A program made the position numbers and the translations under genes. Below, in pieces: positions 1 to 64,000 of a DNA stretch of 64,000 nucleotides. Within the stretch, counting starts at the first letter, position 1. Every line of letters starts with the position of its first letter. Under the pieces are notes generated by a model. The model ran no database searches. It was not told the DNA's origin and was given only the letters and a program-made list of their open reading frames with translations. This DNA is from Pseudarthrobacter sp. C4D7 (GTDB lineage Bacteria; Actinomycetota; Actinomycetes; Actinomycetales; Micrococcaceae). The stretch covers positions 124,001 to 188,000 of the forward strand of contig NZ_JABFMW010000004.1 of the NCBI RefSeq assembly GCF_013359725.1. The letters are read 5' to 3'.

Positions 1-177
1 GTGCGCCGGGCGGTAGAAATCCTGGCCGCGGAGGATCTCCACCACATCCGCGATGGCATCCTTGGACAGCATCATGCCGCCGAGGACCGATTGTTCGGCG
101 GGGATGTCCTGCGGCGGTTTCCGGCTCGCGTCCGATCCTCGGGTTGCCTCGACAGGGTCCAGATGCGCGATTGACAA
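1..177 (-). CDS. dnaB: Replicative DNA helicase DnaB, N-terminal fragment
   Basis: Only the first 59 codons lie in the window; the gene runs off the left edge. The translation contains PPQDIPAEQSVLGGMMLSKD followed by AIADVVEILRGQDFYRPAH, the conserved N-terminal domain of DnaB, the hexameric helicase that unwinds DNA at the replication fork. I place the start at a TTG (175-177) because a GGAGG sequence lies about 8 bases upstream on the minus strand; a nearby ATG is in another frame. The first 20 or so residues are the usual variable leader. Presence of dnaB next to rplI-rpsR-ssb-rpsF is the common actinobacterial order. Identity is certain; only the exact start is inferred. Confidence 0.93.
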   Translation of the reverse strand, partial: MSIAHLDPVEATRGSDASRKPPQDIPAEQSVLGGMMLSKDAIADVVEILRGQDFYRPAH

Positions 178-320
178 AGCTGCCGTCCTCCATTTGTACC
201 GGGCGTTCAGCCCGGTGGTCCATCCTGTTCATGGCCTCCGACAATCGGATCCGCCACCTACCCAGGTCTACCCGCAGGCCCTGACATTTGAGCTCCCGGG
301 ATCCGGAAATAAGCTCTGGT

Positions 321-795
321 CCGGGGTTATCCCCAGTATCCACAGCTTTTCCACAGAGAGCCCCGGGCGGCGGAGCCGAGGGGCCCGGAATCCAGGAAGA
401 ATGGCCTGCGGCGGCCATGGGGAACAGGTACTCCGCTACGCTAACCGCCATGGCGCCGTGAGGAAAGCCAGCAAACCGTGAGCCCTGTGGATAACCTGTG
501 CAGTATGCGGCATAGCTTGTGCACAGCCTGTGGGAAAATCTGTGGAAACTAACTTTTTTTGGCAGCCTAGGAGCATCTGACCTGGGAAAACGCTGGAATC
601 GGCTTGTGGAGTAAATATTTCTTCGGGGGAATTTCATCCACAGGCACTGAGGGGCCGGGTCGGCACCAGACGGCGTCCGGCGCGGCCGGCAAGCGTTTGC
701 GGACAGGCCGTGGCGCTCCTCATATTCCACAGCGGTGGTTTGACGGGAACCTGCTCCGGCCTGTATGCGGACGCTCGAACTTAGCTGTGGATAAC
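321..795. promoter_or_regulatory. Cluster of DnaA-box-like 9-mers upstream of dnaB
   Basis: The 709-base gap between dnaB and the next gene holds no convincing coding region but many matches to the DnaA box TTATCCACA. Perfect boxes, both in the reverse orientation (TGTGGATAA), are at 486-494 and 786-794. One-mismatch boxes are at 327-335 (TTATCCCCA), 336-344 (GTATCCACA), 347-355 (TTTTCCACA) and 634-642 (TCATCCACA). Two-mismatch versions occur at 529-537, 541-549, 605-613 and 723-731. A T-rich run is at 551-560. This suggests DnaA binding and possibly control of dnaB or of the gene at 887. It is probably not oriC itself, which in this phylum lies between dnaA and dnaN. Confidence 0.7.
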
Positions 796-886
796 CAATC
801 TGGATTAGGCTCTAGGTATGGGCGGGCGGCCATCAGGACGACCGCACCAGGCCACCGCCAGGACGTCAACAGAACGGCTCGCTGAA

Positions 887-1453
887 ATGGAATCCCTTGT
901 GGTCCCTGTCCTTATCCTGCTTGCAGTGGCTGCGGCTGTCATGCTGGCATACCGCGCTGCCCGCCGCCGCACGTCCGGCCGGGGCACGGGGACCTCACAG
1001 CCCGCCCCGACGTCCCCGGACCTGGCCCGGCAGGCAGCCGGCCGGTTGTCGGAAGAACAGCACCGCCGGATCTACGCCCTGATTGCCCAGGGCCAGCCCG
1101 TGGCAGCCATCAAGCTGTACCACGAGGCCACCGGCGAGGGCCTGCGGGCCTCGCGCGACGCCGTGGGTGCCCTGGCGTCCCACCCTCAGCCCTACGTGGC
1201 CCAGGAGCCCGCAGCAGCCGTCAGCGAGGACGACGACGGGCCACAGCGGTTCCCGTACCGCTACAGGGCGATCGCCAGCAAAGGCGACGTAACCCGGGAA
1301 GTCAGCAGCAACATGCTCAACGACGAGATCTACGGCAGGATCCGCACGCTGGCCCGGAACGGGGAAACAGAGGCTGCCGCCAACGCGCTGACGCGCCACT
1401 CCGACATCTCCCTGACGCAGGCGCGGGAATTCATCGCGCTTCTTGGCGACTAG
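887..1453 (+). CDS. Membrane-anchored protein with two L7/L12-C-terminal-like repeats
   Basis: A 188-residue protein. Residues 3-22 form one hydrophobic helix, followed by an Arg-rich stretch (AARRRTSGR), so the bulk should face the cytoplasm. Two similar helical segments follow: about 58-102 (EEQHRRIYALIAQGQ... AIKLYHEATGEGL) and about 142-187 (NDEIYGRIRTLARNG... SLTQAREFIALLG). Both resemble the ribosomal L7/L12 C-terminal fold, which binds translation factors on the ribosome. No function is known to me. An upstream in-frame ATG at 818 follows a TAGGCT hexamer by six bases and could be a leaderless start, but codons 818-886 have poor third-position GC, so I prefer 887. The stop overlaps the convergent gene by 4 bases. 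Confidence 0.75.
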   Translation: MESLVVPVLILLAVAAAVMLAYRAARRRTSGRGTGTSQPAPTSPDLARQAAGRLSEEQHRRIYALIAQGQPVAAIKLYHEATGEGLRASRDAVGALASHPQPYVAQEPAAAVSEDDDGPQRFPYRYRAIASKGDVTREVSSNMLNDEIYGRIRTLARNGETEAAANALTRHSDISLTQAREFIALLGD

Positions 1454-2076
1454 CGCGGGCCGGAGATCCCGGCCAGCAGCTGCTCAAACGGAAGGGATTC
1501 CAGCGGGGCGGACTTACGGCCCGGCTGGGGCCCTTCCAGGAGCCGGCTGAATTCGCTGGCCGCGCGTTCGATACGCTCCGCCAGGGATGAGCCGCCCTCC
1601 ACGGTATTTCCCCAGTCCTGGGGCCCCGCAAAGACCCCCGTGGCCGCCATCCGCGTCCGAAGGTAGCTGAACAGTGGCCGCAACGCGTAGTCGAGGACCA
1701 TCTGGTGCCGGTCCGTCCCGCCCGTGGCGCCCAGCAGCACCGCCTTGCCGTCCAGCGACTTGGGATCCAGGACATCGATGAAGGACTTGAAAAGGCCGCT
1801 GTACGAGGCGCTGAAGACCGGGGTGACGGCAATAATCCCGTCCGATGCCTCCACCCCGGCAATGATGTCGGCCAGCGCGGGAGCTGCGTAGCCGGTGACA
1901 AAGTTGTTGGCGATGTCCACGGCCAGGTCGCGGAGCTCAACGACGTCCACCGTCACCTGGTATCCGCCGGCCTCGAGCTGCCGTACGGCAGCAGCCGAAA
2001 GCTGGTCCGCCAGCAAGCGGCTCGAAGAGGGTACGCCAAGTCCTGCGGAGAGGACGGTAATACGGCGGGTTTCCAT
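1450..2076 (-). CDS. NADPH-dependent FMN reductase (CE1759 type)
   Basis: A 208-residue flavodoxin-fold protein. It begins with RRITVLSAGLGVPSSSRLLA, the FMN-phosphate loop, and contains AVTPVFSASYSGLFKSFID and GATGGTDRHQMVLDYALRPL, typical of NADPH:FMN reductases of the CE1759 subfamily that usually feed reduced flavin to luciferase-like monooxygenases. It would act in the cytoplasm. The ATG at 2074-2076 has a good ribosome binding site (CAGGAG, 6-7 bases away); an in-frame upstream start at 2112 would place translation across the palindrome at 2105-2120 and is less likely. No monooxygenase partner is adjacent in this window. Confidence 0.85.
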   Translation of the reverse strand: METRRITVLSAGLGVPSSSRLLADQLSAAAVRQLEAGGYQVTVDVVELRDLAVDIANNFVTGYAAPALADIIAGVEASDGIIAVTPVFSASYSGLFKSFIDVLDPKSLDGKAVLLGATGGTDRHQMVLDYALRPLFSYLRTRMAATGVFAGPQDWGNTVEGGSSLAERIERAASEFSRLLEGPQPGRKSAPLESLPFEQLLAGISGPR

Positions 2077-2104
2077 GGCAGTCTCCTGGGGTTTGCTCAC
2101 TCGA

Positions 2105-2120
2105 GCATACATGCGTATGC
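2105..2120. promoter_or_regulatory. Inverted repeat GCATAC-N4-GTATGC upstream of FMN reductase
   Basis: GCATAC (2105-2110) and GTATGC (2115-2120) are perfect inverted arms separated by ATGC. On the minus strand a TATAGA hexamer lies just upstream, so a transcript for the FMN reductase would begin within or next to the palindrome, 29 bases before the start codon. This placement suits a repressor operator (for example MarR or TetR type), but no regulator gene is adjacent. Inference only. Confidence 0.35.
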
Positions 2121-2181
2121 ATCTATACCCATGAACTTCCGGCGGGTCCGGAGTATTCCCGCGCGCTGGTGGCCGGCTTGG

Positions 2182-3030
2182 TCAGAGCAGAACGGTTCCC
2201 TCAATGCAGGTGGTGGAATCCCCACCTATCCAGATGTCGCCTCCATCAGAGGAGACGTGGATGCGGCCGGAGCGCCCCAGGACCGTGCCCTGTGCGGCCA
2301 CATACCGTCCCGGCGCCCGGCCGGTCCCGATAAGCCATTGGGCCGCCCCCGCATTGAAGCTGCCGGTCACCGGATCTTCAACCATGGCATCTCCGGGGAT
2401 GAAGGTCCGGACCTCAAAATCGGCGTCGCCGCCCGGCGCGTGGGGGCCAATGACGCCGATCTTGAGGTTTCCCATTGCGGCGGGGTCCGGATCCAGGGCC
2501 AGGACCTGCCGGGCCGAGTCCAGCAGGACACCGATCCACTCGGGACCATTGACCAACCACGAGGAGTCCACCACGGCGTCCGCAGGCACGCGGAGAGCAG
2601 CGGCCACTTGGCGGCGGACGGACTCTTCCACCGGTTCGAAGCGGGTCAGGGGCGGCGCAGCGAGGGCAGGCCGCCCGCCGTCGCGCCTGATCCGCACCAG
2701 CCCCGCCCCGCACTCCTGGACGAGCCCGTCCGCCGACTTCGGGACACCTCCGGCCTGGAGCCATGCGTGCGCCGAGCCGAGGGTTGGGTGCCCCGCGAAC
2801 GGGAATTCCTCGGTGCCGGTGAAGATCCTGACCCTGTAGTCGGCACGGGGGTCCGTGGGCGGCAGCAGGAACGTCGTTTCCGAGAGGTTGGTCCAGTTGG
2901 CGAAGTGCTGCATGGTTGGCGTGTCCAGCCCCTGTGCATCAAGGACGACGGCGAGCGGGTTGCCTCGGTAGGCCTGGCCGGCGAAGACATCCACCTGGCA
3001 GAAGGGGCGGTGGCGGGGGTTCGGGTTCAC
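2182..3030 (-). CDS. PhzF family isomerase-like protein
   Basis: A 282-residue protein with the two-lobed PhzF fold signature: FCQVDVFAGQAYRGNPLAVV at the N-terminus, NLSETTFLLPP carrying the conserved glutamate of the active site at about residue 50, FPFAGHPTLGSAHAWL at about 75-90, and DPVTGSFNAGAAQWL near the C-terminus. PhzF relatives are isomerases or epimerases acting on small acids; the substrate here cannot be told. The GTG start has no ribosome binding site, but TAGCCT lies six bases before it, so the mRNA may be leaderless. It stands alone downstream of the rplI terminator. Confidence 0.88.
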   Translation of the reverse strand: MNPNPRHRPFCQVDVFAGQAYRGNPLAVVLDAQGLDTPTMQHFANWTNLSETTFLLPPTDPRADYRVRIFTGTEEFPFAGHPTLGSAHAWLQAGGVPKSADGLVQECGAGLVRIRRDGGRPALAAPPLTRFEPVEESVRRQVAAALRVPADAVVDSSWLVNGPEWIGVLLDSARQVLALDPDPAAMGNLKIGVIGPHAPGGDADFEVRTFIPGDAMVEDPVTGSFNAGAAQWLIGTGRAPGRYVAAQGTVLGRSGRIHVSSDGGDIWIGGDSTTCIEGTVLL

Positions 3031-3057
3031 CGGAGCAGGCTACCACCGTGCAAACGA

Positions 3058-3094
3058 AAGACCCCCGCCGCCGGAATCCGGCAACGGGGGTCTT
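3058..3094 (-). terminator. Terminator after the rpsF-rplI operon
   Basis: AAGACCCCCG (3058-3067) pairs perfectly with CGGGGGTCTT (3085-3094), and a smaller GCCGG hairpin sits in the loop. On the minus strand the stem is followed by a T-rich stretch. It lies 18 bases after the rplI stop codon. Confidence 0.8.
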
Positions 3095-3111
3095 GACGTG
3101 GGGTGGGGAAA

Positions 3112-3564
3112 TTACTTTCCTGCCACCACGTCCAGGTCGATCACAGCGGCAACGTCAGCGTGGAGGCGGACGTTGGCCTGGTAGGAACCAACCGACTTGA
3201 TGTGTGCGGGCAGTTCAACCTTGCGCTTGTCGATCTTGCCAAGGCCTGCGGCCTCAACAGCGTCGGCGACGTCGCCCTGCTTGACGGTGCCGAACAGGCG
3301 GCCGGACTCGCCGGCCTTGACGACCAGCTTGACCGGCTTGGCGGACAGTGCAGCGGCCTGCTTCTGAGCATCTTCCAGGGAAGCGTGCTCGCGGGCGGCG
3401 CGGGCAGCCTTGATGGACTCAACCTGCTTCTCGCCACCCTTCGACCAGGTCAGGGCGAAGTTGCGGGGGAGCAGGTAGTTACGTGCGTAACCGTCCTTGA
3501 CCTCGACAACATCGCCGGCAGCACCGAGACCGGTGACTTCGTGGGTCAGAATGAGCTTTGCCAT
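3112..3564 (-). CDS. rplI: 50S ribosomal protein L9
   Basis: 150 residues beginning [20 protein letters not shown] and containing [15 protein letters not shown], the diagnostic N-terminal L9 domain that binds 23S rRNA, then the long connecting helix and a C-terminal domain with [14 protein letters not shown]. It is the last gene of the minus-strand operon rpsF-ssb-rpsR-rplI, 17 bases after rpsR, and is followed by a strong terminator. Length is normal for the family. Confidence 0.97.
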
Positions 3565-3581
3565 GTTAGTTAATCCCTTCC

Positions 3582-3821
3582 TTAGCCGCGGCCAGCGCCG
3601 GAGTAAGGCAGCAGAGCAACTTCGCGGGCGTTCTTGATTGCCTGGGCGATCTTGCGCTGTTCCTGCACCGTGACGCCAGTGACGCGACGGGCGCGGATCT
3701 TGCCGCGGTCGGAGATGAACTTGCGCAGCAATGCTACGTCCTTGTAGTCGATGACAGTGATGTCAGCGGCCTTCAAGGGGTTGGACTTTGGTTTGGGCTT
3801 ACGGAGTTCAGCCTTAGCCAT
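3582..3821 (-). CDS. rpsR: 30S ribosomal protein S18
   Basis: 79 residues; contains [19 protein letters not shown] and the end motif [20 protein letters not shown] that define S18, which pairs with S6 on the platform of the small ribosomal subunit. It has no Cys-rich zinc-binding N-terminus, so it appears to be the zinc-independent (or main actinobacterial) form. A 125-base gap separates it from ssb upstream; rplI follows 17 bases downstream. Confidence 0.97.
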
Positions 3822-3946
3822 CGTGGAGCTCCTATTCTATGGAGCCCGTGGATATTGATCCACGGGATGGTGGTGGTCCGACGGCGGGAATCACCGTGGG
3901 TGCGTGGCGCACCCCGGCAGCCCCGGGCCGGGCCGTTGTTTGGGTT

Positions 3947-4522
3947 TTAGAAGGGAGGTTCGGAATCGGGGCCATTGCCCCAGCCGCCCGCGTTGGACAC
4001 ACCGGGCGTAGCCCAGGGATCGTCCTGCGCAGCCTGCTGGTTGCCGCCGCCCCAGCTTCCACCGGAGTTGCCGCCCTGGTTTCCACCAGAGTTGCCTCCT
4101 CCGAAGCCACCGCCGCTGTTGCCGCCGCCGAAGCCGCCGCCACCCTGTCCGCCGGAGCGCTGGGTGCGGTTGACCTTGGCGTTGGCGTAGCGCAGGCTGG
4201 GGCCGATTTCGTCGACCTCAAGCTCAATAACGGTGCGCTTTTCGCCTTCTTTTGTTTCGTAGGAGCGGCTCTTCAGGCGGCCGGTAACGATGACGCGCAT
4301 GCCCTTGGTCAGGGATTCGGCTACGTTCTCGGCTGCTTCACGCCAGACGGCAGCGCGGAGGAACAGGGTTTCCCCGTCCTTCCACTCATTGGACTGGCGA
4401 TCAAAGGTGCGGGGGGTGGAAGCGATGGTGAAGTTCGCTACTGCCGAACCTGACGGTGTGAACCGCAATTCCGGGTCATTGGTGAGGTTACCGATGACCG
4501 TAATGGTGGTCTCGCCTGCCAT
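3947..4522 (-). CDS. ssb: Single-stranded DNA-binding protein
   Basis: 191 residues. The OB fold occupies about 1-110 ([38 protein letters not shown]). A long Gly/Asn/Gln-rich disordered linker follows (about 120-180), and the protein ends DSEPPF, the acidic tip that recruits replication and repair partners. It coats single-stranded DNA at forks. It lies between rpsF and rpsR, the standard order, and is within reach of dnaB. The repetitive GGGN linker makes the DNA at 4060-4150 a run of CCGCC-like repeats. Confidence 0.96.
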
Positions 4523-4595
4523 CTACTGCCTCCTTGTTCGATCCTGGGTGAAGAGTGCGTTTCCTGCGGGGTAAAGAATGAAGTGCGGTGCTGAA

Positions 4596-4901
4596 TTACT
4601 CAGCAACAACCTTCTGCTCTTCGGGGCGGGTGATCTTGGTGCGCATGATGGTCTCGTTAAGAGACAGCTGGCGGTCAAGTTCCTTGGCGGTTTCCGGCTT
4701 GGCGGTGAAGTTCACCACGGCGTAGATACCTTCAGACTTCTTCTTGATGTCGTAAGCCAGACGGCGACGGCCCCAGATGTCAACCTTTTCGATGGTTCCA
4801 CCATCGTTGGTGATGACGTTCAGGAACTTCTGAAGCGACGGCTCAACGGTACGCTCTTCGACCTCGGGGTCGATGATTACCATCAATTCGTAAGGACGCA
4901 T
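4596..4901 (-). CDS. rpsF: 30S ribosomal protein S6
   Basis: 101 residues starting [17 protein letters not shown] and containing [20 protein letters not shown], the classic S6 fold partner of S18. I choose the ATG at 4899-4901 because it is preceded by AAAGGAGGTGGG; an upstream in-frame GTG lies inside that ribosome binding site. First gene of the rpsF-ssb-rpsR-rplI operon. In several bacteria this operon is repressed by the S6:S18 pair binding its leader (see hairpin at 4931-4949). Confidence 0.97.
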
Positions 4902-4930
4902 ATGTGAACCCACCTCCTTTGGGCTAAGCG

Positions 4931-4949
4931 GTTACGGCATTTCCGTAAC
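4931..4949 (-). promoter_or_regulatory. Hairpin in the rpsF leader
   Basis: GTTACGG (4931-4937) and CCGTAAC (4943-4949) form a perfect 7-bp stem with a 5-base loop, 15-30 bases upstream of the rpsF ribosome binding site. Known S6:S18 autoregulatory leaders present a CCG element in a stem-loop; this hairpin contains CCG on its 3' arm, but the match to the known motif is only partial. Autoregulation is therefore a guess. Confidence 0.4.
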
Positions 4950-5199
4950 AGGAGGTTCATTTGCGATTCCGTGCAATGCCTTGCCGCCGGAACGGAGGCA
5001 GGACGCAGCACAGACTTCACTATGTTAGTGCATTTGAACCCGGCAGGCGATTCGTACTCGACCCAAGGCTAGTGTCCGCAACGACAGTGCAGCAGGGCGG
5101 CATGCCTCCATGTGGAAAACCCGGCCATCCGAGCCCCACTACCGCGGCCTTCCCACCGCCCAATGGAGCCACGCCGCCACAGTGAGGCCCGTTACCTGA

Positions 5200-5230
5200 T
5201 TGTGATTCGGGCGTTCCCATCGTGTACGGT
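5200..5230 (+). promoter_or_regulatory. Possible promoter for riboswitch-GH16 transcript
   Basis: A TTGTGA at 5200-5205 and TACGGT at 5225-5230 (a TANNNT-type -10) are spaced 19 bases, or 17 if GTGATT (5202-5207) is used as -35. The position just upstream of the riboswitch makes it plausible; the match is weak. Confidence 0.3.
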
Positions 5231-5262
5231 CTACCGGGGCCGCCCCCAGCCGGCCCCAGTCC

Positions 5263-5423
5263 CGGCTGCCGCCCAACTCTGCCGCTCCGTGACTGACACC
5301 AGGTTCCAGGCAGAGACGGAGGACCCAAGCGTCCCGGGCACGGCCAGGCGCCTGCCCTTGGGGTGAAGCCGCCACGCGCGGCCGGATGGCCTCATTCGAA
5401 CCCGACAGCTAACTCCGCAGGCG
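5263..5423 (+). ncRNA. ydaO-yuaA type c-di-AMP riboswitch
   Basis: The leader of the GH16 gene carries the conserved landmarks of the ydaO (c-di-AMP) riboswitch in order: a GCCGCC arm with CAACTC near 5267-5279, GGAGGACCCA at 5318-5327, TTGGGGTGAA at 5358-5367, and the hallmark 3' segment CGAACCCGACAGCTAAC at 5397-5413, closing with GCAGGCG at 5417-5423, which can pair with the 5' CGCC arm. In actinobacteria this class usually turns off cell-wall hydrolase genes such as rpfA when c-di-AMP is high. Here the ribosome binding site (GAGAGG, 5426-5431) follows directly, and the controlled gene is a secreted glycanase. Confidence 0.92.
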
Positions 5424-5442
5424 ATGAGAGGTTCACTTCCGC

Positions 5443-6549
5443 ATGCCCGCATTCCCCAATGGCAACGCCACACCGGCGCACCATCACCACACTGAGACAG
5501 AATCTTCCCGTTCAACCCGGACACGGGGGTCCGCAGGCCAGGTCCGCGCACGCCGCCGCTGGCCGCTGGCTGCCGGACTTGCCGCAGCAGTCCTTGGCGC
5601 GGGTTCCCTGGGCCTTGGCCTGGCCAACGGCGACGAGGCTCCGGCGGTATCCCGAGTGGCCAGCGCCACCGACGCCGGCAGCAGCGCGCCGGCCCAGGCG
5701 CCGGAGTCCGCGCCCGCCCCGGCCCCGGCACCCGTCCCCGCAGCCGAACCTGCTCCCGCACCCGCCGCTCCCCCTGCTGCGGCTCCCGCTCCGGCAGCAG
5801 CACCCGCCCCTGCCGCGCCCGCTCCCGCTGCGGCGCCGGAAACGCCCATTGCCGTAGCACCTGCCGCGGCCCAGTTGGCCAACAGTGGTGCGCCTGCACC
5901 CACCGGAGTCCCCGGGAACTGGACCATGACCTTCGCGGACGAATTCAACGGTGCCGGTCTGGACGCCGCGAAGTGGTCCGGGTGCTGGTTCTCCCCCGGC
6001 TGCGGAACCATGAACAAGGTCTCCACCAGCCCTGCCAACGTCTCCGTGGCGAACGGAAACCTGTCCCTGACCCTCAGCTCATCAACCACCGGAGCGCTGG
6101 TTTCGACCAACCCGAAGGGCGGCGCACGCCCGGGCTTCCAGTTCACCACCGGCTACGTTGAAGCCCGCATCAAGTTCCCGGGCAATGCCAACGGGCTCTA
6201 CAACTGGCCCGCCTTCTGGACCACGGGACAGTCCTGGCCCACCACCGGCGAGAATGACATCGCCGAGGTGCTGCAGGCCAAGATGACCGTGAATTACCAC
6301 TCCGGTTCGGGCTCCCACAACCAGGGCGGCGTGGGTGGCAACTGGGCCAACGAATACCACACCTTTGGTTTGCACAGGATGGCCAACTCCTCCGACGTGT
6401 ACTTCGACGGCGTGAAGGTCAAGTCCTACCCCACCGACGACGGAAACGCCCCGCAGTACATCGTGCTGAACGTCGGCGCCTCCTCCACCAATCCGGCCTA
6501 CGGCGCTCCGTCCCAGGTGATGGTGGACTACGTCCGCGCCTGGCAGTAG
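5443..6549 (+). CDS. Secreted GH16 family glycoside hydrolase
   Basis: 368 residues: a His-rich N-terminus, a membrane/signal segment at about 41-62 (RWPLAAGLAAAVLGAGSLG), a long Ala/Pro linker (about 70-150), and a GH16 jelly-roll domain from about 160 to the end (NWTMTFADEFNGAGLD at its start). The catalytic strand reads GENDIAEV, matching the family pattern ExDxxE. GH16 enzymes cut beta-1,3/1,4-glucans or galactans; substrate unknown. It is controlled by the c-di-AMP riboswitch just upstream and ended by a strong terminator, so it is a single-gene unit at the left edge of the EPS locus. It may trim EPS or wall-linked glycan. A second GH16 enzyme is at 12396. Confidence 0.88.
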   Translation: MPAFPNGNATPAHHHHTETESSRSTRTRGSAGQVRARRRWPLAAGLAAAVLGAGSLGLGLANGDEAPAVSRVASATDAGSSAPAQAPESAPAPAPAPVPAAEPAPAPAAPPAAAPAPAAAPAPAAPAPAAAPETPIAVAPAAAQLANSGAPAPTGVPGNWTMTFADEFNGAGLDAAKWSGCWFSPGCGTMNKVSTSPANVSVANGNLSLTLSSSTTGALVSTNPKGGARPGFQFTTGYVEARIKFPGNANGLYNWPAFWTTGQSWPTTGENDIAEVLQAKMTVNYHSGSGSHNQGGVGGNWANEYHTFGLHRMANSSDVYFDGVKVKSYPTDDGNAPQYIVLNVGASSTNPAYGAPSQVMVDYVRAWQ

Positions 6550-6570
6550 CAGGCCCCGCACCGGGGAGAA

Positions 6571-6607
6571 AAGGGCGACGGCGGGACCTCCCGCCGTCGC
6601 CCTTTTT
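6571..6607 (+). terminator. Strong terminator after GH16 gene
   Basis: A perfect 15-bp stem: AAGGGCGACGGCGGG (6571-6585), loop ACCT, and CCCGCCGTCGCCCTT (6590-6604), followed by TTT and preceded by AAAA, so it may work in both directions. It insulates the GH16 gene from the downstream GT4 gene. Confidence 0.93.
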
Positions 6608-6657
6608 GCTTCCCTCAAGGTTGCCCAAAGCAACGCTTTTGGGCTGGTGTGATCCAG

Positions 6658-6663
6658 TACACT
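6658..6663 (+). promoter_or_regulatory. -10 element suggesting a leaderless GT4 transcript
   Basis: TACACT lies exactly six bases before the ATG at 6670 and no ribosome binding site is present, the arrangement seen for leaderless actinobacterial mRNAs. No clear -35 is visible. Confidence 0.4.
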
Positions 6664-6669
6664 CTTGCA

Positions 6670-7863
6670 ATGAAGCTCCTGTACGTGACTGAAAGCGTGC
6701 CCAACCGGGACCCGGAACTGGGCGACGGAAGCTCGATGATCCCGTATGAAGTGATCCGCCACCTCCCTCCCGACGTCGCGGTCACGCTGTTGACCTTCAC
6801 GGGCCCTGTACCTGTTCCGCCAGAGATCAGGGACCGCTGCGACGCCGTGTACGAACTGGCGCCGCGGGAGGAGTTTTCGGCCTTTGCCAGGTCCCTGGGC
6901 GGCCTTGCCGGGCTGGGGAAACACCGGCGGTCCACCCCATCTGCCCGTGCGGCAGCCGCCCGCTTGTCCGCCGACCGGGATGCCACACTGATCCACGGCC
7001 CCCACGCCCTTTTCCTGTCGCACTGCGCCACCGGGCCTTTGGTCCTGCAGACAGTGGACCCCTGGTCCATCCGGGCGGGAATGGACACCGCCATTGCCCG
7101 GACCTTCCGGCCCGCCTACCGGCTCCGCGAACACTTGGCCGCCCGCGCTGAACGGCAACTTCCGTCCCGGGCCAGGCTCCTTACGGTGGGAGCCCGGGAC
7201 GCGGCGGCCTGGTCCGCCGCCCTGGGCAGGGCGGTCACCAGCATCCCCAACGGAACGGCAGCCGCCGGTGCCCGGCGCCGGGAGCGGGATGCCCCTGTGG
7301 TGTGCTTTGCCGGCAGCCTGAACTATGCGCCAAACGTGGACAGCGCCACCGTGCTGGTCAACAGGATCGCGCCGCTGGTGTGGCGTGAGGTGCCTGGCGC
7401 ACGTTTCGTGATTGCCGGGCGGCGCCCCACGCCGGCGGTCCAGGCGCTGGCCGGACCGCACGTGGACGTCCTGCCCAACGTTCCCTCCATCCTGGAGGTA
7501 TTCCAGGAGTCGGATGTGGCGGTCTTCCCGGACGAGCACGGCGTGGGCATCCGGAACTCCGTTCTGGAGGCCCTCGCCGCGGGGCTGCCCGTGGTGGCCT
7601 CGCCGGTGGCCGCGAGGGAGCTTCCTTCCCACCCCCTGCTGGCGGTCCTGGACAGCGAGGAAGCACTCGCCCGCAAAGTGGTGGAACACCTCACCGCGCC
7701 CGGACGTCCACAGGATCCACCCCCCGGCGCGGCGGCGGGACCTGCCGGAGCCGCAGTCCGGACCTGGGACACCGTGGCGGCCGAATACCTGGCGGAAGTC
7801 CAGGCGGCCATGTCAGGCTCAACCCCGGCGGGGGAGCTCACCCGGACGAACCGGCAACCATGA
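6670..7863 (+). CDS. Glycosyltransferase, GT-B fold (GT4-like)
   Basis: 397 residues. It opens KLLYVTESVPNRDPELGDGS, with the glycosyl-acceptor lobe first, and the donor-binding lobe holds PVVCFAGSLNYAPNVDSA (about 205-225) and VFPDEHGVGIRNSVLEALAAGLPVVAS (split by the E(x7)E-like donor motif, about 280-310). This matches GT4 retaining transferases that add a sugar to a lipid-linked glycan at the inner membrane face. It overlaps the following flippase by 4 bases (ATGA), so the two are co-translated. The start ATG at 6670 is chosen from the -10 spacing and lack of upstream Shine-Dalgarno. Confidence 0.85.
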   Translation: MKLLYVTESVPNRDPELGDGSSMIPYEVIRHLPPDVAVTLLTFTGPVPVPPEIRDRCDAVYELAPREEFSAFARSLGGLAGLGKHRRSTPSARAAAARLSADRDATLIHGPHALFLSHCATGPLVLQTVDPWSIRAGMDTAIARTFRPAYRLREHLAARAERQLPSRARLLTVGARDAAAWSAALGRAVTSIPNGTAAAGARRRERDAPVVCFAGSLNYAPNVDSATVLVNRIAPLVWREVPGARFVIAGRRPTPAVQALAGPHVDVLPNVPSILEVFQESDVAVFPDEHGVGIRNSVLEALAAGLPVVASPVAARELPSHPLLAVLDSEEALARKVVEHLTAPGRPQDPPPGAAAGPAGAAVRTWDTVAAEYLAEVQAAMSGSTPAGELTRTNRQP

Positions 7864-9314
7864 CGTACGCGCCGGGGGAATTGGAGCGCAAGGGCGTCAG
7901 GGGAGCCCTGTGGCAGGGACTGGCCTTCGCCTCGGGCAGGGTGATCGTCCTGGTGACCACGGTGGTCCTGGCACGGCTCCTCTCACCCGAGGAATACGGC
8001 CTCGTAGCGTTGGCCCTCGTCCTGATGGCCTACGCCGAAACCATCGCTGACGCCGGCGTGGGACAAGCCCTGGTCTACCTGCCCAAGACACCGGTCATCG
8101 CCAGGTCGGCGCTGCTGCTCTCCGTTGCTCTGGGCGCAGTGCTTGCCGTGGCGGCCATCCTCGCCGCCGATACGGTGGAGGACCTCCTGGGGCTGGACGG
8201 CGTGGCGCCGCTGGTTCAGGTGCTGGGGATTTCCGTGCTGGCCACCGCGTGCGGCGCCGTCCCGGAAGCCATCATGCGCCGGGACCTGAAATTCAGGCAG
8301 CTCACGGCGGCTCCGGTCCTGCGCGCCGCCACCATGGGGACGGTGACCCTCTACCTGGCCTTCACGGGCCACGGAGCCTGGTCACTCGCCGTCGGAACGG
8401 CTGCCGGGTCCGTGGCCTATGCCGCCACCTGTTGGTTCCTGGTCCGGCACGAGGCCCCCTGGCAAATCTGGCGGGTCAGCCGCAGCGCCATCAGGGAAAA
8501 CGTCCGCTTCGGCGCGCCGGTGGCCGGCAGCACCATGCTGGCCCGGGCGATCTTCGACGTCGACTACCTCGTCATCGGCATCGTGCTGGGCGCGCACGCG
8601 CTGGGCCTTTACACCCTGGCCTTCAGGCTTCCCGAGGCCCTGATCCTGAACGTCTTCTTTGTCTTGTCCACTGTCCTGTTCCCCCTCTATACGCAGGTCC
8701 GCGGCGACCGGCAGCGGCTGCGGGACGGCTACCTGAAGAGTGTCACCGTGCAGGCGCTGTACGGCATTACCGCAGGTGTGGGCCTGGCCGTGGTGGCGCC
8801 CGTCCTGGTCCCGGTCCTGTTCGGGCAGCAATGGGAGGAATCGGTCACTCCCCTGGTGTTCCTTGCCCTGTACGCGGCCGCCCGTTCCCTCGGCGCCGGA
8901 GCCAACGACGTCTACAAGGCCATGGGCCGGCCCGGCCTGTCCATCTGGATCTCCGTGGTGCGCCTGGTGGTGCTCCTCCCGGCCCTGGTCTTCGCCACCC
9001 GGTGGGGCATCGTGGGGGTAGCCTGCGCCCAGATGGTGGTGGCGGTAGTCTTCGCGTTCGGCATGCAGGCGGTAGCAGCCAGGGTCATGGGGACCAGGAT
9101 GCGCCGGCTGATGCGCGCCGCGCTCCCCGGCTTGGTGTGCGGCGCCGCCGTCGGCCTCGTGGGCCTGCTGAACTTTGCCCGGCACGCCTTGGGGCCCGTC
9201 CCCACGCTGGCGGTCATGGTGGTTGCCGGAGTAGCCGCCGTGTACGCCGTACTGCGATTCGGCTACCGGGGCCTCCACGACGAGATCCTGGGGCTTTTCC
9301 GGCACAAGAACTAA
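7860..9314 (+). CDS. Polysaccharide flippase (MOP/Wzx-like)
   Basis: 484 residues with about 12-14 hydrophobic segments. N-terminal KGVRGALWQGLAFASGRVIV and the segment LSPEEYGLVALALVLMAYAE are typical of the Wzx/RfbX branch of the MOP superfamily, which moves undecaprenyl-linked oligosaccharides across the membrane. It follows the GT4 gene with a 4-base overlap and ends at a hairpin shared with the convergent kinase gene. A second flippase is encoded at 32277, so the locus may export two different repeat units. Confidence 0.88.
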   Translation: MTYAPGELERKGVRGALWQGLAFASGRVIVLVTTVVLARLLSPEEYGLVALALVLMAYAETIADAGVGQALVYLPKTPVIARSALLLSVALGAVLAVAAILAADTVEDLLGLDGVAPLVQVLGISVLATACGAVPEAIMRRDLKFRQLTAAPVLRAATMGTVTLYLAFTGHGAWSLAVGTAAGSVAYAATCWFLVRHEAPWQIWRVSRSAIRENVRFGAPVAGSTMLARAIFDVDYLVIGIVLGAHALGLYTLAFRLPEALILNVFFVLSTVLFPLYTQVRGDRQRLRDGYLKSVTVQALYGITAGVGLAVVAPVLVPVLFGQQWEESVTPLVFLALYAAARSLGAGANDVYKAMGRPGLSIWISVVRLVVLLPALVFATRWGIVGVACAQMVVAVVFAFGMQAVAARVMGTRMRRLMRAALPGLVCGAAVGLVGLLNFARHALGPVPTLAVMVVAGVAAVYAVLRFGYRGLHDEILGLFRHKN

Positions 9315-9315
9315 G

Positions 9316-9348
9316 GCCGGGAGGCGGCTGGACGCCGGACCTCCCGGC
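9316..9348. terminator. Bidirectional hairpin between convergent operons
   Basis: GCCGGGAGG (9316-9324) pairs with CCTCCCGGC (9340-9348). It starts two bases after the flippase stop and ends 12 bases before the stop of the convergent APH gene. No T-run is present. Confidence 0.6.
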
Positions 9349-9359
9349 AGGCCGGCGCC

Positions 9360-10373
9360 CTAGGCCGATTCGACCACGTGGCGCCACAACCAGAAATCCC
9401 GGTCCGCCTGGAGGGTGGCCCGCACTTTTCCGTTGCCCTGCGACGGGTCAGCCTCCGCCTCCTGGGCCAGCCGGTCGGCGAGCGTGGCGGTGGACCGCGC
9501 CCAGGTGGCGATGACCAGCAGCGGCAGGAGTCCGTGGTCCACTCCCCTCATGCCCAGGTGGTGCGACAGTGGTTCCAGCGCCCAGCCGTCCGCGCCGAAG
9601 GCTTTGTCGAACGCCGCCACCTGGGCCTCCCTGACAAACGCCTGTTCATTGGATTCGCTGAGGTACTGGAGGTAGAACACCAGGTCGTGCCCGGGAACGC
9701 CGTCCGTGAGCGAGCGTTCCCAGTCCATGACCTGCAGGGCACCGCCTGGTTTGACGAGCAGGTTGGGATGGCTCAGGTCGCCGTGCTCGATGACCGCGGG
9801 CAGCTGCGACCGGCGCAGCGGGGCAAGGAGTTCATGCGTGTGTTCAACCAGTTCATTGGTTTGGGCATCCGCACCGGCCAGTACCTCCAGGGCCGCCAGC
9901 GGCGCGGCGACGGCACGCTGGTACCAGTCCACGTTCGCGGCGGCGGGCTGCGTGCAGGGGAGGGCGCCAACAAATTCGGTCCCTGTGGCGACGGCGGCGG
10001 CCAGGTCCGCTGCTACCGTCCTGGGATCGAGCGGCAGGCCGGTCAGCGCGGTTTCAACCAGGACCGTATACGGCCCCACGTCCTTGATTCCCACCAGGCG
10101 TGGAACACCGGCCCCTGAATTGCGGACTGCCACGGAGAGCTGGGCCAGCATGGCCGCCTCGCGCTGGACGCCGCTGTTGTCACCTGGCTGCCGCGGCACC
10201 TTCACCACCAGGGCGGGCTCGCTGCGCCCGGCCGGGAACACCAGGGCAACAACATGCCGGGAGGTTGCAAACCGCGGCGTCAGCAGCAGTGTCTCCCACC
10301 TCTTGCCCAGGCCATACTGGCCGAGGCCGAACTCCTCGAAGTGGTCCCGCAGGAACTGGTCGATGAAACTCAC
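9360..10373 (-). CDS. APH-family phosphotransferase (kinase fold)
   Basis: 337 residues with the aminoglycoside-phosphotransferase/choline-kinase fold: an N-lobe with VVKVPRQPGDN (ATP-contact lysine), the catalytic loop IEHGDLSHPNLLV (D and N of the HGDxxxxN motif, about 215-228) and the metal-binding VMDWE (about 235-240). Such enzymes phosphorylate small hydroxylated compounds, including sugars and choline. Its GTG start overlaps the stop of the upstream three-part fusion gene (GTGA), so the two are translationally coupled and probably act together. Within an EPS operon the likeliest role is phosphorylation of a sugar or a sugar substituent; drug resistance is less likely. Substrate unknown. 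Confidence 0.8.
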   Translation of the reverse strand: MSFIDQFLRDHFEEFGLGQYGLGKRWETLLLTPRFATSRHVVALVFPAGRSEPALVVKVPRQPGDNSGVQREAAMLAQLSVAVRNSGAGVPRLVGIKDVGPYTVLVETALTGLPLDPRTVAADLAAAVATGTEFVGALPCTQPAAANVDWYQRAVAAPLAALEVLAGADAQTNELVEHTHELLAPLRRSQLPAVIEHGDLSHPNLLVKPGGALQVMDWERSLTDGVPGHDLVFYLQYLSESNEQAFVREAQVAAFDKAFGADGWALEPLSHHLGMRGVDHGLLPLLVIATWARSTATLADRLAQEAEADPSQGNGKVRATLQADRDFWLWRHVVESA

Positions 10374-12346
10374 TGCGCCACATTCCTCTCCGGCCGGCGG
10401 CCGGTGACGGTGCCCTCCGGCACCAAAAGATCGAATACCCGCAATGCCAGGGCAGTGTGCACCGCGGCCGCTTTGAGCGCTCCGAAACACACGTCCTTGC
10501 GCAGGGCCAGGGTGTCCCGGATGGACACGCTGGACCGCACCGGAACCAGCCGGGCGGTCCGGTCGCGGTTGGGGGCATTCCAGTACACGGCAACGTCCTG
10601 GTACCCCCGGCGTTCCAGGGACCGCTTCCAGCCCCGCAGCGTCCGGGGACCTTGGTTCCGGAGGAGGGAGCGGCTGGCCTCCACGCAGATCCAGCCTCCC
10701 GGTTCCAGCGCCCGTTCGGCCTTTTCGATCTGGCCGGAATCGGGTGACGACAACAGCACGACGTCACATTTCCCGGCGTCCGGCCCGGCCACCGGCCCGT
10801 CAAGCCGCACGGCCCGGGGGTCCAGCAGGCGCAAGGCTGATTCGGTTTCCGCGCTGATCCTCCCGGCGAAGCCCAGGGTCCGCGGCTGCAGCACAGGGAG
10901 CAGGAAGCGCCAGTCCAGGAGCCGCCAAAGGTGCAGGGAAAGGGCCTCGCCCGCGCCGGCTTCCGCGGAGGTGCCACCGTGGGTGGAGGTGTCGACGGCG
11001 GTGGGCCGGTGGGGAGCGCGGCCGGCGGTTGCCGCCGTCCCGGCTTCCGGGGAACACGTGTCCCAGATGATGCCGGTGGCCACCCGCTGCACTTCCTCCA
11101 CGGGCTGGGAAGCATCAACCACCCGGCTGCCGGGCAGCCGATCCGCCAGCTGGAGGTAGTCGTTGCGCCACGATTCCAGGACCTCCGGGCTGTGTTCACC
11201 CTTCCGCTCGAACATCACCGCACCGGGCACGTCAAGGACCAGGAGGACATCCGGTGCCGGGATGACGGCCAGGGCCAGGGCGTTGCTGATCCTTGCCAGC
11301 GGTCCGCCGGGACCGGCGAGGAGCGCGTCATAGGCCACGCGGTCCATCAGCACCACCTTGCCCATGCGGCGGTAGAACCTGGCCAGGACCCCGCCCCGCA
11401 CCAGCCGGTACACCTTCTTGGCTGTCCGCCCGCCCGGAATCCGGTTGAGTACGGCATCGAACGGCCCGGCACCCCACAGCCCCATATACACGTATTTTGT
11501 GGGCAACGGCACGTCCGCGTGGAGCCCGTTCAACAGCGTGGTCTTGCCGGCCCCGTCCGGTGCCATGACACCCAACAGCGGAGTATGCCCCCGGAGCCGC
11601 GCACCGGAGCGCCGCAGTGTCCGGTTCAGCACTTCGATGAATGCCGGGCTTGGGCCACCGCTCCAGGACGCCTTCATTCGTGCGGCCACGGCGGGCGCGT
11701 CCTCGAAGCGTCCCGCGATGACCAGGTTCAGCATGTCGGTTGCCAGCCCGGCACCCACCCTGCGCCGGACCGACTCGGCGATCCTGCCGCCGTCGGCCGC
11801 CACCTTGGCAGCCGTTCGCGCAAGGTCCTGCCGTTCCGGGGCCACCTCACCCTTGTCCATGAACAGGTGCAGCAGGAACAGCCAGGCCTGGTCCGCGGCG
11901 TCGGGCGTCCAGTACGGGCCGCGCCGGACCCTCCGCCGGAGGCAGCGGGCAGCCCACGGGGTGCGCCACTGCTGGCAGGAGCCGAAAGCCAGGTCGGAGA
12001 CTACGTCCAGCTTGATCCAGGCTCCGTCCTCGGCGGAGTAGGAGAAGTAGAACCTGTGGCTGCCATGCCCCCATGCCAGGACCCTGCAGAACCCGGCCGC
12101 CGCCATGACATCGTCGAGCCGGGACAGCAGGTGCTTGTCCACCAGGATGTCCACGTCCCCGGAGGGCAGGGCCAGGTCGTCTTCTCCGCGGAGCAGGAGC
12201 CAGGGCAGTCCGGTCCCGTCAAGGGTGCCGAAGACGGCCGCCACCCGTGGATGGATCAGTTGCGGCTTTCCCGGGAGGTCCGGCCCGCCCAGGGCACCCA
12301 CACGCCCCAGCTCTTCGGGAAGCGGAAGGTCACTGGTGATATCCAT
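10370..12346 (-). CDS. Three-part fusion: nucleotidyltransferase-like, thymidylate-kinase-like, Rossmann domain
   Basis: 658 residues. Part one (about 35-210) resembles the nucleotidyltransferase superfamily, with LLLRGEDDL and SGDVDILVD (two acidic residues in a DxD pattern) and a second IKLDVV at about 111. Part two (about 252-430) is thymidylate-kinase-like, with Walker A APDGAGKTT (262-270), DR at 335-336 and a hydrophobic VLLVLDVPG strand. Part three (about 470-640) has methyltransferase-like strands (CDVVLLSSPDSGQ, ALEPGGWICVEASRS) but no clear glycine-rich SAM loop, so it may be degenerate. The start has GGGGGA 7 bases upstream. It is coupled to the APH kinase downstream. I do not recognise this architecture; a role in modifying a glycan with a phosphate-containing group is only a guess. 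Confidence 0.75.
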   Translation of the reverse strand: MDITSDLPLPEELGRVGALGGPDLPGKPQLIHPRVAAVFGTLDGTGLPWLLLRGEDDLALPSGDVDILVDKHLLSRLDDVMAAAGFCRVLAWGHGSHRFYFSYSAEDGAWIKLDVVSDLAFGSCQQWRTPWAARCLRRRVRRGPYWTPDAADQAWLFLLHLFMDKGEVAPERQDLARTAAKVAADGGRIAESVRRRVGAGLATDMLNLVIAGRFEDAPAVAARMKASWSGGPSPAFIEVLNRTLRRSGARLRGHTPLLGVMAPDGAGKTTLLNGLHADVPLPTKYVYMGLWGAGPFDAVLNRIPGGRTAKKVYRLVRGGVLARFYRRMGKVVLMDRVAYDALLAGPGGPLARISNALALAVIPAPDVLLVLDVPGAVMFERKGEHSPEVLESWRNDYLQLADRLPGSRVVDASQPVEEVQRVATGIIWDTCSPEAGTAATAGRAPHRPTAVDTSTHGGTSAEAGAGEALSLHLWRLLDWRFLLPVLQPRTLGFAGRISAETESALRLLDPRAVRLDGPVAGPDAGKCDVVLLSSPDSGQIEKAERALEPGGWICVEASRSLLRNQGPRTLRGWKRSLERRGYQDVAVYWNAPNRDRTARLVPVRSSVSIRDTLALRKDVCFGALKAAAVHTALALRVFDLLVPEGTVTGRRPERNVAQ

Positions 12347-12395
12347 GGTTCAATCCCCCAAATCGTCCTAACCGCAGATGCGGTTCTTGGTTCGT

Positions 12396-13226
12396 TCACG
12401 GTGTGTAGGCATATTGGGCCACCCAATCAACCTGCAGGTGCCCGTCGGTGCCGGCGGCGGGAAAGTCCGCCTTGGCGTCGTCTGCGGTTTCCACCTGGAG
12501 CGTCCAGCGCATGGGCGTGTCAGGCACACCCCTGGGTTTGGTTGTCTGGTCCACCAGCTCGTCGTCCAGGAACCACCGGACCAGGCCGGGCTTCCATTCG
12601 ATCGTGGCAACGTGCCACTGACCCGCGCGGGCCTTGGAGTACGTCTTGTCAGCCGGATCGAAATCCATCCCGTCTGTGGTGCGGGTCCCCTTGATCGCAG
12701 AGTTACCGTAAAGGGATCCATCCAGGGCCCCTTCTGGCCAATCGATTTCCCCTTCGTTCCAGTCGTCGCTGGAGGGCCAGAGGAGGAACGCCATCTTGTA
12801 GCCGGGAATGGCGTCGTACCGGAACCTGACCGAGTACCGTCCGTACGTCTGGCCCGTGTAGCCGAACGGAATGACGCTTGCCACCCGGGGCCTGTCGTTC
12901 GAGTAGTGGAGATGGAAATCGAGGTAGCCGTCATGGACCGACAGGACGTCGTCCGGGGTGTAGGTGCCGAAGCCCGAGGAGTCGGAGAAATCGGAGTAGC
13001 CGCGCATGTCAGGCCCGTACACCTGTCCCACCGCCCCCAGGGGGGCGGGGACATCGAAGTCCTGCACCATGGTCTGCCGCCAGGACGGCAGGTCCCCTTT
13101 GGGGGCGCCGCTGTCCTTAACCGAATCGGCGTGGAGTGCCAGGAGGGCGACTCCGACAATGGACAACGACGTCACCGTCACAAGCGACAGCTGGTACATC
13201 CGTCCGCTATTTTCCCCAGTCAGCAC
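12396..13226 (-). CDS. GH16 family glycoside hydrolase, membrane-anchored or secreted
   Basis: 276 residues with an N-terminal hydrophobic segment (LVTVTSLSIVGVALLALHA, about 14-32) and a GH16 domain containing NEGEIDWPEG, the ExDxxE catalytic pattern. The GTG start (13224-13226) is preceded by GAGG and overlaps the upstream membrane-protein gene by 20 bases; an ATG nine codons later is possible. Located inside the minus-strand glycan operon, it may cut or transglycosylate the polymer made by this cluster, controlling chain length or release. It differs in sequence from the riboswitch-controlled GH16 at 5443. Confidence 0.85.
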   Translation of the reverse strand: MLTGENSGRMYQLSLVTVTSLSIVGVALLALHADSVKDSGAPKGDLPSWRQTMVQDFDVPAPLGAVGQVYGPDMRGYSDFSDSSGFGTYTPDDVLSVHDGYLDFHLHYSNDRPRVASVIPFGYTGQTYGRYSVRFRYDAIPGYKMAFLLWPSSDDWNEGEIDWPEGALDGSLYGNSAIKGTRTTDGMDFDPADKTYSKARAGQWHVATIEWKPGLVRWFLDDELVDQTTKPRGVPDTPMRWTLQVETADDAKADFPAAGTDGHLQVDWVAQYAYTP

Positions 13227-15420
13227 GTGAAACCTCGTAGATCCTCACCGACTTGTTCTCGAACACCAGCTCGGTGCCGCGGGCCACTTCCAGGTCGTGT
13301 TCAAGCGGAACCATGACATCCTCGGGGAACTGCCGCAGCACGCCCGTGGAGGTGCGCTGCTGCAGGTCTGACACCACCACGAAGACACGGTCCGAAGGCC
13401 GCAGCTGGGCCGCGGACCTGGTCCTGTCGACGTAGGCCAGCATGTCGTCACCCGTGAACGGCTGGGCGGGGTTGTGCAGCTTGGCGGCAACCGAGACCAG
13501 CTGTCCGTTGCGGAGGTAGAAGGCGTAGTGCGGGCCGACCAGCAGCGGCAGGTGGTAGGTGGTTTCCACCACTGCGTCGCCCCGGCGGACATTCGAGTCA
13601 AGCCAGCGGCTTGCTGTTACGTCCGCGGCGGATACGCGGACGTTGGCTTCATTCTGGAAGTACACGGCCGTGAAGAGCACGGCCATGACCGAGATGGCCG
13701 ATGCAGCCCCCACTATTGCCTTCCTGCCCGGGAGTTTCCCTGACCAGAAGAGCCAGGCTGCACCGATCGCAAGCCAGGGAAGGGCAAACATGAAGACCCG
13801 GAGCCTTCCCTCGCCGCCGTAGGACGTGCCAAACAGTCCCACGATGGGCGTTGCCGCGAGCGTGCCCACGATCAGGGTGGTGCGGACGTTGCCCCGGCGG
13901 AAGTTCCGGATGAATCCAAGCCCGGCGAGCAGGGCCGTGAACAGGGACAAGGCCAGTGCCTCGCGTGCCAGCCACCGTCCGGCGAACAGGGACGGGGCCG
14001 CAGAGCCGCTGCTGGACTTGTAGCCTGCGTTGGCCAGGAAGTCGAAGCCGCTGAGCAGCCCGTACTTGTCCTTGACGAACTCGGCGTTGGGCAGGAGGTA
14101 GAGAAGTGCCATCACCAGCAGCGCGGGCGCCAGCCAGGCAGGCTTGAAATAGCGGGCCAGGAAGAGCGGGAAAAGCCCCAGGATGGCCAGGTAGGGGGTC
14201 AGCTGGTGGCTCATCACAATCATTGCCTGCAGGACCAGGACCGCGGCGATTGCCAGTGCCTGCTGGCGGCGGCTGTATGTCCTGATCTCCTCCTGCACGG
14301 GCGCCTCCCGCGACAGCCGGCGGGACAGCCGCTCCTCAATCCTGACCGCCCAGGGGGCAGGATCGCCGCGAAGGAACGTCAGGATCACCAGGCACATGGT
14401 CAGGTGGAGGGTGTAGGCAAACGCCTGCGGGGAGTAGTAGTTCTGGTTCAGCCAGTTCGAGAGGGCAAAGACCAGCGTGCTCGTCCAGTAGATCCGGGGG
14501 TTCTTGGTCAGGGTCCGGGCGATGGCCAGGACAAGCACCACGTTGATCAGCGCAAATACCGGCTCCGCCCACCCGGCGTACGCCATGGCGTCCTTGTATC
14601 CGCTGGATTCACCCAGGAACGCACTGAACAGGAAGAAGCCGGGCCAGCGGTTGTAGATGTCGATGTCGGGATTGAACTGGCCGGTGGTCTGGATCAGGTC
14701 CGTGACGGCGATGTGCTTGTAGGTCCAGGGCAGCCGCGGGACGTCCGTCAGCAGGCCGGCGGAAGAGTAGAGGATGGCCACCAGTCCCGTGATCGACGCA
14801 CCGGTAAACCACCCGGAGTTTGCGTCATTCCGGACGATGCTCCAGATGCAGAGTGCAACCACCAGCGCCAGTGCCAGGTACCAGGTGACCGGGAAGGCTG
14901 CGAGCAGCCCGAGGTCGCCCAGGCGGGGGTTGGTGGACCCCAGTGAAAATCCCCACAGGATCATGGCGGCCAGCAGGACCAGCCAGGGTGCGTAGGTCCG
15001 GATCGCGGGACGCGGCAGCTGCGGCGCGGCAGCCCGGGCTCCGGGCGGCAGCGGCACCAGCAGGGCGGCTGCGGATACCAGCATGATGCCGACGGCGGCC
15101 GGCCGGGGATTCCAGACCTGGAGCCAGCCCATGAGGGCAGCCACCAGGGCGAAGGCAGTGGCACCGGCGACGACCGTGAAGATCAGGCGGGCCACAGGAT
15201 CAACGTCCCGGAACCACCGCACCAGGGCCCATCCGGGGATGGCGAGGATCACCAGGAGTTTGGCGCCCGCGACGGACTCACCCCCGACATCGAACAGGAT
15301 CAGGACCGCCGTCACGGCACCGATGAGTGCCAGGACGTAATCGGAATACCCTGGCCTGCGCCGGCGTGGAGTGCGGGAGTTCATCGGGCCGGACACGTCA
15401 CCCCTGATGAGAAGCGCCAT
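13207..15420 (-). CDS. Large multi-pass membrane protein, GT-C/polymerase-like
   Basis: 737 residues with roughly 14 hydrophobic helices spanning about 28-570, then an extracytoplasmic C-terminal domain (about 585-737). A periplasmic-style loop contains NPDIDIYNRWPGFFLFSAFLG and NWLNQNYYSPQAFAYTLHL, as seen in actinobacterial glycosyltransferase-like membrane proteins of unknown family, probably using lipid-linked sugar donors. It could polymerise the repeat unit made by this operon, which otherwise lacks a Wzy protein. AGGAG lies 9 bases before the ATG. A 73-base gap separates it from the upstream GT2 gene. Confidence 0.72.
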   Translation of the reverse strand: MALLIRGDVSGPMNSRTPRRRRPGYSDYVLALIGAVTAVLILFDVGGESVAGAKLLVILAIPGWALVRWFRDVDPVARLIFTVVAGATAFALVAALMGWLQVWNPRPAAVGIMLVSAAALLVPLPPGARAAAPQLPRPAIRTYAPWLVLLAAMILWGFSLGSTNPRLGDLGLLAAFPVTWYLALALVVALCIWSIVRNDANSGWFTGASITGLVAILYSSAGLLTDVPRLPWTYKHIAVTDLIQTTGQFNPDIDIYNRWPGFFLFSAFLGESSGYKDAMAYAGWAEPVFALINVVLVLAIARTLTKNPRIYWTSTLVFALSNWLNQNYYSPQAFAYTLHLTMCLVILTFLRGDPAPWAVRIEERLSRRLSREAPVQEEIRTYSRRQQALAIAAVLVLQAMIVMSHQLTPYLAILGLFPLFLARYFKPAWLAPALLVMALLYLLPNAEFVKDKYGLLSGFDFLANAGYKSSSGSAAPSLFAGRWLAREALALSLFTALLAGLGFIRNFRRGNVRTTLIVGTLAATPIVGLFGTSYGGEGRLRVFMFALPWLAIGAAWLFWSGKLPGRKAIVGAASAISVMAVLFTAVYFQNEANVRVSAADVTASRWLDSNVRRGDAVVETTYHLPLLVGPHYAFYLRNGQLVSVAAKLHNPAQPFTGDDMLAYVDRTRSAAQLRPSDRVFVVVSDLQQRTSTGVLRQFPEDVMVPLEHDLEVARGTELVFENKSVRIYEVSRADWGK

Positions 15421-15493
15421 ACTGTTTCAACTCCTGGATTGCTTGCCGCCGGTGGAGTGGGTTTCCCCCAACGGCCCATATGTGGACTATCGG

Positions 15494-16795
15494 TCAGCTG
15501 CCCGCAGCAGCCCTGCGCGATTGCAGATATTTGTACGGCCCCACGGCCACGGCCAGCAGCTGCAGCCAGACCAGCCGGTCGACCTGGGCTTCGAGGGAAC
15601 CGTGGACGGGCGGACCCTGGAGCGCCGGCTGGGTTGACTGGTGGCGCCGGTTCAGGAACTCCACTCCAACACCCCAGCTCCGGGCAAGGGCCAGCCGGGC
15701 GGTGCGGGGATCCATCATGACCTTCGTCATCCAGGCCCCAAGGCCGTTGCCGTAGCCCCGCGCCTGGATCCGCAGGTCCTCGAGACCGTCGCGGTGGCGG
15801 TGCCAGACAATCGCGGCCGGCTGGACCACCAGGGCGTGCCCTTCGAGGATGATCCTCGTGAACATGTCGATGTCTTCCCCGCCGCCGGTAGGGGTTCCCA
15901 CCCCCAACGCCGGATCAAAGCCGCCCAGGCGAAGTGCCGGTTGGCGCCGAAGGGCAAAATTTGCTCCCGTACCAAAGGCCCCCGGACTGAACGGGAATTT
16001 GGGCAGGGCCGCGGGCGGGTTCTTAAGCGAGTACACCTGCGGGACCAGGCTCCTTGACCAGCTGACCTTCGAATCGAAATAGCCCTGGGTAGGAGTGCGG
16101 AGCTCCCCCGCCGGGACAAGGCCCGTTACGCAGGCGGCTCCGGGGACCGCGGCGAACGCCGCAGCGATCTCGCTCAGCCAGGACCTGTCGACCACCACGT
16201 CGTCATCGGTAAACGCCACGAGGTCACCGGTGGCGTTCCGAAGGCCCGTGTTCCTGGCATGGGACAAGCCGGGAACGGGTTCGCGCACCAGCCGGACCCG
16301 CTGGTCCCTGAACTCGCGCCGGACCAGTTCCTCGGTGGCCTGCGTGGCGGGAGCATTGTCCACCACCACCACATCAAAACCCGGGTAGTCCAGTGCAAGA
16401 ATGGTCAGCAGTGCGCGCCGCAGCTGCTCGGTACGGTCCCTGGTGCACACCACCACCGTGATGTGCGGGGTGTTTACCGCCGGCGGGAAGGATGTCACCG
16501 GTGGCAGCGCCGCCAGTGCGTCCTCGAAAACGCCCCGGTCCACGATTCCCGCCGGCGACGGCACGTCGACAAATCCGCGCACAGCCCCCGACGCACGCAC
16601 CAGCAGCCGTGCCCGCTCGTATCCGGCATGGTTTTCCAGTTCAAAGCGCGAACAGTCCGCGAGGTCCTCCAGGTCCACCGACCCGATCCACCGCGCCCCG
16701 GGCCACACCGGCGGCGCCAGGGACTCCATGGCGGGCACCAGGATCAGCGCCTCGCCCTGGAGATCCTGGAGCACTTGGCTGGCGCCTTCGCTCAT
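15494..16795 (-). CDS. Glycosyltransferase family 2
   Basis: 433 residues. An N-terminal extra domain (about 1-110) precedes a GT2 domain: ITVVVCTRDRTEQLRRALLT, then VAFTDDDVVVDRSWL with the donor/metal-binding DDD, and GGGEDIDMFTRII near the acceptor site. GT2 enzymes invert the anomeric centre while adding sugars at the cytosolic face. The ATG start (16793-16795) overlaps the stop of the preceding GT2 gene (ATGA). The upstream frame stays open but lacks a start as good as this one. Confidence 0.86.
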   Translation of the reverse strand: MSEGASQVLQDLQGEALILVPAMESLAPPVWPGARWIGSVDLEDLADCSRFELENHAGYERARLLVRASGAVRGFVDVPSPAGIVDRGVFEDALAALPPVTSFPPAVNTPHITVVVCTRDRTEQLRRALLTILALDYPGFDVVVVDNAPATQATEELVRREFRDQRVRLVREPVPGLSHARNTGLRNATGDLVAFTDDDVVVDRSWLSEIAAAFAAVPGAACVTGLVPAGELRTPTQGYFDSKVSWSRSLVPQVYSLKNPPAALPKFPFSPGAFGTGANFALRRQPALRLGGFDPALGVGTPTGGGEDIDMFTRIILEGHALVVQPAAIVWHRHRDGLEDLRIQARGYGNGLGAWMTKVMMDPRTARLALARSWGVGVEFLNRRHQSTQPALQGPPVHGSLEAQVDRLVWLQLLAVAVGPYKYLQSRRAAAGS

Positions 16796-17796
16796 TGCAC
16801 TTCCCTCCACTGTCCGCCGGCCGGCACCAGGACCACGTCTTCTTCTTCCGGGCCCGTCCAATGCTGGAGCCGGCGCCCCCGGAAGTACCCGGCCGCGGTG
16901 CAGGCCAGGACTGCGATGACCGCGCCCGCCCTGCCCAGCCCATCCGTGCTGCCATCCCGGCCCCACGACGTCAGTCCGGTGAACACTGCCCGCGGAAGTA
17001 CGCTGCGGACGTAGCGGCGTTCGGGGCCGAGCGCCCGCTTGTGGCCCACCAGCTGGCTGACCTGTGCCTTGGACAGACCCTCCGCCCAGGACCTGGACAA
17101 CATGTAGCGCCACGTTCCGCGGGAGGCGGGAACATGGTGGTGTACCAGGGCGGCGGGTTCGTAGACGATGCGTGAGCCCGGCAGGCCCATCCGGGAGCGG
17201 ATGCAGATTTCCGTCTCCTCGCAACCCATCGGCAGCGTGCCCTTGCGGCCCAACGACTGGTTGAAGCCGCCTACCTGGCGCAGGACGTCAAGGCGGAAGG
17301 ACATGTTGGCACCGATGACGTTGCGGACTTCCGAGGCCACGCGGGGCAGGCCGCGGTGGCTGCAGCCGACAATCCAGTCCAGCTCCTCCGCGAAGTACCC
17401 CGGCCGGCCGGACTCCCAGAGCGGAACCACCTTGCCGCCCACCCCCAGGACGTCCGGGTCGTCATAGAGGGCAACCAGGCGTTCGAGCCAGTCGGGCGCC
17501 GCCTCGGCGTCGTCGTCAAGGAAGGCGACGATGTCCGATTCGGCGAGCCCAACGCCCGTGTTTCGGGCCCCGGACAACCCGGGGAGGCCGGTGCTCTCAA
17601 CAACCGTGACGTCGTCGACGATCTCGATAAGCCGTTCGTACAGGTCCTCGTTGTGGTCAATCACCACCAGTATCTGGTCCGGGGCAAGGGTCTGGTTGCG
17701 CACTGATTCGATGACGTCGAGCAGCATGCCCCACCGCTCGGAGGTGTAGGCGCAGATGACCACTGTCACGGACAGCGGCTTGAGGCGGTCAAGCAT
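16792..17796 (-). CDS. Glycosyltransferase family 2
   Basis: 334 residues: SVTVVICAYTSERWGMLLDV at the N-terminus, VAFLDDDAEAAPDWLERLV with the DDD motif at about 92-94, and MGCEETEICIRSR at about 215-228. A single hydrophobic segment near 285-305 may tether it to the membrane. Overlaps both neighbours (8 bases with the gene before, 4 with the gene after), so it is part of a coupled operon of three GT2 genes. Acceptor and sugar unknown. Confidence 0.87.
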   Translation of the reverse strand: MLDRLKPLSVTVVICAYTSERWGMLLDVIESVRNQTLAPDQILVVIDHNEDLYERLIEIVDDVTVVESTGLPGLSGARNTGVGLAESDIVAFLDDDAEAAPDWLERLVALYDDPDVLGVGGKVVPLWESGRPGYFAEELDWIVGCSHRGLPRVASEVRNVIGANMSFRLDVLRQVGGFNQSLGRKGTLPMGCEETEICIRSRMGLPGSRIVYEPAALVHHHVPASRGTWRYMLSRSWAEGLSKAQVSQLVGHKRALGPERRYVRSVLPRAVFTGLTSWGRDGSTDGLGRAGAVIAVLACTAAGYFRGRRLQHWTGPEEEDVVLVPAGGQWREVQ

Positions 17797-18688
17797 GCTG
17801 GCTCACCGCCGAAACGAGGCTGTCCTGCTGTTTGACGGCAGGGGCGAGGACGCTGTGCGGGTCCACCGGAAGCCGTGGGAAGTGGACGTTGGAGTAGGTG
17901 TATTTCACGCGGCGGAGCGCCTCGGGACGGGCGCCTGCCGTGGGTGCCTCCCACAGCGTGCATTCCCGGGCCAGCGTGTGCAGCACCCGCCATCCGTCGC
18001 GGAAGGTCTGGAGGTTGGACGCTCCCGAGATCCGGTCCAGCTCCAGGCTGGGGACCTCGGCAATCCTCAGGCCACCCTTGGCGGCCCGGACAATAAGTTC
18101 GGTTTCAATCTCGAAGCCGTCCGACTGCAGCTCCAGCACCTCAAGGCATTCCCGGCGGAAGGCAATGTATCCGTAGCAGAGGTCCGAGTAGTTGCTGTGC
18201 AGTACCGCGTTTGCCAGTCCGGTCAGTGCCCGGTTGCCGGCCTTCCGCAGCCGGGTGAGGTCTTCCGACCCGCCACCGGTGACGTGCCGGGAACCCTTCA
18301 CGAAATCGAAATCGTGCTGCAGGGGTGCCACGAACCATCCGATTTCCTGCGGATCCATGCTTCCATCCGCGTCCAGCATCACGATGATGTCGCCCTTGGC
18401 GGCCGTGAAGCCTGCCCGCAGGGCCACGCCCTTCCCCTTACGTGTTTCGTTGACCACCACCACGTCCGGCCGCAGGGCCTTGGCCACTTCAACAGTCTTG
18501 TCCTTTGAGCGGCCGTCCACGATGATCACCTCATCCACATAGGAGGGCATCCGGCGAAGGACCCACGGAAGGTTCTTCTCCTCGTTCAGGGTGGGAATGA
18601 CCACGCTGATGGAGGCTTGTGGAAATAAATGTCCCGGCTCGGAAAAAAGAGCGGGAAGTTGGGGCGAAATCGACAATTGCCTCACCAC
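17789..18688 (-). CDS. Glycosyltransferase family 2, DPM1-like
   Basis: 299 residues. ISVVIPTLNEEKNLPWVLRR and VMLDADGSMDPQEIGWFV (DAD donor site) place it with dolichol/polyprenyl-phosphate sugar synthases and related GT2 enzymes; there are no membrane helices at the C-terminus. It would make a polyprenyl-phosphate sugar or extend the lipid-linked chain. It is the first gene of the seven-gene minus-strand operon. Its start is uncertain: two GTG codons (18688 and 18685) have no good ribosome binding site, and a TTG at 18676 follows GTGAGG. The promoter probably lies within 18690-18720 (TTGTCA on the minus strand at 18714-18719). Confidence 0.84.
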   Translation of the reverse strand: MVRQLSISPQLPALFSEPGHLFPQASISVVIPTLNEEKNLPWVLRRMPSYVDEVIIVDGRSKDKTVEVAKALRPDVVVVNETRKGKGVALRAGFTAAKGDIIVMLDADGSMDPQEIGWFVAPLQHDFDFVKGSRHVTGGGSEDLTRLRKAGNRALTGLANAVLHSNYSDLCYGYIAFRRECLEVLELQSDGFEIETELIVRAAKGGLRIAEVPSLELDRISGASNLQTFRDGWRVLHTLARECTLWEAPTAGARPEALRRVKYTYSNVHFPRLPVDPHSVLAPAVKQQDSLVSAVSQHA

Positions 18689-18823
18689 TTCATGACAGTT
18701 CGGATCGGATTATTGACAATGCCGCCGGCCGTTTAGGCGGTGGCACTTACGCTTCATCCGGTCATGGTCTGGTGCTGACCCCCCAGCAACCCATCGCCAA
18801 TCCCCTGGCCGTTCCGGAAGACT

Positions 18824-18995
18824 ATCCCCTACCTAATGCGGGTATCACGAGTAGTAGGTACTCAGTTTTTACCTAGGGTTCACCCCCTGTTAGGCAAGTA
18901 AAGGGCTCCGCAGCAGCCAAAAACATTAGGTATAGGGGATCGTGCCTGCGGGAAATGCGTTAGGTAGGGGGGTGCGGATCGCCCCTATTTAGGTA
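18824..18995. promoter_or_regulatory. Cluster of TTAGGTA / TAGGGG repeats in divergent gap
   Basis: The 437-base gap between the minus-strand GT operon and the PKD-protein gene contains at least six related elements in both orientations: CCCCTACCTAATG at 18826-18838, GTAGGTAC at 18854-18861, ACCTAGGG at 18871-18878, CATTAGGTATAGGGGAT at 18924-18940, TTAGGTAGGGGG at 18960-18971 and CCCCTATTTAGGTA at 18982-18995; a TTAGGC at 18890-18895 is a weaker member. The first and fourth form a near-perfect inverted pair. LuxR/GerE-type helix-turn-helix proteins often recognise TAGG-containing cores, and a LuxR-type regulator is encoded at 22745. I infer that this is a multi-site activator-binding region serving one or both divergent genes. 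Confidence 0.65.
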
Positions 18996-19006
18996 TGGCA
19001 CTTGCA

Positions 19007-19035
19007 TTGCCCTTGCCCATCACCGGGCATACGCT
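19007..19035 (+). promoter_or_regulatory. Weak candidate promoter for PKD-protein gene
   Basis: TTGCCC (19007-19012) and TACGCT (19030-19035) are separated by 17 bases and lie immediately downstream of the TTAGGTA repeats. The poor match to consensus would fit an activator-dependent promoter. Confidence 0.3.
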
Positions 19036-19125
19036 ACTGGGTACTTGGGGGCTGAGAGCTCTTTGTGACTGGGCCAAACGGGCAGACGTTCCCCGCATTC
19101 TTCCTATGTCCCAGGAGTTCCCCCT

Positions 19126-21369
19126 ATGAAGCTCAGACGCAGAAACTTTTTCAGCCGGACAGGCCAAGCCCTTGCGGTTGCACTGGTTCTGGCAGCCTCC
19201 ATCCTCGGAGTACCCGGGACGGCGGTAGCGGATCCTGTCTACGGAACTCAAAGTATTTCCTACTCAGGGGTTTCCAATCCGCCGACGTCGGACAAACCGC
19301 AAAGCAAGCTGTGGTGGAACGACGGCTCGTGGTGGGCAGATATGTGGAAGTCCGGCACCGGCTGGAGCATCTACCGGCTGGACAGGACGTCCAACAGTTG
19401 GGTGGACACCGGGGTGGTCAATGACACCAGGGGCAGCACCCTGGCGGACACCATGTGGGACGGGTCCCACCTCTACATTGCCTCCCACGTGGTGACCATC
19501 ACCGGTGATGGAACGCCCAAGCCGTCGCTCTCCAATTCCCCCGCCAAGCTCTACCGGTACAGCTACGCCAACGGCAAGTACACGCTCGACGCCGGTTTCC
19601 CCACCACCATCACCAACAATTCCAGCGAATCAATGACGATCGACATCGACACCACCGGCCGCGTATGGGCCACCTGGACCCAGGTCGCCGGAAACTCAAC
19701 GTCGGGATACACCAACGCGGTGTACGTGAACGCGGCCACCAACAGCGGCGCGTCATGGGGTACCCCCTTTGTCCTGCCCGTCAGCAACCCAAACCCCGCA
19801 CCGGATGACATTTCGGCAGTTGTGGCGTTTGGCAAGGGCCAGGTGGGTGTGATGTGGAGTGACCACAAGGCCAACACTGTCTGGTGGGCCACGCACAAGG
19901 ATTCAGACGCGGCCAATGCGTCCTGGAAGCTCCAGCCGGCGCTGCGGGGGAACGGCCAGTCCGATGACCACCTGAACCTCAAAACGCTCCAGGCGGACAC
20001 CAGCGGACGTGTCTTCGCGGCAGTCAAGACCAGCCTGAATGACATCTCGAGCGACAAGACCCTCCCCCAGCTGATCCTCCTGGTCTTCAAGCCCGGGACG
20101 GGAGCGTTCACGCAATCCACCATCGCCAAGACCGGCGACTGCGTGTCCCGCCCGCAGATCATCCTGGACACCCAAAACAACCTGGTGCGCGCCTTCCACA
20201 CCGCCCCGCCAACCTCAACCTCCGGCTGCGCCTACTCCGGCGTTGCGGGGAGCATCTATGAGAAGACCGCGTCGATGGACAACCCCGTCTTCGGCTCCGG
20301 TCGCGGAACGCCCATCATGCAGGCGGCCTCGTCGTCGAACATCAATGACGTGACCACCAGCAAGCAGAGCGTGAACAACACCACGGGCCTGGTGGTCATG
20401 GCCAGCGACAACGTGGCAAAGCGCTACTGGTTCTCGGACCGGTCCCTCGGTGGCACTCCACCGCCGGCGGGCCAGGCGCCGGTAGCCTCGTTCACAGCGA
20501 ACCCAACCTCGGGGGCCGCGCCACTGAACGTCACCTTCACTGATACGTCCACCAATACACCCACCTCCTGGGCCTGGACCTTCGGCGACGGCGGAACCTC
20601 CACCGCCCAGAATCCAAGCCACTCATACACGGCTGCGGGAACCTACACGGCCAAGCTCACGGCTACCAACGCCACGGGCTCGTCCTCCGCAACGGCCACC
20701 ATCACCGTGGGGTCGGCACCGCCGCCGGCAACGGGTGGCATCACAGTGGTCAATTCCAGCACGGCCAACTCCGGGACGGCCGTGACCACAGCGTCACTTC
20801 CGGCTCCGGCCGGGACGGCAGCAGGCGACGTCCTGGTTGCTTCCATCACCACGGACCTCAACCCGAACCTGACCGCACCGGCGGGCTGGACGGCAATGGT
20901 CAATGCAAAGTCCATCAACAGCACGTCAACCTCCGGCGCGCGGGCGTTTGCCTACTACAAGGTGGTGGGCGCCTCTGATCCGGCCACCTACAGCTGGGCC
21001 CTCAGTTCCGCAGCAAAGTGGGGCGGCGGCATCACCGCCTACCGCGGAGTCAACACCACCACGCCGCTGGACAGCCCCGTGGTCACCGCCGCTGACACCA
21101 GCTACTCCGCCACCAGCATTACGGTTGGCAGCATCACCACTGCCACCAACGGAGCCATGTTGATCGGCGGGGTGGCGTGCGACTGCAGCGCCCCGGTGGT
21201 CACTGCCCCCTCGGGCTGGACCGAACGCTGGGAGGCAGCTGCGGGGCAAATCGCCGAGCAGGCGGACAAGCCGCAGGCGACGGCGGGCGCCAGCGGGACT
21301 GCTACCTGGACCTTGAGTGCCGCGCGGGCGGTAGCAGCCTGGCGGGCCGCCCTGAAACCGGCGGCCTAG
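19126..21369 (+). CDS. Secreted PKD-domain protein with propeller-like N-terminal region
   Basis: 747 residues. A signal peptide (about 1-36) has an Arg-rich start (LRRRNFF) and a likely cut after GTAVA. Residues 37-440 hold repeated Trp/Asp-rich strands (LWWNDGSWWADMWKSGTGW, GVMWSDHKANTVWWATHKD) suggesting a beta-propeller of the BNR/sialidase-like type. A PKD domain follows (about 455-530; SWAWTFGDGGTSTAQNPSH), then an about 210-residue beta-rich C-terminal module. It is probably a cell-surface or extracellular carbohydrate-binding protein; no catalytic residues could be assigned. AGGAG precedes the ATG. It is transcribed away from the GT operon across the repeat-rich gap. Confidence 0.75.
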   Translation: MKLRRRNFFSRTGQALAVALVLAASILGVPGTAVADPVYGTQSISYSGVSNPPTSDKPQSKLWWNDGSWWADMWKSGTGWSIYRLDRTSNSWVDTGVVNDTRGSTLADTMWDGSHLYIASHVVTITGDGTPKPSLSNSPAKLYRYSYANGKYTLDAGFPTTITNNSSESMTIDIDTTGRVWATWTQVAGNSTSGYTNAVYVNAATNSGASWGTPFVLPVSNPNPAPDDISAVVAFGKGQVGVMWSDHKANTVWWATHKDSDAANASWKLQPALRGNGQSDDHLNLKTLQADTSGRVFAAVKTSLNDISSDKTLPQLILLVFKPGTGAFTQSTIAKTGDCVSRPQIILDTQNNLVRAFHTAPPTSTSGCAYSGVAGSIYEKTASMDNPVFGSGRGTPIMQAASSSNINDVTTSKQSVNNTTGLVVMASDNVAKRYWFSDRSLGGTPPPAGQAPVASFTANPTSGAAPLNVTFTDTSTNTPTSWAWTFGDGGTSTAQNPSHSYTAAGTYTAKLTATNATGSSSATATITVGSAPPPATGGITVVNSSTANSGTAVTTASLPAPAGTAAGDVLVASITTDLNPNLTAPAGWTAMVNAKSINSTSTSGARAFAYYKVVGASDPATYSWALSSAAKWGGGITAYRGVNTTTPLDSPVVTAADTSYSATSITVGSITTATNGAMLIGGVACDCSAPVVTAPSGWTERWEAAAGQIAEQADKPQATAGASGTATWTLSAARAVAAWRAALKPAA

Positions 21370-21400
21370 CGGGATCTACAACTGAATAGACAACTGAACA

Positions 21401-21445
21401 GGGAGTGGTTCCGGCCAGCCGTTACGGCAGGCCGGAACCACTCCC
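21401..21445. terminator. Bidirectional terminator hairpin
   Basis: A perfect 16-bp stem (GGGAGTGGTTCCGGCC at 21401-21416 with GGCCGGAACCACTCCC at 21430-21445) with a 13-base loop, sitting between the convergent PKD-protein and metallophosphoesterase genes. Confidence 0.85.
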
Positions 21446-21458
21446 ACTTAACGGGGCA

Positions 21459-22472
21459 TCATTGCCTGGCAATGATGAACCTGTCCGTGAAGGAATAGCC
21501 TGCGGCAGGTACGAACCGTGCGTCCAGGCGGTCACCGGTCACCTGGACGTCAAGGGTTCCCAGGGCGGGATCCTTGTTGGCCCCGGACCAGGAAGCGAAA
21601 TAGCCAGCTTCGGGATCCCCGGCATTGACCTGGTGTCCCCCCAGTCCGCCCGTGCCGACGCCGGCAAAGATTGTTCCGTCGCCCTGGAGCAGCTGGTCCC
21701 GGGCTCCGGCCAGGCAGGATTCCTGCGTGCTGCCCGGCTCAATCCATGGGCATCCCCCGCCCAGCACCAACTGGTGGGTGCGCTGGTACACATGCTCGTG
21801 GGCGGTAAGGACCAGGTCCACCCTTTCGCCGACCAGGAGGTTGGTGATGTCCGGGCCCGCAACACAGTCATACTTGCCAAGGCTAAAACAAGGGGCGTGC
21901 ATGGCCACCAGGGTCCAGGGGATGCCGGCGTCCCGTGCACCCACGACGGCGGCTTTGGTCCACTTCCAGCGGTCACTGCCGCGCGAATAGTCCAACTCGT
22001 TGCCGTCCTGGAACTTGAGGCCCGGCGATATCAGGATGATCCGTGCCAGAGGCTGTTCCTGTGGCACATCCACGTACCACTGCACCCCGTACGTGCCGTG
22101 GAGGCCGGGAAGCCTGTTCGGCAGGCAACCGGCGAAGGTGTCGATCAGGCCGTCGTGGCCGTCACTCTCGTGGTTTCCCGTGATCAACTCGAAAGGAAAT
22201 TCCGCACCGAGTTTCCGGTTGACCATGCGGCAGAAATCCTTCTCGGCCCCCGCCTTGTAGGACAGGTCACCCAGCGCAATATTGAAGTCCGGATCGAGGC
22301 GGGACACCACGTCGAGAACCGACCTCGCACCGTCCCCCATGCCGATGTCACCGGACGCCGTGAAGTGCACCGTGCCGCGGTCCGGAGAGGGCTGCTGCTG
22401 GCAGGAAACCAGGCCCGTGCACAGCAGGGCCCACAGGACTGCAAAGCTGATGCGCAAGCCGCGAGATGCCAT
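21459..22472 (-). CDS. Lipoprotein metallophosphoesterase
   Basis: 337 residues from the chosen ATG. Signal peptide with lipobox LVSC (about residue 23) indicates a lipid-anchored protein on the outer membrane face. The calcineurin-like fold is shown by VHFTASGDIGMGDG, ALGDLSYKAGAEKDF, ITGNHESDGHDG and the metal-binding histidines in MHAPCFS and TAHEHVYQRTHQ, as in purple-acid-phosphatase-like enzymes. It would hydrolyse phosphate esters outside the cell. Upstream in-frame starts at 22484 and 22598 exist, but only the later ATG gives a clean signal peptide. Convergent with the PKD protein; divergent from the LAL regulator. Confidence 0.85.
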   Translation of the reverse strand: MASRGLRISFAVLWALLCTGLVSCQQQPSPDRGTVHFTASGDIGMGDGARSVLDVVSRLDPDFNIALGDLSYKAGAEKDFCRMVNRKLGAEFPFELITGNHESDGHDGLIDTFAGCLPNRLPGLHGTYGVQWYVDVPQEQPLARIILISPGLKFQDGNELDYSRGSDRWKWTKAAVVGARDAGIPWTLVAMHAPCFSLGKYDCVAGPDITNLLVGERVDLVLTAHEHVYQRTHQLVLGGGCPWIEPGSTQESCLAGARDQLLQGDGTIFAGVGTGGLGGHQVNAGDPEAGYFASWSGANKDPALGTLDVQVTGDRLDARFVPAAGYSFTDRFIIARQ

Positions 22473-22638
22473 GACCCATTCCATCCTCGAACCGGGCCCC
22501 TTTTCGAGCATAACGGTGAGTGGACGCTGCTGACAGGGAAAGCCCGCCCCTACCCGCCACCCGCACTTCAAAGCACGCATGGTCAAATCTTGATCCAATC
22601 CAGCGCTAACCCTGTGGTTCCGTTGTTTATAGGGGCGT

Positions 22639-22644
22639 TATATT
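22639..22644 (+). promoter_or_regulatory. -10 element upstream of LAL regulator
   Basis: TATATT lies about 100 bases before the regulator start. Just upstream is ATAGGGG (22630-22635), echoing the TATAGGGG part of the repeats at 18.9 kb. A palindrome CCAGCGCTGG is at about 22667-22676, with a half copy near 22598. These could be autoregulatory sites; evidence is slight. Confidence 0.3.
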
Positions 22645-22744
22645 CGCTATGTGTCGGCCGGACCAGCGCTGGGGAGCGGGTGCCGACGCGTTGGAAGTTT
22701 GTTATGCCGGAAGCGGTCTCCTTCTTTAAAGAATGGGGAATGCC

Positions 22745-25432
22745 ATGGCGCTTGTTGGCCGCAAGAGAGAACTGGACCGCGTCAATTCCGTAATTCGCGG
22801 GCCCAAAGAAAGCACTTTAGCGGTCATCGGCCGCAAGGGCACCGGAAAATCGGCGCTCTTGTCCGAAATTCCCACCATGACTGACTACCGCACCGTTTTC
22901 CTGACGGCCAGCGCCGCGGAATCGGACTGGCCCCTGTCCGGGTTGACTGCCTTCCTGAACGGCATGGACGATCCTGTCCTGAACCGGATAGCGGATGAGC
23001 TCCTCCGGGACACAGCTGGCGCGCTCAGTATCCCCGCCGTGTCCAGCATGCTTCTGGACGGCCTGCACCAGCGCTCGTCATCCCGGACCATCATCGTGGT
23101 TGACGACGCGGACCAGTTGGATCCCGGCAGCCAGGCGGTTATCGGTTTCCTGGCGCGGCGCCTTGCCGGCACGGACATCGTCCTGTTCGTCAGCTTGCGG
23201 GAAGACCTCCCGGAGAGCCCCTTCAGCGGCCTTCCCGGTCTGCTGCTCGCTCCGCTGGGCTACAGCGACACCGTACGCATGCTGGAGAGCGTGCCAACGA
23301 AACGGACAACGACGGCGGCCGCCCACGCGGTGGCCGCAGCCACCGCGGGCAACCCGTTGGCCGCCGTCGAACTTTACGACCGGCTCATTGAGCGTCACGC
23401 CGAAGGCAAGTACGCCCTGCCCGTTCCGCTTCCTTCCAGTGGGAGCTTCGACGCGGAATATGCATCCCTGGTGGGCTCCCTGACGCCGGCCGCACGCAGC
23501 GTGCTGGACCTGCTGGCGCTCTCCTGCCGCAGCGACATCTCCACCATCGAAAAAATCGACCGCGATGTGTGGACCAGTGTGGATGAGCTCCTTAGCGCAG
23601 GCCTGGTGAAGCGGACCGGACCGCACCTGGGCATTGGCGACCAGCTGCTCCGCGGTTATGTTTTCACCGCCATGACACCGGCGGTCCGCACCGCCAACCA
23701 CCGTGCCCTCGCAGAAGCAGCATCCGACACGGACCCCTATGCCCGGCGCTGGCATCTGAGTTTTACGGCCCTGGAACGCCAAACGCCCTTCCAGCTGCTC
23801 CGCCACGCCGTGGACCTGATCCGGGGAGGCGAGGTTTCTTTTGCCGTTGAGTACATTGAGCGCGCCCTCACGGTCAATCCCTGGGAGGCGGAAACGGCGG
23901 CCCGGCTCACCAGCGTGGCGGAACTGCTGTTCAACCGCGGCGAGTTTGTGTATGCGCGCCGCTACCTCGAATGGGCGCAGCGGGTAACGCGCAATCCCGC
24001 CCTGATCCTGCGGCTGACCGGGTTGTCCTTCGAAATCCAGTTCACCCAGGGCGCCGCGGTCCGTTCAAGCATGGTGCTGCGCCTGGTCAAGGAGTTCGGG
24101 CAGCATGACCCCGCGTATGCCGCCAGCCTCCTGGCCATCGGCGCCCTCTATTTTGCCGAGCGCTGGGAGCCGAAAGAAGCGGCCGAGCTGCTCCACTTCG
24201 CCAGGGGATTCCAGGATTCCGCGTCCGCCCAGTGCCTGGCAATAGCCGAGCGGGCCAAGATGCTGATCGAATCCGTCAGCGGCGACACGGCAAACCTGGG
24301 GCGGAAATACGACCAGACCGGGGCTGCGCAGGCCGCCGGCCTCCTGGTGCAGGGCAGGGCCCTCACCTACGCGGAGCACTACGAGGCTGCGCGCGAAGGG
24401 CTGGCCATGCTGCGGAACTCGGCCGAGCCGGCCCACATCAACTGGCGGGAGACCGCCGCCCTCATGGCGGTCGACAACGAAATCCGCGCAGGAAATGTGC
24501 GCGCCGCCGTGAAGCTTATCGATGACCTTGAGCTGTCCGAACCCGAAATCAAATACCACCGCGGAGTGCGGTACTTCTTCCGCGTATGGCGGGCCTACGC
24601 GCTGGGCGATGCGGCACGGGCGCGGGCCTGCACCGCGGAGGCCCAACGCTATGCAGGGCCGGACAGCCACCCGGCCATCACCGCCCAACTGGCTGCCTGC
24701 CAGGGCCATTTCGCGCTTCTGCGTGGCGACCTGGCAGAGGCAGTGGCCCAGCTGTCCCGGGCCGCGGAGATCGGCATGAAGTTTGGCAGCCCCACCCTCC
24801 TGCGCTGTGAGGCTGACCTGGTGGAGGTCCTGGTACGCCTGAACCGGCATCGGGAAGCCACCCAGGCACTGCTGCGCCTGGAGAGCCGCTCGGTGGGACT
24901 GCGCTCACCCTGGCTGATGATGGTGGTGGCCCGCAGCCGCGCCATGCTGGCCGACGGTGAACGGTCGCTCCAGCTGTTCTGCCAGGCGCTGGAAGCCAGG
25001 AACGGGCACACGCTGGAGCGGGCCAGGACACTGATGTGCTACGCGGAGCGGCTGCATGCCTTTGGCCGGCACCGCGAGGCACGCGATGCGTTCCTCCGGG
25101 CGAAGGTGATGTTCGATGAGGCCGGCGCCGACGCATGGACCCAGCATGTGGACGCCCTCCTGCTGGACAACCGTGCCGAGCCCGTCCATCCGCAGGGAAA
25201 CCCTGCCATGCTGATGCTCGCAGACCATGAGCGGGTCCTGGCGAAGATGGTGGCACGGGGCATGCGGAACAAGGAGATCGCCGGGACGTTGTATGTGTCC
25301 GTGCGTACGGTCGAAGTGCGCCTCACAGCGATCTACCGCAAGCTCGGTGTTGAATCCCGGGCACAGCTGACGGCTTTGGCCACGGACAAGGGGACGCCGG
25401 CAACGGAGCCGTACGTCCTGCCAGTCCTGTAG
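22745..25432 (+). CDS. Large ATP-binding LuxR-family regulator (LAL/MalT-like)
   Basis: 895 residues. An AAA/STAND-type ATPase occupies the N-terminus (Walker A GRKGTGKS at about 29-36; Walker B IIVVDDAD at about 116-123), a long helical repeat region (TPR-like, about 330-800) follows, and a LuxR-type helix-turn-helix ends the protein (ADHERVLAKMVARG, then NKEIAGTLYVSVRTVEVRL, about 825-880). LAL regulators bind a signal and ATP, oligomerise and activate transcription. It lies 152 bases before the 14-gene EPS operon and 3.6 kb from the TTAGGTA repeats, so it is the obvious candidate activator. An ATG at 22733 is an alternative start; GGGGA before 22745 supports the later one. Confidence 0.85.
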   Translation: MALVGRKRELDRVNSVIRGPKESTLAVIGRKGTGKSALLSEIPTMTDYRTVFLTASAAESDWPLSGLTAFLNGMDDPVLNRIADELLRDTAGALSIPAVSSMLLDGLHQRSSSRTIIVVDDADQLDPGSQAVIGFLARRLAGTDIVLFVSLREDLPESPFSGLPGLLLAPLGYSDTVRMLESVPTKRTTTAAAHAVAAATAGNPLAAVELYDRLIERHAEGKYALPVPLPSSGSFDAEYASLVGSLTPAARSVLDLLALSCRSDISTIEKIDRDVWTSVDELLSAGLVKRTGPHLGIGDQLLRGYVFTAMTPAVRTANHRALAEAASDTDPYARRWHLSFTALERQTPFQLLRHAVDLIRGGEVSFAVEYIERALTVNPWEAETAARLTSVAELLFNRGEFVYARRYLEWAQRVTRNPALILRLTGLSFEIQFTQGAAVRSSMVLRLVKEFGQHDPAYAASLLAIGALYFAERWEPKEAAELLHFARGFQDSASAQCLAIAERAKMLIESVSGDTANLGRKYDQTGAAQAAGLLVQGRALTYAEHYEAAREGLAMLRNSAEPAHINWRETAALMAVDNEIRAGNVRAAVKLIDDLELSEPEIKYHRGVRYFFRVWRAYALGDAARARACTAEAQRYAGPDSHPAITAQLAACQGHFALLRGDLAEAVAQLSRAAEIGMKFGSPTLLRCEADLVEVLVRLNRHREATQALLRLESRSVGLRSPWLMMVVARSRAMLADGERSLQLFCQALEARNGHTLERARTLMCYAERLHAFGRHREARDAFLRAKVMFDEAGADAWTQHVDALLLDNRAEPVHPQGNPAMLMLADHERVLAKMVARGMRNKEIAGTLYVSVRTVEVRLTAIYRKLGVESRAQLTALATDKGTPATEPYVLPVL

Positions 25433-25584
25433 CGGATACCCCCCGGTTCTGCGGTGTCCGCAGTTTCCACATCCTTCCCCCGCGGGACCCACAAAGGCCT
25501 TCCCGATCCCGCCTAAACCCGCCTCTCCGCGGCTAGTTTTGCTTCACGGCCAGAGGACGGGCGGTGACGCCGGAAAGGGGCACC

Positions 25585-27177
25585 ATGGCTGAAATTCCAG
25601 TAGTCCGTAACCGGCGTGCTGCATTCGCCTGGCCTGTTCCGCCCGCTGCTGCACAGCAGGCGGCAACAGGGCAGCTGGCGGCAGGAGAAAGCGCAGGAAC
25701 CCGCTTTACCCTGCCGCCAGCGGCCCGCACCTCCCTGGCTGTAAAGGCCAGGACCAGGAAGGCCACGGCAGCCTGGATTTCCACGCACCTCAATCTCCTG
25801 AGGTGCACGGACGCTGCTGTGGTGATGGCGGCCGCGTACGCCGGGTTCGTTCTTTCGGAAGCGGAGTTTTCCCCTGAAGGCCCCAGGGACGGCGGAGCGG
25901 CGGTGGCCGCCGCGGCGTTGACTGCTGCGTGGCTGTGCGCGCTGGAGCTCTACCACAGCAGGGACCTGAAGGTCCTTGGCATCGGGGCCGACGAGTACAA
26001 GCGGGTGGCGTCGGCAACGCTGCACGTCTTCGGCATCATGGCCCTGGCTGCCGTGGTGTTCTCCATCCACGGCGCCAGCGCGTTCGTCACCGTGTCCCTC
26101 CCGTTGGGGCTGGTAGCCCTGACGGTGAACCGCCACGCATTCCGCCGCCGGCTCACCGCCGAAAAAGCAAAGGGACGGCACCTTTCGCGTGCCGTTGTGG
26201 TGGGCGAACCGGAGGATGTCCGCTACGTAGTGCGGCAGGTCCGGAAATCAGGAGCGGTCTACGAGATCCTGGGGGCCTGCCTTCCAGGGGCGCGGCGGGG
26301 TTCCGGCCTGCGGGTGGAAGACGAAACAGTTCCCGTTCTCTCCTCCACCGATGCCATTGCCCGGACCGTTCGCCTGGTCCAGGCGGACTCGGTGATTATC
26401 GCCGGCCCGCTCCCTGGCGGGAACAAGTTCATCCGGGAACTCGGCTGGAAGCTCGAAGAATCATCAACGGAGCTGATTCTCGCGGCGACACTGACCAATG
26501 TTGCCGGTCCGCGCGTCCACTGGCGGCCCGTTGACGGCCTCCCGCTCATGCACGTGGATATCCCGCAGTACTCCGGAGCCAAGCACGCCTTGAAACGGGT
26601 GATGGATGTCACCGCTGCCCTGGCAGCCCTCGTGATGCTCTCGCCGCTGCTCCTGCTGCTCGCCGTGATCGTCCGGCGGGACAGCCCCGGTCCCGTGTTC
26701 TTCCGCCAGGACCGGATCGGCAAGGACGGCCAGGTCTTCGGGATGTTTAAGTTCCGCTCCATGGTGGTCGACGCCGAGGCGAAGCTGGCCGCGCTGGACC
26801 AGCAGAACCAGGGCGCCGGGGTGCTTTTCAAAATGAAGGATGACCCCAGGGTCACACGCTGCGGCCGGTGGATGCGCAAGTACTCACTGGACGAACTTCC
26901 CCAGCTCTGGAATGTGGTGCTGGGCGACATGAGCATGGTGGGGCCACGGCCGCCGCTGGACCGCGAGGTCAACGGTTATGAACGCCATACCCGCCGCCGG
27001 CTCCTGATCAAGCCGGGCATCACCGGACTCTGGCAGATCAACGGCCGCTCCGACCTTGCCTGGGAGGAAGCGGTCCGGCTGGACCTCTACTACGTCGAAA
27101 ACTGGTCCCTCGCGGGCGACCTGCTGATTCTTTGGCGGACGTTCCGGGCCGTACTCCGGCCATCGGGCGCTTACTAG
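25585..27177 (+). CDS. Polyprenyl glycosylphosphotransferase (initiating sugar transferase)
   Basis: 530 residues. The N-terminal half has four hydrophobic helices and a Rossmann-like CoA-binding-type region (SRAVVVGEPEDVRYVVRQV). The C-terminal half is the bacterial sugar transferase domain: KRVMDVTAALAALVMLSPL, SPGPVFFRQDRIGKDGQ, FKFRSM, DELPQLWNVVLGDMSMVGPR and KPGITGLWQING. It transfers a sugar phosphate to undecaprenyl phosphate, starting each EPS repeat unit. It is the first gene of the + strand operon. ATG at 25585 is preceded by AAAGGGG; a GTG at 25564 is less likely. Confidence 0.92.
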   Translation: MAEIPVVRNRRAAFAWPVPPAAAQQAATGQLAAGESAGTRFTLPPAARTSLAVKARTRKATAAWISTHLNLLRCTDAAVVMAAAYAGFVLSEAEFSPEGPRDGGAAVAAAALTAAWLCALELYHSRDLKVLGIGADEYKRVASATLHVFGIMALAAVVFSIHGASAFVTVSLPLGLVALTVNRHAFRRRLTAEKAKGRHLSRAVVVGEPEDVRYVVRQVRKSGAVYEILGACLPGARRGSGLRVEDETVPVLSSTDAIARTVRLVQADSVIIAGPLPGGNKFIRELGWKLEESSTELILAATLTNVAGPRVHWRPVDGLPLMHVDIPQYSGAKHALKRVMDVTAALAALVMLSPLLLLLAVIVRRDSPGPVFFRQDRIGKDGQVFGMFKFRSMVVDAEAKLAALDQQNQGAGVLFKMKDDPRVTRCGRWMRKYSLDELPQLWNVVLGDMSMVGPRPPLDREVNGYERHTRRRLLIKPGITGLWQINGRSDLAWEEAVRLDLYYVENWSLAGDLLILWRTFRAVLRPSGAY

Positions 27178-27205
27178 TACATCCACAAAATGGGAAGAAA
27201 CTGAC

Positions 27206-28348
27206 ATGAGATCCTTCAGCAATCCATTCCACGACGCCCGTCCACAACCAGCGCCGAAACTGCGCATCGCCGTCGTGGGTGCCGGCTATTGGGGACCCAA
27301 CCTGGCGCGCAATCTCCAGGCGAGCCCGGACTGGGAACTGGTGGCCATCTGCGACCTGGACGTGGAGCGGGCGCGGAAGCTTGCCGCCACCATTGGGGAC
27401 ATCCCCTGCGTGGAGTCCCTGGATGAGCTCCTGGACACGTTCGAGGTGGACGCGGTGGCCATCGCGACGCCGGCACGCACCCACCACGGAACCGTCATGA
27501 CGGCGCTGCGTGCGGGAAAGCATGTGCTGGTGGAGAAGCCGCTGGCAGACAGCCGGAAGCACGGGCTGGAGATGGTGTCCGAAGCCCATGCGAACGGGCT
27601 GGTCCTGATGGCCGACCATACTTACTGTTACACCCCGGCTGTCCTGAAAATGCAGGAACTGGTCCAGTCCGGCTCCCTCGGCGAAATACTGTTCGTGGAT
27701 TCCACCCGGATCAACCTGGGGCTCGTGCAGCCCGACGTGGATGTCTTCTGGGACCTTGCACCGCACGATTTGTCCATCCTGGATTTTGTGCTCCCCGGGG
27801 GACTCAATCCGGCCGCCGTGTCCGCCTTCGGCGCAGACCCGCTGGGTACCGGGCGGGACTGCGTGGGGCACCTGAATTTCCGGCTTCCCAACGATGCCAC
27901 CGCCCACGTGCACGTGAACTGGCTGAGCCCCACCAAGATCCGCCAGATGGTGATCGGCGGATCCCTGCGGACACTGGTGTGGGATGACCTTAACCCGCAG
28001 CAGCGGCTCAGCGTCTATGACCGGGGGGTGAGCCTGGACCGGCAACCGAAATCGGCCGGGGAAAGGGCCTCAACCGCCGTTTCCTACCGCCTCGGTGATA
28101 CCTGGTCTCCGGCGCTGCCCGAACGCGAGGCCCTCAGCCAGGTAGTGGCTGAGCTGGCATCCTGCATCCGCAACGGCCGGGACGCCAGGACAGGCGGCGC
28201 ATCCGGGCTGCGCGTGCTGTCCGTCCTGGAAGCGGTGACCCGCAGCCTGACCCAGGACGGGCGGCCCGAGCCCGTGGCCGGATCCCCCTTCGCGGCGACG
28301 GGCGCAGCATTGGGCGGACCCGGCGCTGAATTGGAGGAAGCCCTGTGA
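27206..28348 (+). CDS. Gfo/Idh/MocA-family sugar dehydrogenase
   Basis: 380 residues. Rossmann motif VVGAGYWGPNLARNL (about 15-29), then the EKP signature VEKPLADSRKH (about 111) and an active-site region with DLAPHDLSILDFVLPGG (about 185-200). Related proteins such as WlbA/WbpB oxidise C3 of UDP-GlcNAc uronic acid with NAD before transamination. Its place just ahead of two DegT aminotransferases and an acyltransferase supports this kind of amino-sugar pathway. Overlaps the next gene (GTGA). Confidence 0.85.
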   Translation: MRSFSNPFHDARPQPAPKLRIAVVGAGYWGPNLARNLQASPDWELVAICDLDVERARKLAATIGDIPCVESLDELLDTFEVDAVAIATPARTHHGTVMTALRAGKHVLVEKPLADSRKHGLEMVSEAHANGLVLMADHTYCYTPAVLKMQELVQSGSLGEILFVDSTRINLGLVQPDVDVFWDLAPHDLSILDFVLPGGLNPAAVSAFGADPLGTGRDCVGHLNFRLPNDATAHVHVNWLSPTKIRQMVIGGSLRTLVWDDLNPQQRLSVYDRGVSLDRQPKSAGERASTAVSYRLGDTWSPALPEREALSQVVAELASCIRNGRDARTGGASGLRVLSVLEAVTRSLTQDGRPEPVAGSPFAATGAALGGPGAELEEAL

Positions 28349-29337
28349 GCCGGCTCGAGGGAGCGAGCGTCCTGGTCACCGGCGGGGCGGGCACCATCGG
28401 CTCCACGCTGGTGGACGCGCTCCTGGACGCCGGTGTGGGCAGGATCGATGTCCTGGACAACCTGGTCCGCGGCAGGCGGGACAACCTGGCCGGCGCCCTG
28501 GCATCCGGCCGGGTAGGGCTGGTGGAGGGCAGCATCCAGGACCGTGACCTGGTGCATGACCTCACGCGCGGCAAGGACCTGGTGTTCCATCAGGCAGCCA
28601 TCCGCATCACGCAGTGTGCCGAGGAGCCGCGGCTGGCCCTGGAGGTGCTGGTGGACGGAAGCTTCAATGTCCTGGAGGCGGCCGCGGAGCACAAGGTGGC
28701 CAAGGTCGTCGCCGCGTCCAGCGCCTCCGTCTATGGGATGGCTGAAGAATTCCCCACCACGGAGCGGCACCATCATGCCAACAACGACACCTTCTACGGG
28801 GCGGCCAAATCCTTCAATGAGGGCATGGCCCGGAGCTTCCGGGCCATGACAGGCCTGGACTATGTGATGCTCCGCTACTTCAACGTGTATGGGCCGCGGA
28901 TGGACGTCCACGGCCTCTACACGGAAGTCCTTGTGCGGTGGATGGAACGGATCATGGACGGGGAGCCGCCGCTGATCTTCGGCGACGGCCTCCAGACGAT
29001 GGACTTCATCCATACCGCCGACGTGGCACGCGCAAATGTGCTGGCCGCCGGCAGTGACGTCGTGGAAGGGACGTACAACGTGGCCAGCGGGACGGAAACC
29101 AGCCTGCTGGAGATGGCGCAGGCACTGCTTCGGGTCATGGGGTCCAGCCTCACCGTGGAGCACGGGCCCGCGCGACAGGTGAACGGAGTGGTGCGCCGGC
29201 TGGCTGACACCTCGGCAGCCGCACGCGATCTTGGCTTCAAGGCCGAAGTGGACCTGGAAGAGGGCTTGCGGCAGCTCGTCAGCTGGTGGCTGCCGCTCCG
29301 CGGGGAGATCGGCGCTGCCCGGAAGGTTGGTGCGTGA
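28345..29337 (+). CDS. NAD-dependent nucleotide-sugar epimerase/dehydratase (SDR)
   Basis: 330 residues of the extended short-chain dehydrogenase family: TGGAGTIGSTLVDAL (NAD loop, about 12-26), ASSASVYG (catalytic Ser region, about 124-131) and YGAAK (Tyr151, Lys155). The middle and C-terminal parts (RYFNVYGPRMD, VRRLADTSAAARDLGF) match UDP-glucose/UDP-GlcNAc 4-epimerase or uronate-type enzymes. It makes or converts a nucleotide sugar for the EPS. GTG start overlaps the Gfo/Idh stop; its own TGA overlaps the ATG of the next gene. Confidence 0.88.
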   Translation: MSRLEGASVLVTGGAGTIGSTLVDALLDAGVGRIDVLDNLVRGRRDNLAGALASGRVGLVEGSIQDRDLVHDLTRGKDLVFHQAAIRITQCAEEPRLALEVLVDGSFNVLEAAAEHKVAKVVAASSASVYGMAEEFPTTERHHHANNDTFYGAAKSFNEGMARSFRAMTGLDYVMLRYFNVYGPRMDVHGLYTEVLVRWMERIMDGEPPLIFGDGLQTMDFIHTADVARANVLAAGSDVVEGTYNVASGTETSLLEMAQALLRVMGSSLTVEHGPARQVNGVVRRLADTSAAARDLGFKAEVDLEEGLRQLVSWWLPLRGEIGAARKVGA

Positions 29338-30503
29338 TGACTGCTGAACCCGTTCTCGCCCGGATCAACGTCATGAAGCCCTGGCTTGGCGAGGAGGAAG
29401 CCCGTGCCCTGGCTGAAGTGGTGGCCTCCGGCTGGGTGGCACAGGGACCGAAGGTCAAGGAATTCGAGTCACGCTTCGCCGCGTTCCAGGGAGTCCGCCA
29501 CGCGGTTGCCACGTCGAGCTGCACAACGGCCCTGCACCTTGCCCTGGTGGTCGCTGGAATAGGCCCGGGGGACGACGTGGTTGTTCCGTCCCTGTCGTTC
29601 ATCGCCACCGCCAACGCCGTCACGTACGTGGGCGCACGCCCGGTGTTCTGCGACGTGGACCCGGCTACCGGAAACGTGACCGCGGAAACCATCCACGCCG
29701 CGCTTACCCTGGACACCCGTGCCGTGATCGTGGTGGACCAGGGCGGCGTGCCGCTGGACATCGACCCCATCCGCGAGCTGTGCGACCGCCACGAAATCAC
29801 CGTCATCGAAGATGCTGCTTGTGCCGTGGGCTCCACCTACAAGGGACGTCCGGTGGGTGCGGGCGCGGACGTCGCCGTGTGGTCCTTCCACCCGCGCAAG
29901 ATCCTGACCACCGGTGAAGGCGGCATGCTCACCACCAACCGGGCTGACTGGGCGGCAAGGGCCAGGACCCTGCGCGAGCATTCGATGAGCGTATCCGCGG
30001 CGGACCGGCACGGTTCCCTGCTCGCCCCGCCGGAGTCCTACCTGGAGGTGGGTTTCAACTACCGGATGACGGACCTGCAGGCCGCCGTCGGAATTGTCCA
30101 GCTGGGCCGGTTACCGGAAGTCCTGGCACGGCGGCGGGACATCGCCGCGCAGTATGTTGCCGGCCTGGCCAGGGTGCCGGGCCTGCGGCTGGTGTCCGAC
30201 CCACCGTACGGCACCACCAATTTCCAGTCGTTCTGGGTGGAGGTCCTCCCCAGCTTTGGCACCACCCGGGACGGCCTGATGGAGCTCCTGGCGGAAGCCG
30301 GTATCTCGGCAAGACGGGGGATCATGGCGGCGCATCGCCAGCCGGCGTACCGGTGGCACAACGCCGGCCGGGCACTGCTGCAGCAGACTGAACGGCTCAA
30401 TGACAGGACGCTGATCCTCCCCGTCTACCACGAACTGGATGACGAGGGGCTGGCCAGGATCATCAGCACCATCCGGGCTGCAGCTGCCGGGATGCGCACA
30501 TGA
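29337..30503 (+). CDS. DegT/DnrJ/EryC1 family sugar aminotransferase
   Basis: 388 residues of PLP-dependent fold type I. Substrate/PLP features: SSCTTALHLAL (about 60-70), VIEDAACAVGS with the PLP-ring Asp/Ala pair (about 156-166), and the Schiff-base lysine K188 in SFHPRKILTTGEGGM. Such enzymes put an amino group on a keto-nucleotide sugar using glutamate. Upstream sequence stays open to 29286, but the ATG at 29337 overlaps the previous stop and lines up with the family start. Two distinct DegT enzymes in one operon suggest two amination steps or two amino sugars. Confidence 0.9.
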   Translation: MTAEPVLARINVMKPWLGEEEARALAEVVASGWVAQGPKVKEFESRFAAFQGVRHAVATSSCTTALHLALVVAGIGPGDDVVVPSLSFIATANAVTYVGARPVFCDVDPATGNVTAETIHAALTLDTRAVIVVDQGGVPLDIDPIRELCDRHEITVIEDAACAVGSTYKGRPVGAGADVAVWSFHPRKILTTGEGGMLTTNRADWAARARTLREHSMSVSAADRHGSLLAPPESYLEVGFNYRMTDLQAAVGIVQLGRLPEVLARRRDIAAQYVAGLARVPGLRLVSDPPYGTTNFQSFWVEVLPSFGTTRDGLMELLAEAGISARRGIMAAHRQPAYRWHNAGRALLQQTERLNDRTLILPVYHELDDEGLARIISTIRAAAAGMRT

Positions 30504-31159
30504 GTGAGCTGATCCTGATCGCTGCCAGCGGCCTGGCCCGCGAAGTCCTGGCGATGGTCCGCAGCAGCGGCCAGTACGACGTCGTCGGACTGCTTGATGA
30601 CAACACGGAGATGGCGGGCGTCACCGTGGACGGGGCACCCGTCCTGGGAACCATCGATGACGCGGCGAAGTACACGCACGCGTTCGTCCTGGTATGCATC
30701 GGGTCCGGCCGGGTCCGTGAAGCCGTGGTGGAGCGGTTGACTGCGATGGGACTCACCGAGTCCCGATATGCCATCGCGGTGGATCCCTCCGTCCAGTACC
30801 CGGAGGGCTGCCGCGTCGGCAGGGGCAGCATCCTGCTGCGTAACGTCACAATGACCGCGTCCGTGACGCTGGGCGCCCATGTGGTCGCTATGCCCTCGGT
30901 GACCTTCACGCACGACGACGACGTGGCGGACTTCGCCACATTCGCTGCGGGAGTATCCCTGGGCGGCGGAGTCCGGGTTGGCCGGGGAGCGTATGTGGGC
31001 ATGAACGCCAGCGTGCGCGAACGGACGTCCGTGGGGGCCTACGCCACGGTGGGGATGGGCGCGGCGGTCCTCAACGACGTTCCCGATGGACAGACGTGGG
31101 TGGGTGTGCCGGCGCACGAAATCAGCGGGGCGAACTCCACGTTCAGGGGGATGTCATGA
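30500..31159 (+). CDS. NeuD/PglD-like sugar O/N-acyltransferase
   Basis: 219 residues: an N-terminal Rossmann-like lobe (LILIAASGLAREVLAMV) and a C-terminal left-handed beta-helix of hexapeptide repeats (GRGSILLRNVTMTA, GAHVVAMPSVTFTHDDD, GAYVGMNASVRERTSVG). H138 in TFTHDDD is in the position of the catalytic base of PglD. It would acetylate the amino sugar made by the neighbouring aminotransferase with acetyl-CoA. ATGA overlaps at both ends. Confidence 0.88.
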   Translation: MSELILIAASGLAREVLAMVRSSGQYDVVGLLDDNTEMAGVTVDGAPVLGTIDDAAKYTHAFVLVCIGSGRVREAVVERLTAMGLTESRYAIAVDPSVQYPEGCRVGRGSILLRNVTMTASVTLGAHVVAMPSVTFTHDDDVADFATFAAGVSLGGGVRVGRGAYVGMNASVRERTSVGAYATVGMGAAVLNDVPDGQTWVGVPAHEISGANSTFRGMS

Positions 31160-32280
31160 GTGCCGGTGTCGATCTGCAGGCCATCCCGTTGGTGGACCTC
31201 GCCGCGCAGCAGGCGGAGGTCCATGAGGGAGTCATGGCCGAACTGGCAGACGTCTTCTCTACAGCCTCCTTCATTGGCGGCCCGGCGGTTGCAGATTTTG
31301 AGGCTGCATACGCCTCTTTCGTGGGCGCCGGGCACTGCGTGGGCGTTGCCAACGGGACGGACGCCCTGGAACTTGCCCTGCGAGCCGGGGGTGTCCACCA
31401 CGGCGGGGAAGTGATCATCCCCGCGAACACCTTTATCGCGACCGCAGAGGCAGTCAGCCGGATCGGGGCAGTCCCGGTACCAGTCGACGTCGACCCCCGC
31501 TACCTGCTGATCGATCCGGACGCCGTGGCCGCCGCCGTCACGGCACGAACGCAGGCCATCGTGCCGGTCCACTTGTTCGGGCAGACGGCCTTCGTGGAGC
31601 GGCTGGTGCCCATTGCGCAGTCCAGCGGTGCCGCAATCATTGAAGATGCTGCACAGTCGCAGGGTGCAACGCGCTTTGGTGCGCATGCCGGCACGTTGGG
31701 TACAGCGGCGGGGACCAGCTTCTACCCTGGAAAGAACCTTGGCGCCGCCGGGGACGCCGGAGCGGTCCTGACCAACGATCCCGCGCTTGCAGCCCGCGTT
31801 CGGCTGCTGGGAGCGCACGGCAGCTCGGAAAAATACCGGCACGAGGCCATTGGGTTCAATTCCCGCCTGGACACGGTCCAGGCTGTGGTCCTCAAGGCGA
31901 AACTTGGCAGGCTTCACGCGTGGAACCTGCGACGGCGCGCGGCAGCGGAGCGGTACGCCGCGCTGCTGGCCGACGTCCCGGGCGTTGAGATCCCGCAGGA
32001 GGCGCCCGGAAACGTGGACGTGTGGCACCTGTACGTGGTGCGGGTTCCGCGCCGGGATGCGGTCCTCCAGGCCCTGCATGCCGCCGGAATACAGGCCGGA
32101 ATCCACTACCCCGTCCCTGTGCACATGAGTGGGGCCTACGCCGCCGGCGCTTCCGGTTCGTTCCCCGTGGCCGAAGAAGCCGCGCGGCGCATCCTGTCCC
32201 TGCCGCTGTTTCCGCACATCACTGCGGAGCAGCAGGAACGGGTGGTCGATGTGCTTGCAGGTGCAGTGGGGGCGGCATGA
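31156..32280 (+). CDS. DegT/DnrJ/EryC1 family sugar aminotransferase (second)
   Basis: 374 residues. VANGTDALELALRAGGV and IIPANTFIATAEAVSRIGAV are the family's PLP-phosphate and substrate segments, IIEDAAQSQGA follows, and the Schiff-base lysine is K193 in SFYPGKNLGAAGDAGA. It is closer in appearance to the WlbC/WbpE/FdtB group (3-amino or 4-amino sugars) than to the first DegT protein. ATG at 31156 overlaps the previous stop (ATGA). An open frame to 31096 precedes it but is not needed. Confidence 0.9.
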   Translation: MSAGVDLQAIPLVDLAAQQAEVHEGVMAELADVFSTASFIGGPAVADFEAAYASFVGAGHCVGVANGTDALELALRAGGVHHGGEVIIPANTFIATAEAVSRIGAVPVPVDVDPRYLLIDPDAVAAAVTARTQAIVPVHLFGQTAFVERLVPIAQSSGAAIIEDAAQSQGATRFGAHAGTLGTAAGTSFYPGKNLGAAGDAGAVLTNDPALAARVRLLGAHGSSEKYRHEAIGFNSRLDTVQAVVLKAKLGRLHAWNLRRRAAAERYAALLADVPGVEIPQEAPGNVDVWHLYVVRVPRRDAVLQALHAAGIQAGIHYPVPVHMSGAYAAGASGSFPVAEEAARRILSLPLFPHITAEQQERVVDVLAGAVGAA

Positions 32281-33734
32281 CAGAAACTGCGTCCCGCCCC
32301 GGAGCTTCCAGTGCCTTCGGCTGGAGCCTGCTGAACACCGTCCTCTCCCGGCTGGGGACGCTGGGGATCGGCATCGTCCTGGCCCGCGTGCTGGGACCGG
32401 AGTCGTTCGGTACCTTCGCGGTGGCACTGGTGGCGCTCATGGCGGTGTTGAGCTTCAACGAACTCGGCGTGTCACTGGCCATCGTCAGGTGGCCCGGGGA
32501 TCCTGCCCGGATCGTGCCTACCGTCAACACCATTTCGGTGGTGGGAAGTACCGTCTTCTGCGGGGCGGCCATAGTTGCTGCTCCGCTGTTTACCTCCGCC
32601 GTGGGAGATCCACAGGCCACAGATGTCATCAGGGTGTTGATCCTCAGCGTCCTGATCAACGGCGTGGTGGCGTCCCCGGCCGCATTGCTCCAGCGGGACT
32701 TCCGCGAGAAGACCAGGCTGGGGATCGACCAGGTCAATGTCTGGGTGGGCGCCCTGCTCTCCCTGGTCCTGGCCCTTACCGGTATGGGGGCGATGGCGCT
32801 GGCCCTGGGACGAGTGGCCGGCAGCCTGCTCGCCGCCGCGATGTTCCTCCGGGCGTCACCGCTCCCCTACCGGTTGGGCCTGGACCGGGACCTGGTCATG
32901 CCACTGCTGCGGTTCGGGCTGCCACTGGCGGGCACGAGCATTATCTTCTTTGCCCTGGGCTACGCGGACCAGCTGACCACCGGGGCAGTCCTGGGCTCCA
33001 CGGCCCTCGGCTTCTACGTCCTGGCCTTCAACCTCTCAAGCTGGCCGGTCAGTATCCTCGCCCAGCCGCTGCGACGGGTCGCACCGGCCGCCTTTTCATC
33101 CCTCCAACATGACCGCGGCCGGATGAACGCCCTTCCAGGGGCAATTTTCTCCGTGATCACATGCGCCGCCCTTCCCGCCATGCTCTTCCTGGTGGGCTGC
33201 GCCCAGCCGCTGGTCCTGTTGCTTTACGGACGGGCCTGGCTGCCGTCGGCAGAAGTCCTTTCCTGGTTGATCCTGGCCGCCTTCACAAAGATCTTCTGCG
33301 ATCTTGCCTATGACTTCCTTGTAGTACTGGGCCAGTCAGGCACGGTGTTCTACATCCAGGCCGGAAGCCTGCTGGTCCTTGTTCCAGCCCTGATCGCGGG
33401 ATCAAAGCTCTTTGGTGTCCCCGGAGTGGCAGCGGCACAGGCGCTGGTGACCGGCTTCATCGTGCTTCCCTCGTACCTGCGGAAGTTGCACAAAGCCGGC
33501 CTGGACACGGGCGCCATATTCAGGGGAATGCTCGTCCCGGCAACGGTGGGGCTGGCAGTTGGTGGACTCGCGTGGCTGGCGGCGTCCCTGCAACCAAATC
33601 CGGTGCTCGCCCTCGTTGCCGGCGGAACGGCGGCTGGCGGCGGGACACTATGGCTGCTGTATCGGCGCCGCGACCTTGTACGGGATCTTCGCAGCGTAGG
33701 TTCCGCCCCGCTGAGAACTGCGGCAGCGTCATGA
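32277..33734 (+). CDS. Polysaccharide flippase (MOP/Wzx-like), second
   Basis: 485 residues and about 14 hydrophobic helices. FGWSLLNTVLSRLGTLGIGI and LGPESFGTFAVALVALMAV mark the N-terminus of the MOP flippase family; AQPLRRVAPAAFSSLQHDRGR is the usual mid-protein loop. It would flip the undecaprenyl-linked repeat unit made by this operon. Start at 32277 overlaps the stop of the aminotransferase. Distinct from the flippase at 7860. Confidence 0.88.
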   Translation: MTETASRPGASSAFGWSLLNTVLSRLGTLGIGIVLARVLGPESFGTFAVALVALMAVLSFNELGVSLAIVRWPGDPARIVPTVNTISVVGSTVFCGAAIVAAPLFTSAVGDPQATDVIRVLILSVLINGVVASPAALLQRDFREKTRLGIDQVNVWVGALLSLVLALTGMGAMALALGRVAGSLLAAAMFLRASPLPYRLGLDRDLVMPLLRFGLPLAGTSIIFFALGYADQLTTGAVLGSTALGFYVLAFNLSSWPVSILAQPLRRVAPAAFSSLQHDRGRMNALPGAIFSVITCAALPAMLFLVGCAQPLVLLLYGRAWLPSAEVLSWLILAAFTKIFCDLAYDFLVVLGQSGTVFYIQAGSLLVLVPALIAGSKLFGVPGVAAAQALVTGFIVLPSYLRKLHKAGLDTGAIFRGMLVPATVGLAVGGLAWLAASLQPNPVLALVAGGTAAGGGTLWLLYRRRDLVRDLRSVGSAPLRTAAAS

Positions 33735-34999
33735 AAATCCTCGTATTTCCCCACGATCTTGGCATCGGCGGCAGCCAGACCAACGCCATCGAAATTGCAG
33801 CCGGCGTTCAACGCCGCGGACACGAGGTGGTCATTTTCGGTCAACCAGGGGCCCTGAACGGGAGGATTGCCCAGCTTGGGCTGGAGTTCGTGGCTGCACC
33901 GCGCCCCTCGCACCGGCCCACTCCGAGAATTGTGGGGACCCTCATCAGGTTGGTGAAAGAACGCAGCATTGACGTCCTGCACGGCTATGAATGGCCGCCG
34001 GCCCTGGAATGCCTGCTCGCCGCGCGACGCTCGCGGGCAGTAGCCGTGTCCACGGTGATGTCCATGGCCGTTGCTCCCTTCATTCCCAAACATGTGCCGT
34101 TGCTGGTAGGCACGGAGGAAATCCTCTGCAGGGAACGCGGCTTCGGACGTACAGCGGTTGAACTGATGGAACCACCTGTCGACCTGGCGGAAAACAACCC
34201 TGCGGTTGACGTAGGCGCAACTGCCTTCAGGCGCACGTGGGGCCTGGAGGACCGCTCGTTCGTGGTGGTCACCGTTACGCGGTTGGCCGCCGAGCTCAAG
34301 CTGGAGGGCATCCTCTCTGCAATCGACACAGTGCGGCAGGTAGATCCCGCACTGCGGGTCCAACTGCTTATCGCCGGCGACGGCCCAGCCCGCCGTGAAG
34401 TCGCATCAGCCGCGGCCGTGGCCAACGCCGGCCTGGGCCGCGAGGCTGTCATATTGACCGGGCAGCTTGCGGACCCCCGGCCGGCATACGCCTGCGCGGA
34501 TGCGGTCATTGGCATGGGAAGTTCAGCCCTTCGGGCCATGGCTTTTGGAAAACCTACCATTGTGCAGGGTGAGCGTGGCTTCTGGGAGTTGGTCACCCCG
34601 GAAACGCTGCCTTTCTTCCTCCGGCAAGGCTGGTACGGCATCGGTGACAACCCGCTGGGTGCCTCCTCAAAGCTGGCTGGACTCCTGACCGCCCTGCAGT
34701 CAGAGCCGGGAAGGCGGGCGGCACTGGGAACCTTTTGCCTCAAGACAGTCTCCGACCGGTTTTCACTGGGCAGGGCTGCGGAACTCCAGGAGGAGTTCTA
34801 CGGCAGGGCCATAGCGGCACGGCAGCCCGGGTCGGCGTTGCGGAATGACGCAGACGCTGCCCGCCGCTACATCGCCCATCAATTTTCCCAGCAGGCACGG
34901 CGACTTTTCGGCCCTGTTGCCCGGGACGACTTCAACGCAATGGACAAGGTGCTGGCAGCACCCTCCAGTCCCGGTCATACCGCCAGGGGGAACGCGTGA
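33731..34999 (+). CDS. Glycosyltransferase, GT4-like
   Basis: 422 residues. GT-B fold: N-lobe MKILVFPHDLGIGGSQTNAI, C-lobe with VVTVTRLAAELKLEGILSAI (about 175-195), LLIAGDGPARREV and a donor-site region GMGSSALRAMAFGKPTIVQG where the second acidic residue of the usual E(x7)E is replaced. It adds one sugar to the lipid-linked unit. Overlaps both neighbours, so it is fully inside the operon. Confidence 0.85.
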   Translation: MKILVFPHDLGIGGSQTNAIEIAAGVQRRGHEVVIFGQPGALNGRIAQLGLEFVAAPRPSHRPTPRIVGTLIRLVKERSIDVLHGYEWPPALECLLAARRSRAVAVSTVMSMAVAPFIPKHVPLLVGTEEILCRERGFGRTAVELMEPPVDLAENNPAVDVGATAFRRTWGLEDRSFVVVTVTRLAAELKLEGILSAIDTVRQVDPALRVQLLIAGDGPARREVASAAAVANAGLGREAVILTGQLADPRPAYACADAVIGMGSSALRAMAFGKPTIVQGERGFWELVTPETLPFFLRQGWYGIGDNPLGASSKLAGLLTALQSEPGRRAALGTFCLKTVSDRFSLGRAAELQEEFYGRAIAARQPGSALRNDADAARRYIAHQFSQQARRLFGPVARDDFNAMDKVLAAPSSPGHTARGNA

Positions 35000-36150
35000 T
35001 GGCACCCGCGCGAACCATTGTTCTCCTGGCCGGCAGCCGTTGGGAGGATGTCAGGGGAACTGATCATCACCTGGCCAGGTCGCTGTCGAAATCGATCCCT
35101 GTCCTCTGGGTCGACCCCCCGCTGCCACTCCACCTCGCCCTGCGCGGGCCGGATCTCCTTCGGAAACCCACGGACCTTTCCCTGGTCGATCCTGGCATCA
35201 CCCGTCTGCGGGTCATGACAGTCCCGGGATTCACACGAAGGCAACTGGCACCGGCCGCGAGGTTCCTTGTCAATACAGCCATCCGGCGCACCATTGCGAA
35301 ACTCCGGCTCACCCCAGTCGCAACCCTGGTGCTGTCGCCATTGGCGCATTTCCCAACCGGCCTCCCAGGCACCAAAGTCCTGTACGCCACGGATGACTGG
35401 GTATCCGGGGCCCCCCTGATGGGGTTGGACCGCGGCCTGGTCCAGCAGACGCTTGAGTGCAATCTCAAGGCAGCCCAGTCAACAATGGCAGTGTCACCCG
35501 CCCTGGCCAGCCGTCTCGACGCGCTGCTGCCATCCACGGTGCAAAAGACCGCCGTCCTCCCCAATGGATGTGAACTTCCGGTTCCAGGCGAAGAGCCCGG
35601 AACCAAGGCATCAGAAGCCGTCCTGGTAGGTCAGTTGAACGAGCGTCTGGACCTGCCGGTATTGGAGGCCTTGCAGGCATCCGGCATCCACCTGACCGTC
35701 ATCGGTCCCCGCACTGAGCGGGACCCGGAGACCAGGACGCGATTGGACGCATTCCTGGCTGCGGACAATGTGTCCTGGTTGGGCAAACTGCCGTACGCCG
35801 ACACCCAGGCGCACCTGCGCTCAGCCCGGGTCGGACTCACGCCGTACCGTGATACTCCCTTCAACCGGGCCGCGTTTCCGCTCAAGACCCTCGACTACCT
35901 GGCCTCGGGACTGCCCGTTGTGGCCACTGACCTTCCCTCGGTGCGGTGGCTGGATACCGACCTGGTGTCCATTTCCAGCGGACCTTCACACTTCGTTGAG
36001 CAGGTGCATCGGATTCTCCGCTCCGATCCGCGCGGGTTCTCCCCCGGAAAGTACCGGGCCTTTGCCGCGCGCCACACGTGGGACGAGCGCGCCGCGCAAC
36101 TGATCCGGAGTTTTGAAGGGACCGGTGAGCATGGGAATCAAAGCAATTAG
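34999..36150 (+). CDS. Glycosyltransferase, TuaH-like GT-B fold
   Basis: 383 residues. N-terminal VLLAGSRWEDVRGTDHHLAR and VLWVDPPLPLHL are typical of the TuaH-like group first named in teichuronic acid synthesis; the C-terminal lobe has VGLTPYRDTPFNRAAFPLKT and LDYLASGLPVVAT, a donor-binding helix. The ATG at 34999 overlaps the preceding stop; a GTG at 34996 is equally possible, with AGGGGG upstream of both. The next gene starts 20 bases before its stop. Confidence 0.83.
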   Translation: MAPARTIVLLAGSRWEDVRGTDHHLARSLSKSIPVLWVDPPLPLHLALRGPDLLRKPTDLSLVDPGITRLRVMTVPGFTRRQLAPAARFLVNTAIRRTIAKLRLTPVATLVLSPLAHFPTGLPGTKVLYATDDWVSGAPLMGLDRGLVQQTLECNLKAAQSTMAVSPALASRLDALLPSTVQKTAVLPNGCELPVPGEEPGTKASEAVLVGQLNERLDLPVLEALQASGIHLTVIGPRTERDPETRTRLDAFLAADNVSWLGKLPYADTQAHLRSARVGLTPYRDTPFNRAAFPLKTLDYLASGLPVVATDLPSVRWLDTDLVSISSGPSHFVEQVHRILRSDPRGFSPGKYRAFAARHTWDERAAQLIRSFEGTGEHGNQSN

Positions 36151-37405
36151 GGCTGCGGCGGTCATCTTCGCGCTGATCGGCATGTGCTGCTCCGCTTGCA
36201 CCCCGAGCGCAGATGCACTCCCCGCCGCCGGGGAACCACTCAATCTGAAGACCATTCCCTGGGAAGGCGGTCCCGGCTACTGGAAGTCATTCGCCAAGGC
36301 TGATGCGGCCGGCTGGGATGATCCTGCATTTTTTCCGATAGCAATTTGGTACAACGGCATCAGCACCGATGATGAAGTCCGTTTCGACAAAGATCACGGC
36401 ATCAATACGTACATTGGCATGGATAGCAGCACCCCCTATTCCATCTTCGACCGCAATGGCGTCTTCTGGATTGGCGGAAAGCTGAATGACTCCTTTACGT
36501 CGTCCAGCAGGAACTGGGTGGGTGCAATTCTCGATGATGAGGTTGACGGACGGTTCACCCCGGAAGAGGGCCGGAAACACCTCGCCCAACTGCGTGCGGA
36601 GGTACCCCCGGGGCTTTTCAGCTACGCAAACTTCACCAATATGGTGATTGGAAACAATATGAAGGCTGCTGATGCGCAGGCATTCGTCAACGAATTCACC
36701 GACGCGGTTTCCGTCGATATGTACTGGTACACGGTTCCTACCTGTAATCCCGCCACCTACGTCAACACAAATATTGTTCCCATCAGCCGGGAAAGTTGCC
36801 GGAGCGCCTCAAGCTACGGAAAGACCCTCGACGCCCTGCGTCTCCAGGACGCTGCAGACGGGAAACTCCAGCCTTTGTGGCAGTTCGTCGAGAACCTCAA
36901 CGGCGGCCCTGGCGGGGGCAGCCATGTTGCAAATATTGCGGCCGACCAACTCCAAGGCGCCGTCATGAACTCTGTTATTCACGAGGCGCGGGGAATCGTC
37001 TATTTCAACCAGAGCCTTAACGGGCCCTGCCTGGCGGGAAGCGCACTTCGTGCGGCCCAGGTGTCTCCAGGCTTCTGCGGTGCAGCCCAGATGGAAGCGA
37101 TGCGCACCATCAATGCACACATCCGCGAGCTGGCGCCAGTAATCAATACCCAGTCCTTTGAATACCGCTTTGGCGACGGCATGGACACAATGCTCAAGGT
37201 CCATGAGGGATATGCGTACGTGTTCGCAATGATTGAAGCAGGCTCCCGTCCCGGCGACCGGACGCTCACCCTGCCCGGATCAATCAAGACGTCGTCCGCG
37301 GAAGTGCTCTTCGAAAACCGGTCCATAAGCGTCGACAGCCAGGGCAAGTTCTCTGATTCGTTCCCTAAAGAATCGACCTACCACATCTACAAGGTGAAGC
37401 TATGA
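36131..37405 (+). CDS. Secreted or lipid-anchored protein of unknown family (possible glycan-active)
   Basis: 424 residues. The N-terminus (IRAAAVIFALIGMCCSAC) is a signal peptide ending in cysteines, so it may be a lipoprotein, although the lipobox is imperfect. The mature part contains PIAIWYNGISTDDEVRFDKD, AILDDEVDGRFTPEEG and LFSYANFTNMVIGNN, with many aromatic and acidic residues, giving a glycoside-hydrolase-like TIM-barrel impression, but I cannot assign a family or catalytic pair. In the middle of an EPS operon it may cut, modify or bind the exported polymer. GC is a little lower here than in the flanking genes. Confidence 0.65.
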   Translation: MGIKAIRAAAVIFALIGMCCSACTPSADALPAAGEPLNLKTIPWEGGPGYWKSFAKADAAGWDDPAFFPIAIWYNGISTDDEVRFDKDHGINTYIGMDSSTPYSIFDRNGVFWIGGKLNDSFTSSSRNWVGAILDDEVDGRFTPEEGRKHLAQLRAEVPPGLFSYANFTNMVIGNNMKAADAQAFVNEFTDAVSVDMYWYTVPTCNPATYVNTNIVPISRESCRSASSYGKTLDALRLQDAADGKLQPLWQFVENLNGGPGGGSHVANIAADQLQGAVMNSVIHEARGIVYFNQSLNGPCLAGSALRAAQVSPGFCGAAQMEAMRTINAHIRELAPVINTQSFEYRFGDGMDTMLKVHEGYAYVFAMIEAGSRPGDRTLTLPGSIKTSSAEVLFENRSISVDSQGKFSDSFPKESTYHIYKVKL

Positions 37406-38283
37406 GCCGGTCAATCGATCACGTACTGCTTACCCGTTTCAACCTTCCGTCTTTAGGCACGGAAAGCTACGTTCGCGCCCAGGATGGATGGCTTTCACGC
37501 AGATTGGATCTGTTTGAGGAATTCTGTTTGCCATCGGTCCGCGACCAGACACGCCAGGATTTTCACTGGATTATCTACCTTGATCCCGAAAGCCCGGACT
37601 GGCTGCTCGACCGGCTCAATGACCTCAACTCGCCGCGGATTTTCACTCCTGTATTCCGAACCGCAGTTTCGGCGGCGGATCGTGTACAGGATTTGGAAGC
37701 CGTCACGGGCGCCGCCGGCAAGACCCTCATCACGACAAATCTCGACAACGATGATGGACTCGCGGCAGACTTCGTCGAGCGCCTGCAAAACCTCCCTAAC
37801 AGCCATTCAAGATCGGCTGTCTACTTCACCCAAGGCCTGATCCGCCACGGCGAAAGGGTTTACGCCCGCAAGGACGCTGCAAACGCATTCTGCTCCGTCA
37901 GGGAGTCCTGGGATGATCCCCAAACGTGCTGGGCAGACTGGCACAACCGGTTGGGCCTCTCCATGTCCGTGGCGGAAATCGGTGGGCCGGCCGCTTGGTT
38001 GCAGGTCATACACGGAACGAACGTCAGCAACCGCGTCCGCGGACGACGAATCGCTGTGGGAACTGAACACATCCTGCGTTTTGGCTCCCTGCTGGCTGGT
38101 GTCGAAAACCCCTCGAAAGCCGCGCTGCTGCGGGAAGCCTCCGCTGGCCTCTACCGCGGAGCCCGGGACGCCGCGCGGTCGGCGACGCGGGACACCATCA
38201 TCTTGCTGGCCGGTAAAGATGGCCTGGACCGTGTCAAAACCCTCGTTCGTGCACAGGCCAATGCCCTGGTCAGTCGTAAATAG
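37402..38283 (+). CDS. Putative rhamnosyltransferase-like glycosyltransferase (PF11316 type)
   Basis: 293 residues. The sequence LLTRFNLPSLG, then WLSRRLDLFEEFCLPSVRDQ, WIIYLDPESPDWL and ITTNLDNDDGLAADFVERL match the family annotated as putative rhamnosyl transferases, with the LDNDDG block as the likely nucleotide-sugar/metal site. It would add a (deoxy)sugar in the cytosol. ATG overlaps the stop of the unknown secreted protein by 4 bases. Confidence 0.82.
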   Translation: MSRSIDHVLLTRFNLPSLGTESYVRAQDGWLSRRLDLFEEFCLPSVRDQTRQDFHWIIYLDPESPDWLLDRLNDLNSPRIFTPVFRTAVSAADRVQDLEAVTGAAGKTLITTNLDNDDGLAADFVERLQNLPNSHSRSAVYFTQGLIRHGERVYARKDAANAFCSVRESWDDPQTCWADWHNRLGLSMSVAEIGGPAAWLQVIHGTNVSNRVRGRRIAVGTEHILRFGSLLAGVENPSKAALLREASAGLYRGARDAARSATRDTIILLAGKDGLDRVKTLVRAQANALVSRK

Positions 38284-38296
38284 GAAGGAGTAAACC

Positions 38297-39127
38297 ATGT
38301 TCTTGCGTGACCTGTACGACAGCCTTAGGCGTCGGTGGTACATCGTAGCGGCAGGGATTTTGATAACAGCTGCCATAGCGGGACTAGCCTACGGCCAGTC
38401 TCCCGTCAAATACGAGGCCTCCGGCAGCGTTGCCCTGGTGCCCCCGGCAACTGCTGTCATTTCGGGAGACAACCCGTTCCTGTACATGGGTGGACTGGAA
38501 CAGGCACTCGGTGTGCTGATCGTGAAGTTGAATTCGCCCGAAGTCCAGCACAAAGTCTCGGACAATTTTCCCGACACCGAATACACCGCCGTACGGGAAC
38601 CCTCCACGAATGGTCCGATTGTCCGAATTTCCGTCAGCGGACCCAATGCCACTGAAACCCTCAGCGTGCTCCGCCAGGTCCTCGGCTCGGTGCCGGAGAA
38701 CCTCACGTCGCTGCAGGACGCACTCAACCTGAGCGCCGCTTCACGGATGACCTCGCTCCCGCTTTCGCAAGATGATGAAGCGGTGGCCAACGGCAGCGGC
38801 AGAAGCCGGACCCTCCTGGCCCTGGCTGCAGTGGGAATCGCTGGAACAGTCATTTTGACCGGCCAACTGGATAAGGTCCTTCTCCGCCGGCGCCGCGACG
38901 GCGTTCCTCCCAACGTCGGCGAACCCTCGGTGAAGCCGGCCTCTCCACGGAAGGAGGATTTTGTCGTTGAAGGTCCTCGGCATGTTGGCGCGGGTGCCGC
39001 CGGCAGGCGCAACAGGACCCATGGACCAACACGGGCCGGATCCGGGGCCGGGACCAACAGCAACTCCCGGTTGACGGATGAGGACCCTGCACACGGGCGG
39101 GAACACGTGGATGCCGCAAAGCCCTGA
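38297..39127 (+). CDS. Chain-length-determinant-like membrane protein (Wzz/YveK-like)
   Basis: 276 residues. Two hydrophobic helices (about 14-33, and about 174-190) flank an extracytoplasmic region of about 140 residues containing EASGSVALVPP, as in Wzz/YveK polymerisation regulators. A basic, disordered tail (about 195-276) replaces the usual BY-kinase domain, and no P-loop is present. It would set chain length with the Wzy protein downstream. AAGGAGT precedes the ATG at good spacing. Confidence 0.75.
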   Translation: MFLRDLYDSLRRRWYIVAAGILITAAIAGLAYGQSPVKYEASGSVALVPPATAVISGDNPFLYMGGLEQALGVLIVKLNSPEVQHKVSDNFPDTEYTAVREPSTNGPIVRISVSGPNATETLSVLRQVLGSVPENLTSLQDALNLSAASRMTSLPLSQDDEAVANGSGRSRTLLALAAVGIAGTVILTGQLDKVLLRRRRDGVPPNVGEPSVKPASPRKEDFVVEGPRHVGAGAAGRRNRTHGPTRAGSGAGTNSNSRLTDEDPAHGREHVDAAKP

Positions 39128-40457
39128 ACGTATCTCAAGCGGCACAGCCGTTGCAGGGACGCGATTACGCCGCCCTTTGCGCAAGCGGGCAGATGGCAGC
39201 TGGGATGCCGTGGATGCCCTGGCGCTGCTGCTCCTGGTTCTGCTTGCCATTCCGTCCAACCGGACCATCGAGCCCCTTGGTGGGGCAGGCGTTCCGGCGA
39301 TGCTTCTCGCGCTGCTCTTCCTGCCGTGGTGGGGATGGTATGCGGCTCAGCGGGAAGCCCGGCTTTTCCCCGCCCCGGCCCAGCCAGTGCGGACCGCCAT
39401 AGTCATTCTCCTGCTCTGCATCCTGGCAAGCTACGCCGCTGGATCACTGCGTGCCCTCTCAGACCCCGAAAGCAATGGGCTCAACCTGGGGTTGCTGAGG
39501 GCTGCTTCGTTCATGGGTATCCTGGCGGTCGCGGCTGACGGCATCCCGAGCAGGCGCCGTTTGATCCAACTGCTCCGCTGGTGCTGCCTCCTGTGCGGGA
39601 TGTACGCGACCCTGGGGGTTGTCCAGTTCGTCACAGGACAGTCTTTTGTGGAAGGTATTTCCCTTCCCGGGCTGGCAGTCAGCGACTTCGGCGCCCTCCA
39701 GGAACGGGGAGGCTTCAACCGGCCCTCCTCAACGGCCCGGAATCCCCTGGAGTACGCCTACGTGCTCTCTATGTTCTTTCCCATCGCCGTCAGCCTGGCC
39801 CTCCACGACAGGAAGCAGAACGCACTCATGCGCTGGTTCCCGGTGGCCGCCATTGCCACTGCGGCAGCGCTCTCCGTTTCAAGGTCGGCAATTGTCGGGG
39901 TGGCCGTTGCCACCGTGGTTCTTGTGCCCTTTTGGACGGCGGATGTTCGTCGAAAGGCTGCGGTTGCAGCCCTGGGGCTTCTGGGAGTCGTGTGGATCAT
40001 GGTTCCGGGCATGATGGGCACGCTGTTGAATCTGTTCGGCGAGCATGATCCGGGTGTGGACTCGAGAACGGACAGCTACACAGTTGTCTGGTCATTTTGG
40101 CAGCTCAATCCGGTGTTTGGCCGCGGCTTTGGCACCTTCCTGCCTGCGTACCGGATCCTCGACAACCAGTACCTGCTCACGCTGGTGGAAACCGGCGCGC
40201 TGGGGCTGGCGGCCTTCGCCGGCGTGGCGGCTACCGCAGTCGTTGTGGCAATCAAGGCAGGAAGGCGCTCTACACAGCCACTCTTCCGGAGCCTCGGTCC
40301 CGGACTGGCGGCCAGCGTCGTAGCGGGAGCAGTGCTGACGGGCTTCTTCGATGCATTGTCATTCCCCCAAGCAGCCGGCGTGTTGTTCCTGGTTCTCGGC
40401 CTGTGCGGTGCCTTCTGGCGGCTCAAAGATGTTGATGTGGAGGCAGGTCATGGCTAG
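39111..40457 (+). CDS. Wzy/O-antigen-ligase-like polymerase
   Basis: 448 residues with about 10-12 hydrophobic helices. The long extracytoplasmic loop and the C-terminal part with SRTDSYTVVWSFWQLNPVF and GRGFGTFLPAYRILDNQYL match the O-antigen ligase/polymerase family (WaaL/Wzy), which joins flipped repeat units on the outer face. Start uncertain: ATG 39111 gives a short overlap with the upstream gene; ATG 39078 in frame is an alternative. It is the only clear polymerase in the + operon. Confidence 0.84.
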   Translation: MPQSPERISSGTAVAGTRLRRPLRKRADGSWDAVDALALLLLVLLAIPSNRTIEPLGGAGVPAMLLALLFLPWWGWYAAQREARLFPAPAQPVRTAIVILLLCILASYAAGSLRALSDPESNGLNLGLLRAASFMGILAVAADGIPSRRRLIQLLRWCCLLCGMYATLGVVQFVTGQSFVEGISLPGLAVSDFGALQERGGFNRPSSTARNPLEYAYVLSMFFPIAVSLALHDRKQNALMRWFPVAAIATAAALSVSRSAIVGVAVATVVLVPFWTADVRRKAAVAALGLLGVVWIMVPGMMGTLLNLFGEHDPGVDSRTDSYTVVWSFWQLNPVFGRGFGTFLPAYRILDNQYLLTLVETGALGLAAFAGVAATAVVVAIKAGRRSTQPLFRSLGPGLAASVVAGAVLTGFFDALSFPQAAGVLFLVLGLCGAFWRLKDVDVEAGHG

Positions 40458-41133
40458 CCGCTTCATGAAACCTGCACCCCGAGGGGCGGTGCTTCGTCGG
40501 TGGCCCGCGGCCCTGGTCATACTGGCTCTTATGGTGCCGATCATCATTGCGGCCGGCCAGAGCAAGGGCGTCTACTGGTCCCGTGTGGATGTGGTTTTCC
40601 TGCCGCCCGCGGGGGCTGCTGCAGGCAATCCACTGCGCTCCGATTCCCAGGATGTCGTGCAGTTCGCGGCTGTGATTCAACGACGGGCCATCACTAAAAG
40701 CGCTGAACCGGACATCGAGCTGAACGGAGCCAGTCTTTTCGCAGCAGGAATCCGGGAGGGGTATCGCGTCTACCAGCCCAACGCGGGAAGTCAGTGGCAG
40801 CGTTCCTTCAAGAGGGCCGTAGTGTCCATTGAAGTCGTGTCGGAAGACGAAGCAACTGCGACGCAGAGGGCCATGCAACTGGCGGACAGCATCACTTTGT
40901 CCGCAGGGCAGGAGCAGAGAGCACTGGGGGTCATTCCGACAGCCCGGATTTCCACTGAGCTTTCACCGTCCGTACCCACCACCAGCTATCACGGCACGAA
41001 CCGGCCCGCCGCCGTGGGTGCCCTCACTGTCCTTGCCCTTGCACTGGCCAGTGGGGCAGCCCTCATGACCGGCAAAGCAAAGCTGAAAGCCCGCAACAAA
41101 CCACGCGGTAAAAAGTCCCTGTTGGATGCATAG
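40450..41133 (+). CDS. Two-helix membrane protein, chain-length-like
   Basis: 227 residues. A hydrophobic helix at about 19-36 (ALVILALMVPIIIAAGQS) and another near 193-212 flank an extracytoplasmic domain, followed by a short basic tail (KLKARNKPRGKKS). This topology resembles Wzz-like polymerisation factors and the gene at 38297, but sequence similarity is low. Last gene of the 15.5-kb + operon; its ATG overlaps the Wzy stop. A small GGGGAT/ATCCCC hairpin (41150-41166) follows. Confidence 0.62.
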   Translation: MASRFMKPAPRGAVLRRWPAALVILALMVPIIIAAGQSKGVYWSRVDVVFLPPAGAAAGNPLRSDSQDVVQFAAVIQRRAITKSAEPDIELNGASLFAAGIREGYRVYQPNAGSQWQRSFKRAVVSIEVVSEDEATATQRAMQLADSITLSAGQEQRALGVIPTARISTELSPSVPTTSYHGTNRPAAVGALTVLALALASGAALMTGKAKLKARNKPRGKKSLLDA

Positions 41134-41175
41134 GCCTGCAGGCGGCAAAGGGGATGTGGGATCCCCTCCACGCTT

Positions 41176-43926
41176 TTACAGTTCCGGGATCCGGCTGCTT
41201 TCGTCGCGCTCCCACGCGCTCCCCGGACGACGTTTCCGTGCCACGCGGCCGGCTACAGCGAAAGCTGCATACACCAGGGCGTCCAAGGCGGTAGCCGGTC
41301 CTTCGACGGCGGCAAAAAGTTCACGCAGCGTCCGCCCCGTCCGGGCGCCGCCCATGCTCCGCAGTTCGCTGTTTCCCCGGTACACCCTGCGGAGCGTTGA
41401 AAGAAGCAGCTGGGTGGAACGCGGTGTTCGGACAATAACCGGAACGCACTCCACCACCAGCTTTTCGGACGTGCTGAAGAGCTGGTCGATGTAGCAGTCG
41501 TCTGCGGTTACTGGAGGGAATGCCCCCAGGCGCTCATGGCCCTCTTCATTGAGTCCGTAAACGCCGGCGCCCCACATCGATCCTGATGCCTGGGGAAGAC
41601 GGTTCCGGGCACGGTAGTAGGCACGGACCGGCCAGGAGGCTCCGAACGTGTCGTAGACAAAGGCCGGCCGGGCACAGAGCACTCCCGGTGTGGCCGAGAG
41701 TGCTTCCATGGTGGCCCGCAGCGCCTCCGCCGGTACCTCAATATCCGCGTCCACATATATGCGGGGCCAGCGGGTGGCTGCCCTGTCCGCAGCGTTGAGG
41801 GCCGCAACCTTGGACGCCTCCCCCACGTGTAGGACCTGCACGCCCGGGGTGGACCGTGCAACTGCCTCGGTGCCGTCGCTGCAGCCGTTGCACGCCACAA
41901 TCACCTCGACGCGGCCGGTGGCCAGGGGTAACTCGAGAGCCGCGAGGGTTCTGCCGAGAACCGATGCTTCATTGTGTGCAGGGATAATGACTGCCCCGGC
42001 CGGGAAGTCCGCATCAACGCCAGTCGACGTCGGGTATGCAACGGCATGGGGAAGGTCCGCCCAGCGGGACTCCCAGGCAACAAGCCCCAGGATTCCCCGG
42101 TGTCCGGCAAGGGGCGCCCGCAGCAGCGCGGACAGCAGGACAGCCGCCCGGAAGGCCCGCGCATAGCTGACGTTGTGGAACTTGCGGGCGTAGCGGATCC
42201 GGTTTGCGGTCATCAACGCATCAAGCGCCGGTGAGCTTCCCGACCCTCCACGGCAGTGCGTCATGGCGGCCAGGGGCTCGAACCAGATGGCGGCCTTCAT
42301 GTCGCGGACCCGGTGCAGGTAGTCCGTCTCTTCGGAATACAGGAAGTAGCTCTCATCCCAGCTGCCCACCTGCGCTGCCACGTCAGCCCGGACCAGCAGG
42401 GCAGCGCCGGTGGCCCATTCCACCTTGTGCGGATGGGCGTAGCTCTCAGCGTCGAAATCCATTTCCGAGAGCCACCCGGGGCGGCTTGGGAATTTGCTGC
42501 CCAGGGCGGCGTCGCCGAGTGCGCGCAGGATGGTTGGCTCGCGGCGCAGGGACGGGTACAGCGTCCCATCCTCGTCCTGCAGAAGGGGGACAACAACAGC
42601 TGCGCCTGTCCTCGCCATGGACGCACGGAGAGCCTGGACGGCCCCATGCTGAACACGCAGGTCCGGGTTGAGCACCAAGTAGGTGTCAGCAGGGCCGGCT
42701 TTTGCATAGGCAGCGTTGATACCGCCGGCATAGCCCAGATTTCCCCCCGTGGCGAAGGCCATGATCTCCGGGTACTTCTGCAGGCAGGCCAAGGTGTCAG
42801 GGGTGGGCGAGTTGTCGGCCACGACCACTTTGATCGATTGGTCTTTTGTTTCCTGCAGGAGGCTTTCAAGCAATCGGCATACATCGGCGCCGTTGTTGTA
42901 CGTGACCACCAGCGCCGCAACGTCGGCATGCCTGTCGACGGGGGTAAAGCCCAGGGGCCTGGGCTTGCGGGCCCGGGCAGTCCCGGCCGGGGCGTTGGGC
43001 ACTGATAGCACGCCGGGCACGGGTGTTGCGCTGTGCCGGCGGAGCCGTAGGTAGGATTCGGGTCCTTCCAGCAGGTACCGCCTGGCAAGCCTCCGCGGCT
43101 CGATGGCCAAGCGCCAGGCCCATTCGAGTCCCATGGAGCTCACTTGCGCCGGCGCGCGCCGGACGTTCCCGGCCAGGAAGTCCACCACGGCGCCGAAGGC
43201 CAGCAGGACCTTGGCACCCGTGAGATGGCCGTACTCCGCTATCCAGAGTTCCTGCCGGGGCTTGCCCATGCAAACCAACAGGATGTCCGCACCCGCAGCA
43301 CTGATCTCACGGCACAGGCGCCGCGATGCCCGCGGGTCCGTCAGGACGTGCCGGGCTGGTGCCCACCAACCGGCTACACGCAGCAGCGGCTTTTCGGTTC
43401 CAAGCCGGTCCGCGGCCATGCGCTGGGCTTCCTCGCTTCCGCCCAGGAATCCTACAGAAAGCCCCCGCACTGCCGCGGTGTCGAGAATCTGCCCGATCAG
43501 GTCGCTTCCCGCCAGGCGCGGCCAGCGTTGACCCGTGAGTTCGGCGGCTTTGGCTACCAATGGCGCACCGTCCAGCAGCGTCATCCATTCGACGGCGGCG
43601 ATGTCCAGGGTGTTCTCCCACCGGCCACCGGCACCGAAGTGGTTCAGGTGGTCCAGGTTTGCGGACAGCACACCCAGTGGCTTTGGACCGCCGGAGACAG
43701 CGCGCTGCATGATGCTCGCCACGGCCTCGTCGCGGCCCATCAGGTCAACGGCGACCCCACCGAGGTTCACCTTCATGCCCTGGATCCGGGCGGGGGCGGA
43801 ACCCGTGGAGCGGGAGGCAGCGGATGGCCGCCGTTCCGCTCTGTGGGCAACGCTTTTGGGGGCGACCCGATCCACCGTCCCCAGCCCGTGGATACGGCGG
43901 CGAAGGTCTCCTCGTGCAGATGTCAT
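41176..43926 (-). CDS. Triple fusion glycosyltransferase: GT26 (WecG/TagA) - GT2 - GT2
   Basis: 916 residues. Module 1 (about 51-300) is WecG/TagA/CpsF-type: GVLSANLDHLNHF, TLLDGAPLVAKAAELTGQ, RLAGSDLIGQIL, ADILLVCMGKPRQELWI. Module 2 (about 335-600) is a GT2 of the rhamnosyltransferase type: ALVVTYNNGADVCRLLES, GGNLGYAGGINAAYAKAG, YLVLNPDLRV. Module 3 (about 645-870) is another GT2: VIIPAHNEASVLGRTL, IYVDADIEVPAEAL, GMWG-type acceptor loop SMWGAGVYGLNEEG. A single protein could thus make three consecutive linkages on a lipid-linked glycan. The start at 43924-43926 has GGAG in front. It is convergent to the + operon and transcribed alone. Confidence 0.88.
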   Translation of the reverse strand: MTSARGDLRRRIHGLGTVDRVAPKSVAHRAERRPSAASRSTGSAPARIQGMKVNLGGVAVDLMGRDEAVASIMQRAVSGGPKPLGVLSANLDHLNHFGAGGRWENTLDIAAVEWMTLLDGAPLVAKAAELTGQRWPRLAGSDLIGQILDTAAVRGLSVGFLGGSEEAQRMAADRLGTEKPLLRVAGWWAPARHVLTDPRASRRLCREISAAGADILLVCMGKPRQELWIAEYGHLTGAKVLLAFGAVVDFLAGNVRRAPAQVSSMGLEWAWRLAIEPRRLARRYLLEGPESYLRLRRHSATPVPGVLSVPNAPAGTARARKPRPLGFTPVDRHADVAALVVTYNNGADVCRLLESLLQETKDQSIKVVVADNSPTPDTLACLQKYPEIMAFATGGNLGYAGGINAAYAKAGPADTYLVLNPDLRVQHGAVQALRASMARTGAAVVVPLLQDEDGTLYPSLRREPTILRALGDAALGSKFPSRPGWLSEMDFDAESYAHPHKVEWATGAALLVRADVAAQVGSWDESYFLYSEETDYLHRVRDMKAAIWFEPLAAMTHCRGGSGSSPALDALMTANRIRYARKFHNVSYARAFRAAVLLSALLRAPLAGHRGILGLVAWESRWADLPHAVAYPTSTGVDADFPAGAVIIPAHNEASVLGRTLAALELPLATGRVEVIVACNGCSDGTEAVARSTPGVQVLHVGEASKVAALNAADRAATRWPRIYVDADIEVPAEALRATMEALSATPGVLCARPAFVYDTFGASWPVRAYYRARNRLPQASGSMWGAGVYGLNEEGHERLGAFPPVTADDCYIDQLFSTSEKLVVECVPVIVRTPRSTQLLLSTLRRVYRGNSELRSMGGARTGRTLRELFAAVEGPATALDALVYAAFAVAGRVARKRRPGSAWERDESSRIPEL

Positions 43927-44018
43927 TCCGGCTCCATGTTCGCGGCCCACTCGCGAAGCGGCATGAAGGGGGTCTGCACTCCCCCGGCACGCCTGCGGGC
44001 CGGCTTGGCGGCCCTGCT

Positions 44019-44040
44019 GTCGCTTACCTGGCAAAGCGAC
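44019..44040 (-). promoter_or_regulatory. Small inverted repeat in leader of the triple-GT gene
   Basis: GTCGCTT (44019-44025) and AAGCGAC (44034-44040) form a 7-bp stem with an 8-base loop about 95 bases upstream of the start codon. The rest of the 270-base gap (43927-44196) shows no gene and no convincing promoter. Confidence 0.25.
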
Positions 44041-44196
44041 GCCGGCAGGAGGACGTGACGGAGCCGGAACCTGGCTCAATCACCCCGCTGGCATCTCCAG
44101 TCCAACGCTAGGTGGGTCTTGGGAGCCGAACCATACGGCGGCAAGGACTATGTGGATATCCGCACGGTGCTTTGTGGTGGCCGGCGAGCAGGGGAA

Positions 44197-45498
44197 CTAT
44201 GCCGCAGTCCGGAAGAACAGCTCCGTGACGGCGGCAAGGCGCCGGGGATCCTCCACGCCGCACAGTTCGCGGGCGGAGTGCATGGACAGCAGCGGCACGC
44301 CTACGTCCACGGTGCGGATGCCCAGCCGGGTGGCAGTGAGCGGGCCGATGGTGGAGCCGCAGGGCACCACGTTGTTGGAGACGAACTCCTGGTACGGCAC
44401 CCCGGCCTCACCGCAGAGCCGCGCCCAGAACGCCGCACCGAAGGCGTCCGTGGCGTAGCGCTGGTTGGCATTGATCTTCAGCAGCGGGCCGCCGTTCAGC
44501 ACCGGGTGGTTGGCGGGATCATGCCGCTCGGGGTAGTTCGGGTGCACGGCGTGGCCGGCATCGGCGGAAAGGCAGAACGACGCCGCCAGGGCCTGCCGGC
44601 GCTGGCTCACCGTGGCGCCGAGGCCGTCGGAGATGCGCACCAGCACGTCTTCGAGGATGGGTCCGCACGCACCGGAGCGGGAGTTGGACCCGATTTCCTC
44701 GTGGTCAAAAGCGGCGAGGACTGCGATGGGGCCGCCCTGAGACCCGGACTGGGCGTGGGCCGCCAAAGCCGCCAGGCCTGCATGCGTGGCCGAAAGGTTG
44801 TCCAGCCGCCCGGATGCGAAGAACTCCCCCTTGCCCCCGAAAACTGCCGGTGCCTGCGTGTCCGCAATGACGACGTCGTACCCGCCAATCTGCCCCGTGT
44901 CGACGCTTGCGCCGGCTACCGAGGCCGCCAGCACGCCCAGCAGGTCCGAGTCCGTGGGATTTCCCAGGCCCCACACGGGATTCATGTGGCGTTGTTTGTC
45001 CAGGGCCAGGCCCTCGTTCACCGCACGGTCCAGGTGGATGGCCAACTGCGCGAAGCGCAGCAGCGGGCCCGTGGCTGTGAGGTGCTCCGTGCCGTCGAGC
45101 ATCACCAGCCGGCCCGCGAGCCGGAGCTCGCGGTCCAGCCAGGAGTTGAGCAGTGGTCCGCCGTAAATTTCCACCCCGGCCTGCAGCCAGCCATGGGCAC
45201 CGGTGGTGGGCTTGGGCTTCAGCTTGAACGACGGCGAATCGGTGTGCGCCCCCAGGATGTTGAACCCCGTGGCCGGCCCTGCTCCTTCCGGGACCACCCA
45301 CGCGATCAGTGCACCGTCGCGGATCACGAAGAACGATCCAGCGCCGCCCTCCCACGGCTGCAGCTCATCCAGGCGGACGAATCCGGCCTCCTCCAGCCGC
45401 CTGCCCCCCTCATGCGCAGCGTGGAAGCTCGACGGCGATGCGCTGACATACGCGCCAAGATCCTGGATGTGGTCTGCGGCAGAGGAAGGCAAAGGCAT
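44197..45498 (-). CDS. M18 family aminopeptidase
   Basis: 433 residues with all M18 metal-binding landmarks: NILGAHTDSPSFKLKP (first His and Asp), ASGRLDNLSATHAGL (bridging Asp), AAFDHEEIGSNS (Glu pair), SADAGHAVHPNY and LLSMHSARELCG (last His). This di-zinc enzyme removes N-terminal (often acidic) residues from peptides in the cytoplasm. The ATG at 45496-45498 lies 10 bases after the permease stop, so the two may be co-transcribed, consistent with a peptide/amino-acid recycling role. Confidence 0.92.
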   Translation of the reverse strand: MPLPSSAADHIQDLGAYVSASPSSFHAAHEGGRRLEEAGFVRLDELQPWEGGAGSFFVIRDGALIAWVVPEGAGPATGFNILGAHTDSPSFKLKPKPTTGAHGWLQAGVEIYGGPLLNSWLDRELRLAGRLVMLDGTEHLTATGPLLRFAQLAIHLDRAVNEGLALDKQRHMNPVWGLGNPTDSDLLGVLAASVAGASVDTGQIGGYDVVIADTQAPAVFGGKGEFFASGRLDNLSATHAGLAALAAHAQSGSQGGPIAVLAAFDHEEIGSNSRSGACGPILEDVLVRISDGLGATVSQRRQALAASFCLSADAGHAVHPNYPERHDPANHPVLNGGPLLKINANQRYATDAFGAAFWARLCGEAGVPYQEFVSNNVVPCGSTIGPLTATRLGIRTVDVGVPLLSMHSARELCGVEDPRRLAAVTELFFRTAA

Positions 45499-45508
45499 GG
45501 TCCCGAGT

Positions 45509-46927
45509 CTAGCGCTGCGTCTGCTCCGCTGAAGCCGGTGCAGCCTCGGCTGCTGCGGCGGCCTGTCCGGCGCCTGCGGCATCCTTCCGCCGGTAGCGGA
45601 GTACGCCCAGGGCGACCACGACGGCGGCCAGTGCCAGTGAGAGCAGCAGGGATTCCCGGGTTGATTCCACGATCACCATACCGATGAGCAGGGCCACGAT
45701 GCTGATGATGGCTGCCCAGGTGAGGTACGGGAACAGCCACATCTTCAGCTGCAGGTCCTTCGCTGCGGCACCCATCCGACGGCGGAGGACCAGCTGCGAG
45801 GCCGAGATGACCAGCCACACGAACAGGGCGATGGCGCCGGAAGTGTTGACCAGGAAGAGGAACACGGTGTCCGGGGCGATGTAGTTCAGGCCCACCGTGA
45901 CGAAGCCGACCACGGTGGAGGCCAGGACGGCAGCGGCCGGGACTCCGCGGCGGGAGATACGGGTCCAGGAGCGCGGGGCGTCACCGCGGGTGGAGAGGGA
46001 GAACAGCATGCGGCTGGCGGTGTACAGCCCGGAATTCAGGCAGGAGAGGACAGAGGTCAGCACCACGACGTCCATGATGGTTCCGGCACCGGGGATGCCG
46101 AAGAGTTCGATGACTGCCACGTACGGGCTCTTGGCCACGGAGGCGGAGTTCCAAGGAAGCAGCGTGACCACGATCGCGATGGAGCCGATGTAGAAGACCA
46201 GGATGCGCCATACGGTGGATTTGACGGCCTTCTTGACGGCATCCACGGGGTTCTCGGATTCGCCGGCCGCGATGGTGGCGATCTCGGCGCCGAAGAAGGA
46301 GAAGACCACCACGAGGATGCCGGCCAGCACGGCTCCCGGACCATTGGGCATGAACCCGCCGTTATTGACCAGGTTGTCCAGGCCGGGTGCGGGGACGCCG
46401 GGGATGAGGCCGAGGATGGCGGCGACGCCAAAGATGAGGAAGAGGACGATTGCCGCCACCTTGATGGAGGCGAACCAGAACTCGAACTCGCCGTAGGACT
46501 TTACGGAACCGAGGTTGGTGAGCGTCAGCAGCACCATGAGCACAAGGGCCCATACCCACTGGTCAATGCCCGGCACCCAGCGGTGCATGATGGCGGCGCC
46601 GGCGGTGGCCTCGATTCCCAGGACGATGATCCAGAACCAGGCGTAGAGCCAGCCGATGCTGAAACCCGCCCACCGGCCCAGTGCCTTGTCCGCATAGGTG
46701 GAGAAGGAGCCTGTCTCCGGGTTTGCCGCCGCCATCTCGCCCAGCATGCGCATCACCAGGATGACCACCAGCCCGGCTGCTGCATACGCCACGAGGATGC
46801 CCGGTCCGGCCTGCTGGATGGCTGCCCCCGAGCCGACGAAAAGGCCCGCACCAATGACGCCGGCAATGGCGATCATGGACAGGTGCCTGGGTTTCAGGGA
46901 CTTTGAAAGTTGCTGGTCAGCATGCAT
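45509..46927 (-). CDS. Amino acid permease (APC superfamily)
   Basis: 472 residues with 12 hydrophobic helices. The N-terminal SLKPRHLSMIAIAGVIGAGL and FVGSGAAIQQAGP with VISASQLVLRRRM near the C-terminus are signatures of the GabP/AnsP/RocE-like amino acid transporter group; an Ala/Glu-rich tail follows. It imports an amino acid (possibly GABA, proline or an aromatic one) with protons. The ATG at 46925-46927 is chosen from family alignment and a preceding AGGA. It is the first gene of a probable two-gene unit with the M18 aminopeptidase. Confidence 0.88.
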   Translation of the reverse strand: MHADQQLSKSLKPRHLSMIAIAGVIGAGLFVGSGAAIQQAGPGILVAYAAAGLVVILVMRMLGEMAAANPETGSFSTYADKALGRWAGFSIGWLYAWFWIIVLGIEATAGAAIMHRWVPGIDQWVWALVLMVLLTLTNLGSVKSYGEFEFWFASIKVAAIVLFLIFGVAAILGLIPGVPAPGLDNLVNNGGFMPNGPGAVLAGILVVVFSFFGAEIATIAAGESENPVDAVKKAVKSTVWRILVFYIGSIAIVVTLLPWNSASVAKSPYVAVIELFGIPGAGTIMDVVVLTSVLSCLNSGLYTASRMLFSLSTRGDAPRSWTRISRRGVPAAAVLASTVVGFVTVGLNYIAPDTVFLFLVNTSGAIALFVWLVISASQLVLRRRMGAAAKDLQLKMWLFPYLTWAAIISIVALLIGMVIVESTRESLLLSLALAAVVVALGVLRYRRKDAAGAGQAAAAAEAAPASAEQTQR

Positions 46928-47033
46928 GGAAGCGCCGTCCTGTTGGGAAATAGCATGGTTTGAGCGACGTGCCTTGGTGCACCGGCGGAAGACCGTGTCA
47001 TGCACCACATCGTCGTTTCACCCTAGATCCGCC

Positions 47034-47061
47034 ATTATGCGCCTTGCTTTGTGCAGTCCAA
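47034..47061 (-). promoter_or_regulatory. Candidate promoter of the permease-aminopeptidase unit
   Basis: On the minus strand TTGGAC (47056-47061) and CATAAT (47034-47039) are 16 bases apart, about 105 bases upstream of the permease ATG. CATAAT matches the -10 consensus at 5 of 6 positions. Confidence 0.42.
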
Positions 47062-47156
47062 CAGACCTGCTTCCCGCCAACAGGACGGCGCTCCAAGCAG
47101 AAACACTTGGGAGTAACAAAAGTTTTCCTTCAGGCATATTTGTAATGTGCCCGAAA

Positions 47157-47180
47157 CCACGCGCCCGGTGTGGCGCGTGG
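47157..47180 (-). terminator. Terminator after the ABC exporter genes
   Basis: CCACGCGCC (47157-47165) pairs perfectly with GGCGCGTGG (47172-47180) around a six-base loop, about 20 bases past the stop of the ABC permease. Confidence 0.65.
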
Positions 47181-47199
47181 CGGAATCCGGGTCCAGGGA

Positions 47200-48093
47200 C
47201 TATACGTCCCGCCGCTTCAACAGAATGCCGGCGAGCAGGACGGGGATGACCACCCAGGCGCCGAGGACCAGGCCGGCCTGCCACGCCTCAAGGGTGTCCG
47301 GAACGTGCTGCGCCGCCGTCAACGGCTCCACGGTGTTGCCCGGCAGGTATTTGCGGGCCTCCGTAAAGAAGTCGCCGGGGATGAGCTGGAACGCAATGGG
47401 TGCCACGAAGAAGATGCCCACCAGGCTCATGATGCCGCCGGCCGAATTCCTGATCAGGGTGCCCAGGGCCATGCCGATGGCAGCGACGGCCGCCACATAG
47501 ACGCTGTTGACCAGGAGGAGTTTCACCGACTGTGAGCTTCCCAGGTCCAGCTTGAGGCCGTAGTTGTCCAGCACGGGTACAGCGACCAGTCCCGCTACCC
47601 AGGTGGAGGCGGCAGTGACCACGAACGATGTCACCATCACCACCACCAGCTTGGCAGCGAAAGCGGGAAGGCGCCGGGGCACTGCCGCAAAGGTGGACCG
47701 CGCCATGCCAGTGGTGAATTCCGAGCTCATCAGGAGCACGCCGAGTGAGCCCAGGATCAGCTGGGCGAAGGCGATGCCGGATGTGGGCACGCTGACGGCC
47801 AGGTCTCCGCCCTGGGCGGCCATCCGGGCCGCGGCCTGCGGATCCCGATTGGCCGCATCGGCGAACTGGCCCGTCCCCCATGCCGACAGGGCACCAAAGC
47901 CGACCATGACCACCGCGGTGGAGGCGAGCAGGATCAGCGTGGAGAGCAGGCTCCGGAATTTGATGACTTCAGAGTTGAGGACCCGGAGGAATGTTGGCCC
48001 GGGAAGGGACTGGCCGGCATTGCGTGCGCCTGGCCCGGCGGGGGAGGCTGCAGGTTCGCGCGGGGGGAAGGATTCAGTGGTCGTGGAGCTCAT
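47200..48093 (-). CDS. ABC transporter permease (ABC-2 type)
   Basis: 297 residues with six hydrophobic helices and motifs such as TFLRVLNSEVIKFRSLLST near the N-terminus and FMTAE-like region MSSEFTTGMARSTFAAVPRR, typical of the DrrB/ABC-2 exporter permeases. Partner of the ATPase gene upstream, with a 4-base ATGA overlap. Probably exports a small molecule, lipid or antibiotic; substrate unknown. Confidence 0.85.
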   Translation of the reverse strand: MSSTTTESFPPREPAASPAGPGARNAGQSLPGPTFLRVLNSEVIKFRSLLSTLILLASTAVVMVGFGALSAWGTGQFADAANRDPQAAARMAAQGGDLAVSVPTSGIAFAQLILGSLGVLLMSSEFTTGMARSTFAAVPRRLPAFAAKLVVVMVTSFVVTAASTWVAGLVAVPVLDNYGLKLDLGSSQSVKLLLVNSVYVAAVAAIGMALGTLIRNSAGGIMSLVGIFFVAPIAFQLIPGDFFTEARKYLPGNTVEPLTAAQHVPDTLEAWQAGLVLGAWVVIPVLLAGILLKRRDV

Positions 48094-49016
48094 GAGTGGC
48101 TTACCTCCGCAGCGGGCAGGGAGTGGTATTCGACGTCGTCTTTGGTCAGTTCCATGTACGCTTCCTCGAGGCTTGCAACAAGGGGCGTGAGTTCATACAC
48201 CATGACCTGGTTCTCCAGGGCCAGGGCTGCGATGTTCCTCGGGTCCAGGCCCGTCACTTCCAGCAGTTCACGCTCCGGAGAAGCAATGGTTGCACCGCGT
48301 TCGGCGAGCAGTTGGTGGAGGCGGTCGGGCTGGTCGGTGCGGAGGCGGACACGGGATTGGCCCTTGCCGGTGATGATGTCCTGGATGGGTGCGTCGGCAA
48401 TGACGCGGCCGCGGCCAATGACCACCAGGTGGTCGGCTGTTTGCGCCATTTCACTCATCAGGTGGCTGGAGAGGAACACAGTGCGGCCCTGCCCGGCGAG
48501 GTACCGGACCAGGTTGCGCACCCACACCACGCCCTCGGGGTCCAGCCCGTTGACCGGTTCGTCGAGGATGAGCGTCTGGGGATCCCCCAGCAGGGCAGCC
48601 GCGATGCCCAGGCGCTGGCCCATGCCCAGCGAAAAACCGCCGGCCTTCTTCCGCGCCACGGCTTCCAGCCCGGTCATCTCGATCACCTCATGCACCCGGG
48701 ACTTGGGGATGCTGTGGGTGGCTGCCATGGCCAGCAGGTGGTTGTAGGCGCTGCGGCTGGTGTGGACGGCTTTGGCGTCAAGCAGCGCACCCACCTCGCG
48801 CAGGGGTGCCTTGTGCTGGACATAGGGCAGGCCGTTCACCATGGCAGACCCCGACGTCGGACGGTCCAGGCCCATGATCATGCGCATGGTGGTGGATTTT
48901 CCTGCCCCGTTGGGGCCCAGGAAGCCGGTGACTTGCCCTGCCCTGACGGTGAAACTGACCCCGGCTACGGCGGTTTTGTCGCCGTAGACCTTGGTCAGCC
49001 CGTTTACCTCGATCAT
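48090..49016 (-). CDS. ABC transporter ATP-binding protein (DrrA-like)
   Basis: 308 residues. Walker A GPNGAGKST (about 34-42), signature FSLGMGQRL (about 127-135; LSxGQ variant typical of this group), Walker B LILDEPVNGLDP (about 148-159) and the switch His in SSHLMSEMAQ. Followed by a C-terminal extension with ESTVHELTP-type content. It powers the ABC-2 permease encoded next. The unit is preceded by a 147-base gap (49017-49163) with no clear regulatory gene nearby. Confidence 0.9.
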   Translation of the reverse strand: MIEVNGLTKVYGDKTAVAGVSFTVRAGQVTGFLGPNGAGKSTTMRMIMGLDRPTSGSAMVNGLPYVQHKAPLREVGALLDAKAVHTSRSAYNHLLAMAATHSIPKSRVHEVIEMTGLEAVARKKAGGFSLGMGQRLGIAAALLGDPQTLILDEPVNGLDPEGVVWVRNLVRYLAGQGRTVFLSSHLMSEMAQTADHLVVIGRGRVIADAPIQDIITGKGQSRVRLRTDQPDRLHQLLAERGATIASPERELLEVTGLDPRNIAALALENQVMVYELTPLVASLEEAYMELTKDDVEYHSLPAAEVSHS

Positions 49017-49163
49017 GAATCATCCTTTGAACGGCAGCGGACGGCTGCAGACGTTGTTGGGTGCGGGTACCTTCCCCACGCTACCGAGGCCGCCACCGCT
49101 TTTCGCCGCTTTCAGGGATGATTCAGGGGAGAATCAGGGTAGCCCTCCACTGCACGAGCTGCA

Positions 49164-50660
49164 CTAGGGCCGGGGAGAGTAGTACGTCAGAGCCCTGGGT
49201 CGGACTTCATAGGCCACTTTGCGCACCCCGGCCAGCGCTTCTCCGTCCACCGCCAGCGCCATGGGGCCGCCACCGGCGTCGATCCTGACTTTTGTTGCCT
49301 CCCGGAGGTGCGTGATCCCGGAGCTTGCCACCGTACCCGTAAGCACGGACCAGAGAAGGCGGAGCCGGGCAAAGCGTTCATCAGCGGTGATCAGGCGGAC
49401 GTCCAGGACACCGTCATCCATTACCGGCCTGATCAGCGGCGCGTGGTCCCGCGGGTAGAAGCGGCCCCGGCCCAGATAGGCAATCCACACCTTGTGCCGG
49501 ACGCCGTCCACACTCAGGGTGGTGGGGGTCCCGGCGGCGAACGTCCGGAACATGGCCACGACGCCGGCCAGGGGCTTCCCCAGCGCCCGCTGCAGGTGCT
49601 CCCGCCGCCGCACAAAATTCGGATACAGGCCCACGCTCGAGGTATTAAGCATGACCAGGTGTGAAACCTCCGGGTTGCCGGCCAGTCCCCGTTCAGCAGT
49701 GACCATGCCGACGTCGGCCAGGGCGGCCTCACCGTTCGTGGCCGCTTTCACCGCATCCTTCAGGCTTCCGGTTCCAGCGTCGCGCGCGAAATGGTTGAGT
49801 GTTCCGCCCGGCAGGACCAGCAGGGGAATTGAACGTTCGACGGCGGCGGCGGCCGCTGCGCCTACCGTCCCGTCTCCGCCCCACACGCCCAGCGCCAGGG
49901 TTCCGGGAGAGCCGGCGGCGGCGTTGATGCGCTGCACCAGGTCCTCATAAGGCTGCACGGTAGTTATATGCGCCTTGGGAAATACTTCTTGAAGCGCCGA
50001 TGCAGTCTCCTCCTTGAATGAGCCGCCCAAGGTATTGACCACGATGCTGAGGCCCTCACCGCCCGGGAGTGCCGGCGCGCTGGTCCAGGCCCGTGAGGTC
50101 TGGGGGATGGGCGGCCGGACCGGCCACCAGTGGCGCGTTACCAGGGCGGCACCGGCACCAAGCGCCGACCCGAACAGAACATCCGACGGCCAGTGTGCAC
50201 CGGTGTGGACCCGCGAGTAGGCCACGCCCAGGGCAGCCGGCGCCAGGGCTGCACCGAGGGCCGGACGCACCAGCCCCACTCCTACTGCAAAAGCCACGGC
50301 TGACGCCGAGTGCCCGGACGGCATGGAGGAGCTCGTGGGTTGCGGGTGCACGAAGCGGAAGACGGGCAGATGCTCCGGCAGCGGACGCGTCCGGGGCAGC
50401 AGCGTTTTGAACACCACATTGGTGACGGCGGAGGCTACTCCCTGGGCGAGCAGGCCGTGCACCGCTGCCCTTCGCGTCTTGCCCGGGAACAGTGCCAGGA
50501 CAGCGGCCGCCGCCATCCACAGTTTGCCTTGGTTGGCAGAGGCGGACAGGCGGCGGAAGAAGTCATCATGGTTCCCTCCCGGCAGGCGGGAAACATACCC
50601 CAAGAGGTACCTATCGAGGCGGCTAATCCACGTCCGGCCCCCCGGGCTGGTGCTTTGCAT
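49164..50660 (-). CDS. PAP2 phosphatase - diacylglycerol kinase fusion
   Basis: 498 residues. The N-terminal half has a type-2 phosphatidic acid phosphatase: KTLLPRTRP (motif 1), PSGHSASAVAF (motif 2) and SRVHTGAHWPSDVL (motif 3), with membrane helices. The C-terminal half is a lipid/sphingosine-kinase-like catalytic domain: GVWGGDGTVGAAAAA and VLPGGTLNHFARD (about 260-295). Phosphatase and kinase activities on the same lipid substrates could balance phosphatidate and diacylglycerol, or recycle undecaprenyl or polyprenyl phosphates. This fusion is known in actinobacteria. No close partner gene. Confidence 0.88.
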   Translation of the reverse strand: MQSTSPGGRTWISRLDRYLLGYVSRLPGGNHDDFFRRLSASANQGKLWMAAAAVLALFPGKTRRAAVHGLLAQGVASAVTNVVFKTLLPRTRPLPEHLPVFRFVHPQPTSSSMPSGHSASAVAFAVGVGLVRPALGAALAPAALGVAYSRVHTGAHWPSDVLFGSALGAGAALVTRHWWPVRPPIPQTSRAWTSAPALPGGEGLSIVVNTLGGSFKEETASALQEVFPKAHITTVQPYEDLVQRINAAAGSPGTLALGVWGGDGTVGAAAAAAVERSIPLLVLPGGTLNHFARDAGTGSLKDAVKAATNGEAALADVGMVTAERGLAGNPEVSHLVMLNTSSVGLYPNFVRRREHLQRALGKPLAGVVAMFRTFAAGTPTTLSVDGVRHKVWIAYLGRGRFYPRDHAPLIRPVMDDGVLDVRLITADERFARLRLLWSVLTGTVASSGITHLREATKVRIDAGGGPMALAVDGEALAGVRKVAYEVRPRALTYYSPRP

Positions 50661-50682
50661 GTGATCACCCTAACCCCGGCAG

Positions 50683-51897
50683 CTAGTCCCGCGGCGCCTG
50701 CTCCTGCTCCATCCGCAGTGGCCGGGCGGCTCCGGCAAGGACCAGCGCCAGGAGGATGGGCGCCATGATGGCCAGCAGCGCGGTGTGGATGCCAGTCAGG
50801 TCACCGAGGTAGCCCAGCAGGGGCGGCCCGGCAAGGAACGATATATACCCCAATGTGGATACAACAGAGACGCGCGCTGCTGAATGCTTTGGATCGTCGG
50901 AAGCAGCGGACATGCCCATGGGGAAAGCCAGGGCGGCTCCTACTCCCCAGAGGGCCGCGCCGACGCCGGCCAGCCAGATATTGGTTGCCAGCACGAAGAG
51001 GCCCAGCCCGGCGGCCGCGGCGGCCATGCTGGCCCGCAGGACAACCACCCGTCCGTATTTGTCGATCACCCGGCCGCCAAGGAACCGCATGGCCGTCATG
51101 GCCAGGACGAACAGGGCGAACATTAGGGCACCGGTGGATTCGGAGGTGCCCAGGCCGTCTACGGAGGCCTTGGCGATCCAGTCGTTGCCCGCCCCTTCGG
51201 TGAGGGTTGCTCCAAGGACCACCACGCCGATGAGCAGGGTCCTGCTGTCCCGCCAGGCGGATGGCCCCTTGGCCGCCTTCGGCTCCCCTTCCACTGAAGC
51301 CGCGGATACGTGGGGGAGGAAGTAGCGGGGCACGGCCAGTGCCACCACCACCACGACGGCCGCGATGACCAGGAGGTGCAGGGGCAGGTCTACGCCGAGG
51401 GTTGACAGCCCAGCCCCCAGCAGGGCGCCGACGAAGGCGCCGCCACTGAAAGCTGCATGGAACTGGGGCATGACGGTCCGCATGAGCTTGTGCTCTACGT
51501 CTGCCCCTTCGATGTTTTGCGCCACATCCCAGAGGCCGATTCCAATGCCGAAGAAGAACAGTGACACGGCTGTTCCGGGAATGGAGACGGAAAGAAGTGA
51601 CAAGGCGATGCCAACTCCGGCAGCTGCCGCCAGGAGCCCGGCAAACCGTACCGTATTGGCCGTCCCGATCCTGCCCACCACCAGGCCGGCGGTGGGCAGT
51701 GCGAGGAGTGAGCCGACGGCCGTGCACAACAGCAGGGTGCCCATTTGGCCCGACGTGATCTGCAGCGTCTGGGTGACGGCGGGGATCCTGGCTGCCCAGC
51801 TGGCAAAGACCAGCCCGTTGATGCCGAAAACCACGAACGTTGCCACAGCGGCGGCCTTCAGGCCTGCCTGCTGTTCGGTGCCGGTGTTGGTGCTCAT
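50683..51897 (-). CDS. MFS transporter
   Basis: 404 residues with about 12 hydrophobic helices. N-terminal FVVFGINGLVFASWAARIPA and the loop GLVVGRIGTANTVRFAGLLAA, plus the later GRVIDKYGRVVVLRASMAAA, match a group of small MFS exporters/importers often paired with DeoR or GntR regulators (YbjJ-like). Substrate unknown, possibly a sugar or sugar phosphate given the partner regulator. Overlaps the DeoR regulator stop by 4 bases (ATGA). Confidence 0.84.
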   Translation of the reverse strand: MSTNTGTEQQAGLKAAAVATFVVFGINGLVFASWAARIPAVTQTLQITSGQMGTLLLCTAVGSLLALPTAGLVVGRIGTANTVRFAGLLAAAAGVGIALSLLSVSIPGTAVSLFFFGIGIGLWDVAQNIEGADVEHKLMRTVMPQFHAAFSGGAFVGALLGAGLSTLGVDLPLHLLVIAAVVVVVALAVPRYFLPHVSAASVEGEPKAAKGPSAWRDSRTLLIGVVVLGATLTEGAGNDWIAKASVDGLGTSESTGALMFALFVLAMTAMRFLGGRVIDKYGRVVVLRASMAAAAAGLGLFVLATNIWLAGVGAALWGVGAALAFPMGMSAASDDPKHSAARVSVVSTLGYISFLAGPPLLGYLGDLTGIHTALLAIMAPILLALVLAGAARPLRMEQEQAPRD

Positions 51898-52667
51898 ACG
51901 CTCACTACTTCCACTGAGTACTTTTTGAGTTCGGCATATTCCTGCGCGCTGAATGTCCGGTCTGTCACGATGACGTCCACCCGGGCCAGGCCGGCCACGA
52001 GCACCCTGGCGTGGGCCTCCCACTTGGCAGCGGAGGCGGCCACGACCACCCGCGCGGCTGAGTCCAGGCCGGCGGTCTTGACTGCCGCATCGTCAAGGTC
52101 GTGGGCCAGGAGGCCGTCCTTGAAGTCCACGGCACAGGGCGTGAGGACAGCGGTGTCGAAGCGGAGGGACCTGATGTTGGACTCGGCAAGGGGTCCGCAG
52201 AAGGAAAGTTCGCCGGGCACTACGCTGCCCCCCGGCAGCAAGAGCGCCGGGTGCTGGCCATTAGCGTCCTCACCCCCGGCCACCGCGTTGAGGGCCTGGA
52301 GGGACATCGGCATCAGCGTCAGCTCCCTGCCTGCCACGGCCCGAGCCACGGCGGTGGCTGTGCTCCCGCTGTCCAGCCAGACGTGTTCGCGGTCAGCAAG
52401 GAGGCCTGCGACGGCGGCCGCAATCCGTCGCTTGCCGTCCTGTTCCTCCAGCTCGCGCTGTCCGTAGCCGGGGTTCTGCCCCTGCCCGATCAGGCTCCTG
52501 GCACCGCCGTGGACTCTGCGCAGCACGCCATGGGCGGCGAGTACCTCAAGGTCGCGGCGGATGGTCGCACCGGAGGCGCCGCAGGCCTGCATGAGCTCTT
52601 CCACGCCCACTTCCGGTTTCCGCCGGAGGACCTCAGCGATGACCCGGTGTCGGTCATCAGTTTTCAT
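51894..52667 (-). CDS. DeoR/GlpR-family transcriptional regulator
   Basis: 257 residues. N-terminal winged helix DDRHRVIAEVLRRKPEVGV then GATIRRDLEVLAAHGVLRRV (recognition helix RRDL), and a C-terminal sugar-phosphate-sensing isomerase-like domain (VWLDSGSTATAVARAVAG, DGLLAHDLDDAAVKTAGLD). It should repress its own operon with the MFS gene and be released by a phosphorylated sugar. ATG at 52665-52667 is not preceded by a ribosome binding site but TAGCAT lies six bases before it, so the mRNA may be leaderless. The operator repeats at 52666-52702 cover that promoter. Confidence 0.88.
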   Translation of the reverse strand: MKTDDRHRVIAEVLRRKPEVGVEELMQACGASGATIRRDLEVLAAHGVLRRVHGGARSLIGQGQNPGYGQRELEEQDGKRRIAAAVAGLLADREHVWLDSGSTATAVARAVAGRELTLMPMSLQALNAVAGGEDANGQHPALLLPGGSVVPGELSFCGPLAESNIRSLRFDTAVLTPCAVDFKDGLLAHDLDDAAVKTAGLDSAARVVVAASAAKWEAHARVLVAGLARVDVIVTDRTFSAQEYAELKKYSVEVVSV

Positions 52668-52702
52668 GATCAAATGCTAACAGTTTTTGATCATTTGCTC
52701 AC
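52666..52702 (-). promoter_or_regulatory. DeoR operator: direct repeats overlapping promoter and start
   Basis: On the minus strand two 16-base direct repeats, TGTGAGCAAATGATCA and TGTTAGCATTTGATCA, match at 13 of 16 positions and start 21 bases apart (two helical turns). The second contains TAGCAT, a -10-like hexamer, six bases before the ATG. This is the expected layout for DeoR-family autorepression. Confidence 0.7.
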
Positions 52703-52728
52703 AGGGCTGATCACCAACCCCGTAGATC

Positions 52729-54411
52729 TCAGCGGACGCGGTCCACCCGCTGTTCGTCCCACACGGGCTCCGCGGACTCGTAGACCTTTCCGTCCGAGCC
52801 AAAGACCAGGAACCGGTCGAACGTCCGGGCAAACCAGCGGTCGTGCGTGACGGCGAGGACGGTGCCTTCGAAATGGTCGATGGCCCGTTCCAGTGCTTCG
52901 GCCGAGTGCAGGTCCAGGTTGTCCGTGGGTTCGTCCAGCAGGAGCAGCGTGGCGCCGCTGAGCTGCAGGAGCAGGATCTGGAACCGGGCCTGTTGGCCGC
53001 CGGAGAGGGACTCATACTTCTGTTCCGACTGCGCAGCCAGTCCGTAGCCATCCAGTGCGCCGGCAGCGGCCTCGCGGCCCAGCCCGGAGCGGTGTTCGTC
53101 GCCGCGGTGCAGGATTTCCAGGAGGGTCTTGCCCAACAGGTCCGGACGCACGTGGGTCTGGGCAAAGAATCCGGGCCGGATCCTGGCGCCGAGTTTCACG
53201 GTGCCCTCGTGCGGAACTTCCTTGATCTCGACGTCGGACACGGGCAGGTGCTCGCGCTCGGGGTCCGTGCCGCCGGTGGCGAGCAGCCGCAGGAAGTGCG
53301 ATTTGCCGGAGCCGTTGGAGCCCAGCACGCCCACGCGGTCACCAAACCACACCTCCGTGGAAAACGCCTTCATCAGGCCGGTAAGCTCCAGGCGTTCCGC
53401 CACGATGGCCCGTTTGGCGGTCCGGCCGCCCTTGAGCCGCATCTGGACGTTCTGCTCGATGGGCAGGGCCTCGGGCGGCCCGGCCTCCAGGAACTTCGCC
53501 AGCCGGGTCTGCGCCGCGTGGTACCGGTTGGCCATGTCAGAGCGGAACGCAGCCTTGTTCTTGTACATGTTGACGAGTTCCTTGAGCTTGATGTGCTCCT
53601 CGTCCCAGCGCTTGCGGAGTTCCTCGAAGCGCGCATTCCGGTCTGCGCGGGCCTCCACGTAGGACCCGAAGCCGCCACCGTGGATCCATGCCGCGGCGCC
53701 ATTGATTCCGGGCTCCAGGGTGACAATGCGGCCGGCCGCGTTGTTCAGCAGTTCCCGGTCGTGGCTGATAAAGAACACCGTCTTCTTCGATTCGTTCAGC
53801 TTTTCCTCGAGCCAGCGCTTGCCCGGGACGTCCAGGTAGTTGTCCGGTTCGTCCAGGAGCAGGAGGTCGTCCGGGCCGGCAAAGAGAGCCTCCAGCACCA
53901 GGCGTTTCTGCTCGCCTCCGGAAAGGGTCGACGCCGGGCGGTGCTGCGCGCGGTCAAAGGGGAGTCCCAGCGAGGCCATGCACACCTCGTCCCAGACGGT
54001 TTCGACGTCGTAGCCCCCGGCGTCGCCCCAGTCCACGATCGCCTGGGCATACCTCATCTGGGTGGGCTCGTCGTCGTGCTCCATCATGGCCAGTTCAGCC
54101 TCGTCCACCTCGCGGGCAGCGGCCGCCAGCGCCGGGGGAGCGGCGGACACCAGCAGGTCCCGCACAGTGGAGCCGTCCCGGACCTGGCCCACGAACTGGC
54201 GCATGATGCCCATGTTGCCGGAGCGGCCAATGACGCCTTCGTCCGGAACCAGGTCCCCCGCGATGATCCGGAACAGGGTGGTTTTGCCTGTCCCGTTGGG
54301 CCCGATCAGGGCAGTTTTGGTACCGTCCGGGACCTTGAAGGTCACACCGTTCAGCAGCTGGGTGCCGTCGGAGAGGAAGTAGTCGATGCCGGAAACGTCA
54401 ATATGGGCCAC
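52729..54411 (-). CDS. ABC-F family ATPase (translation factor / ribosome protection type)
   Basis: 560 residues with two ABC modules and no membrane segment. Module 1: GPNGTGKTT (about 38-46), LSGGEQKRL, LLLLDEPDNYLD. A charged linker (about 255-320, KRWDEEHIKLKELVNMYKNK) is the P-site tRNA-interaction motif region. Module 2: GSNGSGKSH, LSGGQQARF, LLLLDEPTDNLD. Its sequence places it near Uup/EttA-like ABC-F proteins that act on ribosomes with stalled or antibiotic-bound states. It is followed by the DeoR-MFS pair but probably transcribed with or after the PBP gene upstream (24-base gap). Confidence 0.9.
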   Translation of the reverse strand: MAHIDVSGIDYFLSDGTQLLNGVTFKVPDGTKTALIGPNGTGKTTLFRIIAGDLVPDEGVIGRSGNMGIMRQFVGQVRDGSTVRDLLVSAAPPALAAAAREVDEAELAMMEHDDEPTQMRYAQAIVDWGDAGGYDVETVWDEVCMASLGLPFDRAQHRPASTLSGGEQKRLVLEALFAGPDDLLLLDEPDNYLDVPGKRWLEEKLNESKKTVFFISHDRELLNNAAGRIVTLEPGINGAAAWIHGGGFGSYVEARADRNARFEELRKRWDEEHIKLKELVNMYKNKAAFRSDMANRYHAAQTRLAKFLEAGPPEALPIEQNVQMRLKGGRTAKRAIVAERLELTGLMKAFSTEVWFGDRVGVLGSNGSGKSHFLRLLATGGTDPEREHLPVSDVEIKEVPHEGTVKLGARIRPGFFAQTHVRPDLLGKTLLEILHRGDEHRSGLGREAAAGALDGYGLAAQSEQKYESLSGGQQARFQILLLQLSGATLLLLDEPTDNLDLHSAEALERAIDHFEGTVLAVTHDRWFARTFDRFLVFGSDGKVYESAEPVWDEQRVDRVR

Positions 54412-54435
54412 GCCGTCAATCCTCCCATGCCGGAC

Positions 54436-56424
54436 CTAGCCGGCGGCGGTGAGGAACTGCTTCAGGAGCGGACCGGAGGTGGTGGCGCCCAGGCCGCCGT
54501 CCTCGACGAAGACGGCCACGGACAGGTCGCCGTGGAAGGCCACGATCCAGGCGTGGGTCTTGGGCGGGTTCTCGGTCCCGAACTCGGCCGTTCCGGTTTT
54601 GGCACCGACCGGTGCGCCAGGGACGCTGGACAGGAAGCCGGCGTGCCCGGACGTGACCACGGCCCGCATCATGTCGGCCAACGATGCCGCCTCCGCGGCG
54701 GTGATGGGAGTCTTCGACGCCGTGGAGGGCGCCTCGGCAGTGGCGGTCGCCGACGCTTCGGCTGCCGGCGCGGTGGAACCCGCGGTTGTCCCGGCGGCGG
54801 GAGCACCGGCGTCGGGGTTAAGGACCAGCTGCGCGGAGACCGGGGCGCCCTTGGCTACCGATCCGGCCATGATCGCTGCGGCCAAAGGGGAGAGCAGCAC
54901 CTTGCCCTGGCCAATCATGGACGCCGCGTGTTCCGTGCCCTGGGCTTCACCGGGGACGGAACCCAGGAAGGCTTCTGCTCCGAGTTTGGGCGCCTCAACC
55001 GCCACTCCCATGGACGTGGCAGCCGCTTCAAGCTGGCCCTGTGAAACGGCGTCGCGTTGCGAGATGAAGGCGGTGTTGCAGGAGTGCGCAAAGGCGTCGC
55101 GCAGCGTGACGGCGCCGAGGGAGGTCTCAGGGTAGCCTTCGGAGTTCTTGAAGGTCCGTCCGTCCACGGTGAGGGTTGGCGTGCACTGGACGGTGGAATC
55201 CGGCGTCATCCCGTTGCGGAACATGGCCAGGGAATCCACCATCTTGAAGATGGAGCCAGGGGCGTACTGCCCCAGCATGGCGGTGTTGTAGCCGTTGCTG
55301 CCGGGTCCGGAGGCCGCAGCCAGCACCTCTCCCGTGGAGGGGCGGAGAGCCACAATTGCTGATGCCGGACCTACTTTTTCCAGGGTGGTTTCGGCCAGCG
55401 CCTGCAGCCGCGGGTCAAGGGTGGTCTTCAACGGGGTCCCGGGTTTGGGCTCCACCTGGAACAGGACCCGCCGGGGGTCCGTCCCGGCGGACTGGATCTG
55501 TTCGCGGGTCAGGTCCGCCCGCTGCGCGCGGACCACCACGGCGTCTGATCCACGGAGCTGCTGGTCATACTGTTGCTGGAGGCCGCCGATGCCCGTGACG
55601 TCGCCCGCTGTCAGGACACCGTTGGAAGCGTCAATCTGTTCCGCGGTGGCCTCGCCAACCGAGCCAAGCACGGCGCGGGCAAACGTCCTGCTCGGGGCCA
55701 GGGGGATCGACGCCGGGATGCCGCGTGCGCCGGGAATGGCCGCGATCTGCTCATCGGAGATGGTGCGTCCCTCTTCACGCAGCGTGATGGCGGAAACGAA
55801 GGCCTGCGCGCCCGCCGCCTTGACCTGCTGGACGTACGCGGCGGGGTCCACTCCCACCAGTGCCGCCAGCTTTCCGGCGGAATCAGCCGGGTCCGCGGTG
55901 CCCAGCTGGGGTTTGTCGATGCCTACGTTCACCACGGGGCGGTAGGTCACCAGCGGGACGTCACCGGCTCCCAGGATGTCGGCGCGCTGGGGGGATTGGG
56001 ATCCCTTGGTCACGATCTCACTGTCAGCCAGGCCTGGGGCCAGGATGGCCGGATTCCAGACGGTCAGCCATTTGTCACCGGACTTTTTGAAATTCGCTGG
56101 GAGGGTGTACTTCCACTCCGCGTCGCCGAACTTCCAGGTGTAGTTCAAGGGCGCGGACGCCTTGTCTCCGTCCAGCGCCAAGGCGCCGGCCTGGACGTCG
56201 GGCTTTTGCGGGTCCAGGGCCGCGAAGACCTGGTGGAGCTGGTCGTTGGCCGCGGCGGCGTCCTTGCCTTCGAAAGCCACAGACCCTACGTCAAGCGCCG
56301 ATACGGCACCGGCAAGTTGTTGTGCTGCTGCTTCCGCCCCGGATTTCCCGTCATCGCAGGCCACCAGTGTGGTGCCCAGAATGAGCGCAGCTACAGCAAG
56401 CGAAAGTTTTGTTGATTTCCCCAT
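54436..56424 (-). CDS. Class B penicillin-binding lipoprotein with MecA-N-like domain
   Basis: 662 residues. Lipobox LVAC gives Cys at about residue 23. An NTF2/MecA-N-like domain (about 30-150; NYTWKFGDAEWKYTLPA) and a dimerisation region precede the transpeptidase. Catalytic motifs are S391-x-x-K394 (YAPGSIFKM), SCN at 448-450 and KTG at 609-611 (AKTGTAEFG). It cross-links peptidoglycan on the outer side of the membrane. An Ala/Thr/Ser-rich insertion (about 540-570) sits before the KTG motif. The ATG at 56424 is the first giving a proper signal peptide. Similar MecA-N PBPs (PBPA/PBP3-like) are common in actinobacteria and do not by themselves imply drug resistance. Confidence 0.9.
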   Translation of the reverse strand: MGKSTKLSLAVAALILGTTLVACDDGKSGAEAAAQQLAGAVSALDVGSVAFEGKDAAAANDQLHQVFAALDPQKPDVQAGALALDGDKASAPLNYTWKFGDAEWKYTLPANFKKSGDKWLTVWNPAILAPGLADSEIVTKGSQSPQRADILGAGDVPLVTYRPVVNVGIDKPQLGTADPADSAGKLAALVGVDPAAYVQQVKAAGAQAFVSAITLREEGRTISDEQIAAIPGARGIPASIPLAPSRTFARAVLGSVGEATAEQIDASNGVLTAGDVTGIGGLQQQYDQQLRGSDAVVVRAQRADLTREQIQSAGTDPRRVLFQVEPKPGTPLKTTLDPRLQALAETTLEKVGPASAIVALRPSTGEVLAAASGPGSNGYNTAMLGQYAPGSIFKMVDSLAMFRNGMTPDSTVQCTPTLTVDGRTFKNSEGYPETSLGAVTLRDAFAHSCNTAFISQRDAVSQGQLEAAATSMGVAVEAPKLGAEAFLGSVPGEAQGTEHAASMIGQGKVLLSPLAAAIMAGSVAKGAPVSAQLVLNPDAGAPAAGTTAGSTAPAAEASATATAEAPSTASKTPITAAEAASLADMMRAVVTSGHAGFLSSVPGAPVGAKTGTAEFGTENPPKTHAWIVAFHGDLSVAVFVEDGGLGATTSGPLLKQFLTAAG

Positions 56425-56493
56425 CGCGCCATTATCCCCCGGGCCGCTGCCGGAAACGCCATTCCCGGCGTTGACCCCCACCGGCACAGGCAC

Positions 56494-57936
56494 CTAGGAA
56501 AGTCCCAGATCCGGGACCGGGAGCTTGAAAATGTCCTTGAGGGCGTGCCGGGCCGCATGCATCCCGGGCATGCCCGTGACCCCGGGGCCTGGTGGTGTTG
56601 AGGACGAACAAAGGTAGACGCCCAGCAGCGGGGTCCGCCAAGGCACGGGGGACACCACCGGTTTCTGGATAAGCCCGCGGACGTCCATCACCCCCGCGCT
56701 GAAATCGCCCCCGATGTAGTTGCGGTTGTACTCGGCCAGCCCCGCAGCGGTGACGGCATGCGATTCCACCACCAGGTCCCGGAAACCCGGCGCGAACCGT
56801 TCCAGTTGGGCCACCACCTGACTGGTCATGTCCCTTGTTGAGCCGGAGGGCACATGGCAGTAGGTCCAGAGCGTGTGCCGGCCTGCCGGGGCCCGGGTGG
56901 AGTCGAAGCGGGACTGCTGTGCCACCAGCACGTAGGGCCGTTCCGGATGCCGGCCGGCACTGACCTCGTTCTCCGAGCGCGCCAGTTCCGCCCGCGTACC
57001 GCCAACGTGCACAGTACCGGCGTCGGAAAGCCCTGCGGCCTGCCATGGCACCGGCCCGGAAAGGATGAAGTCGACCTTGCAGGAGCCGTTGCCGTAGCGG
57101 AAACGCTCCAGGGCCCGCCGGTAAGGCGTGGGAAGGGAATGTCCCGCCATGTCGAGCAGCCCCCGGGGTGCCACGTCCAGCAAGGTGGCGCGGGACGCGG
57201 GAAGCTCTTCCAGCCGGTCGATCGGTGTTCCGGTGTGGATGATGCCACCGTGGGCCCTGATGTCATCGGCAAGTGCTTCCGCAATTGACGCGGAGCCGCC
57301 ACGGGGGATGGGCCACCCTCCGGCGTGCCCCAGGGCCCCGAGCATGAGGCCGGCGCCTGAGGCTGCGAGGGAGGGCAAATGCGAAACGGCGTGTGCGGCA
57401 ACACCGCTGAGGAGTGCCGGCGCCAGTTCATCCCGGAACCTCGCGTTCCACATTCCGGTTCCCTGTTCCAGAGTCCGCAGTCCATAGACTCCGGCCACCA
57501 GGGGGTTCCGGGGAATCCGGAGGAGCTGGTTCTGTGTGAAGTCCATGACGTCGTCGATATGCCGTACCAGTGGTTTCATCAGCCGGCGGTAGGCGGCACC
57601 GTCACGCCCTAGTTCCGCCGCCGTCCTGTCCAGCGATTTGTAGGCCAGCGCTGCGCGCCCGCCATCCAGCGGCGAGCCGAAGGACACCTCCGGAGAGAGC
57701 AGGTCCACCCGCCGGGGCAGTTCGAAAGCACGGAAGAAAGGGGAGGCAAGGGCCATGGGGTGCACAGCGGAGCAGACATCATGGAAGTGGTCCGGCTGCA
57801 TCAGTTCCGTGGTCCGGGTTCCACCACCGATTGTGGCTGCCGCCTCGAAGACTTCCACGGACAGTCCGGCCCGCGCCATCACCACTGCTGCCGACAGTCC
57901 GTTGGGACCGGAGCCTACTACCGCGACGTCAGGCAT
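56494..57936 (-). CDS. FAD-dependent phytoene-desaturase-like oxidoreductase
   Basis: 480 residues. N-terminal FAD-binding dinucleotide loop VAVVGSGPNGLSAAVVMARA and EVFEAAATIGGGTRTTELM, with the C-terminal GVTGMPGMHAARHALKDIF that closes the FAD site. This is the carotenoid-desaturase/amine-oxidase-like fold; similar actinobacterial proteins act on carotenoids or unknown lipids and are not proven phytoene desaturases. No carotenoid genes are near. Overlaps the downstream end of the GT87 gene by 8 bases. Confidence 0.86.
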   Translation of the reverse strand: MPDVAVVGSGPNGLSAAVVMARAGLSVEVFEAAATIGGGTRTTELMQPDHFHDVCSAVHPMALASPFFRAFELPRRVDLLSPEVSFGSPLDGGRAALAYKSLDRTAAELGRDGAAYRRLMKPLVRHIDDVMDFTQNQLLRIPRNPLVAGVYGLRTLEQGTGMWNARFRDELAPALLSGVAAHAVSHLPSLAASGAGLMLGALGHAGGWPIPRGGSASIAEALADDIRAHGGIIHTGTPIDRLEELPASRATLLDVAPRGLLDMAGHSLPTPYRRALERFRYGNGSCKVDFILSGPVPWQAAGLSDAGTVHVGGTRAELARSENEVSAGRHPERPYVLVAQQSRFDSTRAPAGRHTLWTYCHVPSGSTRDMTSQVVAQLERFAPGFRDLVVESHAVTAAGLAEYNRNYIGGDFSAGVMDVRGLIQKPVVSPVPWRTPLLGVYLCSSSTPPGPGVTGMPGMHAARHALKDIFKLPVPDLGLS

Positions 57937-59392
57937 GGGACCTTGCTTTCGACGGGTGGAAAGAAGCGGCGGGCCGGAATGGATTCAGCCGGAGACGGTC
58001 CGGTGCGTTGGCGAAGGGTCCGCCGTGCGGATCGTCGATGTGGTGGCGCCGGATGGGGTCGTGCCTGGGGTCGTAGATGTCCCACACCACCCGTGCCATG
58101 AGGTAACCCACCGCAGCCATATGGGCGGCTACGGCCAGGACGTAGTAGGGCATGTCCAGGTTGTGCTGCGGGGAACCTGAGCTGGTCACCTGACCAAGGT
58201 ACAGCCAGATGGCGGCCCAATGGAGGGCTTCGATGCCCTGCCACACCAGGAAGTCACGCCACTGTGGCCGGGCGAGGGCCAGCAGCGGAATGAGCCACAC
58301 CACGTACTGGGGTGAATAGACCTTGCTGGTCAGGATGAAGGCAGCCACCACCAGGAACGCCAGTTGGGCCAGGCGCGGGCGGCGGCGGGCCGTCAGCGCA
58401 ATTGCGGTGATTCCTGCGCAGGCCAGCACAAAAGACCCGGCGGAGAGCACACTGACGCCTTCCGCCCCCAGTCCGGCCTGCCCCAGCCTGTCCGCCACCA
58501 GGTTGTAGGCGAACCAGGCTGAGCTGTAGCCGGCCCCCCGGTCGGCGCTGAACTGGAAGAAATAGGCCCAGCCGGCAGGGTTGGCCACCGCGAAGGGCAC
58601 ATTCACCAACACCCATGTGGCCGCGGCGCTGCCCGCAGTGATCAGCAGGGGGCGCCACCTGCCGGAGCGGACCGCCAGCAGGAGAATGGCCCCCAGTACC
58701 AGCAGCGGGTACAGCTTGGTGGCCGTGGCCAGGCCTATCAGGACCCCGGCGGGGACAAGGCGTTGCCGGGCAAAGAAGTACATGCCCAGCGCAAGCAGGC
58801 ACGCTGCCCACAGGTCCCAGTTGGTGGTTCCGGCCAGAACGATTCCCGGCGCGACGGCCACCATTGCGGCGTCCCAGGGACGGCGGCCCGGCATGCGCGC
58901 GGTCACCACCACGGTGACCATGGCCACCGCCCCCAGAAGGACGGCGTTGATATCGAAGTAGGCCAGTGCCCGCGCGTTGGCCTCCCCGCCGGGCACCAGC
59001 CACGCCGTCACTCCCGCAATCAAACCGATGAGCACCGGGTATTCAAATTGGCTGCCACTGCCCAGGAGGGGAAAGAGTCCAGCTGCCATACCGCGGTTCC
59101 GGAACAGCTCCGGAAAGTCCGAGTAGCAGGTGGCGTAGAACTGGGTGGGCGTCTCCCACCCGGTGGCGCGGCAGTATCCCTTCAGCAGGATCCCCAGCAG
59201 GGCCGCCAGTGCCGTGAGGACAACAAGTACCCGCTCCACGGTAAAGATGCCGGGGGTCACCACGCCGGGCTCAGCCCTGGTCCCCAACGGGCCGCCGACC
59301 AGCTCAGTGAAATTCCGCAGCAGGGAATCACTGCGGCTGGGCACCACAATGCGGGGCCGTCGTCCATCGTCCGGCGGCTGGGTCTCATGCAT
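57929..59392 (-). CDS. GT87-like polyprenyl-linked mannosyltransferase
   Basis: 487 residues with about 10-11 membrane helices. The first extracytoplasmic loop holds CYSDFPELFRNRGMAAG and SQFEYPVLIGLIAG, the GT-C/GT87 region including an acidic catalytic residue; a long C-terminal tail is cytoplasmic. In mycobacteria a homolog (Rv0051) neighbours ponA1 and rpsF. Here it lies 53 kb from rpsF, next to the PBP and oxidoreductase. The ATG at 59392 follows the small-gene hairpin; the open frame upstream is out of keeping with the small-gene frame and is ignored. Confidence 0.86.
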   Translation of the reverse strand: MHETQPPDDGRRPRIVVPSRSDSLLRNFTELVGGPLGTRAEPGVVTPGIFTVERVLVVLTALAALLGILLKGYCRATGWETPTQFYATCYSDFPELFRNRGMAAGLFPLLGSGSQFEYPVLIGLIAGVTAWLVPGGEANARALAYFDINAVLLGAVAMVTVVVTARMPGRRPWDAAMVAVAPGIVLAGTTNWDLWAACLLALGMYFFARQRLVPAGVLIGLATATKLYPLLVLGAILLLAVRSGRWRPLLITAGSAAATWVLVNVPFAVANPAGWAYFFQFSADRGAGYSSAWFAYNLVADRLGQAGLGAEGVSVLSAGSFVLACAGITAIALTARRRPRLAQLAFLVVAAFILTSKVYSPQYVVWLIPLLALARPQWRDFLVWQGIEALHWAAIWLYLGQVTSSGSPQHNLDMPYYVLAVAAHMAAVGYLMARVVWDIYDPRHDPIRRHHIDDPHGGPFANAPDRLRLNPFRPAASFHPSKARSHA

Positions 59393-59404
59393 GGGATCGA
59401 GCTT

Positions 59405-59440
59405 ACAGCCGGCCCCTCGCGGGAAACCGGGGCCGGCTGT
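59405..59440 (-). terminator. Hairpin between small gene and GT87
   Basis: ACAGCCGGCCCC (59405-59416) pairs perfectly with GGGGCCGGCTGT (59429-59440), beginning at the stop codon of the small gene and ending 12 bases before the GT87 ATG. No T-run follows, so it could be a terminator or a structure affecting GT87 translation. Confidence 0.6.
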
Positions 59441-59580
59441 CAGCGCAGGCCGCCCACCTGCTGGTGCAGCATCACGAATACGTCGTTCCGGTGCTGCTCC
59501 AGCAGTCCGCTGTTCAGCCCGCCGGTGAGGGAACTGCGGCGCTGCAGGGGGAGGGACAGGAGTCTCATGATTCTTCGCAT
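59440..59580 (-). CDS. Small protein (46 aa), unknown
   Basis: Reads MRRIMRLLSLPLQRRSSL and continues to a C-terminal ...QQVGGLR. AAGGAGG (59592-59598) lies 11 bases before the ATG, or 8 before an in-frame TTG at 59583. About 40 of 46 codons end in G or C, as expected for a translated gene in this genome. The peptide is basic at the start and has no Cys. It is probably a real small gene, of unknown role; a leader peptide for GT87 is an alternative because a hairpin begins at its stop codon. Too short to be noticed by standard calling. Confidence 0.62.
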   Translation of the reverse strand: MRRIMRLLSLPLQRRSSLTGGLNSGLLEQHRNDVFVMLHQQVGGLR

Positions 59581-59920
59581 CAAGGGAGGCACCTCCTTTC
59601 TTTGCTATAGATTTCAAATGGAAAAGGGCACAACAAATCAGCACCATTTTCAGGCGCAAAAGGGCATGGCAACTTTAGTTGGCGAATTCCATAGGGATTT
59701 TGCTGAATTTGCGCACGGCAACGCAACTAAAGAGGCCGGGTATGGAAAAGGAGCTGCGGAAACCGCGCCTGCAGACTACGAGAACTCCCGGCAGGGAATT
59801 ATTCGGCGAAAGGGCAGGAGCCAGGCCGCTTGCTTCTTCGAGGAGTCAGCGTGGAACCGCAACGTCCCACTGCCGGTAACCGTCCTATGCGGACAGCCCC
59901 CGGTTACCGGTAACGGCCGG
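59581..59920. other. Gap between the two small genes
   Basis: 340 bases with lower GC than the surroundings. It holds the inverted pair CTTTAGTT (59673-59680) and AACTAAAG (59725-59732) and, on the minus strand, TTGTGC then TATAGC 18 bases apart just upstream of the small gene's ribosome binding site, a possible promoter. An open frame on the + strand runs through but has poor codon usage and is rejected. Confidence 0.4.
59873..59910 (-). terminator. Hairpin after the 44-aa small gene
   Basis: CCGGTAACCG (59873-59882) pairs with CGGTTACCGG (59901-59910), with an inner GTCC/GGAC stem. It lies about 10 bases after the stop codon of the small gene. Confidence 0.55.
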
Positions 59921-60055
59921 TTAGCGGCGGAGCAGCGAGCCCGGGAAGACAGCAGGCATGGCTGCATCCGGGGTGACCGGGGCAAGGCACACGGGATCAG
60001 CAACGGCCGGGAACGCATTGATGAGGGCATTCCATTCGCCAGTCAAAGTCATCAT
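59921..60055 (-). CDS. Small protein (44 aa), unknown
   Basis: Reads MMTLTGEWNALINAFPAV and ends ...PGSLLRR; one Cys, three Met, many Pro and Ala. A strong ribosome binding site AAAAGGAGG (60064-60072) lies 8 bases before the ATG, and third codon positions are about 70% GC, so it is likely translated. Followed by a hairpin and preceded by a 155-base gap after the histidine phosphatase gene. No similarity to the other small gene at 59440 was noticed. Function unknown; a secreted or membrane peptide is not supported, as the hydrophobic stretch is short. Confidence 0.6.
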   Translation of the reverse strand: MMTLTGEWNALINAFPAVADPVCLAPVTPDAAMPAVFPGSLLRR

Positions 60056-60210
60056 TATCCCAACCTCCTTTTCTGCTGTCCGCTGCGTGAGTTGCGATGC
60101 GGTCTGGAACCCAGGCAGATTTCCGCGGGTTCAGAAATAAAGGTACCCCAGGTGCCAGCGGAAAACCAGCAATTCCGGAAAAAAGTTTGGAACTAAATGG
60201 GAAATAAGTT

Positions 60211-60795
60211 TTAGAGGCCCCAGCGGACAATGGCGGGCGTCTTTTTATCCCATCCCAGGGTGCAGACTTTGGCCGTCCCCAGGACAAAGTGACGGCCCTC
60301 CGTCGGCGGTAATTCCAGCCATCGGGCGGTCAGTATCCGGGAGAAATGTCCGTGCGCCACGATCAGCACGTTATCCATCCCGGATTCCAGGATCCGGCCG
60401 ATGATCTTGTCCGCCCTCGCGGCCACCTCGTCCAGGGTCTCGCCGTTGGGCACGCCGTGGGTCCAGATCAGGTAATCGGGGTTGTCCTTGCGGATCAGGT
60501 CGGAGCTGATGCCTTCGTAGTCGCCGTAGTTCCATTCCACGGCAAGGGGTTCGTGCCGGGCATCGGGGAACCCTGCCAGTTCAGCGGTCCGTCGTGCACG
60601 GCGCAGCGGGGAGGTAAGCACCAGGTCGAAATCGACGCCATCGAGCACCTTACGGGCCTCCACGGCCTGCTGCTCGCCTTCCACCGTCAGGGGGAGGTCG
60701 GTGAGGCCGGTGTACTGCCCGCTCTTGGACCACTCGGTCTCACCGTGGCGGAGGATCCAGAGCTGGGGGCGCGGGGCGGGGGCGGGACTGGTCAT
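60211..60795 (-). CDS. Histidine phosphatase family protein
   Basis: 194 residues. The RHG motif is in LWILRHGETEWS (His17), the second catalytic His in IVAHGHFSR near residue 147, with PLRRARRTAEL and VEWNYGDYEG supplying Arg and Glu. Such phosphoglycerate-mutase-like proteins are often broad phosphatases on small metabolites. The ATG overlaps the pcnA stop by 4 bases, so it is co-expressed with the CCA enzyme; the reason is unknown. Confidence 0.9.
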   Translation of the reverse strand: MTSPAPAPRPQLWILRHGETEWSKSGQYTGLTDLPLTVEGEQQAVEARKVLDGVDFDLVLTSPLRRARRTAELAGFPDARHEPLAVEWNYGDYEGISSDLIRKDNPDYLIWTHGVPNGETLDEVAARADKIIGRILESGMDNVLIVAHGHFSRILTARWLELPPTEGRHFVLGTAKVCTLGWDKKTPAIVRWGL

Positions 60796-62300
60796 TTGGA
60801 CTCCTCAACGGGTGAAGGTTCGACGACGGCGGGAGAGGCTTCGGCCCCGGGCCCGGCAGGTGCTGATTCAGGCTGTTCGGCCCACCAGCGGAGCAGGCGC
60901 GCCTCCGCTTCCCCGGTGGGCAGTGGTCCGTGGTCCATCCGTTCATTCAGGAGGAACTTGTAGGCCCGGCCCACCACGGGACCCGGCTTGAGGCCCAAGA
61001 GCTCCATAATCCGGGCACCGTCCAGGTCCGGGCGCACCGCGTCCAGGGATTCCTGTTCACGGAGGGCGGCGATCCGTGATTCGAGGTCGTCGTAGGCGAA
61101 GGCCAGGCGCTCGGCCTTCCGCTGGTTCCGGGTAGTGACGTCGGAGCGGGTAAGCCGGTGCAGCCGCTCCAGCAGCGACCCGGCATCCGTGACGTAACGC
61201 CGGACGGCGGAGTCGCTCCAGCCGGCGTCGCCGTACCCGTAGAAGCGCATGTGGAGCTCCACCAGCCGTGCCACGGCCTTGGTGGTGTCATTATCGAACC
61301 GCAACGCCTTCATGCGTTTGCTGGTTAGCTTGGCACCCACCATGTCGTGGTGGCGGAAGCTCACCGCACCGCCCGGTTCGAAGCGGCGCGTCGCCGGCTT
61401 CCCGACGTCGTGCATCAAGGCTGCGAAGCGCAGTACGAAGTCCGGAGCGGGCACGGGTCCGTCCCCGTCCGTTTCCAGCCCGGCGGCCTGTTCCAGGACC
61501 TGCAGGGAATGCTGGTAGACGTCCTTGTGCCGGTGGTGCTCGTCGGACTCGAGGCGGAGGGCGGAAACCTCGGGCAGCACGTGCTCGGCCAGTCCCGTGT
61601 CCACCAGGAGGTCGATCCCTGTCCTCGGCTGGGCCCCGCAAACCAGCTTGACCAGTTCGTCCCGCACCCGCTCCGCGGAAATGATCTTGATCCGGTCGGC
61701 CATTTCCGTCATGGCTTCGCGGACGTCGTCGTGCACCGAAACCCCCAGCTGGGCGGCGAACCGTGCGGCCCGCATCATGCGCAAGGGATCATCGGAGAAG
61801 GACGCTTCGGGCGCCCCGGGTGTGGCCAGCACGGAAGCATGGAGGTCCCGCACCCCGCCGAAGGGGTCCACCAGCTCCATGGCGGGAAGCTTCAGCGCCA
61901 TGGCGTTGATGGTGAAGTCCCGGCGGAGCAGGTCATCCGTCAGGGAGGAACCGAACGCCACCACGGGCTTGCGGGAGTCTGGATCGTACGCTTCTGCCCG
62001 GTAGGTGGTGATCTCGATCTGGAATCCGGCCTTGCGCATGCCGATGGTGCCGAAGGCCCGGCCGATTTCCCAGAAGTTGTCCGCCCATTTCTTGATCAGC
62101 GCAACCGTCTGGTCCGGGGTGGCATCGGTGGTGAAGTCCAGGTCCGGGGAGGTCCGGCCCAGGAAAAGGTCGCGCACGGGACCACCCACCAGGGACAGCT
62201 CGTGGCCGGCGTCCACAAAGCGCTGCCCAAGCTCAAGGACCACCGGAGGCACCTTGAAGTCGACAGTGTGGGAATCAATCTTGTGATGTGCGTGCGCCAT
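60792..62300 (-). CDS. pcnA: CCA tRNA nucleotidyltransferase
   Basis: 502 residues. Nucleotidyltransferase core: GGPVRDLFLGRTSPDLDFTT (GG then DxD at about 38-55) and RDFTINAMAL (about 135), a tRNA-binding helical region, then an HD domain (RFAALMHDVGKPATRRF, about 290-305). It adds or repairs the 3'-CCA of tRNAs. Next to a NUDIX gene and murJ, the common actinobacterial order. AGGA is only 3 bases from the ATG, an unusually tight spacing. Confidence 0.93.
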   Translation of the reverse strand: MAHAHHKIDSHTVDFKVPPVVLELGQRFVDAGHELSLVGGPVRDLFLGRTSPDLDFTTDATPDQTVALIKKWADNFWEIGRAFGTIGMRKAGFQIEITTYRAEAYDPDSRKPVVAFGSSLTDDLLRRDFTINAMALKLPAMELVDPFGGVRDLHASVLATPGAPEASFSDDPLRMMRAARFAAQLGVSVHDDVREAMTEMADRIKIISAERVRDELVKLVCGAQPRTGIDLLVDTGLAEHVLPEVSALRLESDEHHRHKDVYQHSLQVLEQAAGLETDGDGPVPAPDFVLRFAALMHDVGKPATRRFEPGGAVSFRHHDMVGAKLTSKRMKALRFDNDTTKAVARLVELHMRFYGYGDAGWSDSAVRRYVTDAGSLLERLHRLTRSDVTTRNQRKAERLAFAYDDLESRIAALREQESLDAVRPDLDGARIMELLGLKPGPVVGRAYKFLLNERMDHGPLPTGEAEARLLRWWAEQPESAPAGPGAEASPAVVEPSPVEESK

Positions 62301-62447
62301 AGTTCCTTAAGCTTGGCAGAAACCAGCGGCTTGGCAGTCCAAAAAAGCGTCACGATCCACGCTGATTAATGTTCCGCTCCGGAAAGTACGTCATATCCCG
62401 TCCATGTTGGTGTCATGTTCCGGTCATCACGGGAGGGCAACAGTCGT

Positions 62448-62453
62448 TAGAGT
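62448..62453 (+). promoter_or_regulatory. -10-like TAGAGT suggesting leaderless NUDIX mRNA
   Basis: TAGAGT ends seven bases before the ATG at 62461 and there is no ribosome binding site, consistent with a leaderless transcript. No -35 is obvious. Confidence 0.35.
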
Positions 62454-62460
62454 GGACTCC

Positions 62461-63009
62461 ATGGCCCATCCAGTACCGAGCGCTCCAGGCAGGAGGACAA
62501 ACGCACCATTGCCGTCGGCAATCGGTGCGCACGTTGCCCCTGCCCAGCAGTCGGCACCGGCATCGCTGCCCACGGTTGAGGAAGTATCGGCCGGCGGCGT
62601 TGTGGTGGACACGTCCGACGCCGAATTAAGGGTTGCGATCATCGCCCGCCTTAACAGGGGTGGACGCCTCGAGTGGTGCCTGCCCAAGGGCCATCCTGAG
62701 GGCAAGGAAAACAACGAAGAGGCCGCGGTCCGGGAGATTGCCGAGGAGACCGGCATCGAAGGCAGCATCCTCGCGCCGCTGGGCAGCATCGACTACTGGT
62801 TCACCGTCAGCGGCCACCGGGTCCATAAGACCGTGCACCACTACCTGCTGCGTGCCACGGGTGGGGAACTGACCATCGAAAACGATCCTGACCAGGAAGC
62901 CGTTGACGTTGCCTGGGTGCCCATCCAGGAGCTGGCCAGGAAGCTGTCCTTCCCCAACGAACGCCGCATCGCCGACCTCGCCCGCGAGGTACTCCCCGGG
63001 CATCTTTAA
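62461..63009 (+). CDS. NUDIX hydrolase
   Basis: 182 residues. The Nudix box is GHPEGKENNEEAAVREIAEE followed by TGI (about 80-102), fitting GX5EX7REUXEEXGU. The N-terminal 45 residues are disordered and the domain begins EEVSAGGVVVDTSDAEL. Relatives in this position in actinobacteria (MutT4-like, Rv3908) hydrolyse nucleotide derivatives. It is divergent from pcnA and directly upstream of murJ. Substrate not determined. Confidence 0.9.
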   Translation: MAHPVPSAPGRRTNAPLPSAIGAHVAPAQQSAPASLPTVEEVSAGGVVVDTSDAELRVAIIARLNRGGRLEWCLPKGHPEGKENNEEAAVREIAEETGIEGSILAPLGSIDYWFTVSGHRVHKTVHHYLLRATGGELTIENDPDQEAVDVAWVPIQELARKLSFPNERRIADLAREVLPGHL

Positions 63010-63060
63010 GCCCGGACGCCACCGTCGCCATTGCGGTGTTAAGCGCCCGCGGGTGAGACG

Positions 63061-64000
63061 ATGAAGGCGATGTCAGCTACCAATTTTCCTTCCGACCGGT
63101 CTGCCCGGCCCGATGACGCCGCGCCTAACAGCGCGCCCCCCGAACCGGCCGCGGACGTTGCGGAGCCTGCACCGGCGCGCCCCAGCGAAACCCGTTCCAG
63201 CGCCATCATGGCCGCCGGAACCCTCGTGTCGCGATTTTTGGGCTTCGGCAAGACCTGGATGCTGGGGACCGCCCTGGGCCTGGGTTCAACGGTCAATGAC
63301 ACGTTCATCAATGCCAACAACCTGCCCAACCTGATCTTCCTCCTGGTGGCCGGTGGCGTCTTCAATGCCGTGCTGGTCCCACAGATCATCAAGGCCAGCA
63401 AGGCTCCGGACAGGGGAGCGGACTACATCAGCCGGCTGCTGACGCTGGCGGTGCTGCTGCTGTTCGGCCTGACGGCACTGGTCACCCTGGCCGCGCCGGG
63501 GGTCATTGAGCTCACCACGCAGGGTTACTCGCCACAGCAAAAGGCCCTTGCGGTGACATTTGCTTTCTGGTGCCTGCCACAGATCTTCTTCTACGGCCTT
63601 TACGCCCTGCTCACCCAGGTGCTGAACGCCAACGGCGCATTCGGCCCCGCCATGTGGGCGCCCATCCTGAACAACCTGGTAGCCATCGCCGGCCTGGGGA
63701 TGTTCATCTGGATCTTTGGCACCAACGACGTCAATACCCACACCCTGGACAACTGGGGTTCCACGCAGACATTGTTGGTGGCCGGGTTCTCCACCATTGG
63801 CGTCCTCTCCCAAACGGCCATCCTGCTGGTACCGGTTTTCCGACTGAAACTCGGACTCCGCCCGCGGTTCGGTTGGCGGGGCGTGGGTCTTGGCCACGCC
63901 GCGAAGCTGAGCGTGTGGACTCTCCTGACCGCCGCCGTCGGGCAGTTGGCCTTCCTGTATGTCATGCGCATCGCCACCATCCCCGGTGCGGAGCGGATCC
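63061..64000 (+). CDS. murJ: Lipid II flippase MurJ, N-terminal part
   Basis: The gene runs off the right edge; 313 codons are visible. After a Pro/Ala-rich, disordered 40-residue start come MurJ helices: AIMAAGTLVSRFLGFGKTWM, then NDTFINANNLPNLIFLLVAG with the conserved Arg/Asn region of the MATE-like fold, and PQIFFYGLYALLTQVLNANG. MurJ flips lipid II for peptidoglycan synthesis. ATG at 63061 or 63070 (nine bases later) is possible. It follows the NUDIX gene by 51 bases. Confidence 0.92.
   Translation, partial: MKAMSATNFPSDRSARPDDAAPNSAPPEPAADVAEPAPARPSETRSSAIMAAGTLVSRFLGFGKTWMLGTALGLGSTVNDTFINANNLPNLIFLLVAGGVFNAVLVPQIIKASKAPDRGADYISRLLTLAVLLLFGLTALVTLAAPGVIELTTQGYSPQQKALAVTFAFWCLPQIFFYGLYALLTQVLNANGAFGPAMWAPILNNLVAIAGLGMFIWIFGTNDVNTHTLDNWGSTQTLLVAGFSTIGVLSQTAILLVPVFRLKLGLRPRFGWRGVGLGHAAKLSVWTLLTAAVGQLAFLYVMRIATIPGAERI

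Follow-up and report, generated by a model that had tools for sequence, protein, structure and literature searches.

A candidate translational c-di-AMP riboswitch on a GH16 glycanase gene beside an EPS cluster, probably gained within an AggPromo-type control-and-export cassette

Actinobacterial c-di-AMP riboswitches have been described as nearly all residing on cell-wall genes (PMC9960051), and the locus considered here raises the question of what such a leader does ahead of a GH16 glycanase gene at the edge of an EPS cluster, and how the gene came by it. A cmscan search of the window (the whole 64-kb stretch of Pseudarthrobacter sp. C4D7 DNA that was analyzed) returned RF00379 (c-di-AMP, ydaO/yuaA) as its sole Rfam match, located at 5287-5435 on the plus strand and extending over the full model (1-134) with 58.8 bits and an E-value of 4.6e-11; the gathering score, the curated cut-off for this family, is 38 bits. 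The original prediction had called this leader a ydaO-yuaA riboswitch and proposed a covariance-model search as the check, and both the significant match and the two motifs quoted at that time, CGAACCCGACAGCTAAC at about 5396-5412 and GCAGGCG at 5417-5423, agree with it. By every feature testable in its sequence, the leader belongs to the established RF00379 class of c-di-AMP riboswitches. The gene that follows (5443-6549, plus strand) matched PF00722 with an E-value of 3.5e-11, consistent with the GH16 target that had been proposed. The genome encodes a diadenylate cyclase (DAC) domain, the predicted ligand synthase, and contains five RF00379 switches, among which the GH16 leader scores highest. 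The other four precede genes for secreted wall-type enzymes (NlpC/P60, M23, LysM-NlpC/P60, and AggPromo). On contig C64 of this genome, the c-di-AMP switches L002 and L003 lie in tandem ~1.1 kb apart, each heading a separate wall enzyme gene, one for NlpC/P60 and one for M23.

Comparison with 26 related leaders, 27 in all, placed the aptamer at 5270-5423 (plus strand). P1 is formed by CGCC (5270-5273) and GGCG (5420-5423), P2 by CTCTGCC (5277-5283) and GGCAGAG (5309-5315), and P3 by 5316-5321 and 5413-5418; hairpins pair 5368-5372 with 5378-5382 and 5384-5387 with 5394-5397. These pairs were intact in 96.8% of the cells of the 27-leader comparison, compared to 36-46% in slid controls, and four of them displayed two-sided changes. 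Rfam's placement of P1 and P2, starting at 5287, was ruled out by the same comparison; the model misplaces both helices because the P2 loop of the GH16 leader comprises 25 bases. The extent of 5263-5442 given earlier fits better than Rfam's 5287-5435, the true P1 beginning at 5270. For RF00379 annotation, match starts are unreliable in leaders with such a large P2 loop, as seen at 5265-5315 of the window and in its relatives. MFE folding of the leader alone gave no signal (z +0.86) and is uninformative because the aptamer contains a pseudoknot; the evidence for the riboswitch is the covariance model and the comparison. Ahead of the aptamer, a hairpin read from the sequence (5236-5257, plus strand; GGGGCCG at 5236-5242 with CGGCCCC at 5251-5257) has counterparts preceding P1 in related leaders.

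Directly 3' of the aptamer, in the sense orientation, a Shine-Dalgarno (SD) sequence and an ATG are found in all 13 genomes with a switched GH16 gene. In the window, the SD is GAGAGGU at 5426-5432 (plus strand; core GAGG at 5428-5431), an element kept in 13/13 of these leaders, and the ATG is at 5443. The ribosome-binding site had been placed 3 bases past the last stem; its closeness to the stem is confirmed and the count is corrected, in that GAGAGG (5426-5431) starts 2 bases after P1 and the GAGG core starts 4 bases after it. The loop CCUC at 5390-5393 (plus strand) is the predicted pseudoknot partner of the SD, with 95% of cells paired over the 27 leaders. The solved ydaO structure includes a pseudoknot at this loop-tail position (PMC5393176), and loop and tail are complementary, by our own reading, in the ydaO sequence printed there. 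For 158 distinct leaders, the mean loop-tail complementary run was 4.89 bp, compared to 4.28 bp when the tails were shuffled (sd 0.05, maximum 4.43), and 0/1000 shuffles attained the observed value for M23 leaders alone. Within the GH16 leaders alone, the pseudoknot is conserved, not covarying (210 of 1000 shuffles were as high); the CCUC/GAGG match is kept in 11 of the 13, the exceptions being L009 and L010, where GUUG could pair instead with CAGC or CAAC, a shift that would leave the SD partly free. Family-wide, the covariation of loop and SD speaks for translational control as the general mode of action of these switches, one that in the open-access literature has so far been proposed from a single Corynebacterium case. 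There, the Corynebacterium glutamicum nlpC switch represses at the level of translation, with a proposed CTCC-GGAG pseudoknot that covers the ribosome-binding site (PMC9960051); both the RF00379 class and the idea of a loop-SD pseudoknot are thus already published. The geometry and loop-SD complementarity of the GH16 leader would fit a translational OFF switch of that nlpC type. Judged from sequence, translational repression through a loop-SD pseudoknot is the most likely mechanism for the GH16 switch. High c-di-AMP would fold the aptamer, stabilize the CCUC loop/GAGG pseudoknot, hide the SD, and block GH16 translation, and at low c-di-AMP the SD would be accessible and the enzyme would be made; here we infer the ligand, the OFF direction, and the pseudoknot block.

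The original prediction allowed for control of translation as well as transcription. Its translational part is favored, the SD lying in the aptamer's own pseudoknot, and its transcriptional part is not: the gap from P1 to the ATG is only ~20 nt, too short for an intrinsic terminator, and a terminator consensus scan found none between P1 and the GH16 start codon. A genuine aptamer that chiefly affects transcription or the stability of the mRNA, instead of masking the SD, would have precedents in the Bacillus subtilis ydaO switch, which works by transcription termination, and in Streptomyces coelicolor rpfA, for which loss of the switch sequence raised transcript levels (both reported in PMC9960051). 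We consider this account unlikely for the GH16 leader in view of the short gap, the conservation over 27 leaders of the pseudoknot that contains the SD, and the translational action of the C. glutamicum nlpC switch (PMC9960051). It is hardly credible that the leader is a functionless, decaying relic. An A-C mismatch at the terminal pair of the window's P3 might suggest decay; however, this end pair is broken in 10/27 leaders overall, the leader core is near-invariant across the 13 genomes, and the window's switch is the top-scoring of the genome's five.

The GH16 gene encodes a predicted secreted protein of 368 residues, in which an Ala/Pro-rich linker follows the N-terminal export region and the catalytic domain is encoded at 5905-6546 (plus strand). 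The export module (5443-5652, plus strand; ~70 residues) bears out, at the level of sequence, the earlier claim of secretion. The catalytic domain carries an intact ENDIAE motif, with E270 and E275 (protein numbering) as the predicted catalytic residues; its E, D, and E do not vary among 36 aligned sequences. The closest PDB folds to the AlphaFold model (pLDDT 89.4) were laminarinases or endo-beta-1,3-glucanases and other GH16 enzymes; laminarinases such as 4crq, 5wut, and 2hyk have the fold and the ExDxxE catalytic motif in common with the window's protein, but share just 21-26% identity with it, so the fold does not name the substrate. A cell-surface polymer with beta linkages is the enzyme's probable substrate.

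To the right of the GH16 gene, a glycosyltransferase gene (6673-7863, plus strand) and a Wzx-type flippase gene (7860-9314, plus strand) form the edge of an EPS cluster that continues with further glycosyltransferases, a sugar-phosphate transferase, a Wzy-type protein, a rhamnosyltransferase, and a WecG-type transferase; the left flank carries rpsF, ssb, and rplI. The location at an EPS-locus edge that had been claimed for the gene is thereby upheld. Between GH16 and the glycosyltransferase gene lies a strong terminator-like hairpin with a U run (6568-6607, plus strand; -40.5 kcal/mol, z -7.15), which apparently insulates the gene from its EPS neighbors, so the switch seems to act on GH16 only and to leave EPS synthesis outside its control. 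A consensus terminator scan did not pick up this hairpin, and a similar one was found 3' of GH16 in 11/11 orthologous loci inspected. Assignment of the leader to the rpsF/ssb side was considered and dropped, as rpsF/ssb were not found nearby in L011-L014, yet the glycosyltransferase and wzx genes were present.

Homologue searches with the GH16 catalytic domain identified close orthologues in 12 other genomes (77-96% identity), and the leader, whose absence from close relatives had been envisaged as counterevidence, was present upstream of all 12, with RF00379 scores of 53.6-70.8 bits. Among 20 GH16 paralogues with 50-69% identity, RF00379 was found in 0/20 within the flanks examined. In a GH16 tree, the distribution of the switch is explained by a single change, on a branch that is itself weakly supported. 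RF00379 is present in 67 of 81 sampled family genomes, where it mostly precedes genes for M23 or NlpC/P60 peptidases or for AggPromo-type proteins; among the sampled family leaders with a readable ORF, none outside the GH16 clade precedes a GH16 gene. AggPromo leaders are widespread in the family, whereas GH16 leaders are confined to one clade of the sampled genomes. One paralogue, L037 on contig C3 of the window's own genome, has 54% identity, a different signal peptide, and no riboswitch. In Pseudarthrobacter sp. Fe7 (L007), the reading frame of the switched GH16 gene seems to be broken by a frameshift that falls between the parts for export and catalysis (leader ATG to 4001), reflecting either a sequencing error or a pseudogene.

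Upstream of the leader, a putative MtrA box, CGTTACC-TGAT-TGTGATT (5190-5207, plus strand), has two repeats with a 4-base spacer and fits the published consensus, a direct repeat of cG(T/A)nA(C/T)c with a 4-base spacer (PMC6265350). The box is conserved across switched GH16 and AggPromo leaders, and the genome has an MtrA orthologue (NF040689, 393.8 bits). The fit to the consensus and the presence of MtrA suggest that GH16 may share dual MtrA/c-di-AMP control with wall enzymes; the C. glutamicum nlpC operon is also under MtrAB (PMC9960051). A promoter element, TGTACGGT, with the -10-like TACGGT (5223-5230, plus strand) occupies the same position in GH16 and AggPromo leaders and is conserved in both, and was not reported by a sigma-70 consensus scan. 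The promoters of the two groups have GTTAC-N5-TGTGA followed by TGTACNGT and then the hairpin before P1. The genome contains this pattern of box and promoter at exactly two sites, one ahead of the AggPromo gene and one ahead of GH16 (reversed control, 0); it occurs in 72/101 genomes of the genus, and each of eight compared sites was just upstream of an aptamer.

The likeness to AggPromo genes extends over leader and coding start. GH16 leaders have a mean similarity of 72% to AggPromo leaders, compared to 64% for NlpC and 59% for M23 leaders, and the GH16 and AggPromo leaders group in a leader tree with moderate node support (0.77-0.94), in which the automatic class labels wrongly assign L007 and several Pro-rich proteins to NlpC. 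When the N-termini of 13 GH16 proteins were aligned by hhalign with AggPromo N-termini of the MSEFNDQ type, the probability was 97.7% (E 1.8e-12), whereas no match was obtained to M23 or NlpC/P60 N-termini. This homology is plain to see in L011-L014 but weak for the window's protein, the N-terminus of which has diverged; in unswitched GH16 paralogues, the signal peptides are simple and unrelated to these N-termini. The AggPromo domain was identified through NCBIfam (NF052397), with no Pfam match and only spurious PDB matches, and the protein is presumed to be a wall enzyme. As far as the sequences indicate, the simplest reading is a chimeric GH16 gene in which AggPromo promoter, switch, start codon, and export module are joined to a GH16 domain. 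GH16 would thus have gained the entire cassette (MtrA-like box, promoter, aptamer, SD, start codon, and export region) from an AggPromo-type gene, a direction of transfer suggested because AggPromo leaders spread more widely, and would thereby have joined a c-di-AMP regulon of secreted wall-type enzymes. We assign a probability of roughly 0.7 to the reading that a translational OFF switch for c-di-AMP acts on a secreted GH16 endo-glycanase and was gained as an AggPromo cassette. With less assurance, we lean toward the broader proposal that the whole control-and-export cassette moved from a wall-enzyme gene to a glycanase beside an EPS cluster, bringing the cutting of EPS or beta-glucan into the c-di-AMP program.

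The AggPromo likeness might instead reflect shared selection by the same regulators and export route, or a transfer in the reverse direction, given that aptamer constraints are common to all c-di-AMP leaders, that export regions are alike in composition, and that the leader-tree support is moderate. We regard this as quite unlikely, since the likeness is specific to AggPromo and not found with M23 or NlpC/P60, reaches beyond the aptamer into promoter and hairpin, and is accompanied by different, simple signal peptides in the unswitched paralogues and by family-wide AggPromo leaders against GH16 leaders in one clade. It is quite possible that GH16 is unrelated to EPS and cuts foreign beta-glucan (fungal or plant) or a wall-linked polymer, the EPS genes being mere neighbors: laminarinases are its structural neighbors, the terminator-like hairpin parts it from the EPS genes, L008 has a switched GH16 without the glycosyltransferase and wzx nearby, and the remaining switch targets in the genome are wall-type enzymes. 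Against this, the two genes adjoin the switched GH16 in every locus reaching far enough except L008, even with a different left flank, and a second GH16 gene (12396-13226, minus strand), without a riboswitch in the Rfam search of the whole window, sits inside the same EPS cluster. The polymer that the switched GH16 cuts is perhaps the EPS made by the adjoining cluster, and a connection with matrix turnover is plausible; activity on glucans from outside or on wall-linked polymers has almost the same likelihood.

With the ydaO/yuaA (kimA) class, the GH16 leader has core sequence, helices, and loop-tail pseudoknot in common, and it differs in its GH16 target, in the SD serving as a pseudoknot strand, and in lacking terminator room before the start codon. 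The C. glutamicum nlpC switch is alike in its secreted envelope enzyme, absence of a terminator, and proposed loop-SD pseudoknot (PMC9960051), but nlpC encodes a peptidoglycan peptidase heading an operon, whereas GH16 is a glycanase followed by a terminator-like hairpin, with EPS genes beside it. Switch-controlled AggPromo_Cterm (NF052397) genes of the Micrococcaceae have the same promoter, MtrA-like box, aptamer, SD, and export region, their catalytic domain being replaced by GH16 in the window's gene. RpfA acts on peptidoglycan, whereas the substrates of GH16 enzymes are polymers of the beta-glucan type. The S. coelicolor rpfA switch is otherwise similar, being actinobacterial, on a secreted glycan-cleaving enzyme, and without a canonical terminator (cited in PMC9960051). 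No c-di-AMP riboswitch with a GH16, glucanase, or EPS target was found in the open-access literature, and subscription papers may list one; as far as the open-access literature shows, the GH16 target, the EPS neighborhood, and cassette capture by gene fusion are new. Here, in one clade with at least 13 genomes, the gene predicted to be controlled is a glycanase gene at an EPS locus, and c-di-AMP can thus be linked, in a testable way, to the turnover of extracellular polysaccharide in soil actinobacteria. If true, cassette capture would show how a riboswitch can acquire a new target, with gene fusion through the coding start as a means for riboswitches to spread.

Switch-controlled ORFs in L061, L141, and L182 resemble low-complexity secreted or surface proteins without a recognizable enzyme domain. 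In L055, L211, L219, L222, and L223, leaders with the same cassette precede Pro/Ser/Thr-rich proteins that start with MSPTMDQPRRAQ and have, by eye, no obvious catalytic domain; these proteins are a possible further new target of the switch.
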